A stretch of 30,828 nt of DNA. It comes from a virus. Position 1 is the stretch's first letter, and each line of letters starts with the position of its first letter. The notes beneath the pieces were generated by a model. The model ran no database searches, was not told the DNA's origin, and saw only the letters and a list, made by a program, of their open reading frames with translations. The stretch is from positions 1 to 30,828 of IMG/VR virus record IMGVR_UViG_3300015371_000127; one strand, 5' to 3'. This document shows, piece by piece, positions 1 through 30,828 of the stretch. Position numbers and translations under genes: made by a program.

Positions 1-587
1 CAATGGCACACTATCCCAGACGGTCTAATCCTGGCCGCGTGTATTCCCTTAGCAAGCGCAGCGATCTCCGAAGCGTTTAGGACAACGTCCCACCCCGAGC
101 ACTCCGCAATCTTGACATTTGCTGACGGAGTGGTCGTCCAAATACTACCGATAGTTGTGTAATTGAACGGGGTGGTCGTACCTGACCCACCGCTAATCGC
201 GTTCGATTGCTGAAGAGCCCCGTCCAAGTACAAAATTATGTTGCCGCTGGTGAAGCCTGGCACGGTTACAGCCGCGTGGTGCCAAACTCCAGTTGATACA
301 CTAACGCTGGTAGCGCCAGCGTACTTGACCACCGCGTCCATAAGGAACGTTTCTAAGAAGCACGACGTACCATTCGATGTTAGACGCAAATAAACGCCGT
401 CAAGAGTATTAACCTCTACCTGGCCAAACAGACCGTAGTCCGTGACAGCCGCATCAGCTGACGGGACGGCAGCTAGCTTAAACCAACACGCCAAGGTACA
501 CGGTGCGGTAGTAACACCCGCCTCCGAGAACGATCCGATCTCTACAGGATTACCCGTAGCAATTGCCGGGTTGAAATCAAAAGCCAC
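1..587 (-). CDS. LamG/concanavalin-like lectin-domain protein, 3' end cut by window edge
   Basis: The frame is open from a GTG at 587 to the left edge without a stop, giving at least 195 residues; the C-terminus is missing. The translation has the signature of a LamG (laminin G / concanavalin A-like) jelly roll: a WHHAAVTV strand around the middle, then ILYLDGALQ, then a late IGS strand followed by VKIAECSGWDVVLNASEIAAL. This is the usual layout of Laminin_G_3-type domains in phage fibres, where they bind glycans or decorate the virion surface. It follows the 591-1100 gene by only 3 bases. The Shine-Dalgarno is weak, so the start rests on the GTG just after the upstream stop. A role in receptor binding or fibre structure is inference from the fold and position. 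Confidence 0.8.
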   Translation of the reverse strand, partial: MAFDFNPAIATGNPVEIGSFSEAGVTTAPCTLACWFKLAAVPSADAAVTDYGLFGQVEVNTLDGVYLRLTSNGTSCFLETFLMDAVVKYAGATSVSVSTGVWHHAAVTVPGFTSGNIILYLDGALQQSNAISGGSGTTTPFNYTTIGSIWTTTPSANVKIAECSGWDVVLNASEIAALAKGIHAARIRPSGIVCH

Positions 588-590
588 GGA

Positions 591-1100
591 CTAGGTATCC
601 GCGTATTGGAAGATCAGATCATGCAGCAGCATATCCGCCGCCATTGTGTCAACCCCACTATCGTCAAAGCGTGAGAAGTAGTACTCAATTGTATCTTGCG
701 CCGCGAAGTTGCCAGCGGTGAGCGAGATGGGGGGCGTCATACGCCTGTGCGCCGCACCTGGAGCCGCATCGGTAACAGACACGCTCTCTTGCAGCGACGA
801 TTGATCAAGTGACTCAGTGTTGTCACCACCGATTGCTCGGTATGCGAAGTTCATGCGACAGTTGCCAGAGGTCGCTGTCGCCGTCCATATAGGGACGATT
901 ACCGGGGAACTGACGTAGTTATTAGGCACCCAAAACGTCCCGTAGAACCCGTGCTGATTACCAGATGCCGGGTCCTTCAGACGAATGATCGGATGCCTAA
1001 AAATATCGTTTGTCGCGGCAAGGTCGTACGGCTCGATCCAGCATCTACCCGACGCATCAATCTGGATCATCCCAAGGACAGAGAAGTTGTACGTTGCCAT
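591..1100 (-). CDS. Phage structural protein, probable fibre/tail-associated, 169 aa
   Basis: No named family is recognised. The ATG at 1100 overlaps the upstream stop as TAATG and has an AGGAG about 7 bases before it, which decides the start against longer readings. The product is soluble with no signal peptide or membrane segment. It is rich in Thr, Ser, Asn and aromatic residues, with alternating beta-strand-like stretches such as YGTFWVPNNYVSSPVIVPIW, as expected of a beta-sandwich virion protein. It lies between the fibre paralogues and the LamG protein, all translationally coupled, so a tail or fibre accessory role is likely. That role is inferred from context only. Confidence 0.72.
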   Translation of the reverse strand: MATYNFSVLGMIQIDASGRCWIEPYDLAATNDIFRHPIIRLKDPASGNQHGFYGTFWVPNNYVSSPVIVPIWTATATSGNCRMNFAYRAIGGDNTESLDQSSLQESVSVTDAAPGAAHRRMTPPISLTAGNFAAQDTIEYYFSRFDDSGVDTMAADMLLHDLIFQYADT

Positions 1101-1357
1101 TAGAGTACTCCTAACCTGCGCGCTGCCGACACACACCACACCCCGAACAGCAACTGCTTCTGAGCAGCATTGAATACACCCGGAGCAACCGTCTCGATAT
1201 CACCACCAATCGCTGTTGATGTCGAAGCCAAGCGCATCCGATCCTCAACAGCCTGGAGCGCTGCATCAACCTGAGCACGTGTCCAGGTTTGCGTGTCAAG
1301 GTTACGGTTCAACGCTGACCGCAACTCCTGCTTCTCCAAGTCTGTCAAGACCGCCAT
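1100..1357 (-). CDS. Conserved small phage protein, 85 aa
   Basis: The start is the ATG at 1357 in a TAATG overlap with the upstream fibre gene, with GGGAG about 6 bases before it. The protein is mostly alpha-helical and charged (LTDLEKQELRSALNRN near the N-terminus), with a C-terminal AAQKQLLFGVWCVSAARR segment. Short proteins with this N-terminal MAVLTD pattern and an AAQK...LF C-terminal helix are common next to fibre genes in phages of Proteobacteria. Their function is unknown to me. Coupling to the fibre genes suggests a structural or assembly role. Confidence 0.7.
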   Translation of the reverse strand: MAVLTDLEKQELRSALNRNLDTQTWTRAQVDAALQAVEDRMRLASTSTAIGGDIETVAPGVFNAAQKQLLFGVWCVSAARRLGVL

Positions 1358-2220
1358 TAGAATCTCCCGCGGGTGTCTCTCCACCCCATTGTGACTGTGT
1401 CTATGACTGCACCCGTGCGCGATGACCTGAAGTTTACATTCCCCGACGTATCAGTGCGCATGAAGATCTGAGAAGCGTGCGCGTTGTTACCGTTGAATGA
1501 TATATTGTTTCCAGCATACAAGTGAGCTTCGTCATCAACAGCGCTCGCCGGTGCGTTAATATCGGGAGCCCAAAACGTCGTGAAGATATCAAATGTACCG
1601 ATCGCTGTCGCTTGCCTACACACCGTAGCGAAACGCGCCAACACTTGAATGCCGGTAGGCACATTAAGGTTTTGTGTACGTGTCGTCAGCGACGACGCCG
1701 CAAACCCATCTGCTCCGATCGTACCCATGATGAAGAAGTCGTCACCTATCTGCACAAACTTTTGCCACGTTGAACTCACTCGGATCGCTGCACCAATGCG
1801 ACGTTTGAGCGTGTAGTTCGTGGGCAGCACCGGGATCGTCGCACTGCGCGACATCAACACGTCGACGACACCTGTATCGGGGCGCTTGATCAGGTACCAA
1901 AAGTACGTAGCATCGGCGATCGTACCAATATCGAGCGCTCCACCACCATTGCCGACACTCCACGAAGACATCGTTTTAGTTAATGGTGCTGGCAACACCA
2001 TGATATCCGCGTTCGTACTATCAACAGCACACCCGGCAGCAATTATCATCGATGTCGTACCTGAGTTCGACATCGTCAGCCCTGCTAGATAGCCTTTGAA
2101 ACACCCAAGGATCTGCGCGACAGAAATGCGCTTGTCAGCACCCCCTTGTGTACCGTACGTCTGTTCGGTACCGTCGAGCGTCGAGGCAAGCGCCATTGAT
2201 AGAACGATTTGGTCAGCCAT
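1357..2220 (-). CDS. Fibre-like structural protein, third of three tandem paralogues (287 aa)
   Basis: This is the last-transcribed of three adjacent paralogues (with 2220-3083 and 3086-3952). Shared landmarks are an N-terminal DGTEQTYGTQGGADKRI-type segment, a central LIKRPDTGVVDVLMS motif, YTLKRRIG about 20 residues further on, and a C-terminal GWRDTRGRF. The N-terminal segment (about residues 15-60) resembles the short adaptor regions seen in many phage tail or head fibres. The ATG at 2220 overlaps the previous stop as TGATG, so translation is coupled. No enzymatic motif is visible. Function as a fibre or surface subunit is inferred from sequence character and from the lectin-like and fibre neighbours. 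Confidence 0.78.
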   Translation of the reverse strand: MADQIVLSMALASTLDGTEQTYGTQGGADKRISVAQILGCFKGYLAGLTMSNSGTTSMIIAAGCAVDSTNADIMVLPAPLTKTMSSWSVGNGGGALDIGTIADATYFWYLIKRPDTGVVDVLMSRSATIPVLPTNYTLKRRIGAAIRVSSTWQKFVQIGDDFFIMGTIGADGFAASSLTTRTQNLNVPTGIQVLARFATVCRQATAIGTFDIFTTFWAPDINAPASAVDDEAHLYAGNNISFNGNNAHASQIFMRTDTSGNVNFRSSRTGAVIDTVTMGWRDTRGRF

Positions 2221-3083
2221 CAGTAACCCTTGCCTCTGCTATCGATCCAACCCCATGTTGTGATTGACAACACACCAACTGTTCCTGCACCCGTTCGTCG
2301 TATCTGTCCCGACGTGTTCGTGCGCAAGATATGCTGACTTGCTTGATTGACACCCGTATTAGCCACCCCAATGTCAAGCCCGATGCTGCTATCAATAGAA
2401 CCGCCTGCAGGCGCATTTTGATCTAATGCTGTAAACAACATTGCTGCGCCTTCAGTCGGCGTACTTGGTGGGCCATACATGAACGCATTAAAGAGCGCAT
2501 GCACCTGCACACCGGTCGGAACGGAGAGCGTCGTTGTGACACTGCTCGATGTCGTCGGCGCATTGTTGACATCAGTGATACTATCCTTCCAACGAAACTC
2601 GTCACCAAGCTGGGTGAAGTCGACAATGCCACCACTGTATTTGAAAGATCCAATGCGCCGTTTCAACGTGTAGTTAGCAGGCATCGTTGGCGATGTTGCG
2701 GACAACGAAAAAAGCACGTCGACAACGCCAGTGTCAGGACGCTTAATCAGGAACACGTGATACCAGTTCGTGCTAATCGAGCCCGTGTCAAGCCCGCTTT
2801 GATTGTCACCTACAGCCCACGTACCACTCGTCAACTTATTGAACGAAGCAGTCGTAAGGAACATCGCATCAGACGACGTGCTGTCAACGGCGACACCAAC
2901 GTCAATACCAAGGGAGGTTATCCCAAGGCGTGACAACGTAAGGCCGTTCAAGAACCCTTTTGCAACACCAAGCAATTGCCCAATCGTCGCTCGACGATCA
3001 GCGCTGCCTTGCACCACGTAGACGCTCTCATTGCCGTTCAAGGCTGACGCAAGCGCGAGATTTAGAACCGTCGAGTCAGCCAT
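2220..3083 (-). CDS. Fibre-like structural protein, second of three tandem paralogues (287 aa)
   Basis: This is the middle paralogue. It has the same order of landmarks as its neighbours: NGNESVYVVQGSADRRAT near the N-terminus, FLIKRPDTGVVDVLFS centrally, YTLKRRIGS, and GWIDSRGKGY at the C-terminus. It is the closer match to 1357-2220 in the central motif, while its N-terminal half resembles 3086-3952. The ATG at 3083 follows the previous stop within 3 bases. The product is rich in Thr, Ser, Gly and Ala, lacks cysteine clusters and membrane segments, and looks like a beta-rich virion protein. Divergence is spread along the length rather than confined to one cassette. Confidence 0.78.
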   Translation of the reverse strand: MADSTVLNLALASALNGNESVYVVQGSADRRATIGQLLGVAKGFLNGLTLSRLGITSLGIDVGVAVDSTSSDAMFLTTASFNKLTSGTWAVGDNQSGLDTGSISTNWYHVFLIKRPDTGVVDVLFSLSATSPTMPANYTLKRRIGSFKYSGGIVDFTQLGDEFRWKDSITDVNNAPTTSSSVTTTLSVPTGVQVHALFNAFMYGPPSTPTEGAAMLFTALDQNAPAGGSIDSSIGLDIGVANTGVNQASQHILRTNTSGQIRRTGAGTVGVLSITTWGWIDSRGKGY

Positions 3084-3085
3084 TG

Positions 3086-3952
3086 TTAGATACCATTGTC
3101 CCTGCCACGTCGATCAACCCAACCCGCCACGTCAAAAGCAAGAGAAATACCAACACTTGATGCACTTTCAATACGATCTATCTGCGCGTTGGTATCAGTC
3201 AAAAGGTAAAAACGACCACCTTGAGTACCTGATGGACCGGTTGCGAGCACACCACGCAATGTCGAGAGCGATGTCCCAGCTGAAAGCACTGCGCCTGTCG
3301 GGCCAAGCATGCACGCCAAATGATCAGTGCCTACAAAAGTCACCAACACGATCGCTGTAACTCTAATACCAGTCGGTACAATTATAAGGTCAACTGAGCC
3401 TTGAGTTGCTGAACTTATACTAGCCGACCCCACGTGGTAGTGAGACTTCAACAAAAACTCGTCACCAAGTTGAGTGAAGAGAGCAATGGCGGAAAAAAGC
3501 CTAACGATTGAACCAATGCGCCGCTTCTGTGTGTACCCTGTAGGCATTGTTGGCGTGGTCGGCGATGTCGAAAACAACGCATCAATCACACCCGACGTTG
3601 GATTCCTGATCAGGAACACGTGGTATGTATTATCGGCAAGCGTACCCGCGTCACGACCACCCTGCCCTGAACCCGCTACCCACGTTGCATCCAAGCGCTT
3701 CGTTAGCGTGCCCGTCAACTCCATCATCCAGGAGTTGGTTTGGTCCATCGCAATACCAGCACCAATATCAATGTCGTTTGTTGGGTCGGTCGCATTGTTC
3801 GACAACGTTAACCCGAACAAATAATTCTGCAACAGCGAGCGGATCATGTTCACCGTCATTCGACGGTCAGTGCCCGCTTGCACTGCATACAGGCTCTCAG
3901 TTCCATCAAGCCCTGTCGTTGCCGTCAATGCTGCAAGAGTACTGTTTGCCAT
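3086..3952 (-). CDS. Fibre-like structural protein, first of three tandem paralogues (288 aa)
   Basis: This is the first-transcribed paralogue, directly after the 713-residue repeat protein (3-base gap). It carries DGTESLYAVQAGTDRRMTV at the N-terminus, FLIRNPTSGVIDALFS in place of the IKRPDTGVVDVL motif of its sisters, YTQKRRIGS, and a C-terminal GWVDRRGRDNGI. It therefore appears to be the most diverged of the three in the central motif. No signal peptide, membrane helix or catalytic motif is seen. A trimeric fibre or exterior head/tail decoration role is inferred from the phage context. Confidence 0.78.
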   Translation of the reverse strand: MANSTLAALTATTGLDGTESLYAVQAGTDRRMTVNMIRSLLQNYLFGLTLSNNATDPTNDIDIGAGIAMDQTNSWMMELTGTLTKRLDATWVAGSGQGGRDAGTLADNTYHVFLIRNPTSGVIDALFSTSPTTPTMPTGYTQKRRIGSIVRLFSAIALFTQLGDEFLLKSHYHVGSASISSATQGSVDLIIVPTGIRVTAIVLVTFVGTDHLACMLGPTGAVLSAGTSLSTLRGVLATGPSGTQGGRFYLLTDTNAQIDRIESASSVGISLAFDVAGWVDRRGRDNGI

Positions 3953-3955
3953 GTC

Positions 3956-6097
3956 TTACCCGTGGAAACTGAACAGGATTGGTTTACCTATCACTGGCAA
4001 CCCTGCCGACGCACCAAGCGCTATCATATGCCGAACGATCAAGTTTGCACCAACGTTCGGTCGATCAACCACGAGATTGACAGCGACCAAGCCAGTACCA
4101 ACCAACCTGATCGGATCACCCGTCGTCAACAACAACTGCGATACCGCGTCAATGTTGAGCGCAATGTGGGCAGCGATCGTGCTGACAACCGGCGGCTCTT
4201 CTGGCGGCGGTTCATCGGGCGGCGGCTGATACACGGTCACCCCGTACTCGCCAACGCCAAACTCCGGCAAGGCAACCGTTAGACCGCGAGCGATCAAACG
4301 CTTCTGCGCCGGATCACCAAAGTTCAACAGATACGCGATGTCTTGCCCGTTCTGATCAGCAATCGCCGCAAGCGCGGCGACTTGCTCACTGAGCAACATG
4401 ATCTGCTGCATTAACGCTGTCACGTGAGCAATGTCAGCAACCTCTCCCGCTTCGAAGATAGCGTTGTCGATCGACAAGGTTGAGTCGTCGCCAAGTTGAA
4501 GCGGGTACTTGACGTGAATTGACCTGACACGACCGTACTCGTCGAGTGGATTGCCGAGAAGCGTTTTGCCTGCTGTATCTATGACGATCGTGTCATTGTA
4601 GTTCGCGTGGATGCTGTTCGTAACCTTCGAACCATCCTCGTTGTATTTTTCGTCCTCGAGCAACCACGCACGCGGTTGCTCAACTTCGACTAACTCGCCA
4701 ACACCAATGTCCGGCGCGAACCACGTGATCCCAAGCCCAGGGATAACTTCAGCCGTAAAGATCTGCGACGTGCCAATCGACGGCGACCCAACAGCAAGTG
4801 ACGGGACACCGATCGAGAACCCCATGATGGGGTTCGTGAACACGATACCACCTGGAGTAAGCCCGACGGCAAACAACGTCGGGTGACTCGTCCCAAGCGA
4901 TGGCGTGCTAAACGTCGGCGCTTGAACCGTGATGCTAAGCGCGCCTTGCACAATGCCGGTCGCCGGAGTACCGAGCACAGGCGCGCTCGTGCTGAACCCA
5001 ACAGGGGGCAGCGGCCGCGCTATGATGGGCACGCCAATCGAAGGCGACGCCACAACAAGGTTAGGCGCTGTAAAGGTACCGATAACACCCGCAACGCCAA
5101 TAACAGGCGAACCAACTGTGATGCCCGTCGGCGTGAACGACACCTCACCCGGCACCGACGATGACATTAACTGAACGTGATTTGTACCACCCGCTGTCTG
5201 TAACAGCGTGCCGCTTTGAATGAGCGTTATATAACCAGTGCCAGCATAACCGGGTGCTGGCACGCCAAACGTGGGCGCACTAACAGAGAACCCGACAGGA
5301 TTGGGTAACTTAACGCCAATCGTGAGCGTTGGTATAACTGGCGACGCTACAACTAAACTAATAGGCGCAAGTTCCAAACCACCTTGCGGTGCACCAAGCG
5401 TTGGCGCGCTAAGATCGATCCCAACGGGCGGAACATTGATAATTACCCCCAACGCCCCAGCGCCGATTGTAGGCGGCGACAGCGTGAAGGGTGTAAAGGG
5501 CTTAATAAACGCCAGGAGGGCCGGGTTCCCCTCGACTGGGGCGCTAACGGCGAGCGCTGTTGCCGTCAATGTTACGCCGGGAATTACGATCGCTGGCGTA
5601 ACCGTGTACGTGTTGTAGGCCGACGTGCCCTTGCGGATCTGAAACTCGAGCGAATGCCCACGCGCCGATGCGTTGAGTTGCAGGCCAAATTCGAACTCGG
5701 TATACGACGCACCACCAATCGTGTGCGACGCTATGCCACCGCTCGAGTCGTATTTACCAGCAACCGCTGTGCCCGACCCTGCCGACAAACGAAAGTTGCC
5801 TGTCGCAATCGAACTATCGTCCGCTGACGCACCGAGCGTCGCATCAACCGCAGACACGTGCGTCTGACTATCGAGCGTAACATACGAACCGCCATCAACA
5901 GACACATAAAGGTTGTGTGCCTGTGTGTTCGACGACGTGTTACCTGTGTTGTCGACGCGGAAACGTAGGCGAAACTTATCGCCTACGTTTGGGTTGTAGT
6001 TGGTATTCTCAGCCGCCGCCCAAGTGGGCGTTCCAGCGTCAGCCGCGTTTGCATCGGTTCTGAACCGGAATACTGCTTGGACGAGGGTGACGGCCAT
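3956..6097 (-). CDS. Large proline-rich repeat structural protein (713 aa), probable tail/fibre component
   Basis: The ATG at 6097 has GAGG about 5 bases upstream. Residues ~1-165 form a compact beta-rich head with no obvious repeats. Residues ~170-465 consist of about a dozen short degenerate units, each a hydrophobic strand followed by a P-x-hydrophobic-G-x-P turn (for example LVVASPSIGVP, FSTSAPVLGTP, LSAPTLGAPQGG). Residues ~470-600 are a non-repeat segment that includes a helical, coiled-coil-like ALMQQIMLLSEQVAALAAI. Residues 625-636 are a proline hinge (PPPDEPPPEEPP), followed by a final ~77 residues with two more repeat-like strands. The repeat architecture suggests an elongated virion protein. 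It is followed by the fibre paralogues and preceded by the sugar- and hydroxyl-modifying enzymes, so it is a plausible substrate for them. Confidence 0.8.
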   Translation of the reverse strand: MAVTLVQAVFRFRTDANAADAGTPTWAAAENTNYNPNVGDKFRLRFRVDNTGNTSSNTQAHNLYVSVDGGSYVTLDSQTHVSAVDATLGASADDSSIATGNFRLSAGSGTAVAGKYDSSGGIASHTIGGASYTEFEFGLQLNASARGHSLEFQIRKGTSAYNTYTVTPAIVIPGVTLTATALAVSAPVEGNPALLAFIKPFTPFTLSPPTIGAGALGVIINVPPVGIDLSAPTLGAPQGGLELAPISLVVASPVIPTLTIGVKLPNPVGFSVSAPTFGVPAPGYAGTGYITLIQSGTLLQTAGGTNHVQLMSSSVPGEVSFTPTGITVGSPVIGVAGVIGTFTAPNLVVASPSIGVPIIARPLPPVGFSTSAPVLGTPATGIVQGALSITVQAPTFSTPSLGTSHPTLFAVGLTPGGIVFTNPIMGFSIGVPSLAVGSPSIGTSQIFTAEVIPGLGITWFAPDIGVGELVEVEQPRAWLLEDEKYNEDGSKVTNSIHANYNDTIVIDTAGKTLLGNPLDEYGRVRSIHVKYPLQLGDDSTLSIDNAIFEAGEVADIAHVTALMQQIMLLSEQVAALAAIADQNGQDIAYLLNFGDPAQKRLIARGLTVALPEFGVGEYGVTVYQPPPDEPPPEEPPVVSTIAAHIALNIDAVSQLLLTTGDPIRLVGTGLVAVNLVVDRPNVGANLIVRHMIALGASAGLPVIGKPILFSFHG

Positions 6098-6104
6098 TGA
6101 CGCC

Positions 6105-8045
6105 TCATTGCTGTGCCAACGCCGCCATTACCTCGTCGCTGACGCTTTTCCAATCCCTGAATTTAGGTTGCCGGAATATGCGAACGCTGTCGTACCATAT
6201 CGTTTTGTTTCCTTTGAGGCCCCAACGGAAGTCAGGGTCCCACGACAACAGCAACCACGTCGGCACGCCAAGCGCACCAGCAAGATGCGCAACGGCGGTA
6301 TCAACTGTGATCACATGCCCAAGTGCTGTAATCGCTGCCGCTGTCATAGCAAACGAGTCGAACTGACGCGCACTATTGTCGAGGTTGAACACCGGGCCGT
6401 ACTCACGCACCAAATCGTATAGGTAGCGCTTCGGTATATCACGCGAGTACGGGCGCTCGCTCAGGTACGACCCCTGAATGCACAGCCCAAGCTTCGCACC
6501 GTTGAGCGGATCATCAGGTGTCTTGCCGAGCCTGACGTTGCCCCTGCCGCGCCAATTCCTAACCAGCAACTGATCAGCGCGGAGATAACAGTCAGCACGG
6601 CGCGCAATCATCTGACGATCAGCCCCGACAGCCCACGGTACGCTCGCGAGCGATAACTGTTGCGTGTAATGGGGCAGCGTACGCCCAACACGAAACAGGC
6701 GTCCTCTCGGTACCACATTTGACTGCTCGAATAGTTCGAACAGCTCCGGGCGACATTCGAGGATGGCGTTAGGAGCGCGATCCAACACTTCATTCATGAA
6801 GCGCACAAACATGATGTTATCACCGAAGCCTTGTTCGCTCCAGATCAACACAGGCTCGTCCGTCTGCTCCCCCGTCCAGCGCTTGATATGGTCAGGGAAT
6901 GTACGATCGCCGCCGAACTGACGCTTGTCGGGCAACTGATGACGTGTCTCGTACCCGTCCCACGCTTCTTTGCTGTAGTCGCCGTCCTGCAACCGCATGA
7001 GCGACTTCAACGCAATCGTCGGCACGTGCCCAGGCGCGCGATCGAGGTTCTCTTTGATGAGCGCTCGCGCCTGCGCGCGACGCTGCATCAAGTTGCAGTA
7101 GTGTGCCGTGATCCAACGCGATTGCAGATCGTCGGGGTTGCGCGTGAAGTATTTTGTAAACCGTTTGATCTCACGCGTGTACATTTCGTCGTCGTCGCGC
7201 AAATCGGCGACTTCATCAGCGCGACGTACCTCCCACCCTTCCTTGTCGGGGATAGCAACGGTCATCACCGACACGAGGTTGCCGAAAATGTTGCGCTTGT
7301 TCTCGCGGTAGTTGTCGCTGTTGAACATGTAGGGCTTGTGCCACCACATCCTGTACCCATGATCAACCAACCACGCGACCATGTCCTCGCGCTTTTCGTC
7401 AATCTCGTTCTCGACGTAGATCACAGGGTCACAGCGCTTGATCGTTTGCTCTGCACCCTTCAACACCTCGAGCTCATGCCCGTCGACATCGATCTTGATC
7501 AACCGGCAGCGCTCGAGGTTGAGGCTGTCGATCGTGACGCAAGGGACTGTGAAGTCCCCCTTATTGATCTCGTCCTTGTCGTACGCGTGCATGGCCGACT
7601 CGGCCCTGACACTGATCTTCCCATCCTTGTCCGATGCAGCAACGGGATACGTTCGAACGATGTCCGTCAACCCGTTTTGATCAATGTTACGCGTCAACAG
7701 TTCGACGTTTGCCGCTGACGCTTCGAACGCGACGACGTGCCCAACAAGTTTGTTGCGCTGCGGTTCCATGTCAGCGGGTAGTACTGAGCCGTACGGCGCG
7801 ACAATGCGCGCCATCGCAATCGTATGCGCGCCGATGTTGGCGCCCACGTCAATCGCCACGTCCCCCGGTCTGAGGACCGTTTTGAGCACGACGACTTCAC
7901 CTTCGCTGTACTCCCCGTACTCGCGTAGGCTAAGCCCAACGAGTTCATCATCAGCGAACACGGTAAACTTACCGTGACGCGTGTCGGTGTCGCATGTCGG
8001 CATCCCGCTGACATCGCGCCACTCCCCGCCAAGCGTGTCCAGCAT
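6105..8045 (-). CDS. FkbM-type methyltransferase fused to a glycosyltransferase-like domain (646 aa)
   Basis: The N-terminal domain is a class I SAM methyltransferase of the FkbM family: motif I AIDVGANIGAHT at residues 65-76, the acidic FEAS at 107-110, and IKIDVDGHE at 183-191. Family members O-methylate sugars or polyketides. Residues ~270-360 are helical and TPR-like. The C-terminal domain has IWSEQGFGDNIMFVRF and a late ITVDTAVAHLAGALGVPTWLLL (578-600), as in the donor-binding region of GT9/heptosyltransferase-like proteins. I chose the ATG at 8045, which overlaps the upstream stop as TAATG and has GAGGG before it; a GTG at 8069 would add 8 residues. The gene sits between the oxygenase group and the proline-rich fibre. 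Building and capping a glycan on a virion protein or the host surface is inference. Confidence 0.85.
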   Translation of the reverse strand: MLDTLGGEWRDVSGMPTCDTDTRHGKFTVFADDELVGLSLREYGEYSEGEVVVLKTVLRPGDVAIDVGANIGAHTIAMARIVAPYGSVLPADMEPQRNKLVGHVVAFEASAANVELLTRNIDQNGLTDIVRTYPVAASDKDGKISVRAESAMHAYDKDEINKGDFTVPCVTIDSLNLERCRLIKIDVDGHELEVLKGAEQTIKRCDPVIYVENEIDEKREDMVAWLVDHGYRMWWHKPYMFNSDNYRENKRNIFGNLVSVMTVAIPDKEGWEVRRADEVADLRDDDEMYTREIKRFTKYFTRNPDDLQSRWITAHYCNLMQRRAQARALIKENLDRAPGHVPTIALKSLMRLQDGDYSKEAWDGYETRHQLPDKRQFGGDRTFPDHIKRWTGEQTDEPVLIWSEQGFGDNIMFVRFMNEVLDRAPNAILECRPELFELFEQSNVVPRGRLFRVGRTLPHYTQQLSLASVPWAVGADRQMIARRADCYLRADQLLVRNWRGRGNVRLGKTPDDPLNGAKLGLCIQGSYLSERPYSRDIPKRYLYDLVREYGPVFNLDNSARQFDSFAMTAAAITALGHVITVDTAVAHLAGALGVPTWLLLSWDPDFRWGLKGNKTIWYDSVRIFRQPKFRDWKSVSDEVMAALAQQ

Positions 8046-8248
8046 TAACCAGCCCTCGGGGAACGCCACAACGTCGGGGTGTAATGCTTGCCCTCATACG
8101 AGTATGCAGCGTGACGCTGCCACTTACCCAACACGATCACCCCGCGATCGTCCATCATCTCGATGGTCTCACCTTCGTTGGGCTGTGAGTCACGAAAGTC
8201 GTTCCACCCAACAGTCATATTGGGAGCCGAAAGGTTATGCACTGCCAT
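8045..8248 (-). CDS. Small hypothetical protein, 67 aa
   Basis: The ATG at 8248 is preceded by AGGAGG with a 5-base spacing, one of the stronger ribosome binding sites in the window. The product is acidic in the middle (GETIEMMDDRGVIVLGKW) and aromatic near its end (AAYSYEGKHYTPTLW), giving a small beta-barrel-like pattern with no cysteine cluster or membrane segment. It is coupled by TAATG to the FkbM fusion and follows the oxygenase by 9 bases, so the three are probably co-translated. Function unknown. Confidence 0.72.
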   Translation of the reverse strand: MAVHNLSAPNMTVGWNDFRDSQPNEGETIEMMDDRGVIVLGKWQRHAAYSYEGKHYTPTLWRSPRAG

Positions 8249-8257
8249 CTGAGCCTC

Positions 8258-8830
8258 CTATCGAAACGCTGGGCCGCTGACCCACGCGGTGAGAGAGTGT
8301 CGAACACCCTTTGTCACCGGCGTGACGCGGTGTAGTTGATACGACGGGAACACGATCACGCTGCCTCGCTCGCGCGGCGCAATCAACACGTCGTTGGCAA
8401 CACGAAAGATCTGCAACTCTCCTCCTTCGTACTTGTCGCCGTCAGTCAACTGAACGGTTAGCGAAAGTTTACGACTGACCCCCGACGTGTTGCCGAAGTC
8501 CTGGTGCCAATCGTAGTGACCTTGATCCGTCGCTTCGTAACGTGCGAGTTGGATCGGTTCGCCCAACCCAACAATGTCGAAACGAAAGTTCACAGCGTTT
8601 GCATCTGCCACGAGCGCAGCAAGGCGCTGGTAAACGGGAATGTTTTTGTCGACGAAGTCAAGCCACACAATTTTCGACTTGCGCAACTTGTCCTTCTCAG
8701 CACCCGTTCCCCCCTCCTCCTTTGCCTTCAACGCAAATGACTCGAGCGTCGTCAACTCCTCCGCTGTGAACACATCTTTAAAGACAGCGGCAGCAGAAGG
8801 CGGGATCGCCTTCGGTATTACTGGCATCAT
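8258..8830 (-). CDS. 2-oxoglutarate/Fe(II)-dependent oxygenase, prolyl 4-hydroxylase-like (190 aa)
   Basis: The double-stranded beta-helix iron ligands are visible: HxD within YDWHQDFG (H109, D111) and the distal histidine in LHRVTPV (H167). The 2-oxoglutarate-binding arginine is in GVRHSL (R177). The spacing and the GGELQIF and GSVIVFPS strands match the P4Hc/PiuC-type Fe2OG family, at near-usual domain length. Such enzymes hydroxylate proline or other side chains, or small molecules, using O2 and 2-oxoglutarate. The start is the first of two adjacent ATGs, with AGGAGG 5 bases upstream. It is followed by a small protein and the methyltransferase-glycosyltransferase fusion. Prolyl hydroxylation of the nearby proline-rich fibre is a hypothesis. 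Confidence 0.88.
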   Translation of the reverse strand: MMPVIPKAIPPSAAAVFKDVFTAEELTTLESFALKAKEEGGTGAEKDKLRKSKIVWLDFVDKNIPVYQRLAALVADANAVNFRFDIVGLGEPIQLARYEATDQGHYDWHQDFGNTSGVSRKLSLTVQLTDGDKYEGGELQIFRVANDVLIAPRERGSVIVFPSYQLHRVTPVTKGVRHSLTAWVSGPAFR

Positions 8831-8845
8831 TTGAGCCTCCTACCA

Positions 8846-8885
8846 GTTATAGCAAACTTATCGCACTTTACATAAGTTCGATAAG
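8846..8885 (-). promoter_or_regulatory. Candidate promoter with inverted repeat upstream of the oxygenase gene
   Basis: The 56-base gap before the oxygenase gene is AT-rich compared with its surroundings. On the minus strand it has a TATAAC hexamer (plus 8846-8851), 16 bases before the ATG at 8830, and a perfect 7-bp inverted repeat CTTATCG/CGATAAG (8857-8863 and 8879-8885). The repeat would overlap any -35 region. This could be a promoter with an operator. No good -35 consensus is seen, so the call is tentative. Confidence 0.3.
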
Positions 8886-8886
8886 G

Positions 8887-9123
8887 TCACTTACCATACC
8901 ACCCAGTGCACCCTCGCGTGCCCGGGTGAGCGTGACAATGTTCACGCCAAACAGCGCGACGCTCCGCCTCCTTCTTGATGGCGACTTGCGTCACACCCGA
9001 CGCTGTGCCTGACGCGATGCCTGTAAAAAGGGCAGGGCCTGACAACAGCGCACCAATGGCAAACGTCGCACACCCATTGAGGGTGAGCAAAGCGAAGCCA
9101 AGCACGAACAGTTTTGCTAACAT
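8887..9123 (-). CDS. Small lipoprotein, 78 aa
   Basis: The N-terminus is a lipoprotein signal: MLAKLF, a hydrophobic stretch, then LTLNGC as lipobox with the modifiable cysteine at residue 18. The next ~25 residues are Gly/Ala-rich (GALLSGPALFTGIASG). A basic segment and a Cys-containing tail (HCHAHPGTRGCTGWYGK) follow, possibly forming a disulphide in the periplasm. The ATG at 9123 has GAGG about 7 bases upstream. It follows two other tiny membrane or lipoprotein-like genes. Outer-membrane lysis (Rz1-like), superinfection exclusion or an envelope role are all possible, and the sequence does not decide between them. Confidence 0.78.
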   Translation of the reverse strand: MLAKLFVLGFALLTLNGCATFAIGALLSGPALFTGIASGTASGVTQVAIKKEAERRAVWREHCHAHPGTRGCTGWYGK

Positions 9124-9132
9124 ACTCGCACC

Positions 9133-9216
9133 TCAATGTAGGACGCCGAACAGCCATAGGAGCAGGATGATCGGCAGCGGGATCCCAATGAGCCACAAAA
9201 GCAAGCCTTTACCCAT
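9133..9216 (-). CDS. 27-aa single-helix membrane peptide
   Basis: A short ORF (MGKGLLLWLIGIPLPIIILL-like core, ending FGVLH) starts at the ATG at 9216, with GAGAGG about 7 bases upstream. Almost the whole product is one transmembrane helix with a paired proline in IPLP. Near-identical small hydrophobic peptides of the MGKGxLLWLxGIPxPII type occur widely in Proteobacteria; their role is unknown. It lies between two small envelope proteins with gaps of 3 and 9 bases, which supports a real gene. Confidence 0.68.
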   Translation of the reverse strand: MGKGLLLWLIGIPLPIILLLWLFGVLH

Positions 9217-9219
9217 GGT

Positions 9220-9348
9220 TCACCTCTCACACACGTTCATTGAGATTGGATAGATACCGAACTGTGACTTGCTGAAGCAGTCTCCAGTGGTGCAACAGGC
9301 CATCACAGAAAAGATGATACCCATCACGGGTGCAGCTAGGATACCCAT
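9220..9348 (-). CDS. 42-aa small membrane or lipoprotein-like peptide
   Basis: The ATG at 9348 lies 2 bases after the stop of the phosphorylase-like gene and has GGAAGG 8 bases upstream, within that gene's last codons. The N-terminal ~18 residues are hydrophobic (GILAAPVMGIIFSVMACC) and end in a cysteine context that could act as a lipobox. The rest is polar with two further cysteines. It is followed immediately by the 27-aa membrane peptide and the lipoprotein, forming a three-gene envelope cluster. Function unknown. Confidence 0.6.
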   Translation of the reverse strand: MGILAAPVMGIIFSVMACCTTGDCFSKSQFGIYPISMNVCER

Positions 9349-9349
9349 G

Positions 9350-9994
9350 TCATTTTCCTTCCCAACAAAGTTGTGGACCTGTCACAGCATAGACAGCCTT
9401 GAGCGCTGCCAATGCTTTACCAAAGTTGACGGCCAAAGCAAACAGGTCGAACGTTTGATCGAGGTGCTTCATGATCTCCTCGATGTTCGCTGACCCATCA
9501 TCCTTGATTGTCTTCGATATCCACGAAGGGATAACCGTCTTGTGATTATCCGATATGGAACGCAACGCGACAAACGGAATGTTGTTTACGTGCGCAAACC
9601 GCGCAGCGTAGATTGTTTCATCGTCGATCGCCCCCGCGTTGAATTCTTTGTAGAGTTTTTCACGCTCTTGGGCGTTGCTGGCACCGAGATTCCCGTCGCA
9701 GTAGAAACTAGTTTCGTAGGCACGTCCGGAGACGGCGGTGTCGAGGCGGGTACGCCACGCTTGATTGGTGTTGAAACTTTCTTCGGGCGAGCAAATAGAG
9801 GTGGCAAGGACCAAGTCTCCTACCTTGAGTGTCGGGTCGAGCGCTCCCGACACGCCGAATGAAATGAGTGCCTTGCATCCGCGAGCAACGACAACATCAA
9901 GTCGAGTGCGCGCGTTGCCCCACAGCACCTGCACGTCTCTGCGGTCTTTGATGACCTTTGCTTCGTCCTCTAAACCACATAAGATCGTCAGCAT
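9350..9994 (-). CDS. Nucleoside phosphorylase-like protein (HpnG/PNP-UDP superfamily), 214 aa
   Basis: The N-terminus (LTILCGLEDEAKVI), the central ALISFGVSGALDPTLKVGDLVLAT (42-65) and the late FVALRSISDN (141-150) match the phosphorylase superfamily that includes purine nucleoside phosphorylase, MTA/SAH nucleosidase and the hopanoid-associated HpnG type. Members cleave N-ribosyl bonds with phosphate or water. The usual substrate-site DMES motif is replaced by DDET (residues 124-127), while the Asp in ISDN (D149) is kept, so activity may be altered. I chose the ATG at 9994 with GGGAG 7 bases upstream; longer readings overlap the zinc-ribbon gene. It could supply ribose-1-phosphate or salvage adenosine products of SAM enzymes; neither is shown. 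Confidence 0.8.
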   Translation of the reverse strand: MLTILCGLEDEAKVIKDRRDVQVLWGNARTRLDVVVARGCKALISFGVSGALDPTLKVGDLVLATSICSPEESFNTNQAWRTRLDTAVSGRAYETSFYCDGNLGASNAQEREKLYKEFNAGAIDDETIYAARFAHVNNIPFVALRSISDNHKTVIPSWISKTIKDDGSANIEEIMKHLDQTFDLFALAVNFGKALAALKAVYAVTGPQLCWEGK

Positions 9995-10115
9995 TCGGTT
10001 GCTCCCGCATTCCATCGCAACAATGCCAAAGGCCGCAACCTCCGCATTCCGTGCACGGCAGCGGCTGGCCGTTGACAACGACCAGCCTTTCGCCATGACA
10101 AGCGCCGCAGATCAC
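9897..10115 (-). CDS. Small CxxC zinc-ribbon protein overlapping the phosphorylase start (72 aa)
   Basis: A GTG at 10115 overlaps the upstream stop as GTGA. The first ~37 residues hold CxxC (ICGACHG) and, after a short hydrophobic loop, CTECGGCG followed by HCCDG. This repeated CxxC arrangement resembles the DnaJ-like zinc peptides common in phages and ends with the frequent CCDG signature. The last ~33 residues share sequence with the beginning of the phosphorylase gene in another frame and look unconstrained. No Shine-Dalgarno is present, so translation would rely on coupling. Probably a small metal-binding accessory protein; function unknown. Confidence 0.62.
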   Translation of the reverse strand: MICGACHGERLVVVNGQPLPCTECGGCGLWHCCDGMREQPNADDLMWFRGRSKGHQRPQRRAGAVGQRAHST

Positions 10116-10486
10116 GACGACGGAATACGAATGTCGAACGACGCGAGGGTGAACGTGTTGCCCGATGTCACGACCTGCGCGCTCGAGAGCGTGCCGTGGG
10201 CGTGCAACGTACCGGAGGCAAACGCTGCCCACCACGACGCAGTACCTGACGTGGTGATCGTGCCGTCGGTAATGGCAACAGAGGACACCTTGCGCCCATT
10301 CGGTGAACCAGCGGCGGGGGAACCGAACGCGTTGCCAGCGCCCCAACCTTTGTAACCGAGGAGGCCCGAGGTCGCCGCGATGGCGATCGTGGTCGGCTCC
10401 GAAGAGCAGACCGAGACCGACGACGTCTCGGTGTCGAGCACGTTCAGACCAAGGTCAAGAACGCGGTCTTCAAGTGATGCAGCCAT
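10112..10486 (-). CDS. Phage structural-type protein, 124 aa
   Basis: The ATG at 10486 has AAGGAG about 7 bases upstream. The sequence is beta-rich and Ser/Thr/Ala-rich: SSVAITDGTITTSGTASWWAA in the middle and SAQVVTSGNTFTLASFDIRIP at the end. The closing 'VTSGNTFTL..FDIRIP' strand pair is typical of small phage proteins found near head or neck genes, probably virion components. It overlaps the end of the DUF5672 gene by 17 bases and the following zinc-ribbon gene by 4. It may be a minor structural or decoration protein; no enzymatic motif is seen. Confidence 0.7.
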   Translation of the reverse strand: MAASLEDRVLDLGLNVLDTETSSVSVCSSEPTTIAIAATSGLLGYKGWGAGNAFGSPAAGSPNGRKVSSVAITDGTITTSGTASWWAAFASGTLHAHGTLSSAQVVTSGNTFTLASFDIRIPSS

Positions 10487-11237
10487 TTGTGAACTCCTTG
10501 TTCATGGCGTTGATCTTCGCGAGCACACCCGAGTATTTCCGTGTGAACACATCCCAGATGTTCTCTCGACTGCGAATATAAGGCGAAGCTAATACGAGCT
10601 TAGTTCGCTCGATCATCTCCTCCTCATTGAGTACCTCGCCAAAGTTGTACAGCGCATGGAAGCCGAAGTGTCGCGAGTCGTGGTATGGTCGCTTCCACTC
10701 GAAAGCGAAGTCTGTCGCGACGCGCTCAGGCGCCCATTCGAAACCCTCATTCTCGAGGATCGGTCTGTACTTACGACACAGTAGGTCGTCGTCAAGATCG
10801 CTCGTGCACGGTAGTTTATCGCGATGCTTCATGAGGAAGCGGTGCAAGCGTGTCGAGCGCAACGAGAACCCGCCGTTGCCAACATTACGACCATCAGCGT
10901 ACCACCACGGTGAACCGATGTAGTCGTACTTCAACCAATCATCCTTCCACACGTCAGCGTCGAACACCCAGCTGTCCCATTGGATCTGTAGCTGATGCGA
11001 CGTGCGAATGAACGGTGTCGGGCCGTACCACGAAAACCTCGACCAACTGACCTTGTTGGGCCAATCGTCGACGGTGTAGATGCGGTCGGCACAATCATCA
11101 AAGGTTTCAGGCTTGTCCGTGAACACGAACACCTCACCGAACTTAACCTTTGAAATAGAGTCTTCGATCGCCTTCTTTGCTAGTTGATGCTCTTGCGTCT
11201 CGATCATCACCAGCGTCACGTCCGGTAAGTTTAGCAA
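10470..11237 (-). CDS. DUF5672-family glycosyltransferase-like protein (255 aa)
   Basis: The protein begins with LNLPDVTLVMIET. The central block has DDWLKYDYIGSPWW, NVGNGGFSLRS (119-128) and SDLDDDLLCR (146-155), the hallmarks of DUF5672, a family usually found with glycosyltransferases and presumed to transfer sugars. I chose the TTG at 11237 because GGAGG sits 6 bases upstream; an ATG at 11264 would add nine residues but has only weak pairing. Aromatic and acidic residues dominate the presumed active-site stretch. It is sandwiched between a GT9-like enzyme and the structural-type 10112-10486 gene. A role in glycosylating a virion protein or host surface is inference. Confidence 0.82.
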   Translation of the reverse strand: MLNLPDVTLVMIETQEHQLAKKAIEDSISKVKFGEVFVFTDKPETFDDCADRIYTVDDWPNKVSWSRFSWYGPTPFIRTSHQLQIQWDSWVFDADVWKDDWLKYDYIGSPWWYADGRNVGNGGFSLRSTRLHRFLMKHRDKLPCTSDLDDDLLCRKYRPILENEGFEWAPERVATDFAFEWKRPYHDSRHFGFHALYNFGEVLNEEEMIERTKLVLASPYIRSRENIWDVFTRKYSGVLAKINAMNKEFTNGCIT

Positions 11238-11388
11238 CTCGAGCCTCCATACGTCGAACAGCATTCACCGCAAAGCAAACTTCCTCAGCGATGTCACGAC
11301 TCTCGCATGTCACGACTACGCGTTTGCTGGCGTCAGCAACTCGGTGTTTGCCGTCGAATGTTCCTTCGACGACATATAGTCCCTCCAT
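11143..11388 (-). CDS. Small hypothetical protein, 81 aa, overlapping both neighbours
   Basis: The ATG at 11388 has GGAG 7 bases upstream. The first ~58 residues look like a folded small domain (LYVVEGTFDGKHRVADASKR, then a helix EEVCFAVNAVRRMEARVAKL). The last ~25 residues are polar and overlap the DUF5672 gene by 95 bases in another frame. The N-terminus overlaps the GT9-like gene by 73 bases. Both overlaps weaken the call, but the good ribosome binding site and sensible N-terminal sequence support it. Function unknown. Confidence 0.6.
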   Translation of the reverse strand: MEGLYVVEGTFDGKHRVADASKRVVVTCESRDIAEEVCFAVNAVRRMEARVAKLTGRDAGDDRDARASTSKEGDRRLYFKG

Positions 11389-12437
11389 TTTCTCGCTCCA
11401 TCACCTAAGTGCATACGTGTAGTTTGCACTACCATCTCGACACTAATATCCGATATGCATGCCGCGCCTGTGTCGTCGGCATTGGGCACGCACGTTGACT
11501 TATCGTTATGCAATCGATGACAAGGCCAACACGCAACGCGCATTGGGTCGGCGTGTAACACGGCGGTGTTGAGCCAATGCTTCGCCACGCTTTCGGGCGG
11601 CATGTTCGACAATAGCAGGACTTTCGGCACCTGCTCGAATGCCACTGCCCACATAGGTCCCGTGTCAGGACCAATTACAACGTCGCACTGCTGCAACATC
11701 GTCAGCGAGCGACGCAAAGACCAGGACAACGTTTCGTTAGGCGACGTGGCAATGACCAACCCTTGATCGTTACCGTTCTGCTTGACCACCAACTTGGCGA
11801 TCTCTTTCGCGAACTCGTAGTACGTCGGGTGAGGAGCACACGTAATAACAACCGTCGCGTCTAGCTCGCGGATCAAACGCGCGATAGCAAGCGACGACTG
11901 TGGGTAACGGCGATCAACACGACTGCCTGTCAGCACCCACCCAATCACCGGCCCTTTGTATCGAGCGCGCGTCGCTTGTGCGTGCTCGCGCTCTGCTTCG
12001 CTTGGGTAAAACAACGGACCGAAGTCGTACGGCACCTGTGCGATGTCATGCACCGCTTCCATGTAGTTGCCAGCAAGGAGCTTACGCCGCACCTCAGGAG
12101 GCCACCAAAACCATGTCGCTGACGGTTGCACGCAATGACGCATCTCACACGAATGCGCCAGTCGAATAAACACCTCCGACTGATACGAGCGCTTCTCAAA
12201 CCACAGTTGCCACTCGATCGCGCCCGCTTCGGAAGCATCGTTCGGCATGTCCTTGTCAGCATCAACAACCGACACCTTATCGATGTGCGGGTTGTGCTGA
12301 AATACGACGTGGTTGGGTGTTGCCGTCAACATCTCAACCATGTAGCCCATTCGCTTGAGTGGCCTGCACACGCTCGCAGCCATCAAGTTATCACCGACAG
12401 CACCCATACGGGTGACTGTCGCCCATCCTTTCGCCAT
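11316..12437 (-). CDS. Glycosyltransferase family 9 (heptosyltransferase-like) protein, 373 aa
   Basis: Residues 1-20 (MAKGWATVTRMGAVGDNLMA) form the N-terminal GT-B Rossmann strand with the GDNLMA loop typical of GT9. The C-terminal nucleotide-sugar half has GWVLTGSRVDRRYP (166-179), CDVVIGPDTGP (251-261) and a following AVAFEQVPKVLLLS. The GPDTG motif is the GT9 donor-site signature. A cysteine group (CWPC 303-306, C316, C327) near the end may bind metal or form disulphides. The ATG at 12437 has GAGG about 7 bases upstream; a longer start at 12470 lacks one. GT9 enzymes add heptose or related sugars to LPS. Here it may act on host LPS or on a phage protein. Confidence 0.85.
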   Translation of the reverse strand: MAKGWATVTRMGAVGDNLMAASVCRPLKRMGYMVEMLTATPNHVVFQHNPHIDKVSVVDADKDMPNDASEAGAIEWQLWFEKRSYQSEVFIRLAHSCEMRHCVQPSATWFWWPPEVRRKLLAGNYMEAVHDIAQVPYDFGPLFYPSEAEREHAQATRARYKGPVIGWVLTGSRVDRRYPQSSLAIARLIRELDATVVITCAPHPTYYEFAKEIAKLVVKQNGNDQGLVIATSPNETLSWSLRRSLTMLQQCDVVIGPDTGPMWAVAFEQVPKVLLLSNMPPESVAKHWLNTAVLHADPMRVACWPCHRLHNDKSTCVPNADDTGAACISDISVEMVVQTTRMHLGDGARKWRDYMSSKEHSTANTELLTPANA

Positions 12438-12448
12438 ATGAGCCTCGC

Positions 12449-12577
12449 TTAGTCGAAGTAGGCTGACCAAGAGTTATCTGACTTGCGGTGATCAACCGGG
12501 CAGCGAACCGCCGCCAGCGCTACCTGAGAGGGTGGGTACGGCGACTGAAGCGACTCCGCCCCTACCCTCGTGTTCAC
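12449..12577 (-). CDS. Possible 42-aa hypothetical protein
   Basis: A GTG at 12577 overlaps the stop of the DUF3309 gene as GTGA, and the frame stays open to 12449, filling the gap before the GT9-like gene. The product is polar with no recognisable motif (one Cys, a WSAYFD C-terminus). No Shine-Dalgarno is seen, so it would depend on coupling. It might be noncoding; the call rests on packing alone. Confidence 0.4.
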   Translation of the reverse strand: MNTRVGAESLQSPYPPSQVALAAVRCPVDHRKSDNSWSAYFD

Positions 12578-12726
12578 ACACGTCCGAGCAACATCAAGAT
12601 AAGCAGAACGATCAGCACAAGGCCGAGCACACCCGAGGGGCCGTAACCCCATCCTCGACTGTATGGGTATGCAGGGACAGCGCCAATCAACAGCAAGATA
12701 AGGATAACGAGTAGAATCGTTCCCAT
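12574..12726 (-). CDS. DUF3309-family small membrane protein (50 aa)
   Basis: The peptide has two hydrophobic helices separated by the very characteristic loop YPYSRGWGYGPSG, then LGLVLIVLLILMLLGRV. This is the pattern of DUF3309, a family of ~50-residue membrane peptides common in Proteobacteria, especially soil and plant-associated Alpha- and Betaproteobacteria; function unknown. The ATG at 12726 has GGAG 6 bases upstream. Its presence in a phage points to capture from a host or a role in the host envelope. It sits at the end of the membrane-protein cassette. Confidence 0.85.
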   Translation of the reverse strand: MGTILLVILILLLIGAVPAYPYSRGWGYGPSGVLGLVLIVLLILMLLGRV

Positions 12727-12728
12727 TG

Positions 12729-12980
12729 TCAACTCCACATCTTCCTCACCTCGGGATTCTCTCCTGCCCGATGTGACAGCGCCTCGAGCACGACCCCGAG
12801 CGGGATCGGCCAATCACCAAAGTGCCCATCAACGGTTGTGATTAGGCCGTTGCCATCATCACATCCAACCACGATGTAACACGAGGCGAAACCGTTGAGA
12901 CGGCACAACTCTGTTGCTACGTGCGTCAACTTCTCATTGATCGCAGCCGAACGTGGATCTGGACCTAGGTTACTGTGCAT
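12729..12980 (-). CDS. Small soluble hypothetical protein, 83 aa
   Basis: The ATG at 12980 has AAGGAG 6 bases upstream, within the coding end of the previous gene (11-base overlap). The protein looks globular: a helix (AAINEKLTHVATELCRLNG), strands ASCYIVVGCDDGNGLITTVDG, then FGDWPIPLGVVLEALSHRAG. There is no membrane segment or catalytic signature that I recognise. The neighbour downstream is DUF3309. Function unknown. Confidence 0.72.
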   Translation of the reverse strand: MHSNLGPDPRSAAINEKLTHVATELCRLNGFASCYIVVGCDDGNGLITTVDGHFGDWPIPLGVVLEALSHRAGENPEVRKMWS

Positions 12981-13257
12981 GTGAACTCCTTCGCAGGCAA
13001 GCGTAAGCTCGGATGCGTTGTCGCGGCGTCATTCCATACGCTGTCGCGACCTGTTCTGCTACTTGCAGGCCCCACGTGTTGACGGCCTCCCGCACGTCAG
13101 CACAACTAGCCGACGCGATCGATCGATGCCCGTATTTGTTACGGAGCCACTGCTCTGACGGTTGCCCGTGACCTGTGGCGATCACCCACGTACTCATAAG
13201 CGCGAAGCCGAGCAGGATGGGGAGCAACACACGAAAGACCGCGTCGATTGGATACAT
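12970..13257 (-). CDS. Small membrane-anchored protein, 95 aa
   Basis: I chose the ATG at 13257 because the longer reading crosses the terminator and hairpin structures upstream. A GAGG precedes it by 9 bases. Residues ~6-28 form a signal anchor (FRVLLPILLGFALMSTWVIA). The remainder is basic and helical with two cysteines (SCADVREAVNTWG, YACLRR), probably periplasmic. It is the first gene after the attenuator-like leader, so its expression may depend on read-through. Function unknown. Confidence 0.66.
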   Translation of the reverse strand: MYPIDAVFRVLLPILLGFALMSTWVIATGHGQPSEQWLRNKYGHRSIASASCADVREAVNTWGLQVAEQVATAYGMTPRQRIRAYACLRRSSHAQ

Positions 13258-13271
13258 GAGAGAAAGCCTCG

Positions 13272-13303
13272 AATAAAAGGACCCAGCCCCGAAGGGCCAG
13301 GCC
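13272..13303 (-). terminator. Intrinsic terminator with UUCG loop, in a leader position
   Basis: On the minus strand a GC-rich stem of about 10 bp (GGCCUGGCCC paired with GGGCUGGGUCC, including G-U pairs) is closed by a UUCG tetraloop and followed by UUUUAUUC (plus 13272-13278). The stem is strong and the U tract short. It lies between the holin-like gene and the gene starting at 13257, only 15 bases before that start, so it may act as a conditional terminator rather than a simple end. Confidence 0.72.
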
Positions 13304-13314
13304 AAGTTTCGTTT

Positions 13315-13370
13315 TAGGTCTCCGCCCCACGTTTGGAAGGCTGGAGCGACCAGCCCGAAGCGAAGACCTA
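13315..13370 (-). promoter_or_regulatory. Structured leader hairpin upstream of terminator (attenuator-like)
   Basis: A 7-bp outer stem (plus TAGGTCT 13315-13321 with AGACCTA 13364-13370) encloses a perfect 6-bp hairpin (GGCTGG 13339-13344, five-base loop, CCAGCC 13350-13355). In the minus-strand RNA the CCAGCC arm of this hairpin (plus 13339-13344) can instead pair with GGCUGG in the 3' arm of the following terminator (plus 13283-13288). That would give two mutually exclusive structures, the logic of an attenuator. Base complementarity is seen directly; regulation is inferred. The rest of the ~170-base gap, 13371-13428, shows nothing recognisable. Confidence 0.5.
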
Positions 13371-13428
13371 GCACCCGCGACATATGTCAGGAGGACGATA
13401 TGGATCAACTGGTGCTGGAGGTGGTGGG

Positions 13429-13662
13429 TTAGTGCCAAAAGGGGCGAGAGATGGGCCACCCCGGACCCGCGCCGAGCAAGGCGCTGACAATGATGGCAAT
13501 GCACACCAACACCACCAATGCGATGTAGAGCTTGACCAGGATGACGGGCACGGTAACGATCAGGTCCAACCCGATCTTGACCAGCACGCCAACGATCAAC
13601 AACACGACGGCAACGATGGCAGCATTGATCACTGCCATAACCAACGCTGATACCAAGCCCAT
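13429..13662 (-). CDS. Holin-like two-helix membrane protein, 77 aa
   Basis: The product is almost entirely hydrophobic: a first helix block (ALVMAVINAAIVAVVLLIVGVLVKIG) and a second (IVTVPVILVKLYIALVVLVCIAIIVSAL), then a short polar tail GPGWPISRPFWH. Size and topology fit small phage holins and related inner-membrane proteins, but no specific holin family is recognised. The ATG at 13662 has AAGGAG 7 bases upstream. It is the last gene before the terminator and leader structures. It could also be a simple conserved bacterial membrane protein. Confidence 0.7.
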   Translation of the reverse strand: MGLVSALVMAVINAAIVAVVLLIVGVLVKIGLDLIVTVPVILVKLYIALVVLVCIAIIVSALLGAGPGWPISRPFWH

Positions 13663-13663
13663 G

Positions 13664-13927
13664 TTAGATCTCCTTGTCCTTCTGCGGAGGAAGCTCCGAC
13701 GAATTGACCTGCACGCACTTAGCCTCAGGCGGAGGATCGATGCTGAATATCGGCGGCAACTTCACCTCACCCGCCTTAACCGACTTGATGAAGTCAGCAC
13801 GATCCTCTTCGAGGTGCGCCTTACATTCCTGCTCAGTCGTCCACGACATGTCGACGCGCGCAATGTGCCCAGTCATGCCCGGGTGCGTTGTCGACGTGAA
13901 CAGCAAAACTACGATCCACTTAATCAT
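13664..13927 (-). CDS. Secreted or membrane-anchored small protein, 87 aa
   Basis: The ATG at 13927 overlaps the previous stop as ATGA and has GGAGGAGG close upstream, which fixes the start. An N-terminal hydrophobic segment (IKWIVVLLFTSTTHPG) resembles a signal sequence. The rest is polar with two cysteines (QECKAHLEED near the middle and AKCVQV near the end), a spacing that would allow one periplasmic disulphide. Similar short secreted 'C-x-H-L' proteins are common around phage lysis regions; function unknown. Confidence 0.7.
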   Translation of the reverse strand: MIKWIVVLLFTSTTHPGMTGHIARVDMSWTTEQECKAHLEEDRADFIKSVKAGEVKLPPIFSIDPPPEAKCVQVNSSELPPQKDKEI

Positions 13928-14100
13928 GGCCTCCTCCATAACCATAGTGTGTAGGGCCACGCGATGACAGCGCCAATGAATAGCGCTGCCGAACGCTTAG
14001 CACCCAACTTGCGTACGAACGATTTCTTGGTCACCGTCAGCATGAGGATGACCAGCACCTCACCACCGATCAGATATAGGAGTAAAAGGTTCCACATCAT
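13924..14100 (-). CDS. Two-helix membrane protein, 58 aa
   Basis: The ATG at 14100 overlaps the upstream stop as ATGA. Two transmembrane helices are separated by a basic loop: WNLLLLYLIGGEVLVILML, then KKSFVRKLGAKRS, then ALFIGAVIAWPYTLWLW. The positive loop suggests both termini face the periplasm. The product resembles other short phage membrane proteins without a named family. It is one of a run of coupled membrane genes. Confidence 0.7.
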   Translation of the reverse strand: MMWNLLLLYLIGGEVLVILMLTVTKKSFVRKLGAKRSAALFIGAVIAWPYTLWLWRRP

Positions 14101-14621
14101 GACGAGTGTATGTTGAACTTGAGAGCGAACAGACCTGTTGGTTGTGTGCCGTAGTAGTACACGAGCTTGCCGCTGTACGACGTCCACGCACGATCCTTCG
14201 ACTTATCTTCAAACGCGTACAGACGCGCCTTCTGATAACCCGTTTCGGGCTTGCCATCAGGCCCAGTGAAGTCATTACGCTGGATCGCAAACGGGTTCAT
14301 GTGCCCCTCGTCAACGATCACGGTGTAGTTTTTGTCGGCGCACCCAAGCACGAACAAGTTCGCGTTCTGAAACGGGTTGCGCAAAGCCCAGTCACGAGCG
14401 CGCGTCGCTTCGTCCTTACCCGGTTCAAACCAGGGCGCTTCGCTCAGTTGCTGTTCGTAATCGTTACGCCACCACCACCCAAAGTTTTTCTTCAAGTCAG
14501 GCGGGCATGGTTGACGTCCCGTCACGCGCGCCCACTTACACCCCTCCGGATTCAATGATGGCGTACCATCGGGCAACCAAAACTCCCAACGTTCATTTGC
14601 ACACCACGGAGCCAAGCCCAT
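14097..14621 (-). CDS. Conserved phage-type hypothetical protein, 174 aa
   Basis: The ATG at 14621 has GAGG about 7 bases upstream. The protein is rich in Trp and Tyr. The central RARDWALRNPFQNANLFVLGCADKNYTV resembles the RNPxxN...VxG motif of a set of phage proteins of unknown function found beside lysis genes. The C-terminal part (GKLVYYYGTQPTGLFALKF) looks beta-rich. No signal peptide is obvious, although an N-terminal WCANERWEFWLPDG could lie near a membrane. Function unknown. Confidence 0.72.
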   Translation of the reverse strand: MGLAPWCANERWEFWLPDGTPSLNPEGCKWARVTGRQPCPPDLKKNFGWWWRNDYEQQLSEAPWFEPGKDEATRARDWALRNPFQNANLFVLGCADKNYTVIVDEGHMNPFAIQRNDFTGPDGKPETGYQKARLYAFEDKSKDRAWTSYSGKLVYYYGTQPTGLFALKFNIHSS

Positions 14622-14630
14622 ATCGGCACC

Positions 14631-15050
14631 TCATATGAACAAGTAAACGAGCACAGGAATTACAAGTGATGCAACGATCACCATAGTGAGCGTTGTAACC
14701 CTGTACCGCTCGGGTAGGAAGCTCCACACCACGAACACCTTGCCAATGAAAATAACAAGGATCGACAATGGGAACCAAAACACAGTGGACATATACATGA
14801 GGTAATCCTCACCCCATGGGAGTAGCGCGTACGATATCCACTCGACGCCAGCACGCAAGAAATGACCAAAGATCATTACCCAAAACGCGACGGCAAACCA
14901 CACGTCACTACGTTGTTTGAGTGTCCACCGATCAGCGTTACGCAAGATGTAGTAAGCGAGGATATACAGCATCGCCGCCGCTGACACGGCCCACATGCCA
15001 TACGTCAACTCACGAACTGCCAACATTCGCTCAGAAAACCACAACAACAT
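14631..15050 (-). CDS. Four-helix integral membrane protein, 139 aa
   Basis: Four hydrophobic segments are visible: GMWAVSAAAMLYILAYYIL, VWFAVAFWVMIFGHFLRAG, TVFWFPLSILVIFIGKVFVVW and the C-terminal TLTMVIVASLVIPVLVYLFI. Short charged loops separate them. An AAGGA lies about 10 bases before the ATG at 15050. I do not recognise a family; it does not carry the copper-ligand motif of the 16049-16453 protein. A membrane role in lysis timing or exclusion is possible. Confidence 0.72.
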   Translation of the reverse strand: MLLWFSERMLAVRELTYGMWAVSAAAMLYILAYYILRNADRWTLKQRSDVWFAVAFWVMIFGHFLRAGVEWISYALLPWGEDYLMYMSTVFWFPLSILVIFIGKVFVVWSFLPERYRVTTLTMVIVASLVIPVLVYLFI

Positions 15051-15054
15051 ATGT

Positions 15055-15318
15055 TTAGTTCCTTCGAACCGGGCATGGTACCTTCCTGACGCTGCCGTCA
15101 GGATATTTTACCTCACACAATTGTTGGTTTTGTTTTGCCCGCTCGCGACGTTCAGCACACGGATCCCACCACAGGAATGGGCACGTACCATTTTCGATTT
15201 GTGGTGCTGTGCGTGCTTCTGCTGCTGCTTCCGCTGCCAGCACAGCAAACGAAACAAGCAATAACAAAAGCACAGCGGTCAACGCGCTGTATGATGATCG
15301 TTTGAATGTCCGTGCCAT
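15055..15318 (-). CDS. Secreted small Cys-containing protein, 87 aa
   Basis: A clear Sec signal (basic MARTFKRSS, then LTAVLLLLLVSFAVLAAEA) is followed by a short mature part with four cysteines (TCPFLWWDPCAERRERAK, QLCEVKYPDG, VPCPVRRN), likely giving disulphides in the periplasm. The ATG at 15318 has GGAAG 4 bases upstream. The gene overlaps the end of the 15279-15503 gene by 40 bases, an arrangement like nested Rz/Rz1 pairs. It lacks a lipobox, so an Rz1 identity is not supported. Confidence 0.7.
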   Translation of the reverse strand: MARTFKRSSYSALTAVLLLLLVSFAVLAAEAAAEARTAPQIENGTCPFLWWDPCAERRERAKQNQQLCEVKYPDGSVRKVPCPVRRN

Positions 15319-15503
15319 GATTCTTCCATCCGCATGCGCTCTACGATCGAGCGCAAATTATCTACTCTTGCTTTGATGCGCTTCGTGTCATCACTGATCT
15401 CAATGCTCTTCTCGTGCAAATCCTCAACCACATCTACCATATGCCGCTGCCGGGCTTCCATTCGGCGCAACACCTGCATCACCCATAGGCATGGTAGCTT
15501 CAT
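15279..15503 (-). CDS. Short coiled-coil protein, 74 aa
   Basis: After a short hydrophobic N-terminus (MKLPCLWVMQVL) the protein is a heptad-like helix (HMVDVVEDLHEKSIEISDDTKRIKARVDNLRSIVERM) ending in a His-rich tail. The N-terminal stretch is too short for a confident transmembrane segment. The Shine-Dalgarno is weak; an internal ATG at 15479 is an alternative start. It lies in a run of coiled-coil proteins (15518-15781 and 15774-16052) and overlaps the secreted protein gene. Function unknown. Confidence 0.6.
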   Translation of the reverse strand: MKLPCLWVMQVLRRMEARQRHMVDVVEDLHEKSIEISDDTKRIKARVDNLRSIVERMRMEESWHGHSNDHHTAR

Positions 15504-15517
15504 TGTGATCGACCGTG

Positions 15518-15781
15518 TTAGTGTTTAAGTAAAGTAAGGAACACGGCCCCGAGCGCGACAACGAGACCGGCTAATGCACCCCACATCCCTGATTTGATTT
15601 GGAGCATGGCGATGTCGACTTTAATAGCCGGCAAATCAGTGTTCTTGATCGACTCGATCTTCGTGTTCAAGCCCTCAATGTCCTTGATCACTCGGTCGAT
15701 GTTCGACAACAGAAGACGCTTGTACTCACGCCACTCTGAACCATTAGCGCCGCGGTTACGATCGTATTCATCATCAGCCAC
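15518..15781 (-). CDS. XhlA-like coiled-coil and C-terminal TM protein, 87 aa
   Basis: The protein has a charged N-terminal half with coiled-coil potential (SNIDRVIKDIEGLNTKIESI), then VDIAMLQIKSGMWGALAGLVVALGAVFLTLL, ending in one C-terminal transmembrane helix. The KSGMWGALAG transition resembles the haemolysin XhlA family, membrane proteins often encoded next to holins and lysins. I chose the GTG at 15781, with GGAG 8 bases upstream and an 8-base overlap with the previous gene. The lysis association is family knowledge; its role here is inferred. Confidence 0.72.
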   Translation of the reverse strand: MADDEYDRNRGANGSEWREYKRLLLSNIDRVIKDIEGLNTKIESIKNTDLPAIKVDIAMLQIKSGMWGALAGLVVALGAVFLTLLKH

Positions 15782-16052
15782 GGCTCAAGCTCCACTCGTA
15801 ATACGACATGAACCAAAGGAGAATTATCAGCACAAGCATGCCCATCAACCCCCAAAACGAGCGCGATTGGGCAAACTTCAACGACTTGACTTGGTACTGA
15901 ATGTCCTCCACCGATGTGTTGAGCCTGTCGAAAGCGCTGCGCAACTCAGCTATCTTTTGGTCGTAGGTGTGTTGGGAGTCCATCTTCTCCAACTCTTTAC
16001 GAACGCTCCTTAACTCCCTTGCGACTTGTGACGATGGGTCATGCATCATCAT
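15774..16052 (-). CDS. Coiled-coil protein with C-terminal TM helix, 92 aa
   Basis: The ATG at 16052 (first of three in tandem) overlaps the previous stop as ATGA. Residues ~8-60 are charged and heptad-like (ARELRSVRKELEKMDSQ, IAELRSAFDRLNTSVEDI), followed by one C-terminal transmembrane helix (FWGLMGMLVLIILLWFMSYY). The organisation is the same as in 15518-15781, so the two may be distant paralogues or partners. It is directly downstream of the ETR1-like membrane domain and could transmit from or pair with it; that is speculation. Confidence 0.68.
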   Translation of the reverse strand: MMMHDPSSQVARELRSVRKELEKMDSQHTYDQKIAELRSAFDRLNTSVEDIQYQVKSLKFAQSRSFWGLMGMLVLIILLWFMSYYEWSLSRG

Positions 16053-16453
16053 CTCGTTACCAATCGGTTTAATACGCGAAGCACCTCGAGCAACAGGTTG
16101 CGGTTCTTTTGAATGAACCACATAGTGCCGATCGAAGCGACAGCCATTGGCACGTTGATAACCCATACCGCCCACCAAGGGGCTGTCGGCATGATGATCA
16201 CGTCGACGATATGGTGGGTACCACACAGTAAGATGAACATGACGAAACCAAACCCAACGATGCGCGCAGCGATCGAACTCAGTTCATTACGCCACAGCCA
16301 GATCTCATACGGGATGGCGTAGTAGGCGAGCGCTGTCAGCAGGTTCGTGACTACCCACAGCACGGCACGCACGAAGTCATTCGCATCATGGATGACGTAC
16401 CACGAATGATCGTTCCATAGGAAGTCAAGCCAATATGCGCTGTGGTGCATCAT
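16049..16453 (-). CDS. Stand-alone membrane domain resembling the ethylene-binding domain of ETR1 (134 aa)
   Basis: Three transmembrane helices carry the two core motifs of the ethylene-receptor sensor domain. The first is LLTALAYYAIPYEIWL (38-53), matching the Y-x-x-I-P-x-E of ETR1 (its Tyr32, Ile35, Pro36). The second is FILLCGTHHIVDV (73-85), which places C77 and H81 where ETR1 has its copper ligands Cys65 and His69, with I74 for Ile62. The position of ETR1 Asp25 is Asn37 here, a notable change. In plants and bacteria this domain precedes a histidine kinase, GAF or GGDEF output; here it ends after helix three with a short LLLEVLRVLNRL tail. The start is the ATGA overlap with the preceding 28-aa gene. 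The ligand, and whether copper binds, are untested. Confidence 0.72.
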   Translation of the reverse strand: MMHHSAYWLDFLWNDHSWYVIHDANDFVRAVLWVVTNLLTALAYYAIPYEIWLWRNELSSIAARIVGFGFVMFILLCGTHHIVDVIIMPTAPWWAVWVINVPMAVASIGTMWFIQKNRNLLLEVLRVLNRLVTR

Positions 16454-16536
16454 GATGTGAGTAACCATACGATCAACGCAATCGGAAGAAGCGCAGCCCA
16501 AGCAACGAGTAGCACCTCTTCGAGGTGACTATGCAT
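16450..16536 (-). CDS. 28-aa single-helix membrane peptide
   Basis: The ATG at 16536 has GGAGG 6 bases upstream, located in the last codons of the peptidase gene, making this one of the best ribosome binding sites in the region. The peptide (MHSHLEEVLLVAW, continuing through a hydrophobic stretch to WLLTS) is one transmembrane helix. Its stop overlaps the start of the ETR1-like gene as ATGA, so it probably also serves to couple translation from the peptidase into that gene. Function unknown. Confidence 0.68.
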   Translation of the reverse strand: MHSHLEEVLLVAWAALLPIALIVWLLTS

Positions 16537-17386
16537 CGCCCTCCTCCTTCAGAGGTGCTGTTGGGTTATCTGCCCACTCCTGCAACTTCTTCGCTGCATC
16601 GCTGTCAGCGAACCCTTCCACGATGCGAATGACCCAAAAGTCGCTCGCGTAGGCAGGGTTAGTGATATAGCTCTCGTGCATATAGCAGTCGCCTTTGTCG
16701 GCCCAATCAGGGCCCCACGAGTTGCGCACGAGGAAATGGTTGGGCTTCTGCCCATACCCAACAAACAGCATGCAGTGCCCGCCGAGCATGCCCTCCATCC
16801 TATTCGGGATTGGCACAACACCATCGGGTGTGACGTGACCAAAGGAATTGTACAGCGTCACGCCAAGGATGATGGGCACACCTTGTGCGAGCACGGTCTT
16901 TACTGCTTGCACATTAACCGGGACCGCTTCGTACACGAGCGCCTGATTTAGCAGCGCATCGGTGTAGAGCGTATCGGGTGGCACCTCCGTAAACTTGCTT
17001 GGGCCGTCATCATACGGCCATAGATCTTCGTGCGCGATTCCTAACTTGGCAGCACACTTCACAGCGTCGCGTATCTCGAGCCCGCTGTCCTCCGTCAATG
17101 ACGTGTTTTCGAGCCGTCGAGCATCCGCGTACAATTGGAGCCTACTCAAGGGGACGTCGGGCAGGCCTAGTTTCTTCATGCTGTAGCGCATCGCTTGCAC
17201 GACGCCATGAGTGACGCAGGTACCGAGGTTCCCCTGGTCCATCACCGGTGGCAGATCCGGGCGTAAATCAACTACAGGAGGCAGCGCTCTTTTGCGCGGC
17301 ACCTTGAACACCCTGTCTCGAGCGTCAGGCAACTGACGCTTCCAACCAAACCCACGCACACGTCGCGGCGCTAGATCGAACGGCAT
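16529..17386 (-). CDS. Papain-like (C1A) cysteine peptidase, 285 aa
   Basis: All papain active-site elements are present: the oxyanion Gln and nucleophile in MDQGNLGTCVTHG (Q51, C57), the catalytic His in GGHCMLFVGYG (H204) and the Asn in LVRNSWGPDW (N222). Spacing fits a complete C1A fold. Only ~45 residues precede the active-site Gln (with PPVVDLRPDLPPVMDQG), so there is no long pro-domain, and no signal peptide is seen. The ATG at 17386 has GAGGA 6 bases upstream. It lies in the membrane-protein cassette. Roles in virion protein processing, host protein cleavage or lysis are possible; none is shown by the sequence. Confidence 0.9.
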   Translation of the reverse strand: MPFDLAPRRVRGFGWKRQLPDARDRVFKVPRKRALPPVVDLRPDLPPVMDQGNLGTCVTHGVVQAMRYSMKKLGLPDVPLSRLQLYADARRLENTSLTEDSGLEIRDAVKCAAKLGIAHEDLWPYDDGPSKFTEVPPDTLYTDALLNQALVYEAVPVNVQAVKTVLAQGVPIILGVTLYNSFGHVTPDGVVPIPNRMEGMLGGHCMLFVGYGQKPNHFLVRNSWGPDWADKGDCYMHESYITNPAYASDFWVIRIVEGFADSDAAKKLQEWADNPTAPLKEEGDA

Positions 17387-17520
17387 TTTGCGTTCCTCAT
17401 TTCCTTTTCAGCACGCGCCAGCGCATCGCGCTCGCGGTTCTTCCACCTGCTATCCCAACCCATCTTATTAGGCTTGCACAACGGGCACGAACGCTTCTTG
17501 AGTTTATAACGCTTGCGCAT
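17371..17520 (-). CDS. Small basic CPLC protein, 49 aa
   Basis: The start ATG at 17520 overlaps the previous stop as TGATG. The peptide is strongly basic (MRKRYKLKKRSCPLCKPNKM) with one CPLC pair, then W-x-x-R-W-K and a charged helix (RERDALARAEKEMR). Short proteins with this CxLCKPxK...WK pattern are common in Alphaproteobacteria, chromosomal and phage-borne; their function is unknown. It could bind nucleic acid or zinc as a dimer. It overlaps the peptidase start by 16 bases. Confidence 0.72.
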   Translation of the reverse strand: MRKRYKLKKRSCPLCKPNKMGWDSRWKNRERDALARAEKEMRNAKCRSI

Positions 17521-17699
17521 CAGTGGCACCCTGTCGGCATGTTGGCACAGGCAAAAAAGTACAGCAGGCCGAAAAGGAGGCCAAAGGCGACTATGAGCCC
17601 AACGAATGCAATCAAGCATCCGCCCTTCAACTTAGACTCTGTTGCATGACGCGCTTCCATGCGCTCAACCATGCGTTCGAGTTCATCTCTGTCCTTCAT
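17520..17699 (-). CDS. Small membrane protein with N-terminal helix, 59 aa
   Basis: The ATG at 17699 overlaps the upstream stop as ATGA. A charged amphipathic N-terminus (RDELERMVERMEARHATESKL) is followed by one strong transmembrane segment (GCLIAFVGLIVAFGLLFGLLYFFAC) and a short tail with two further Cys (ACANMPTGCH). No family is recognised. It is part of the coupled run of membrane genes between the Ig-like protein and the peptidase. Confidence 0.7.
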   Translation of the reverse strand: MKDRDELERMVERMEARHATESKLKGGCLIAFVGLIVAFGLLFGLLYFFACANMPTGCH

Positions 17700-17815
17700 A
17701 CCGGCACCATCTTCACTGTGCACTCGACCAACATGATCAACGCAAGCAAAATAGCGAGGCCGGTGGCGAGCAACGCGCCACCGACCAACGCCCGTTTGTA
17801 GTCGTCGTTATGCAC
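17696..17815 (-). CDS. 39-aa single-helix membrane peptide
   Basis: A GTG at 17815 lies inside the last codons of the Ig-like gene, with an 8-base overlap. The product HNDDYKRALVGGALLATGLA continues through ILLALIMLVECTVKMVPV, a single transmembrane helix with a short polar N-terminus. No convincing Shine-Dalgarno precedes the GTG; a TTG further in is another possible start. Support comes from packing and hydrophobicity. Confidence 0.58.
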   Translation of the reverse strand: MHNDDYKRALVGGALLATGLAILLALIMLVECTVKMVPV

Positions 17816-18560
17816 TGATGGTGTACGAGAACACGTCGCTGACGCTACGGCCCCACGGGTCCGTTGCGTAAACTTTGATGTTGTACACACCAGCGCTGCC
17901 CGTTGGCGGGGTGCCCGCGAACGTGCGCGTCGACGGAGTGAACGTCAACCACGTCGGCAGCGCAACGTTCTGCCCCTGCGAGTTCACACGCACGGCGCTA
18001 TAGGTCAGCGTCGACGCGTGATCGTCAGGATCCCAAAACGAGTTCGCCGCGAACTGATACGGGGTGAGCGCGACCGTCTCCGTGCCAGTCTTGTCAACGA
18101 GAGGGGCGTTGACGACAGGCGGCAAGTCGGCGGGGAAGTAGTTGCGATGGAAGCGCGCAATCAACTTCCTGTTGGAGTAGGTGATGATCGACCACGGCAG
18201 CAGGCCAATGACGAATGAGGTGACGTGGAACTTCGCCTGATCCTCCGTGAGGTAGCACACGCGCGTACCATTCTCGAGCACCACCGGCTGATTGCCGCAG
18301 GTGGGAACAAACGGGTCATAGACGTAGTAGCGAATCTTCTTTTCCACCGGCGGATCGATCACGAGCACGCGTCGCGGCGGGTACGTGTAGATCAGTTCGG
18401 GGGAGCGCTTCACCCGTGCAATCAACGTCGACAGCACACCATTCCGGTTAAGGAAAGGCACCGGAGTGGGCGGGAAGAAGTTGATCGCGGGGCGCGGAGG
18501 TGCCGCGGTGTAGAACGTCGGCACGCGCAAGCGATACAAGGGTTGAACGTTAAAGATCAT
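17808..18560 (-). CDS. Structural-type protein with C-terminal cadherin/Ig-like domain (250 aa)
   Basis: The ATG at 18560 has AGGAG 8 bases upstream. Residues 1-145 are proline- and aromatic-rich without a known domain. Residues ~147-250 form a putative Ig / dystroglycan-type cadherin-like domain (CADG/He_PIG): DLPPVVNAPLVDKTG at its start, FWDPDDHASTLTYSAV in the middle, then LPTWLTFTPSTRTFAGTPP and a closing YNIKVYATDPWGRSVSDVFSYTI. Such domains usually mediate adhesion to carbohydrate or protein. Located right after the MuF-like gene, it could be a head decoration or exterior adhesion protein. Confidence 0.8.
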   Translation of the reverse strand: MIFNVQPLYRLRVPTFYTAAPPRPAINFFPPTPVPFLNRNGVLSTLIARVKRSPELIYTYPPRRVLVIDPPVEKKIRYYVYDPFVPTCGNQPVVLENGTRVCYLTEDQAKFHVTSFVIGLLPWSIITYSNRKLIARFHRNYFPADLPPVVNAPLVDKTGTETVALTPYQFAANSFWDPDDHASTLTYSAVRVNSQGQNVALPTWLTFTPSTRTFAGTPPTGSAGVYNIKVYATDPWGRSVSDVFSYTISA

Positions 18561-18584
18561 GTCATGTACTCCTGTGAGAGTGGG

Positions 18585-19481
18585 CTATTCGGCCTCGAGC
18601 CTCTCTGAAGCCAGTTCCTCTTCGGTCTCTATTCGGTTAATAGCGAAGCGCAAATCCTCGCTCGGGATGTATGCGCAACGGCAGTTCGGGTGCAGTGGAA
18701 GGTCTGCTTCGACTTCCTCTATCTCATACGGCCCAGCGTCAGCGTAATCCTCGCAATCCTCGCACACATCATCATCACCCGCCGTCAACACCTCAACAAG
18801 GTCTTGATCGTGCACGGCATGATCATGCCTACGTCGAGCGCGCGCGAACTTTTTCGGCAGCGTCTCAGGGATGACTGACACTTGCTTGACACCAACAGCC
18901 TTGAACTGCGTCAGCAAGCCCAAGTTATGCTGTTGCACTATGATGTGATGCCCGAGCATGCGCAGGCGCGGCTCGAGCGTTTTCATCGATACAGATACGA
19001 CGCGACGGTACAGGGTGGGCGGCCGTTCCTGGTTTAATAGTCCCTTTGTCAGTGAACGCGTTGCCTGTTGCACGGTCGCGTCAACTATGCCTTCCAACTC
19101 GTTTTTGTAGGTGGCATAGTAAACGTGATCGGGTGAGGCGAGCACCTTGATCTTGGTGATCTTCTCGCCTGCATTCAGGCCATGTTGATAGGCACGATCA
19201 ACGTGCGGCTTCAACCAATTGGCCTCGGCAACGATGTAGGAGTAGCACGCATTGTTGAACCAATGCGTGAACATGTCTAGCTGCAAACCCGCAGCTGACG
19301 GCAACTGACGCGCAAAAAACTGAACCGCCATCATGGGGTGGTGCACACCCACCTTCTGAAACGCTCCCTGCTCCACAAGCATCTCACGCGTAGCGGTCAA
19401 CAGCGTGCGAACACGACGCTGTGCTTCACCACGGAAGATCTGCCTCAAGCGTGAGGTGTGGGTGGGATCACGTGCCATCAT
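18585..19481 (-). CDS. SPP1 gp7 / MuF-like head morphogenesis protein, 298 aa
   Basis: The C-terminal domain carries the MuF/gp7 signature: VLTAGDDDVCEDCEDYADAG (231-250) with C240 and C243, and LHPNCRCAYIP (263-273) with H264, C267 and C269, a likely metal-binding motif. The N-terminal ~200 residues are helical. Members are minor head proteins bound to the portal, needed for head assembly or DNA ejection. The gene follows the portal region in the expected order (terminase, portal, gp7). The start at 19481 is the first of two ATGs with AGGAAG upstream and overlaps the previous stop. Length is typical of the shorter members. Confidence 0.87.
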   Translation of the reverse strand: MMARDPTHTSRLRQIFRGEAQRRVRTLLTATREMLVEQGAFQKVGVHHPMMAVQFFARQLPSAAGLQLDMFTHWFNNACYSYIVAEANWLKPHVDRAYQHGLNAGEKITKIKVLASPDHVYYATYKNELEGIVDATVQQATRSLTKGLLNQERPPTLYRRVVSVSMKTLEPRLRMLGHHIIVQQHNLGLLTQFKAVGVKQVSVIPETLPKKFARARRRHDHAVHDQDLVEVLTAGDDDVCEDCEDYADAGPYEIEEVEADLPLHPNCRCAYIPSEDLRFAINRIETEEELASERLEAE

Positions 19482-19861
19482 CGCTTCCTGCTATCGTCCC
19501 TAGCGCGTTGCTGGTTTGCCTTAACTTCATCCAAGCTCTTCACGATACCATCGACTTGAACTTTCATGGCAGCGGTGTTCATGCCGAAGTCCTTGAACAA
19601 CGTTTCGAAGCGCTCGCGTTGACGTTCACGCACAGCCGCCTCTTCCTTTTGATTCTTCGCATAGTCCTCGTAGTTTTTGACCAACGTGTTATTGAACTTA
19701 TTGAACTGCTCCTTCACCTCGATGAACTGACGCGAATGTTCGTTGAGTGTCGCTGTCGTGGTGAAGTAAAAAGCGACCAATGCTGCTACGAGTGCGCCGA
19801 CGGGGGCAAAAACAGCCTTCACCCACCCCATCCAATCAAACTGTCCTCTCTTACGCGTCAC
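19478..19861 (-). CDS. N-terminal TM and coiled-coil protein, 127 aa
   Basis: The GTG at 19861 has GGGAGG 7 bases upstream within the end of the methyltransferase gene. After a short basic start, one transmembrane helix (VKAVFAPVGALVAALVAFYF) is followed by ~95 charged residues with coiled-coil character (HSRQFIEVKEQFNKF, RQRERFETLFKDFG, VDGIVKSLDEVKANQQ). This N-in, periplasmic coiled-coil layout is that of i-spanins (Rz-like), but also of many other phage proteins. It is separated from the lysis-like cassette by two head genes, so its role is uncertain. Confidence 0.72.
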   Translation of the reverse strand: MTRKRGQFDWMGWVKAVFAPVGALVAALVAFYFTTTATLNEHSRQFIEVKEQFNKFNNTLVKNYEDYAKNQKEEAAVRERQRERFETLFKDFGMNTAAMKVQVDGIVKSLDEVKANQQRARDDSRKR

Positions 19862-19863
19862 GA

Positions 19864-20487
19864 TTACGCCTCCCACGCCCAACGTGGGCGTGCTATCTTT
19901 TGCAACACAAGTTCAATTTCGTAGCACCCAACGGGGTGCTTATCTATCGTTTCGTTGTAGTCGTAGTCACGATCGTTATCGCACAGGTGGCGCACACGAT
20001 AGCAATTGGGCGCGAGCACCTCCTCAACCGTCGCCAGCAATGACGCTGGTGTGTAGAAACGATAGTGATCGTTGTTCCACTTCGACGGCGGTCGTGCCTT
20101 GCGCTCGTACAGGAACTTGTGGGGCACGATGATGATGATGTACCCACCCACCTTCACCACCCTGTACCACTCCATGAGGTTGAGCGCGTACTTCTGCAGG
20201 TGTTCAAACACGTGCGACGTGTAAACCGTGTCGACGCTGTTGCTCTCGAACGGTAGGATGATCCCGTTGTAGTTCTCAAGGTAGTGTTCGTTGTGCGCGT
20301 CGCTTTCGATACCGAATGCATTCGGCAAAAGTTTACGAATGCCGCACCCGATGTCGAGCACGAGTTCACCGCCGCAGTACTTTTTGATGAACCCACTCCT
20401 GTACCTAGCCTCGAATGACTTCGCGCTTTCGCTACGAACGTCGCGCATGCGACTAAGTAGTTCCTCCGCCCTCTCCGCCTCCGCCAT
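19864..20487 (-). CDS. Class I SAM-dependent methyltransferase, 207 aa
   Basis: A Rossmann methyltransferase core is present: motif I LVLDIGCG (42-49), the acidic GIESD (59-63), the post-II LPFESNSVDTVYTSHVFEHL (78-97) with the Methyltransf_11-type HVFEHL, then VVKVGGYIIIIVPH. The ATG at 20487 has AGGAAGG close upstream and lies inside the portal gene (35-base overlap); a longer reading to 20568 would overlap more. The substrate is unknown. Given the glycosyltransferases and FkbM protein further on, a sugar or small molecule is as likely as DNA or protein. No DNA-methyltransferase NPPY or DPPY motif is seen. Confidence 0.86.
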   Translation of the reverse strand: MAEAERAEELLSRMRDVRSESAKSFEARYRSGFIKKYCGGELVLDIGCGIRKLLPNAFGIESDAHNEHYLENYNGIILPFESNSVDTVYTSHVFEHLQKYALNLMEWYRVVKVGGYIIIIVPHKFLYERKARPPSKWNNDHYRFYTPASLLATVEEVLAPNCYRVRHLCDNDRDYDYNETIDKHPVGCYEIELVLQKIARPRWAWEA

Positions 20488-22132
20488 TGCCTTCCTCGCT
20501 CTCTGTCTGTTGACGCTTGCGCCTACCCCGTCGACGTTTCTTTTTCTTCTGAACCTCAGCGTCAGCAACCTCCGTCACTGTAAACTTCACCCCATTGAGC
20601 ACGATCACATCACCCACCTTGTAGGGCTCCGAGTCGCTCGCCTTGGGCTTGGGTGCTGGCAGCGCCTTCTGTGCACCCGGTTGACCAACACCACCAGGTG
20701 CAATCACAGGCTTGGGTGTAGGCTTCTTCGCCGTCGTCATTGACGCGTTTGCCGACGTGACGGCAGCACCAGCCTTCTTCCCTTCAATTCCCAGCTTCTG
20801 CTCAGGAATTGTCTCCTCCACAAAATCATCCTCAGCCTCAGCATCTTGAATTGCTGCCTCCAAGCCGGGGAACCAACCTTCTTCAATAGCACGGTTCTGC
20901 ACACCCTGCGCAAGCGCTGAGGTTTGTACGAGGCCAGCGTTGACCAAGTTCATCGCTGCCTCTGTGATAGTCTTGATCATGCCTGCCTTGGCGATCTCGT
21001 CCATCTGCCACAACGATGACCATTCGTAAAAGATCTCCTCGTCGATTGAACCAAGCGCATCCACCTGCAACACCTGGTCAAGGACCGCCATCGCAGGCGT
21101 TAGGTACATCTCTTGATCGCTCTTGATGCGATCGTAGTAGTTGCGCAGGTCACTATCACCTGTCGCGTTCATGCCCTGTGGTGACCTGCCATGCAGGCGC
21201 GTAGCAGGGATATCCGCTGCACCGCTGACGATCAGCAAGAACGCCTCGAGCACCTCAGGCATGCCTGAGAAGGTGAGTTGCGTACGCTCCCACTCCTCCT
21301 CCGCATCCATCACAACGGCATTGGTCGTTGACTTTGCAGCGTTGAAGAATGCCAAGCGCTCGGTGAACTTATCGCTGTGCTCCTTCGTCTGCATGATCTC
21401 CGACAGGCGCGGCACCTTGATGAAGTCAACCTTCGCCTCATGGATGAGGGTGGCGATTGATTGCGATGTCACCGCCGCTGCCTGCACAGCATCGTTAACC
21501 ACTTGCAGCACTGAGTCACCCCAACCCTCGTCTGTGTTGGCAATGCTCGGAGCCATGTTGCCGCAGAAACGCACGACGCGCGATGGGTGTACGCGTACAG
21601 ACTGCTGCAAGTTATTGTTTTGTCCCGACGTACGGACCTGATAAAACCGCGGCAACCCAAACCATGGGGACGAGATGTCGGTCTCTGTGCCGTCAAGCCC
21701 ACTCAGGTCATGTCGTGTGACGACGTGCAAGTATTGTAAACCACCCTCACCGATGCGCTCGGGGTTCAATTCCTTTGCTGGGTCGTTCTCACGTGTACCA
21801 ATGACGATGCCCGCTCCCCCGTACAGGCGTGCCTTGAGCAACGCATCCCGCACCTTCATTTGCACGAGGTGCTTAGTCTCGCACGCCTCCAACTTTTCGA
21901 TCTGATCGTTCTCCGCTTGCCACTCACGCCACTGCCGCGTCATGTCCATTGCAGGGATCGTGACGATCTTACGCGCTATCCAGTCGTTAGCGAAAGCCGC
22001 TTCGAGCTGGTCGATTGTCATGATGTTGCGAACGTAGGTGTTGTAACGATTCTTATCGTTAGCCAACATCATCCCCGTCATGAAGTTTGACAAGGTATCG
22101 AACCAACCTTTAACTGCTGTCGTGACGGCCAT
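20453..22132 (-). CDS. Portal protein, DUF1073 type (559 aa)
   Basis: The N-terminal half (TIDQLEAAFANDWIARKIVTIPAMDMTRQW, ARLYGGAGIVIGT) and the late SGAADIPATRLHGRSPQGMN and DSDLRNYYDRI match the DUF1073-type phage portal family. It forms the dodecameric DNA gate at the head vertex and the docking site for terminase. The last ~90 residues are unusual for the core: a proline/alanine linker, then a strongly basic KKKKRRRGRRKRQ run and a Gly-rich end, possibly DNA- or scaffold-interacting. The start at 22132 has no strong Shine-Dalgarno and lies just beyond the repeat array. The family has also been discussed in connection with anti-CBASS Acb1-like naming; I keep the portal call. Confidence 0.88.
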   Translation of the reverse strand: MAVTTAVKGWFDTLSNFMTGMMLANDKNRYNTYVRNIMTIDQLEAAFANDWIARKIVTIPAMDMTRQWREWQAENDQIEKLEACETKHLVQMKVRDALLKARLYGGAGIVIGTRENDPAKELNPERIGEGGLQYLHVVTRHDLSGLDGTETDISSPWFGLPRFYQVRTSGQNNNLQQSVRVHPSRVVRFCGNMAPSIANTDEGWGDSVLQVVNDAVQAAAVTSQSIATLIHEAKVDFIKVPRLSEIMQTKEHSDKFTERLAFFNAAKSTTNAVVMDAEEEWERTQLTFSGMPEVLEAFLLIVSGAADIPATRLHGRSPQGMNATGDSDLRNYYDRIKSDQEMYLTPAMAVLDQVLQVDALGSIDEEIFYEWSSLWQMDEIAKAGMIKTITEAAMNLVNAGLVQTSALAQGVQNRAIEEGWFPGLEAAIQDAEAEDDFVEETIPEQKLGIEGKKAGAAVTSANASMTTAKKPTPKPVIAPGGVGQPGAQKALPAPKPKASDSEPYKVGDVIVLNGVKFTVTEVADAEVQKKKKRRRGRRKRQQTESEEGNGGGGEGGGTT

Positions 22133-22138
22133 TGGTTT

Positions 22139-22310
22139 GGTGCTCTCTTACGGGCGTGCTTCACTCAGTTGCGATGGTGCTCTCTTAAGATTTGGTTCAC
22201 TTCTCCTGAATGGTACTCTCATTTACAATGGTTCACTTCCGCTTACTGGTTCTCTCACGCTTTATGGTTCACTCACTACCACTGGTACGCTCGGGGAATT
22301 TGGTTCACTC
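22139..22310 (-). repeat. Tandem array of 10 degenerate 18-bp repeats, alternating two types
   Basis: On the plus strand, nine-base cores begin at 22139, 22158, 22176, 22194, 22212, 22230, 22248, 22266, 22284 and 22302, with a period of 18 (19 once). Two core types strictly alternate apart from small changes: GGTNCTCTC and GGTTCACTY, so the true unit is 36 bp repeated five times. Nine-base AT-rich spacers between cores are not conserved. On the coding (minus) strand the cores read GAGAGNACC and RAGTGAACC. The array fills the gap between the portal start and the microgene at 22305-22451. Function unknown; candidates are a protein-binding, packaging or replication site. Confidence 0.85.
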
Positions 22311-22451
22311 ATTCCACTTGCCGTCCTCTGTCCCCGCACCACACTGCTGACAAACCCATTCTTCGGGCACTACGTCTTCAACGCGCGGGGGATGTACCGG
22401 TTCAACTTCGCTGTTGCAGAACGGGCAGCGCTCACAGAAACCTTCGATCAT
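22305..22451 (-). CDS. 48-aa zinc-ribbon peptide inside the repeat array
   Basis: The ATG at 22451 opens a frame with two cysteine groups: CERCPFC near residues 6-12 and CQQC at 34-37, separated by a hydrophobic-acidic linker (PPRVEDVVPEEWV). The CPFCNSE start resembles Lar-like restriction-alleviation and similar one-zinc ribbons of phages. A GTG at 22460 is an alternative start. AAGGGA abuts the ATG, too close for ideal initiation. Both ends of the gene run into repeat cores, so it looks embedded in, or inserted into, the array. A DNA-binding partner of the repeats is an attractive but untested idea. Confidence 0.6.
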   Translation of the reverse strand: MIEGFCERCPFCNSEVEPVHPPRVEDVVPEEWVCQQCGAGTEDGKWNE

Positions 22452-22453
22452 TC

Positions 22454-22559
22454 CCTTCACTCACTCTAAAGATATGGTGCGCTCTACCTATTTGGTTCAC
22501 TCTGAAGGATATGGCACTCTCTCTTATTCTGGTTCGCTCGCGCATGCTCAGGTGCTCTC
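22454..22559 (-). repeat. Second block of the alternating 18-bp repeats, next to the terminase stop
   Basis: Cores begin on the plus strand at 22454, 22476, 22494, 22513, 22531 and 22551, with spacings of 22, 18, 19, 18 and 20. They read CCTTCACTC, GGTGCGCTC, GGTTCACTC, GGCACTCTC, GGTTCGCTC and GGTGCTCTC, so the same two core types alternate as in the larger block. The register is less regular. It lies between the terminase stop at 22571 and the zinc-ribbon microgene, and is probably one array with the block at 22139-22310. Confidence 0.78.
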
Positions 22560-22570
22560 ACGGTCTCTGG

Positions 22571-24094
22571 CTAGCGAACCCAACTCATGGTCGTGTCGTA
22601 TGTACTGCCGAGGGTTAGTTTATTAAACGCACCGCTCGACGCATCTACCTGATCCTTGTGCTTACCTGCAGGGAATGACTCGAGCTCGTCGAAGTACGCC
22701 CGTACCCAATCGCCTGCCTTCACCGACACGTTGCCATTCTGCACTTGTGCTGAATACGGTTCAGCACGTACCTCCTTCGTCCCCGTAACTTTGTCAGCGA
22801 ACACACGAAAACCAGCGAGGTTGCGTATCGTGCTCTCCGCCGACTCCTTGCCACCTGACCCAGGCTCCTGCTCGACGTACACCTCGAGCGATCCCTGACA
22901 CAAGTGACGATCGTTCGTCACTTGCTGTTTGATGCGCTTCTCCCTTTCGAGCGCGCCCCATTGTCCTCGTGACACGTCTTCAACTACGAATGTGCCGTCC
23001 TTCATCTTGTGCATCAGCACCATCGCAGTGTACGCGCCATCCTCCTTCGTCGCTGCCTTGTCTATGTACCTACACGAGCGCAGCACGTTCGCACGATCAA
23101 CCGATTGGATGATGTTGATACGATCGACAGGGAATATACCACCACCTTTGATGATGGGGTTTTGCTGATACTCCGCTGACCATGACGCTTCGCTATGCAC
23201 AGCGCGACGTTCCATCAGGAAGTCAAGCGGCTTGTGCTCAGGGAAGAGCTCCTCACCTACCTCCCTGTACCCTTCTTTAACCGACCAGTCACCCTCCTCA
23301 GCAATGGCAGGGTACTTCAACACCTTCGTCTTAGGGAAATACTCCAACCACCTGCCTACGGGATCATCGAGGTGCCAGCGAGTCATGATGATGATCATGC
23401 CCGCCTCTTTGCTGAAACGAGCGAAGAAGTCAGCGACAAACCAATTCCATGTCTTGTCGCGTATCGTTGGGCTCTGCGCCTCAGCGTAACCTTTGATCGG
23501 GTCGTCGATCACGCCTAAGTCAAGGCCCATGCCCGTGATCGCACCATTGATCGTGGTGTTGCGAAACGAGCCCTTCTTGCCCATGACTTCGAACACGCCG
23601 GTGTTGCGTCGAGCGCCCACCATATCGCGGTCACCAATGTCACGAATGCGCGTACGCCCAAACGTACCTTGATATGCTGGCGACAACATCATGCGTTGCA
23701 GGTACAGGTTAGCAGCGGTACCCAGTTCATCGCTATACGACGTGAAGATAACGCGGAAGTCAGGATTCTTACCCAACACCCAAGCGATGAAGTCGCGCAC
23801 CTGCTCACTCTTGCCGTGCTGCGGTGGTGCCTGAATGACAAGTTTAGGACGCTTGCCATTGCACAGGTCTATATAGAACTGCTGCAGGTGGAATGCCAAG
23901 TCCTCCTGCCACCACCCACGCAACATGTCAGGATGAACTAAACGACGAAAACCCCAAAACGAGCGACGTGCTTCCGCGTAGAAAACCTCAGCATACGCTC
24001 GTGCCTGCGGCGCTGTCGTAATGAACTTTGAACCGTCCTCCCCCTTGCGTACCTTGATTAGACGCTTAGGGACATCGGTAGAAGTTGCCGTCAT
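22571..24094 (-). CDS. terL: Terminase large subunit, 507 aa
   Basis: The ATPase domain has a Walker A-like QAPPQHGKSEQ (88-98) and Walker B LDLGVIDDP (191-199), followed by the coupling-type MTRWHLDDP (237-245). The C-terminal RNase H-like nuclease has RYIDKAATKEDGAYTA (342-357) with D345, VYVEQEPGSGG (405-415) and HKDQVDASSGAF (479-490) with D481 and D484. This matches the TIGR01630-type large terminases (psiM2 ORF9-like). It cuts concatemers and drives DNA into the prohead through the portal. I chose the ATG at 24094; no good Shine-Dalgarno is visible and it overlaps the BA14K-like gene by 29 bases. No small terminase gene is recognised nearby. Confidence 0.93.
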   Translation of the reverse strand: MTATSTDVPKRLIKVRKGEDGSKFITTAPQARAYAEVFYAEARRSFWGFRRLVHPDMLRGWWQEDLAFHLQQFYIDLCNGKRPKLVIQAPPQHGKSEQVRDFIAWVLGKNPDFRVIFTSYSDELGTAANLYLQRMMLSPAYQGTFGRTRIRDIGDRDMVGARRNTGVFEVMGKKGSFRNTTINGAITGMGLDLGVIDDPIKGYAEAQSPTIRDKTWNWFVADFFARFSKEAGMIIIMTRWHLDDPVGRWLEYFPKTKVLKYPAIAEEGDWSVKEGYREVGEELFPEHKPLDFLMERRAVHSEASWSAEYQQNPIIKGGGIFPVDRINIIQSVDRANVLRSCRYIDKAATKEDGAYTAMVLMHKMKDGTFVVEDVSRGQWGALEREKRIKQQVTNDRHLCQGSLEVYVEQEPGSGGKESAESTIRNLAGFRVFADKVTGTKEVRAEPYSAQVQNGNVSVKAGDWVRAYFDELESFPAGKHKDQVDASSGAFNKLTLGSTYDTTMSWVR

Positions 24095-24446
24095 ACCCAC
24101 GGTAGAGCCCCGTCTGAATGTTCCACGAGCGAAAGCGTCGAGCGCAATACGCGATCTGATCACCCGACAATTGAGGCGCTGCCTGCACCTGAACCTCCGG
24201 CGGATACGGTTGCGTAACGACAGGCTGTTGCACGATCACGGGTTGCTGGACCACCACAGGCTGTGGTGGGCGATAGTACGGCTGCGGATAATAGTAAGGC
24301 CGCTGTCGTTGCTGTATCGCACCTGAAATCACGCCACCTACCACTCCCCCAAGCGCTCCCCCGGCAAACCCACCCCAAAAGGCGTCGGCACGTGCTTGCG
24401 TAGTGGCACACACGAGCGCGAGCACAATCAGGAATAACCTTTTCAT
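24066..24446 (-). CDS. BA14K-like secreted protein, 126 aa
   Basis: A Sec signal (MKRLFLIVLALVCATTQARA, cleavage likely after ADA) is followed by a glycine zipper (GGFAGGALGGVVGGVISGAI), a Pro/Gln/Tyr-rich linker, and a C-terminal domain IAYCARRFRSWNIQTGLYRG continuing to YDGNFYRCP. The C-RFRS-x(4)-TG-Y-GYDG-x-C pattern is that of BA14K proteins of Brucella and other Rhizobiales, reported as immunoreactive or lectin-like. I chose the ATG at 24446 with AAGGAG 6 bases upstream; two nearby upstream ATGs in frame are alternatives. It overlaps the terminase start. An envelope-modifying role in the host is inferred. Confidence 0.82.
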   Translation of the reverse strand: MKRLFLIVLALVCATTQARADAFWGGFAGGALGGVVGGVISGAIQQRQRPYYYPQPYYRPPQPVVVQQPVIVQQPVVTQPYPPEVQVQAAPQLSGDQIAYCARRFRSWNIQTGLYRGYDGNFYRCP

Positions 24447-24457
24447 TTGCATCTCCT

Positions 24458-24652
24458 TCACCCGTGCCTCCGCACGTAATGCCTGAACTCACGACTCACG
24501 TCCAGCCCTGATCGGTACACTGCATGCCGCAAATGATGTGACAACGAATGCCATAGGTCTTCGTTGCTCGGGTCTTTGCGCAACGCTTCGAAGTCCTCGA
24601 ACGCGTGGTGCGCGTGCCTATGCAGGTGCTGTGAATTATCGTCCGTTAGCAT
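24458..24652 (-). CDS. His-rich small helical protein, 64 aa
   Basis: The ATG at 24652 has AAAGAGG 6 bases upstream, just past the terminator's T tract. The protein is helical and rich in His, Asp and Arg (QHLHRHAHHAFEDFEALRK, SHHLRHAVYRSG). A metal-binding role is possible, but no known motif is seen. It is the first gene after the terminator and precedes the BA14K-like gene by 11 bases, so a promoter must lie inside or upstream of the terminator region, or read-through must occur. Confidence 0.68.
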   Translation of the reverse strand: MLTDDNSQHLHRHAHHAFEDFEALRKDPSNEDLWHSLSHHLRHAVYRSGLDVSREFRHYVRRHG

Positions 24653-24666
24653 TAGAGCCTCTTTAG

Positions 24667-24703
24667 AAAAAGGATCGGGCCCACTTTGTCCATGAGCCCG
24701 ACC
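24667..24703 (-). terminator. Intrinsic terminator after the MCDYSL gene
   Basis: On the minus strand GGTCGGGC and GCCCGATCC form a stem (six perfect pairs plus two beyond a bulged T) around a 15-base loop, followed directly by TTTTT (plus 24667-24671). It lies 31 bases after the stop of the 24734-25129 gene and ends that unit before the terminase block. Confidence 0.8.
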
Positions 24704-24733
24704 AAGTCTACCTGACACACACTCAACGCAACG

Positions 24734-25129
24734 TTACGCTACAACCTCGACGCGACGTTGCTCGCTCGCCTCTGCATCGTTCGTCGGCGCGGCGGGCAGC
24801 TGCAGCACGGTGGCAGTCTGACCCTCGGTGACGTACGTCAACAGCGACGTTACACCATTCGGGAACTCAAGCGAGTCATGGTGCATGTGGATATGCTCCT
24901 TATTGACTTGCCTGAAAATCGCCGTTTTGTGTCCCGAGTCGGCGTCGGTGTGGAACAGTTCGATGTTGCTGTCGAATGCCAGCTCCGTACCGGGCTTGAC
25001 GCACACAGCGCAATCAGGATCAGCCGGGTCAGCAAACCCACGAGTGCCCGTTCCGAAGTTGCGAGTGACGAGTTTATCGCCCACGCGAGCATCGCGTGTG
25101 CGAACATGCATTAGGCTATAGTCGCACAT
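24734..25129 (-). CDS. MCDYSL-type conserved bacterial protein, 131 aa (candidate moron)
   Basis: The N-terminus MCDYSLMHVRTRDARVGDKL continues to VTRNFGTGTRGFA. The middle has CAVCVKPGTELAFDSNIE, and the later HIHMHHDSLEFPNG and a closing TYVTEGQTATVLQLP complete the pattern of a family found widely in Bradyrhizobium and related bacteria; its function is unknown to me. An AAAGGA lies about 9 bases before the ATG at 25129. It has its own structured leader upstream and an intrinsic terminator downstream, unlike its tightly coupled neighbours, which suggests independent expression, possibly during lysogeny. Benefit to the host is inferred from this layout only. Confidence 0.78.
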   Translation of the reverse strand: MCDYSLMHVRTRDARVGDKLVTRNFGTGTRGFADPADPDCAVCVKPGTELAFDSNIELFHTDADSGHKTAIFRQVNKEHIHMHHDSLEFPNGVTSLLTYVTEGQTATVLQLPAAPTNDAEASEQRRVEVVA

Positions 25130-25158
25130 GACATTTTGTCCTTTCCACTATGATGGGT

Positions 25159-25227
25159 AGCGCCGGGTCATCTCGGTCGCTAGGCGGGTTGGGCTGGGGA
25201 GTCCAGCGAGCAAGTACACCCGGCGCT
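25159..25227 (-). promoter_or_regulatory. Large stem-loop leader element upstream of the MCDYSL gene
   Basis: A perfect 10-bp inverted repeat (AGCGCCGGGT at 25159-25168 and ACCCGGCGCT at 25218-25227) encloses 49 bases. Inside is a 5-bp hairpin (GCTGG, five-base loop, CCAGC) that competes with an alternative TCGCT/AGCGA pairing. No T tract follows on either side, so it is not a simple terminator. With the rest of the 155-base gap (25130-25284), where no gene or clear promoter is seen, it probably forms the 5' leader of the next gene. An ncRNA, protein-binding or attachment site are alternatives. Confidence 0.55.
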
Positions 25228-25284
25228 GGTCGCGCAACGTGAGGAAGCCGGCACCCACATCGCGCGTAACTTCAATCGACTTCG

Positions 25285-25656
25285 TTAGGGTTGTGCAGGC
25301 GTGTTCGCTGCAACAGCGGCAGCAAGCGAGTCTGACGACCCTCTGAGTTGATCGGCTAGCGCCTGCAGCGCTGCCGGGTCTGTTTTGAGCGACTCGATCT
25401 GAGCCGCAAGCCCAGTGAGGAGAGTGATAGCAGATTGATCGACCGCCGTGTTGCGCTCGACCTCCGCCTTCAACGAATCCAAGTCTGCCATGATGGCCTC
25501 CTTTGTTTGTGTGGCTAGCGTTGTCAGCATATCAAGCTTCTGCCCGATGTCCTGCAATGCGTTAATGAACTTCGGCATGAGCACCGCAAGCGCATTGATC
25601 TTCACCTCAATCGAACCAAGGCGCTCGGTGATGCGTTCGTATGCTAAGAGATCCAT
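25285..25656 (-). CDS. Coiled-coil protein with strong internal start, 123 aa (68 aa short form)
   Basis: The long form starts at the ATG at 25656. It is helical and charged throughout with coiled-coil character (ERITERLGSIEVKINALAV, LQDIGQKLDMLTTLAT), and its second half is MADLDSLKAEVERNTAVDQS continuing to an Ala-rich tail AAAVAANTPAQP. An in-frame ATG at 25491 has a perfect GGAGG 5 bases upstream, so a 68-residue C-terminal product is probably made too. Alternatively the gene is a fusion of two. Short proteins beginning MADLxxLxxEV are common in phages and often encoded near structural genes. Function unknown. Confidence 0.72.
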   Translation of the reverse strand: MDLLAYERITERLGSIEVKINALAVLMPKFINALQDIGQKLDMLTTLATQTKEAIMADLDSLKAEVERNTAVDQSAITLLTGLAAQIESLKTDPAALQALADQLRGSSDSLAAAVAANTPAQP

Positions 25657-25775
25657 TTGTATACCACCCACAACAGCGCCATTGCCATACTACCAAACGT
25701 CCAACCATATGCGAACCCAGACCACCACGCCCGCCTCACACATGTTGTGAACGTCGACCAAATGGTGCTACTCAA
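25644..25775 (-). CDS. Possible 43-aa membrane peptide with TTG start
   Basis: A TTG at 25775 overlaps the previous stop and has GGAG 8 bases upstream within that gene. The product is Trp- and aromatic-rich with a hydrophobic C-terminal half (WWSGFAYGWTFGSMAMALLW, then VVYKWIS), consistent with one transmembrane helix. It overlaps the start of the coiled-coil gene by 13 bases. It fills an otherwise empty ~115-base gap. The TTG start lowers certainty. Confidence 0.5.
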   Translation of the reverse strand: MSSTIWSTFTTCVRRAWWSGFAYGWTFGSMAMALLWVVYKWIS

Positions 25776-25948
25776 TTGATCATCTCCGCATCAACGATGT
25801 CTGATATGGTCAGGTCAAGCGAGCCCTTACGCTCTACCTGCGCCATCATCTGAGCGCACAGCATATCAGCATCGTCTTCATCATCCATTGTGATGGTGAT
25901 GATAACCTGCTTGTCCTTGCTTTCGATGTCGAGCCCAACTGGCGTCAT
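25772..25948 (-). CDS. Small acidic hypothetical protein, 58 aa
   Basis: The ATG at 25948 has AGGA about 7 bases upstream. The product has a short beta-strand (KQVIITITM), then a strongly acidic patch (DDEDDADM) and a helix (LCAQMMAQVERKG), ending LDLTISDIVDAEMIN. It looks like a compact alpha/beta domain with no recognised family. It lies between two hypothetical genes in the small-gene block. Function unknown. Confidence 0.66.
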   Translation of the reverse strand: MTPVGLDIESKDKQVIITITMDDEDDADMLCAQMMAQVERKGSLDLTISDIVDAEMIN

Positions 25949-25967
25949 GATCTATTCCTGTTCTACA

Positions 25968-26159
25968 TTAGATGGTGCGTGGTTTAAGCTGTATTGGATT
26001 GACAAAGTAATAACCCGCTGCCATCGGATAATCAGGCTTAACACCCAACACAAACGTACCAACGATTTCATCAACCACTACAGGCAAATGCTCAAAGGTT
26101 ATTGTATCGCCTAACGAAGCACCATGCATCCAAGCCTTGTCACCAACCCGCCACTTCAT
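25968..26159 (-). CDS. Small hypothetical protein, 63 aa
   Basis: The ATG at 26159 overlaps the zinc-ribbon gene's stop as ATGA. The sequence looks like a small beta-barrel (MKWRVGDKAWMHGASLGDTI, HLPVVVDEIVGTFVLGV, YYFVNPIQLKPRTI), similar in pattern to SH3-like or KOW-like folds that start with a 'VGDKAW' strand. No family is claimed. Function unknown. Confidence 0.7.
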   Translation of the reverse strand: MKWRVGDKAWMHGASLGDTITFEHLPVVVDEIVGTFVLGVKPDYPMAAGYYFVNPIQLKPRTI

Positions 26160-26314
26160 TTGCTTCCCTCGCTAGGCTTCGGTTTATATTTCCAACCAGG
26201 GTTACATTGAAAGCATGGGACAGTGACGGGCTTCATAACCCATGTCTTGCCACCATCCTCCGTGTCGGGAAATACCTTATCGAAATAACCTTTGTCACCA
26301 CACTTACACGCCAT
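26156..26314 (-). CDS. Small zinc-ribbon protein, 52 aa
   Basis: The ATG at 26314 overlaps the upstream stop as TGATG. Cysteines lie at 3 and 5 (ACKCGDKGYF) and at 34 and 37 (VPCFQCNPGW), a Cys4 ribbon separated by a hydrophobic strand (KTWVMKPVTV). The tail is lysine- and proline-rich. Such peptides often bind nucleic acid or a protein partner; no specific family is recognised. It is the fourth CxxC-type peptide in this half of the window. Confidence 0.7.
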   Translation of the reverse strand: MACKCGDKGYFDKVFPDTEDGGKTWVMKPVTVPCFQCNPGWKYKPKPSEGSK

Positions 26315-26667
26315 CACGAGCCCTTCCTAATCACTGCGGCACATGCCTTAGCAGCAATGACCGCCGTAGCAGCAATGACCGCCGAATGCTTGGCAAACTC
26401 CTTGAACTCCTCTGCCTGCTTATCACAGACCTTAGCGCAGCGTTCACGCTCTGCTAGAACTGCCCGCTTCATGTCCTCGACATAATCAACAAATTCAACC
26501 ATCACTCGCCCTATCGTTGCCGCTGCACCCGGTCGCACGATGCTCGATCCACCGGTCGGTGGGTTTTGAACCGGCGTAGTTGCCGCAGGTTGATTTGGTT
26601 GGTATCTCCTGTTGGAGGGCTGATATCCCTCGGTCAGGGGGTAGCCATCGTATGCCGCTGAGTTCAT
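26314..26667 (-). CDS. ERERC-motif phage protein, 117 aa
   Basis: The N-terminal ~48 residues are disordered, proline/asparagine-rich (GYQPSNRRYQPNQPAATTPV). The C-terminal half has VEDMKRAVLAERERCAKVCD, shared with three other genes in the window, and then an alanine-rich helix created by a perfect 18-bp tandem duplication (26349-26384), ending AAVIRKGS. The start at 26667 has AGGAAGGG within the previous short frame and an ATGA overlap. Proteins with the ERERCAxVC segment are common in phages of Alphaproteobacteria; function unknown. Confidence 0.7.
   Translation of the reverse strand: MNSAAYDGYPLTEGYQPSNRRYQPNQPAATTPVQNPPTGGSSIVRPGAAATIGRVMVEFVDYVEDMKRAVLAERERCAKVCDKQAEEFKEFAKHSAVIAATAVIAAKACAAVIRKGS
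26349..26384 (-). repeat. Perfect 18-bp tandem duplication within the ERERC gene
   Basis: The 18-base unit TAGCAGCAATGACCGCCG occurs twice in a row (26349-26366 and 26367-26384) with no mismatch. It encodes a duplicated AVIAAT-type hexapeptide, keeping the frame. The identity suggests a recent slippage event. Confidence 0.9.
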
Positions 26668-26714
26668 TCGCCCTTCCTGATCGCGTCAGAAGCCTCCTGT
26701 GCACGCCGTCGCAC
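26664..26714 (-). pseudogene. 16-residue remnant of an ERERC-type protein, or leader peptide
   Basis: A GTG at 26714 with AAGGAG 5 bases upstream opens a 16-codon frame ending ASDAIRKGE, followed by a stop in ATGA overlap with the ERERC gene. The tail is nearly the same as the end of the 26844-27065 gene (LRDEIRKGE) and uses the same DNA, a 14-base CGCCCTTCCTGATC repeat. It looks like the C-terminal stump left after deletion of another family member. It could still act as a leader peptide providing the ribosome binding site for the next gene. Confidence 0.4.
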
Positions 26715-26727
26715 TTCGTCTCCTTAA

Positions 26728-26844
26728 TCAGCCGATCAACACAACAATCAACGGTTTGAGACCCTGTGGCGTCCACTTTGGCAGCAGGGCGACGAACAGC
26801 GCGAATGACAATATCACGATTACCACAACGGCTTTGTGGGTCAT
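26728..26844 (-). CDS. 38-aa membrane peptide
   Basis: The ATG at 26844 overlaps the upstream stop as TGATG. After MTHK comes a single transmembrane helix (AVVVIVILSFALFVALL), then a short PKWTPQGLKP turn and a hydrophobic end LIVVLIG. The AGGAAGGG in the last codons of the previous gene serves as its ribosome binding site. Function unknown. Confidence 0.68.
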   Translation of the reverse strand: MTHKAVVVIVILSFALFVALLPKWTPQGLKPLIVVLIG

Positions 26845-27065
26845 CACTCGCCCTTCCTGATCTCGTCGCGCAACCAAGCAGCAGTGATCGTTCCTGCTTC
26901 GCGTTGTGCTGGCGTCCATTCTTTACCACCAGCGATCTTGAACGCCACCGCAAGCGCATCGCAGACCTTGGCGCAGCGCTCGCGCTCTTCGATGACCGCC
27001 TTAAACAACAAACGCGCAAGCCTTGCGAGGTACTCGCGCTCTTTTTCCACCTCGTACTTTTTCAT
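26844..27065 (-). CDS. ERERC-motif small protein, 73 aa
   Basis: The start at 27065 overlaps the upstream stop as ATGA with GGGGAGGAG close before it. The sequence is helical: KKYEVEKEREYLARLARLLF, then AVIEERERCAKVCDALAVAF, EWTPAQREAGTITAAWLRDE and IRKGE. The ERERCAKVCD core matches the genes at 26314, 29501 and 29736. The family is widespread in phages and prophages of Alphaproteobacteria and has no known function. One conserved Cys pair could bind metal or link dimers. Confidence 0.76.
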   Translation of the reverse strand: MKKYEVEKEREYLARLARLLFKAVIEERERCAKVCDALAVAFKIAGGKEWTPAQREAGTITAAWLRDEIRKGE

Positions 27066-27166
27066 CCAGCTCCTCCCCAATCATCACCAGCCCGCTCCTG
27101 CCAACCATCGCGGAAGTACCACAACGCCCAAGCTAGCAATGCCGAAACGACAACAAGTTCGATCAT
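27062..27166 (-). CDS. 34-aa membrane peptide
   Basis: The ATG at 27166 is 1 base beyond the previous stop, with AAAGG about 7 bases upstream. The product has an N-terminal helix (MIELVVVSALLAWALWYF) and a polar tail (RDGWQERAGDDWGGAG) whose codons contain the ribosome binding site of the next gene. Its stop overlaps that gene as ATGA. Function unknown. Confidence 0.62.
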   Translation of the reverse strand: MIELVVVSALLAWALWYFRDGWQERAGDDWGGAG

Positions 27167-27167
27167 T

Positions 27168-27245
27168 TCAGTGCCTTTGTTTCGGCCATGGGACGCCATG
27201 CCAGCGACGATACAGCGCCCAATAAAGCGCTCGCAGGAAAATCAT
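27168..27245 (-). CDS. 25-aa aromatic basic peptide
   Basis: The ATG at 27245 overlaps the previous stop as ATGA. The peptide (MIFLRALYWALYRRW, then a short HGVPWPKQRH end) is aromatic and basic, amphipathic rather than fully membrane-spanning. Support comes from exact coupling on both sides; there is only a weak GGTGG upstream. It may be a membrane-surface peptide or simply a coupling ORF. Confidence 0.48.
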   Translation of the reverse strand: MIFLRALYWALYRRWHGVPWPKQRH

Positions 27246-27424
27246 TTCAACACCACCGGCAGCACAACATGAGACAGCCCGTACTTGGCGTCAACCGTAT
27301 GCACAATCGGTTCATCATCTGCACACGCCCACTCAGGCCAGTTCTCGTGATAACGACGAAGCGAACGCTCGACACGCGCTCGACGCTCATCCAAAACATT
27401 CCTCAAGGACACAACAACGCTCAT
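27242..27424 (-). CDS. Small hypothetical protein, 60 aa
   Basis: The ATG at 27424 overlaps the previous stop as ATGA. A helical, arginine-rich N-terminal half (LRNVLDERRARVERSLRRYH) is followed by ENWPEWACADDEPIVHTVDA and a C-terminal strand LSHVVLPVVLK. No known motif is recognised. Its place in the coupled string and normal composition support a real gene. Function unknown. Confidence 0.62.
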   Translation of the reverse strand: MSVVVSLRNVLDERRARVERSLRRYHENWPEWACADDEPIVHTVDAKYGLSHVVLPVVLK

Positions 27425-27624
27425 TTACATACCCTGATCAACGCTTGGATGATCGTATCATAGTGATCACGCGTATCCTGCTGCCCTAAGTAAATCAACC
27501 ACAGCAACAACGCATTTAGACACACGACAGCGAGCAGAAGCGGTTGTGTACCAAGTATCGCTGCTACTTGGGACGCTAACTTACCGAAGAACCACCCTCC
27601 CCCATTACTGGGGACGCGTGCCAT
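27421..27624 (-). CDS. Single-helix membrane protein, 67 aa
   Basis: The ATG at 27624 lies 2 bases after the upstream stop, with GGGG about 9 bases before it. A short N-terminus (MARVPSNGGGWFFGKLASQV) leads to one transmembrane helix (PLLLAVVCLNALLLWLIYLG) and a polar C-terminus (QQDTRDHYDTIIQALIRVCK). This layout recurs in small phage proteins of unknown function. Part of the coupled small-gene string. Confidence 0.68.
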   Translation of the reverse strand: MARVPSNGGGWFFGKLASQVAAILGTQPLLLAVVCLNALLLWLIYLGQQDTRDHYDTIIQALIRVCK

Positions 27625-27626
27625 GC

Positions 27627-27815
27627 TCAGTATCCCCACCACCTGCCGTTTATGTACCCGTCGAGCGCCAGCACAGCGATGATAAACGAAACCGCCAGGA
27701 ACAGCGCCACCCACGCAGTAGTGCTATCTAAAGCACGTCTGCGAGCACGTCTGCTACCTGCACGATCATAGCTGCCACCAGGCTCGCGCCTATTGCGATA
27801 CCGACGATGGGCCAT
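27627..27815 (-). CDS. 62-aa membrane peptide, out-of-frame overlap with 27728-27853
   Basis: The ATG at 27815 has AGAGGAG about 11 bases upstream. The first ~35 residues are very basic (HRRYRNRREPGG, SRRARRRALD) and share DNA with the end of the 27728-27853 gene in another frame (88 bases). A transmembrane helix (AWVALFLAVSFIIAVLALDG) and a short YINGRWWGY tail follow. The deep overlap resembles nested small phage genes. No start codon after the overlap would preserve the helix, which supports this start. Confidence 0.58.
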   Translation of the reverse strand: MAHRRYRNRREPGGSYDRAGSRRARRRALDSTTAWVALFLAVSFIIAVLALDGYINGRWWGY

Positions 27816-27853
27816 GGTTGTTTGCACTCCTCTAAGCGCGTGATCTTGTCCAT
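27728..27853 (-). CDS. 41-aa membrane peptide
   Basis: The ATG at 27853 follows GAGGAGTATGAGG, a good ribosome binding site. The product (MDKITRLEECKQPWPIVGIA, continuing to a hydrophobic stretch GASLVAAMIVQVADVLADVL) has one probable transmembrane helix with an acidic end. It precedes and overlaps the 62-aa membrane peptide in a different frame. Function unknown; it could be half of a nested pair. Confidence 0.64.
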   Translation of the reverse strand: MDKITRLEECKQPWPIVGIAIGASLVAAMIVQVADVLADVL

Positions 27854-27866
27854 AGCCTCATACTCC

Positions 27867-28280
27867 TCAGATACCGTTGCCTTCGACGAAACAGACCGCT
27901 TGCCCACCCATGATGCACACATGCGATCTGCCATCAGGTGATTCTCGCGGATCTTCCTGATGTGACTCGATGATTGAAGGGTTAACCTTAAACCATTGGT
28001 TATAGGTCTGATCATTAGGCGGCCCATCGGGCTTAACCCAATACGTACCGCCTTCCATACGCGTCTCCGCCACTGGGAAGCAATCAACGTTGTTGCAGCA
28101 CGACGCTTTGCGATGCTGCATACCCTCGAAATTCCCTTTCGGGCGCATCCAATGGGCGTAGAAGTCGTACTTCTTTGCTTCCTCAGGTGACGCTGCTTTA
28201 TGTGGGTCATGAACTGGTGTAACCGCTGTCGCTGCTATGGCTGCGACAGCGAAGATTGCTGTTGCGATTGCGTGCGGCAT
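27867..28280 (-). CDS. Secreted Cys-containing protein, 137 aa
   Basis: A Sec-type signal (MPHAIATAIFAVAAIAATAV, cleavage likely near VTPVHD) leads to a mature protein with several cysteines: KASCCNNVDCFPVAETRMEG, then VCIMGGQAVCFVEGNGI near the end. The motif WVKPDGPPNDQTYN lies between. The cysteine spacing suggests disulphides in the periplasm. I know similar hypothetical proteins from rhizobial phages and genomes, but not their function. The ATG at 28280 has GGAG 5 bases upstream. Confidence 0.76.
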   Translation of the reverse strand: MPHAIATAIFAVAAIAATAVTPVHDPHKAASPEEAKKYDFYAHWMRPKGNFEGMQHRKASCCNNVDCFPVAETRMEGGTYWVKPDGPPNDQTYNQWFKVNPSIIESHQEDPRESPDGRSHVCIMGGQAVCFVEGNGI

Positions 28281-28486
28281 AACTGCTCCAGATATTCGGC
28301 ATATTTCTTATTGAGGACAGCCTTAGCCCTAGGCCGACGAAGTTTGGTGTTACGCTGCCCGTTGCGCATCACCCTTTCTTTTGTTCCTGTCTTGCGTGAT
28401 GTCCTGCTGCCGAGTTGTTTGCGCAACATGCGGCGGATAGCCTTCTCTGATTTGGGCGTCGCTTCGCAGTTCGTGTCGGCATTCAT
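28235..28486 (-). CDS. Possible basic protein, 83 aa, overlapping neighbours
   Basis: A frame from the ATG at 28486 encodes a strongly basic helical protein (KSEKAIRRMLRKQLGSRTSR, LRRPRAKAVLNKKYAEYLEQ). It overlaps the upstream small protein gene by 137 bases and the secreted protein gene by 46. The Shine-Dalgarno is weak. It fills the gap between the two, and its composition is sensible for a DNA-binding peptide, but one of the two overlapping frames may be spurious. Confidence 0.42.
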   Translation of the reverse strand: MNADTNCEATPKSEKAIRRMLRKQLGSRTSRKTGTKERVMRNGQRNTKLRRPRAKAVLNKKYAEYLEQLCRTQSQQQSSLSQP

Positions 28487-28553
28487 TGCACGGTTCCATC
28501 CATTTCATACCATCGATGATGGCGTAGTAAAATCCACCCTCGCACGTACACAT
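28350..28553 (-). CDS. Small Cys-containing protein, 67 aa
   Basis: The ATG at 28553 overlaps the previous stop as TGATG. The N-terminal 25 residues contain CTCEGGFYYAIIDG and MEPCNECRHE, a Cys4 zinc-ribbon arrangement of the phage type. The remainder is polar, probably disordered, and shares DNA with the 28235-28486 frame. No ribosome binding site is visible, so it relies on coupling. The function may be metal or nucleic-acid binding. Confidence 0.6.
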   Translation of the reverse strand: MCTCEGGFYYAIIDGMKWMEPCNECRHELRSDAQIREGYPPHVAQTTRQQDITQDRNKRKGDAQRAA

Positions 28554-28987
28554 CACTGCGGCGCGCTCAGTTCACGCAGGTGTGCATTGATACCACCCGC
28601 CAGCGTACCAACCGTGGTCATAAACCTGGCCTCGACAAAGGCATCGCACGATTGCGTCATCATGAGGTTAAACGGCCCAAGGGGCCCACCCTCACTGCGC
28701 ACGTCAGTGCGATACAGCACAATGATCTTGCCCATGGCATACCCGTACCCAACCTCCCAGCACGTCCCGCTGTCGGGATCTGAGCCATCCATGCATGCAA
28801 CGATCGCGTCGCATTGATCAATGCCACCGACATCGCTGTGGAAGATCACGTTCGGATCGATGCTGTCCTGCTCGTGCTCCTGAGGCAGGAAGCAATCATA
28901 CCCATACGCGCACAACTCACGCTTAAGTTGCAAATTAAACTGCTTCTCAGCGAGCGTGAACAACGGCCCTGCTAGATATAGTTTCAT
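28553..28987 (-). CDS. Nucleoside 2-deoxyribosyltransferase-like enzyme, 144 aa
   Basis: The N-terminus MKLYLAGPLFTLAEKQFN is the family's opening motif. The middle has CDAIVACMDGSDPDSGTCWE followed by VGYGYAMGKIIVLYRTD, matching the D-G-x-x-x-D-x-G-T-x-x-E-x-G active-site block with the catalytic Glu. These enzymes swap bases between 2'-deoxyribonucleosides or hydrolyse nucleotides, and phages use them for nucleotide salvage or base modification. Length is typical. The ATG at 28987 overlaps the previous stop as ATGA. The late NLMMTQSCDAFVE would lie at the substrate site. Confidence 0.85.
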   Translation of the reverse strand: MKLYLAGPLFTLAEKQFNLQLKRELCAYGYDCFLPQEHEQDSIDPNVIFHSDVGGIDQCDAIVACMDGSDPDSGTCWEVGYGYAMGKIIVLYRTDVRSEGGPLGPFNLMMTQSCDAFVEARFMTTVGTLAGGINAHLRELSAPQ

Positions 28988-29070
28988 GCTGGCACCAAAT
29001 ACATCACGAGAAGGGTGACCGCGATTATGAAAACCACGACAATGATCATGCCTAAGTTGTCGGCGTTCAT
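28984..29070 (-). CDS. 28-aa membrane peptide
   Basis: The ATG at 29070 overlaps the upstream stop as ATGA, and the peptide's own stop overlaps the deoxyribosyltransferase start. The product is MNADNLG followed by one transmembrane helix (MIIVVVFIIAVTLLVMYLVP). Exact coupling on both sides supports translation. Function unknown. Confidence 0.64.
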   Translation of the reverse strand: MNADNLGMIIVVVFIIAVTLLVMYLVPA

Positions 29071-29279
29071 TTTGTGACGAACTTCAACAGCACACGAATA
29101 GCAGCGAGGCGCTCCTTTTCGGCCTGCACGTCGTCGGGGTGCTTCCACTCCCCCTTCTTCGGGCGTCGCGTAAAAGTTTCCTCCCAATATCGAAGCCACT
29201 GAACGAACACCTCCTCAGGGCAATCAACGCTGATTTTAGGCCACTCGTACTTCCACTCGCTCTTACGCTTCTTTCCCAT
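29067..29279 (-). CDS. Small basic hypothetical protein, 70 aa
   Basis: The ATG at 29279 has GGAGG 6 bases upstream, which excludes the longer reading. The sequence is basic and tryptophan-rich (MGKKRKSEWKYEWPKISV, VFVQWLRYWEETFTRRPKKG) with a helical C-terminus (QAEKERLAAIRVLLKF). It may be a small nucleic-acid- or protein-binding factor; no family is recognised. It sits between two membrane peptides. Confidence 0.72.
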   Translation of the reverse strand: MGKKRKSEWKYEWPKISVDCPEEVFVQWLRYWEETFTRRPKKGEWKHPDDVQAEKERLAAIRVLLKFVTK

Positions 29280-29281
29280 AG

Positions 29282-29362
29282 CTAACCTCCCACGATAAAC
29301 CAAACGAACACAACGCCAGCAACTAGGAACGTGTAGCACACGATATGGAACAACCGTTCCAT
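29282..29362 (-). CDS. 26-aa membrane peptide
   Basis: The ATG at 29362 is 1 base after the upstream stop. The peptide (MERLFHIVCYTFLVAGVVFV, then WFIVGG) is one transmembrane helix. The last codons contain the GGGAGG used by the next gene. Its stop is 2 bases before that gene's start. Function unknown. Confidence 0.58.
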   Translation of the reverse strand: MERLFHIVCYTFLVAGVVFVWFIVGG

Positions 29363-29363
29363 G

Positions 29364-29495
29364 TTACACCCACGGGAACAACCAAATAGTCAAAGCAACA
29401 ACAAACACGAACGCGCACGAAACAGCAACAATCAACAACATACCGACACACCAATCATACAAGCACTTTGTATCGAGCCTGCCCTGCGGCGTCAT
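29364..29495 (-). CDS. 43-aa membrane peptide
   Basis: The ATG at 29495 has AAGGGG 8 bases upstream in the last codons of the previous gene. An 18-residue polar N-terminus with two Cys (PQGRLDTKCLYDWCVG) is followed by one transmembrane helix (LLIVAVSCAFVFVVALTIWL). An internal ATG at 29441 would give only the helix. Function unknown. Confidence 0.62.
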   Translation of the reverse strand: MTPQGRLDTKCLYDWCVGMLLIVAVSCAFVFVVALTIWLFPWV

Positions 29496-29500
29496 ACCAC

Positions 29501-29746
29501 TCACCCCTTGATCCTACTAGCGAACGTGTCTGCCGCAAGTTTCCACACACGAGTATGTGGCATGGTCGTACCAAAACCCTCATCCAACTGCTTGCACTGC
29601 TCCTCTGTCAGCGGCTCTTGAACAACCTTGAGGCAGCGCTCGCGCTCGATAGCAACAGCATGCTCTATTTGACTAATCAAATAGTCGCGGTGCTTTACCA
29701 GCACCTCCTCGATCTTGCTCTCAACCTCGTTGTCATCAAGTGCCAC
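29501..29746 (-). CDS. ERERC-motif small protein, 81 aa
   Basis: A GTG at 29746 with GGAGGGG about 8 bases upstream opens a helical protein: EVESKIEEVLVKHRDYLISQ, then HAVAIERERCLKVVQEPLTE, EQCKQLDEG and WKLAADTFASRIKG. The ERERC core is shared with three other genes in the window, but the following segment differs. The last codons provide the Shine-Dalgarno of the next membrane peptide. Function unknown. Confidence 0.7.
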   Translation of the reverse strand: MALDDNEVESKIEEVLVKHRDYLISQIEHAVAIERERCLKVVQEPLTEEQCKQLDEGFGTTMPHTRVWKLAADTFASRIKG

Positions 29747-30116
29747 GACCTAACCCCTCCCTGATCTCACGCGCAATAGCCCGCGCATGACTCAACACAC
29801 CATAAACTCCTTCGAACCCTTCCGCTATTACGGCACACCGCTCGCGCTCGTTACGCACCGCTTGCTCTTGAGCACGCAAACACGCTGCTATCTCATGATC
29901 GCGCTGGTTCATCAGATCAAACCATTGCTTGCGATAATGGTCACGCTCCACACGCAAGCGAGCGCTGTCCACCTGTGGTTCGGGACGACAATACATCATC
30001 GACCAACTCGAGGCCGCTTTCGCCCTTTGGTGCCACTGGGTAGGCCAGAACTCATGGTCGTAACCATGTTCACGTCGCTCTTTCCCACAGCGCTTACAAA
30101 CGAAAAGCTCGCTCAT
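29736..30116 (-). CDS. Zinc-ribbon and ERERC-motif protein, 126 aa
   Basis: The ATG at 30116 overlaps the HTH gene's stop as ATGA. A Cys pair at residues 7 and 10 (VCKRCGKERREHGYDHEFWP) with nearby His could bind one metal. The middle is a long helix (DSARLRVERDHYRKQWFDLM), and the C-terminal part carries AVRNERERCAVIAEGFEGVY, the motif shared with 26314, 26844 and 29501. It overlaps the next gene by 11 bases. The domain combination suggests that the ERERC helix is a reusable module. Function unknown. Confidence 0.72.
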   Translation of the reverse strand: MSELFVCKRCGKERREHGYDHEFWPTQWHQRAKAASSWSMMYCRPEPQVDSARLRVERDHYRKQWFDLMNQRDHEIAACLRAQEQAVRNERERCAVIAEGFEGVYGVLSHARAIAREIREGLGRGT

Positions 30117-30466
30117 TTGGGCACCCCATGCACAGCCTTCAATCGAGCAAGTAGTTGCGGGTGCGCAGCTTTCAATCGAGCAAGTAGCGGGTCATCGCCC
30201 AGCGTGTTGACAGTCAAGCGATAGGTCTCTCCAATCGGCTTACCCCTGTTGCGGTAGAAACCAATGTTGAGGCTGCGACGAGGCCTACCGCGTTGCGTTG
30301 ACCGAACCTGATTTGGTACCTTGCCAGCATTACGCAACTCTCTGAACAACAGCATGAGAGTGTTTGTGCTGACACCAAACGCACGAGCAATCGCTTCATT
30401 CGACTGATCACTGTGCCACAGCGCAATGAGCTCGTCTTCGGGTATGCTGAACTTAGCCCGCGGCAT
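30113..30466 (-). CDS. Helix-turn-helix DNA-binding protein, 117 aa
   Basis: The ATG at 30466 overlaps the upstream stop as TGATG; two GTGs just before it are alternatives. Residues ~8-45 fit a helix-turn-helix (PEDELIALWHSDQSNEAIAR then AFGVSTNTLMLLFRELRNAG), with a GV-S-x-x-T turn typical of the fold. A basic linker (RSTQRGRPRRSLNIGFYRNR) follows. The end carries a near-perfect duplication (LLARLKAAHP and LLARLKAVHG). It may be a regulator of the small-gene block or a small-terminase-like DNA binder; the latter would need support. Confidence 0.68.
   Translation of the reverse strand: MPRAKFSIPEDELIALWHSDQSNEAIARAFGVSTNTLMLLFRELRNAGKVPNQVRSTQRGRPRRSLNIGFYRNRGKPIGETYRLTVNTLGDDPLLARLKAAHPQLLARLKAVHGVPK
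30129..30187 (-). repeat. 26-bp direct repeat in the HTH gene
   Basis: Two 26-base copies (30129-30154 and 30162-30187) differ at two positions and are offset by 33 bases, so they stay in frame. They encode the duplicated LLARLKA-x-H segment at the C-terminus of the HTH protein. A slippage or unequal-exchange origin is likely. Confidence 0.85.
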
Positions 30467-30828
30467 CACCACGCCCCCATGACTTCTTTGATGTCGAACA
30501 CGTTCGAAACGCCCTTATCCTTACCCTTCTTCTCCCGTTTCTTTGACTTGAACGACTTGCCGTACGCGATGTACTCGAAGCCCGGCCCAAGCCCGGTGTT
30601 CCAATTAACCTCCATCACGAGGTTGCCAGCCGCGTCCCTGTACTTGCCGGTGACAGGGGGCCCAAGACGACGCTGCATGAGGTGCAAGCGGTTCTCTTCA
30701 TGACCACGCCACGCCGCCTCCTGCACGCCAGTACGATCCTTCTCGATTGCTTCGCCAACAAAATAAACCAGGCGCTCGCCTACTTTAAGTGTGTTGAGCT
30801 TAGCAATCATCTCCGAGTTCGGAGTCAA
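30466..30828 (-). CDS. Basic hypothetical protein, start possibly beyond the window edge (at least 114 aa)
   Basis: The frame is open to the right edge. An ATG at 30810 is the only internal methionine start, but a GGAG abuts it too closely, so the true start may lie outside. The protein begins MIAKLNTLKVGERLVYFVGE, contains EENRLHLMQRRLGPPVTGKY and NWNTGLGPGFEYIAYG, and ends with a lysine-rich KSFKSKKREKKGKDKG stretch. It is soluble and very basic at the end. No family is recognised. It overlaps the HTH gene by one base. Confidence 0.65.
   Translation of the reverse strand: MTPNSEMIAKLNTLKVGERLVYFVGEAIEKDRTGVQEAAWRGHEENRLHLMQRRLGPPVTGKYRDAAGNLVMEVNWNTGLGPGFEYIAYGKSFKSKKREKKGKDKGVSNVFDIKEVMGAW

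What the first reader, a model, noticed from the sequence alone, without database searches (positions are those of the whole stretch)
22139..22559. Alternating two-type 18-bp repeat array between terminase and portal genes
Sixteen nine-base cores with mostly 18-bp spacing fill the gap between terL and portal. Two core types (on the coding strand GAGAGNACC and RAGTGAACC) alternate, making a 36-bp higher-order unit. The nine-base spacers are not conserved, which suggests that the cores are read by a protein or are RNA or DNA sites rather than codons. The location next to terL, with no small terminase recognised nearby, makes a packaging-initiation site one option. A replication iteron set, a partition-like centromere, or a transcriptional control element are others. 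I know of no described phage array with this alternation.
Basis: seen in the sequence. Interest (0 to 1): 0.8.

Follow-up and report, generated by a model that had tools for sequence, protein, structure and literature searches.

The report
TIGR guide-RNA array in phage packaging genes
The repeats between two phage packaging genes are almost certainly a TIGR array, a recently described CRISPR-like bank of short guide RNAs for a DNA-targeting protein, here lying without its partner gene on the 30.8-kb fragment, a "remote array" arrangement that we find to be common in related viruses.

Summary
In detail: sixteen 9-nt repeats of two alternating types, 18-nt register, 9-nt variable spacers, between terL and portal on the minus strand; 9 exactly spaced pairs against at most 1 in 2,000 shuffles. 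It is not a packaging site or iteron set but a dual-repeat TIGR array (Tandem Interspaced Guide RNA; Faure et al., Science 2025). The pattern occurs in at least 120 IMG/VR stretches and 7 bacterial stretches. Of well-flanked arrays, 89 of 110 lie within 1.5 kb of a ~280-aa Nop-domain protein matching solved TasR (E 5e-23) and TasH, always on the strand reading GAGTGAACC (130 of 130). Edge repeats show the expected covariation. The window's array starts with a truncated edge repeat, TAGCC, fused to the terL stop codon, as in an Acidobacteria isolate. No Tas gene lies in the 30.8-kb fragment. This fits a pattern the founding paper's text does not discuss: in 17 large viral records, each with a Tas, 24 of 50 arrays lie more than 3 kb (up to 60 kb) from it, with the same repeats and equal upkeep, several at terminase/portal junctions. 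Targets were searched for and not found. New member of a known kind.

The parts
22571..24163 (-). terL (terminase large subunit); its TAG stop codon (22573-22571) is fused to the first, truncated edge repeat
   Evidence: PHROG 38 E 1.9e-80, Terminase_6C; sequence
22569..22573 (-). 5'-truncated edge repeat TAGCC (followed by A) at the head of the array, overlapping the terL stop codon
   Evidence: sequence; same arrangement in the KBS 96 prophage and many other arrays
22458..22559 (-). TIGR array block 1: five full repeats (loop, edge, loop, edge, loop) and a 3'-truncated edge GAGTGA; about three guide units
   Evidence: repeat classes
22305..22451 (-). small ORF, 48 aa, two CxxC pairs (zinc-ribbon type), lying between the two blocks where other loci often carry the tas gene; its TGA stop lies inside the first edge repeat of block 2; no family match
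   Evidence: no relative in the array loci
22139..22310 (-). TIGR array block 2: ten repeats, edge and loop alternating; about five guide units
20453..22132 (-). portal protein (Phage_portal_3 / DUF1073); predicted start codon 6 nt after the last repeat
   Evidence: PHROG 146 E 6e-117, PF06381 E 3e-103

Best explanation
The feature is a dual-repeat TIGR array of a tailed phage. It is read in the direction of terL and portal. Repeats of the type RAGYGAACC are the 'edge' repeats and repeats of the type GAGAGNACC are the 'loop' repeats; the 9-nt stretches between them are spacers A and B. By the published mechanism, the transcript is cut within the edge repeats into 36-nt tigRNAs, each holding two spacers; a Tas (Nop-domain) dimer binds edge and loop repeats symmetrically, and spacers A and B pair with opposite strands of an 18-bp DNA target. 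Shown here: the array anatomy, the polarity, the covarying edge pair, the linkage of the same repeat family to a Tas protein in many genomes, and that Tas-distal arrays with the same repeats are common. Inferred: that the array is transcribed with the late genes by read-through from terL (its head is fused to the terL stop codon), that the Tas protein is encoded elsewhere in this phage genome, outside the 30.8-kb fragment, and is the nuclease-free TasA kind seen in the relatives, and that the guides direct it to DNA of competing elements or to regulated sites. The targets are not known.
For: Anatomy as defined for TIGR arrays: two alternating repeats, 9-nt spacers, 36-nt unit, truncated edge at the head. 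Pattern A-B-A (about 23 fixed bases) in at least 120 IMG/VR stretches and 7 bacterial genome stretches, chance about zero; stops in all frames and 19-nt steps, so non-coding. Found by array pattern alone, 89 of 110 well-flanked arrays have a ~280-aa protein of one family within 1.5 kb, co-oriented with the GAGTGAACC strand in 130 of 130 cases. That family: PHROG 4285, PF02371; its profile matches solved TasR 9mty E 4.6e-23, TasH 21kl E 2.2e-14, IS621 8wt6 E 3.4e-6. A ParB-like gene beside some arrays, as the paper's TasParB. Edge repeats covary at positions 4 and 7 (per locus C-G 107, U-A 24, U-G 7, C.A 3) while loops do not pair, as the paper states for edge repeats. KBS 96 isolate: tasA, stop codon, TAGCCA, array, the same head as here. 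Tas-distal arrays: 24 of 50 in 17 records, same repeat consensus as the Tas-adjacent ones, equally well kept. G041 has such an array in its own terL-portal gap, Tas 6.6 kb away.
Against: No tas gene or IS110-like domain in the window's record; the record may be a fragment, so absence is not shown for the phage. No terminator or promoter found by simple scans on the coding strand, whereas the paper describes a terminator after the array. Two loop repeats of the window carry an unusual C at position 4, and three spacers are 10-11 nt. No target found. No expression data.
Confidence: 0.95

Rival explanations
1. Packaging-initiation (pac/cos) region: the repeats are bound by a small terminase or other DNA-binding protein next to terL.
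For: Position between terL and portal; other Tas-distal arrays also lie at TerS/TerL or TerL/portal junctions; no small terminase recognised in the genes scanned.
Against: Most relatives carry the array beside a Tas gene, often several arrays per genome at unrelated places; strict polarity with Tas in 130 of 130; covariation of an RNA pair; L006, a relative with a 47% identical portal, has no array in its terL-portal gap.
Confidence: 0.02
2. It is a TIGR array, but an orphan or relic: the phage has lost its Tas and the array no longer works.
For: No Tas in 30.8 kb; some irregular repeats and spacers; a small unrelated zinc-ribbon ORF sits between the blocks.
Against: 12 of 16 repeats fit the family consensus, inside the range of Tas-adjacent (0.67) and Tas-distal (0.78) arrays; all 17 large array-bearing records examined have a Tas.
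Confidence: 0.15
3. The repeats are codons of a hexapeptide-repeat protein on the plus strand (G-S/T-L every six residues; ORF 22080-22469).
For: One plus-strand frame is open through block 2 and reads GSL/GTL/GAL.
Against: No family match; relatives' arrays have stops in every frame and frame-breaking 19-nt steps; all nine core bases are kept, third codon positions included; it would lie antisense to the terL-portal operon.
Confidence: 0.005
4. Replication iterons or a partition centromere bound by a ParB- or Rep-like protein.
For: Some array loci carry a ParB-like gene.
Against: The ParB-like gene is in few loci and fits the TasParB already described with tasA; many arrays per genome with the polarity of transcription; RNA-type covariation.
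Confidence: 0.01

Closest known systems
TIGR-Tas systems, dual-repeat arrays with TasA (Faure et al., Science 2025, PMC12045711)
   Same: Alternating 9-10 nt edge and loop repeats, 9-nt spacers, 36-nt unit, 5'-truncated edge at the head, covarying edge pair, non-coding, in tailed phages; relatives' arrays sit beside a Nop-domain Tas protein; TasParB-like neighbour in some loci.
   Different: No tas gene within the 30.8-kb fragment: the array lies at the terL-portal junction. The paper describes arrays upstream and/or downstream of tas and extracted 5 kb around it; its text does not mention orphan or distal arrays, terminase or stop-codon fusion. No terminator found at the end of this array. 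A zinc-ribbon ORF splits the array.
IS110-family transposases and bridge RNA
   Same: The Tas family of the relatives matches the IS110 C-terminal domain (PF02371) and IS621.
   Different: No DEDD catalytic domain recognised, and an array of guides instead of a single bridge RNA.
CRISPR arrays
   Same: Repeats interspersed with variable spacers that act as guides.
   Different: Two short alternating repeats, 9-nt spacers, Tas instead of Cas proteins.
Phage pac/cosB repeat sites and iterons
   Same: Short repeated sites in a non-coding gap next to terL.
   Different: Those are sites bound as double-stranded DNA, without linkage to a Nop-domain protein (own knowledge).

Membership tests
TIGR dual-repeat array | Two distinct alternating repeats of 8-12 nt | tested here: met
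   Types RAGYGAACC and GAGAGNACC alternate through both blocks
TIGR dual-repeat array | 9-nt variable spacers (up to 12), about 36-nt unit, most often 5-15 units | tested here: met
   Spacers 9-11 nt, 7-8 units
[quoted passage not shown]
   TAGCC(A) at 22573-22569
TIGR dual-repeat array | Ends with a 3'-truncated edge and a rho-independent terminator | tested here: inconclusive
   Block 1 ends with GAGTGA; block 2 runs into the portal start; no terminator on the coding strand
TIGR dual-repeat array | Shared end motifs (box D/box C) in both repeats; covarying inner pair in the edge repeat only | tested here: met
   Family-wide: GAG...CCR in both, position 4-7 covariation only in the edge type
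TIGR-Tas system | Adjacent gene for a Nop-domain Tas protein | tested here: not met
   None in the window's 30.8-kb record. Met for the repeat family (89 of 110 arrays within 1.5 kb); but 24 of 50 arrays in 17 Tas-bearing records are Tas-distal too
TIGR-Tas system | Array transcribed and processed to 36-nt tigRNAs bound by Tas | not testable with these tools
   Needs small-RNA sequencing
TIGR-Tas system | Spacers A and B pair with opposite strands of an 18-bp DNA target | tested here: inconclusive
   No excess of predicted targets for 1,194 units in 2.6 Mb of array-bearing viral DNA; none for one KBS 96 unit in 257 genomes
Phage packaging site | Conserved at the packaging locus of relatives | tested here: not met
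   Absent from the terL-portal gap of L006; in other viruses the arrays lie at many other places

The most novel reading that the evidence does not exclude
One Tas protein per phage serves a set of guide arrays scattered over the genome (here at the terL-portal junction), each fused to the stop codon of an upstream gene so that different guides are made with different transcription units: a distributed, temporally programmed RNA-guided system, not a single locus.
Probability: 0.45. Interest if true: 0.65.

Novelty: new member of a known kind. Interest (0 to 1): 0.45.

Why it matters
TIGR-Tas systems were described in 2025 and their natural targets, timing and spread are open. A Tas-distal array in the late (packaging) operon, and the finding that about half of the arrays in large array-bearing viral records are Tas-distal with matching repeats, mean that searches limited to 5 kb around tas undercount the guides, and that guides may be expressed with particular gene sets. 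The arrays can be found by their repeat pattern alone, and an isolate (Acidobacteriaceae KBS 96) carries an intact tasA with an array in its genome, which makes native expression testable.

Tried and rejected
Plus-strand hexapeptide ORF (GSL/GTL): rejected, relatives' arrays are non-coding. Packaging, iteron and centromere readings: see rivals. Direct relatives by terL/portal: only distant ones found; the one with both genes intact (L006) has no array between them. Targets: predicted sites (spacer A + reverse complement of spacer B, gap 0-2, derived from the published cleavage geometry) in 1.4 and then 2.6 Mb of viral DNA gave no excess over shuffled pairings (17 against 13-19) and no self-targets; one KBS 96 unit in 257 genomes of its order gave none. 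Divergent Tas in the window: iterated profile, PHROG 4285 and PF02371 all negative. Rfam: nothing. First literature query too narrow, no result. Structure prediction was not used, since sequence matches to solved TasR and TasH were strong enough.

Full report
What is there. The window is a 30,828-bp IMG/VR virus record. All main genes lie on the minus strand; around the finding the order is terL (24163-22571), the repeat region, portal (22132-20453). On the coding strand the region holds sixteen 9-nt repeats in two alternating types, RAGYGAACC and GAGAGNACC-like, on an 18-nt register, with 9-nt spacers in all but three places. Nine exactly spaced pairs were counted, against at most one in 2,000 dinucleotide shuffles. 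A 48-codon ORF with two CxxC pairs splits the array in two blocks.

Relatives by pattern. A 27-base version of the pattern hit 57 stretches of viral contigs, most of which turned out to hold long arrays. Across 159 array-bearing loci the arrays are non-coding: stops in all six frames and occasional 19-nt steps. In about 1,150 edge-type and 1,530 loop-type repeats the two types alternate.

The partner. Clustering the proteins beside the arrays gave one dominant family, ~280 aa, next to the array in 80 of its first 91 members and on 110 of 159 loci, many of which are cut short. Where 1.5 kb of flank exists on both sides, 89 of 110 arrays have it within 1.5 kb, and its strand is the GAGTGAACC strand in 130 of 130 array-gene pairs. 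The loci were chosen by array pattern and not by protein, so this linkage is not built in; some loci are near duplicates of each other, so the number of independent cases is somewhat lower. The family is PHROG 4285 with the IS110 C-terminal domain, and its profile finds the solved TasR (9mty, E 4.6e-23), TasH (21kl, E 2.2e-14) and IS621 (E 3.4e-6). At this length it has no room for an extra nuclease domain, that is, the TasA kind.

Identification. Faure et al. (PMC12045711) describe TIGR arrays: two alternating 8-12-nt repeats (edge, loop), 9-nt spacers A and B, processing to 36-nt tigRNAs, a truncated edge at the head, and an additional covarying pair in the edge repeat. The sequence features are all seen here. 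Positions 4 and 7 of the RAGYGAACC type covary (per-locus majority C-G 107, U-A 24, U-G 7, C.A 3) and those of the other type do not pair (A,A); this names RAGYGAACC as edge and GAGAGNACC as loop. The array of the window starts with TAGCC, a truncated edge whose TAG is the terL stop codon. The KBS 96 prophage has the same head (TAGCCA) at the stop codon of its intact tasA gene. Of 185 arrays, 113 have a codirectional ORF of at least 80 codons ending near the head; the stop codon sits at -15 or -14 from the first full repeat in 39, mostly as TAGCC, TAAGCC or TGAGCC. A ParB-like neighbour, as the paper's TasParB, occurs in some loci.

Why there is no Tas in the window. The record holds no match to PHROG 4285, PF02371 or an iterated Tas profile. 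This proved less odd than it looked. In 17 large array-bearing records, each has a Tas, and 24 of 50 arrays lie more than 3 kb from it, up to 60 kb (reversed-sequence control 0). Two of those records, G013 and G023, carry the same array set and are near duplicates, so the independent number is a little lower. The distal arrays have the same edge and loop consensus as the Tas-adjacent arrays of the same genome and are as well kept: 0.78 of repeats fit the consensus against 0.67; the window has 12 of 16. Flanking genes include TerS and TerL (G005), TerL and portal (G041, the direct analogue of the window), TerL (G042) and a major head protein (G026). The paper's array mining took 5 kb around tas, and its text does not mention distal or orphan arrays; I cannot rule out that its supplement does.

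Mechanism. By the published work the array is transcribed, cut inside the edge repeats, and the 36-nt RNAs guide a Tas dimer to 18-bp sites with each spacer pairing to one strand. Steps shown here are anatomy, polarity, covariation and linkage; expression, processing and targeting are inferred. From the published cleavage geometry a target should read spacer A followed by the reverse complement of spacer B. For 1,194 distinct units I found no excess of such sites in 2.6 Mb of array-bearing viral DNA (17 hits; shuffled pairings 13-19), no self-targets, and none for one KBS 96 unit in 257 genomes of its order. So the purpose remains open: blocking or biasing competing elements, or regulation, are the likeliest for a nuclease-free Tas.

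Verdict. Ordinary in kind, since TIGR arrays are published, but a clear new member with two points that I did not find described: Tas-distal arrays are common and share the repeats of the local ones, and array heads are fused to the stop codon of the gene before them.

Noticed in passing
L087 9840-13245: A TIGR-Tas locus (array, tas, array) sits between the N-terminal and C-terminal parts of the terminase large subunit, which are separate genes in this phage group.
   Followed up: partly
L179 15820-16860 (KB906767.1 about 135820-136820): Isolate Acidobacteriaceae bacterium KBS 96 carries an intact tasA with a TIGR array directly behind its stop codon, probably in a prophage; a cultivable host for native tests.
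   Followed up: partly
L025 9795-10613; also L030, L035, L037: ParB-like proteins beside long arrays (up to 75 repeats), in keeping with the described TasParB.
   Followed up: partly
window 22305-22451: 48-aa zinc-ribbon ORF without family match between two array blocks, its stop codon inside an edge repeat.
   Followed up: partly
window 25285-25671: Coiled-coil-like protein 53% identical to one on an array-bearing Acidobacteria MAG contig (L067), a hint at the host group.
   Followed up: no
window 28553-28987: Nucleoside 2-deoxyribosyltransferase (PF05014), hinting at nucleotide salvage or modified DNA bases.
   Followed up: no
window 16529-17386 and 6105-8069: Papain-type cysteine protease and a FkbM methyltransferase-domain protein among the late genes.
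   Followed up: no
window 26345-26384: Short 18-bp tandem repeat GCCGTAGCAGCAATGACC (2.2 copies, 95%), unrelated to the array.
   Followed up: no
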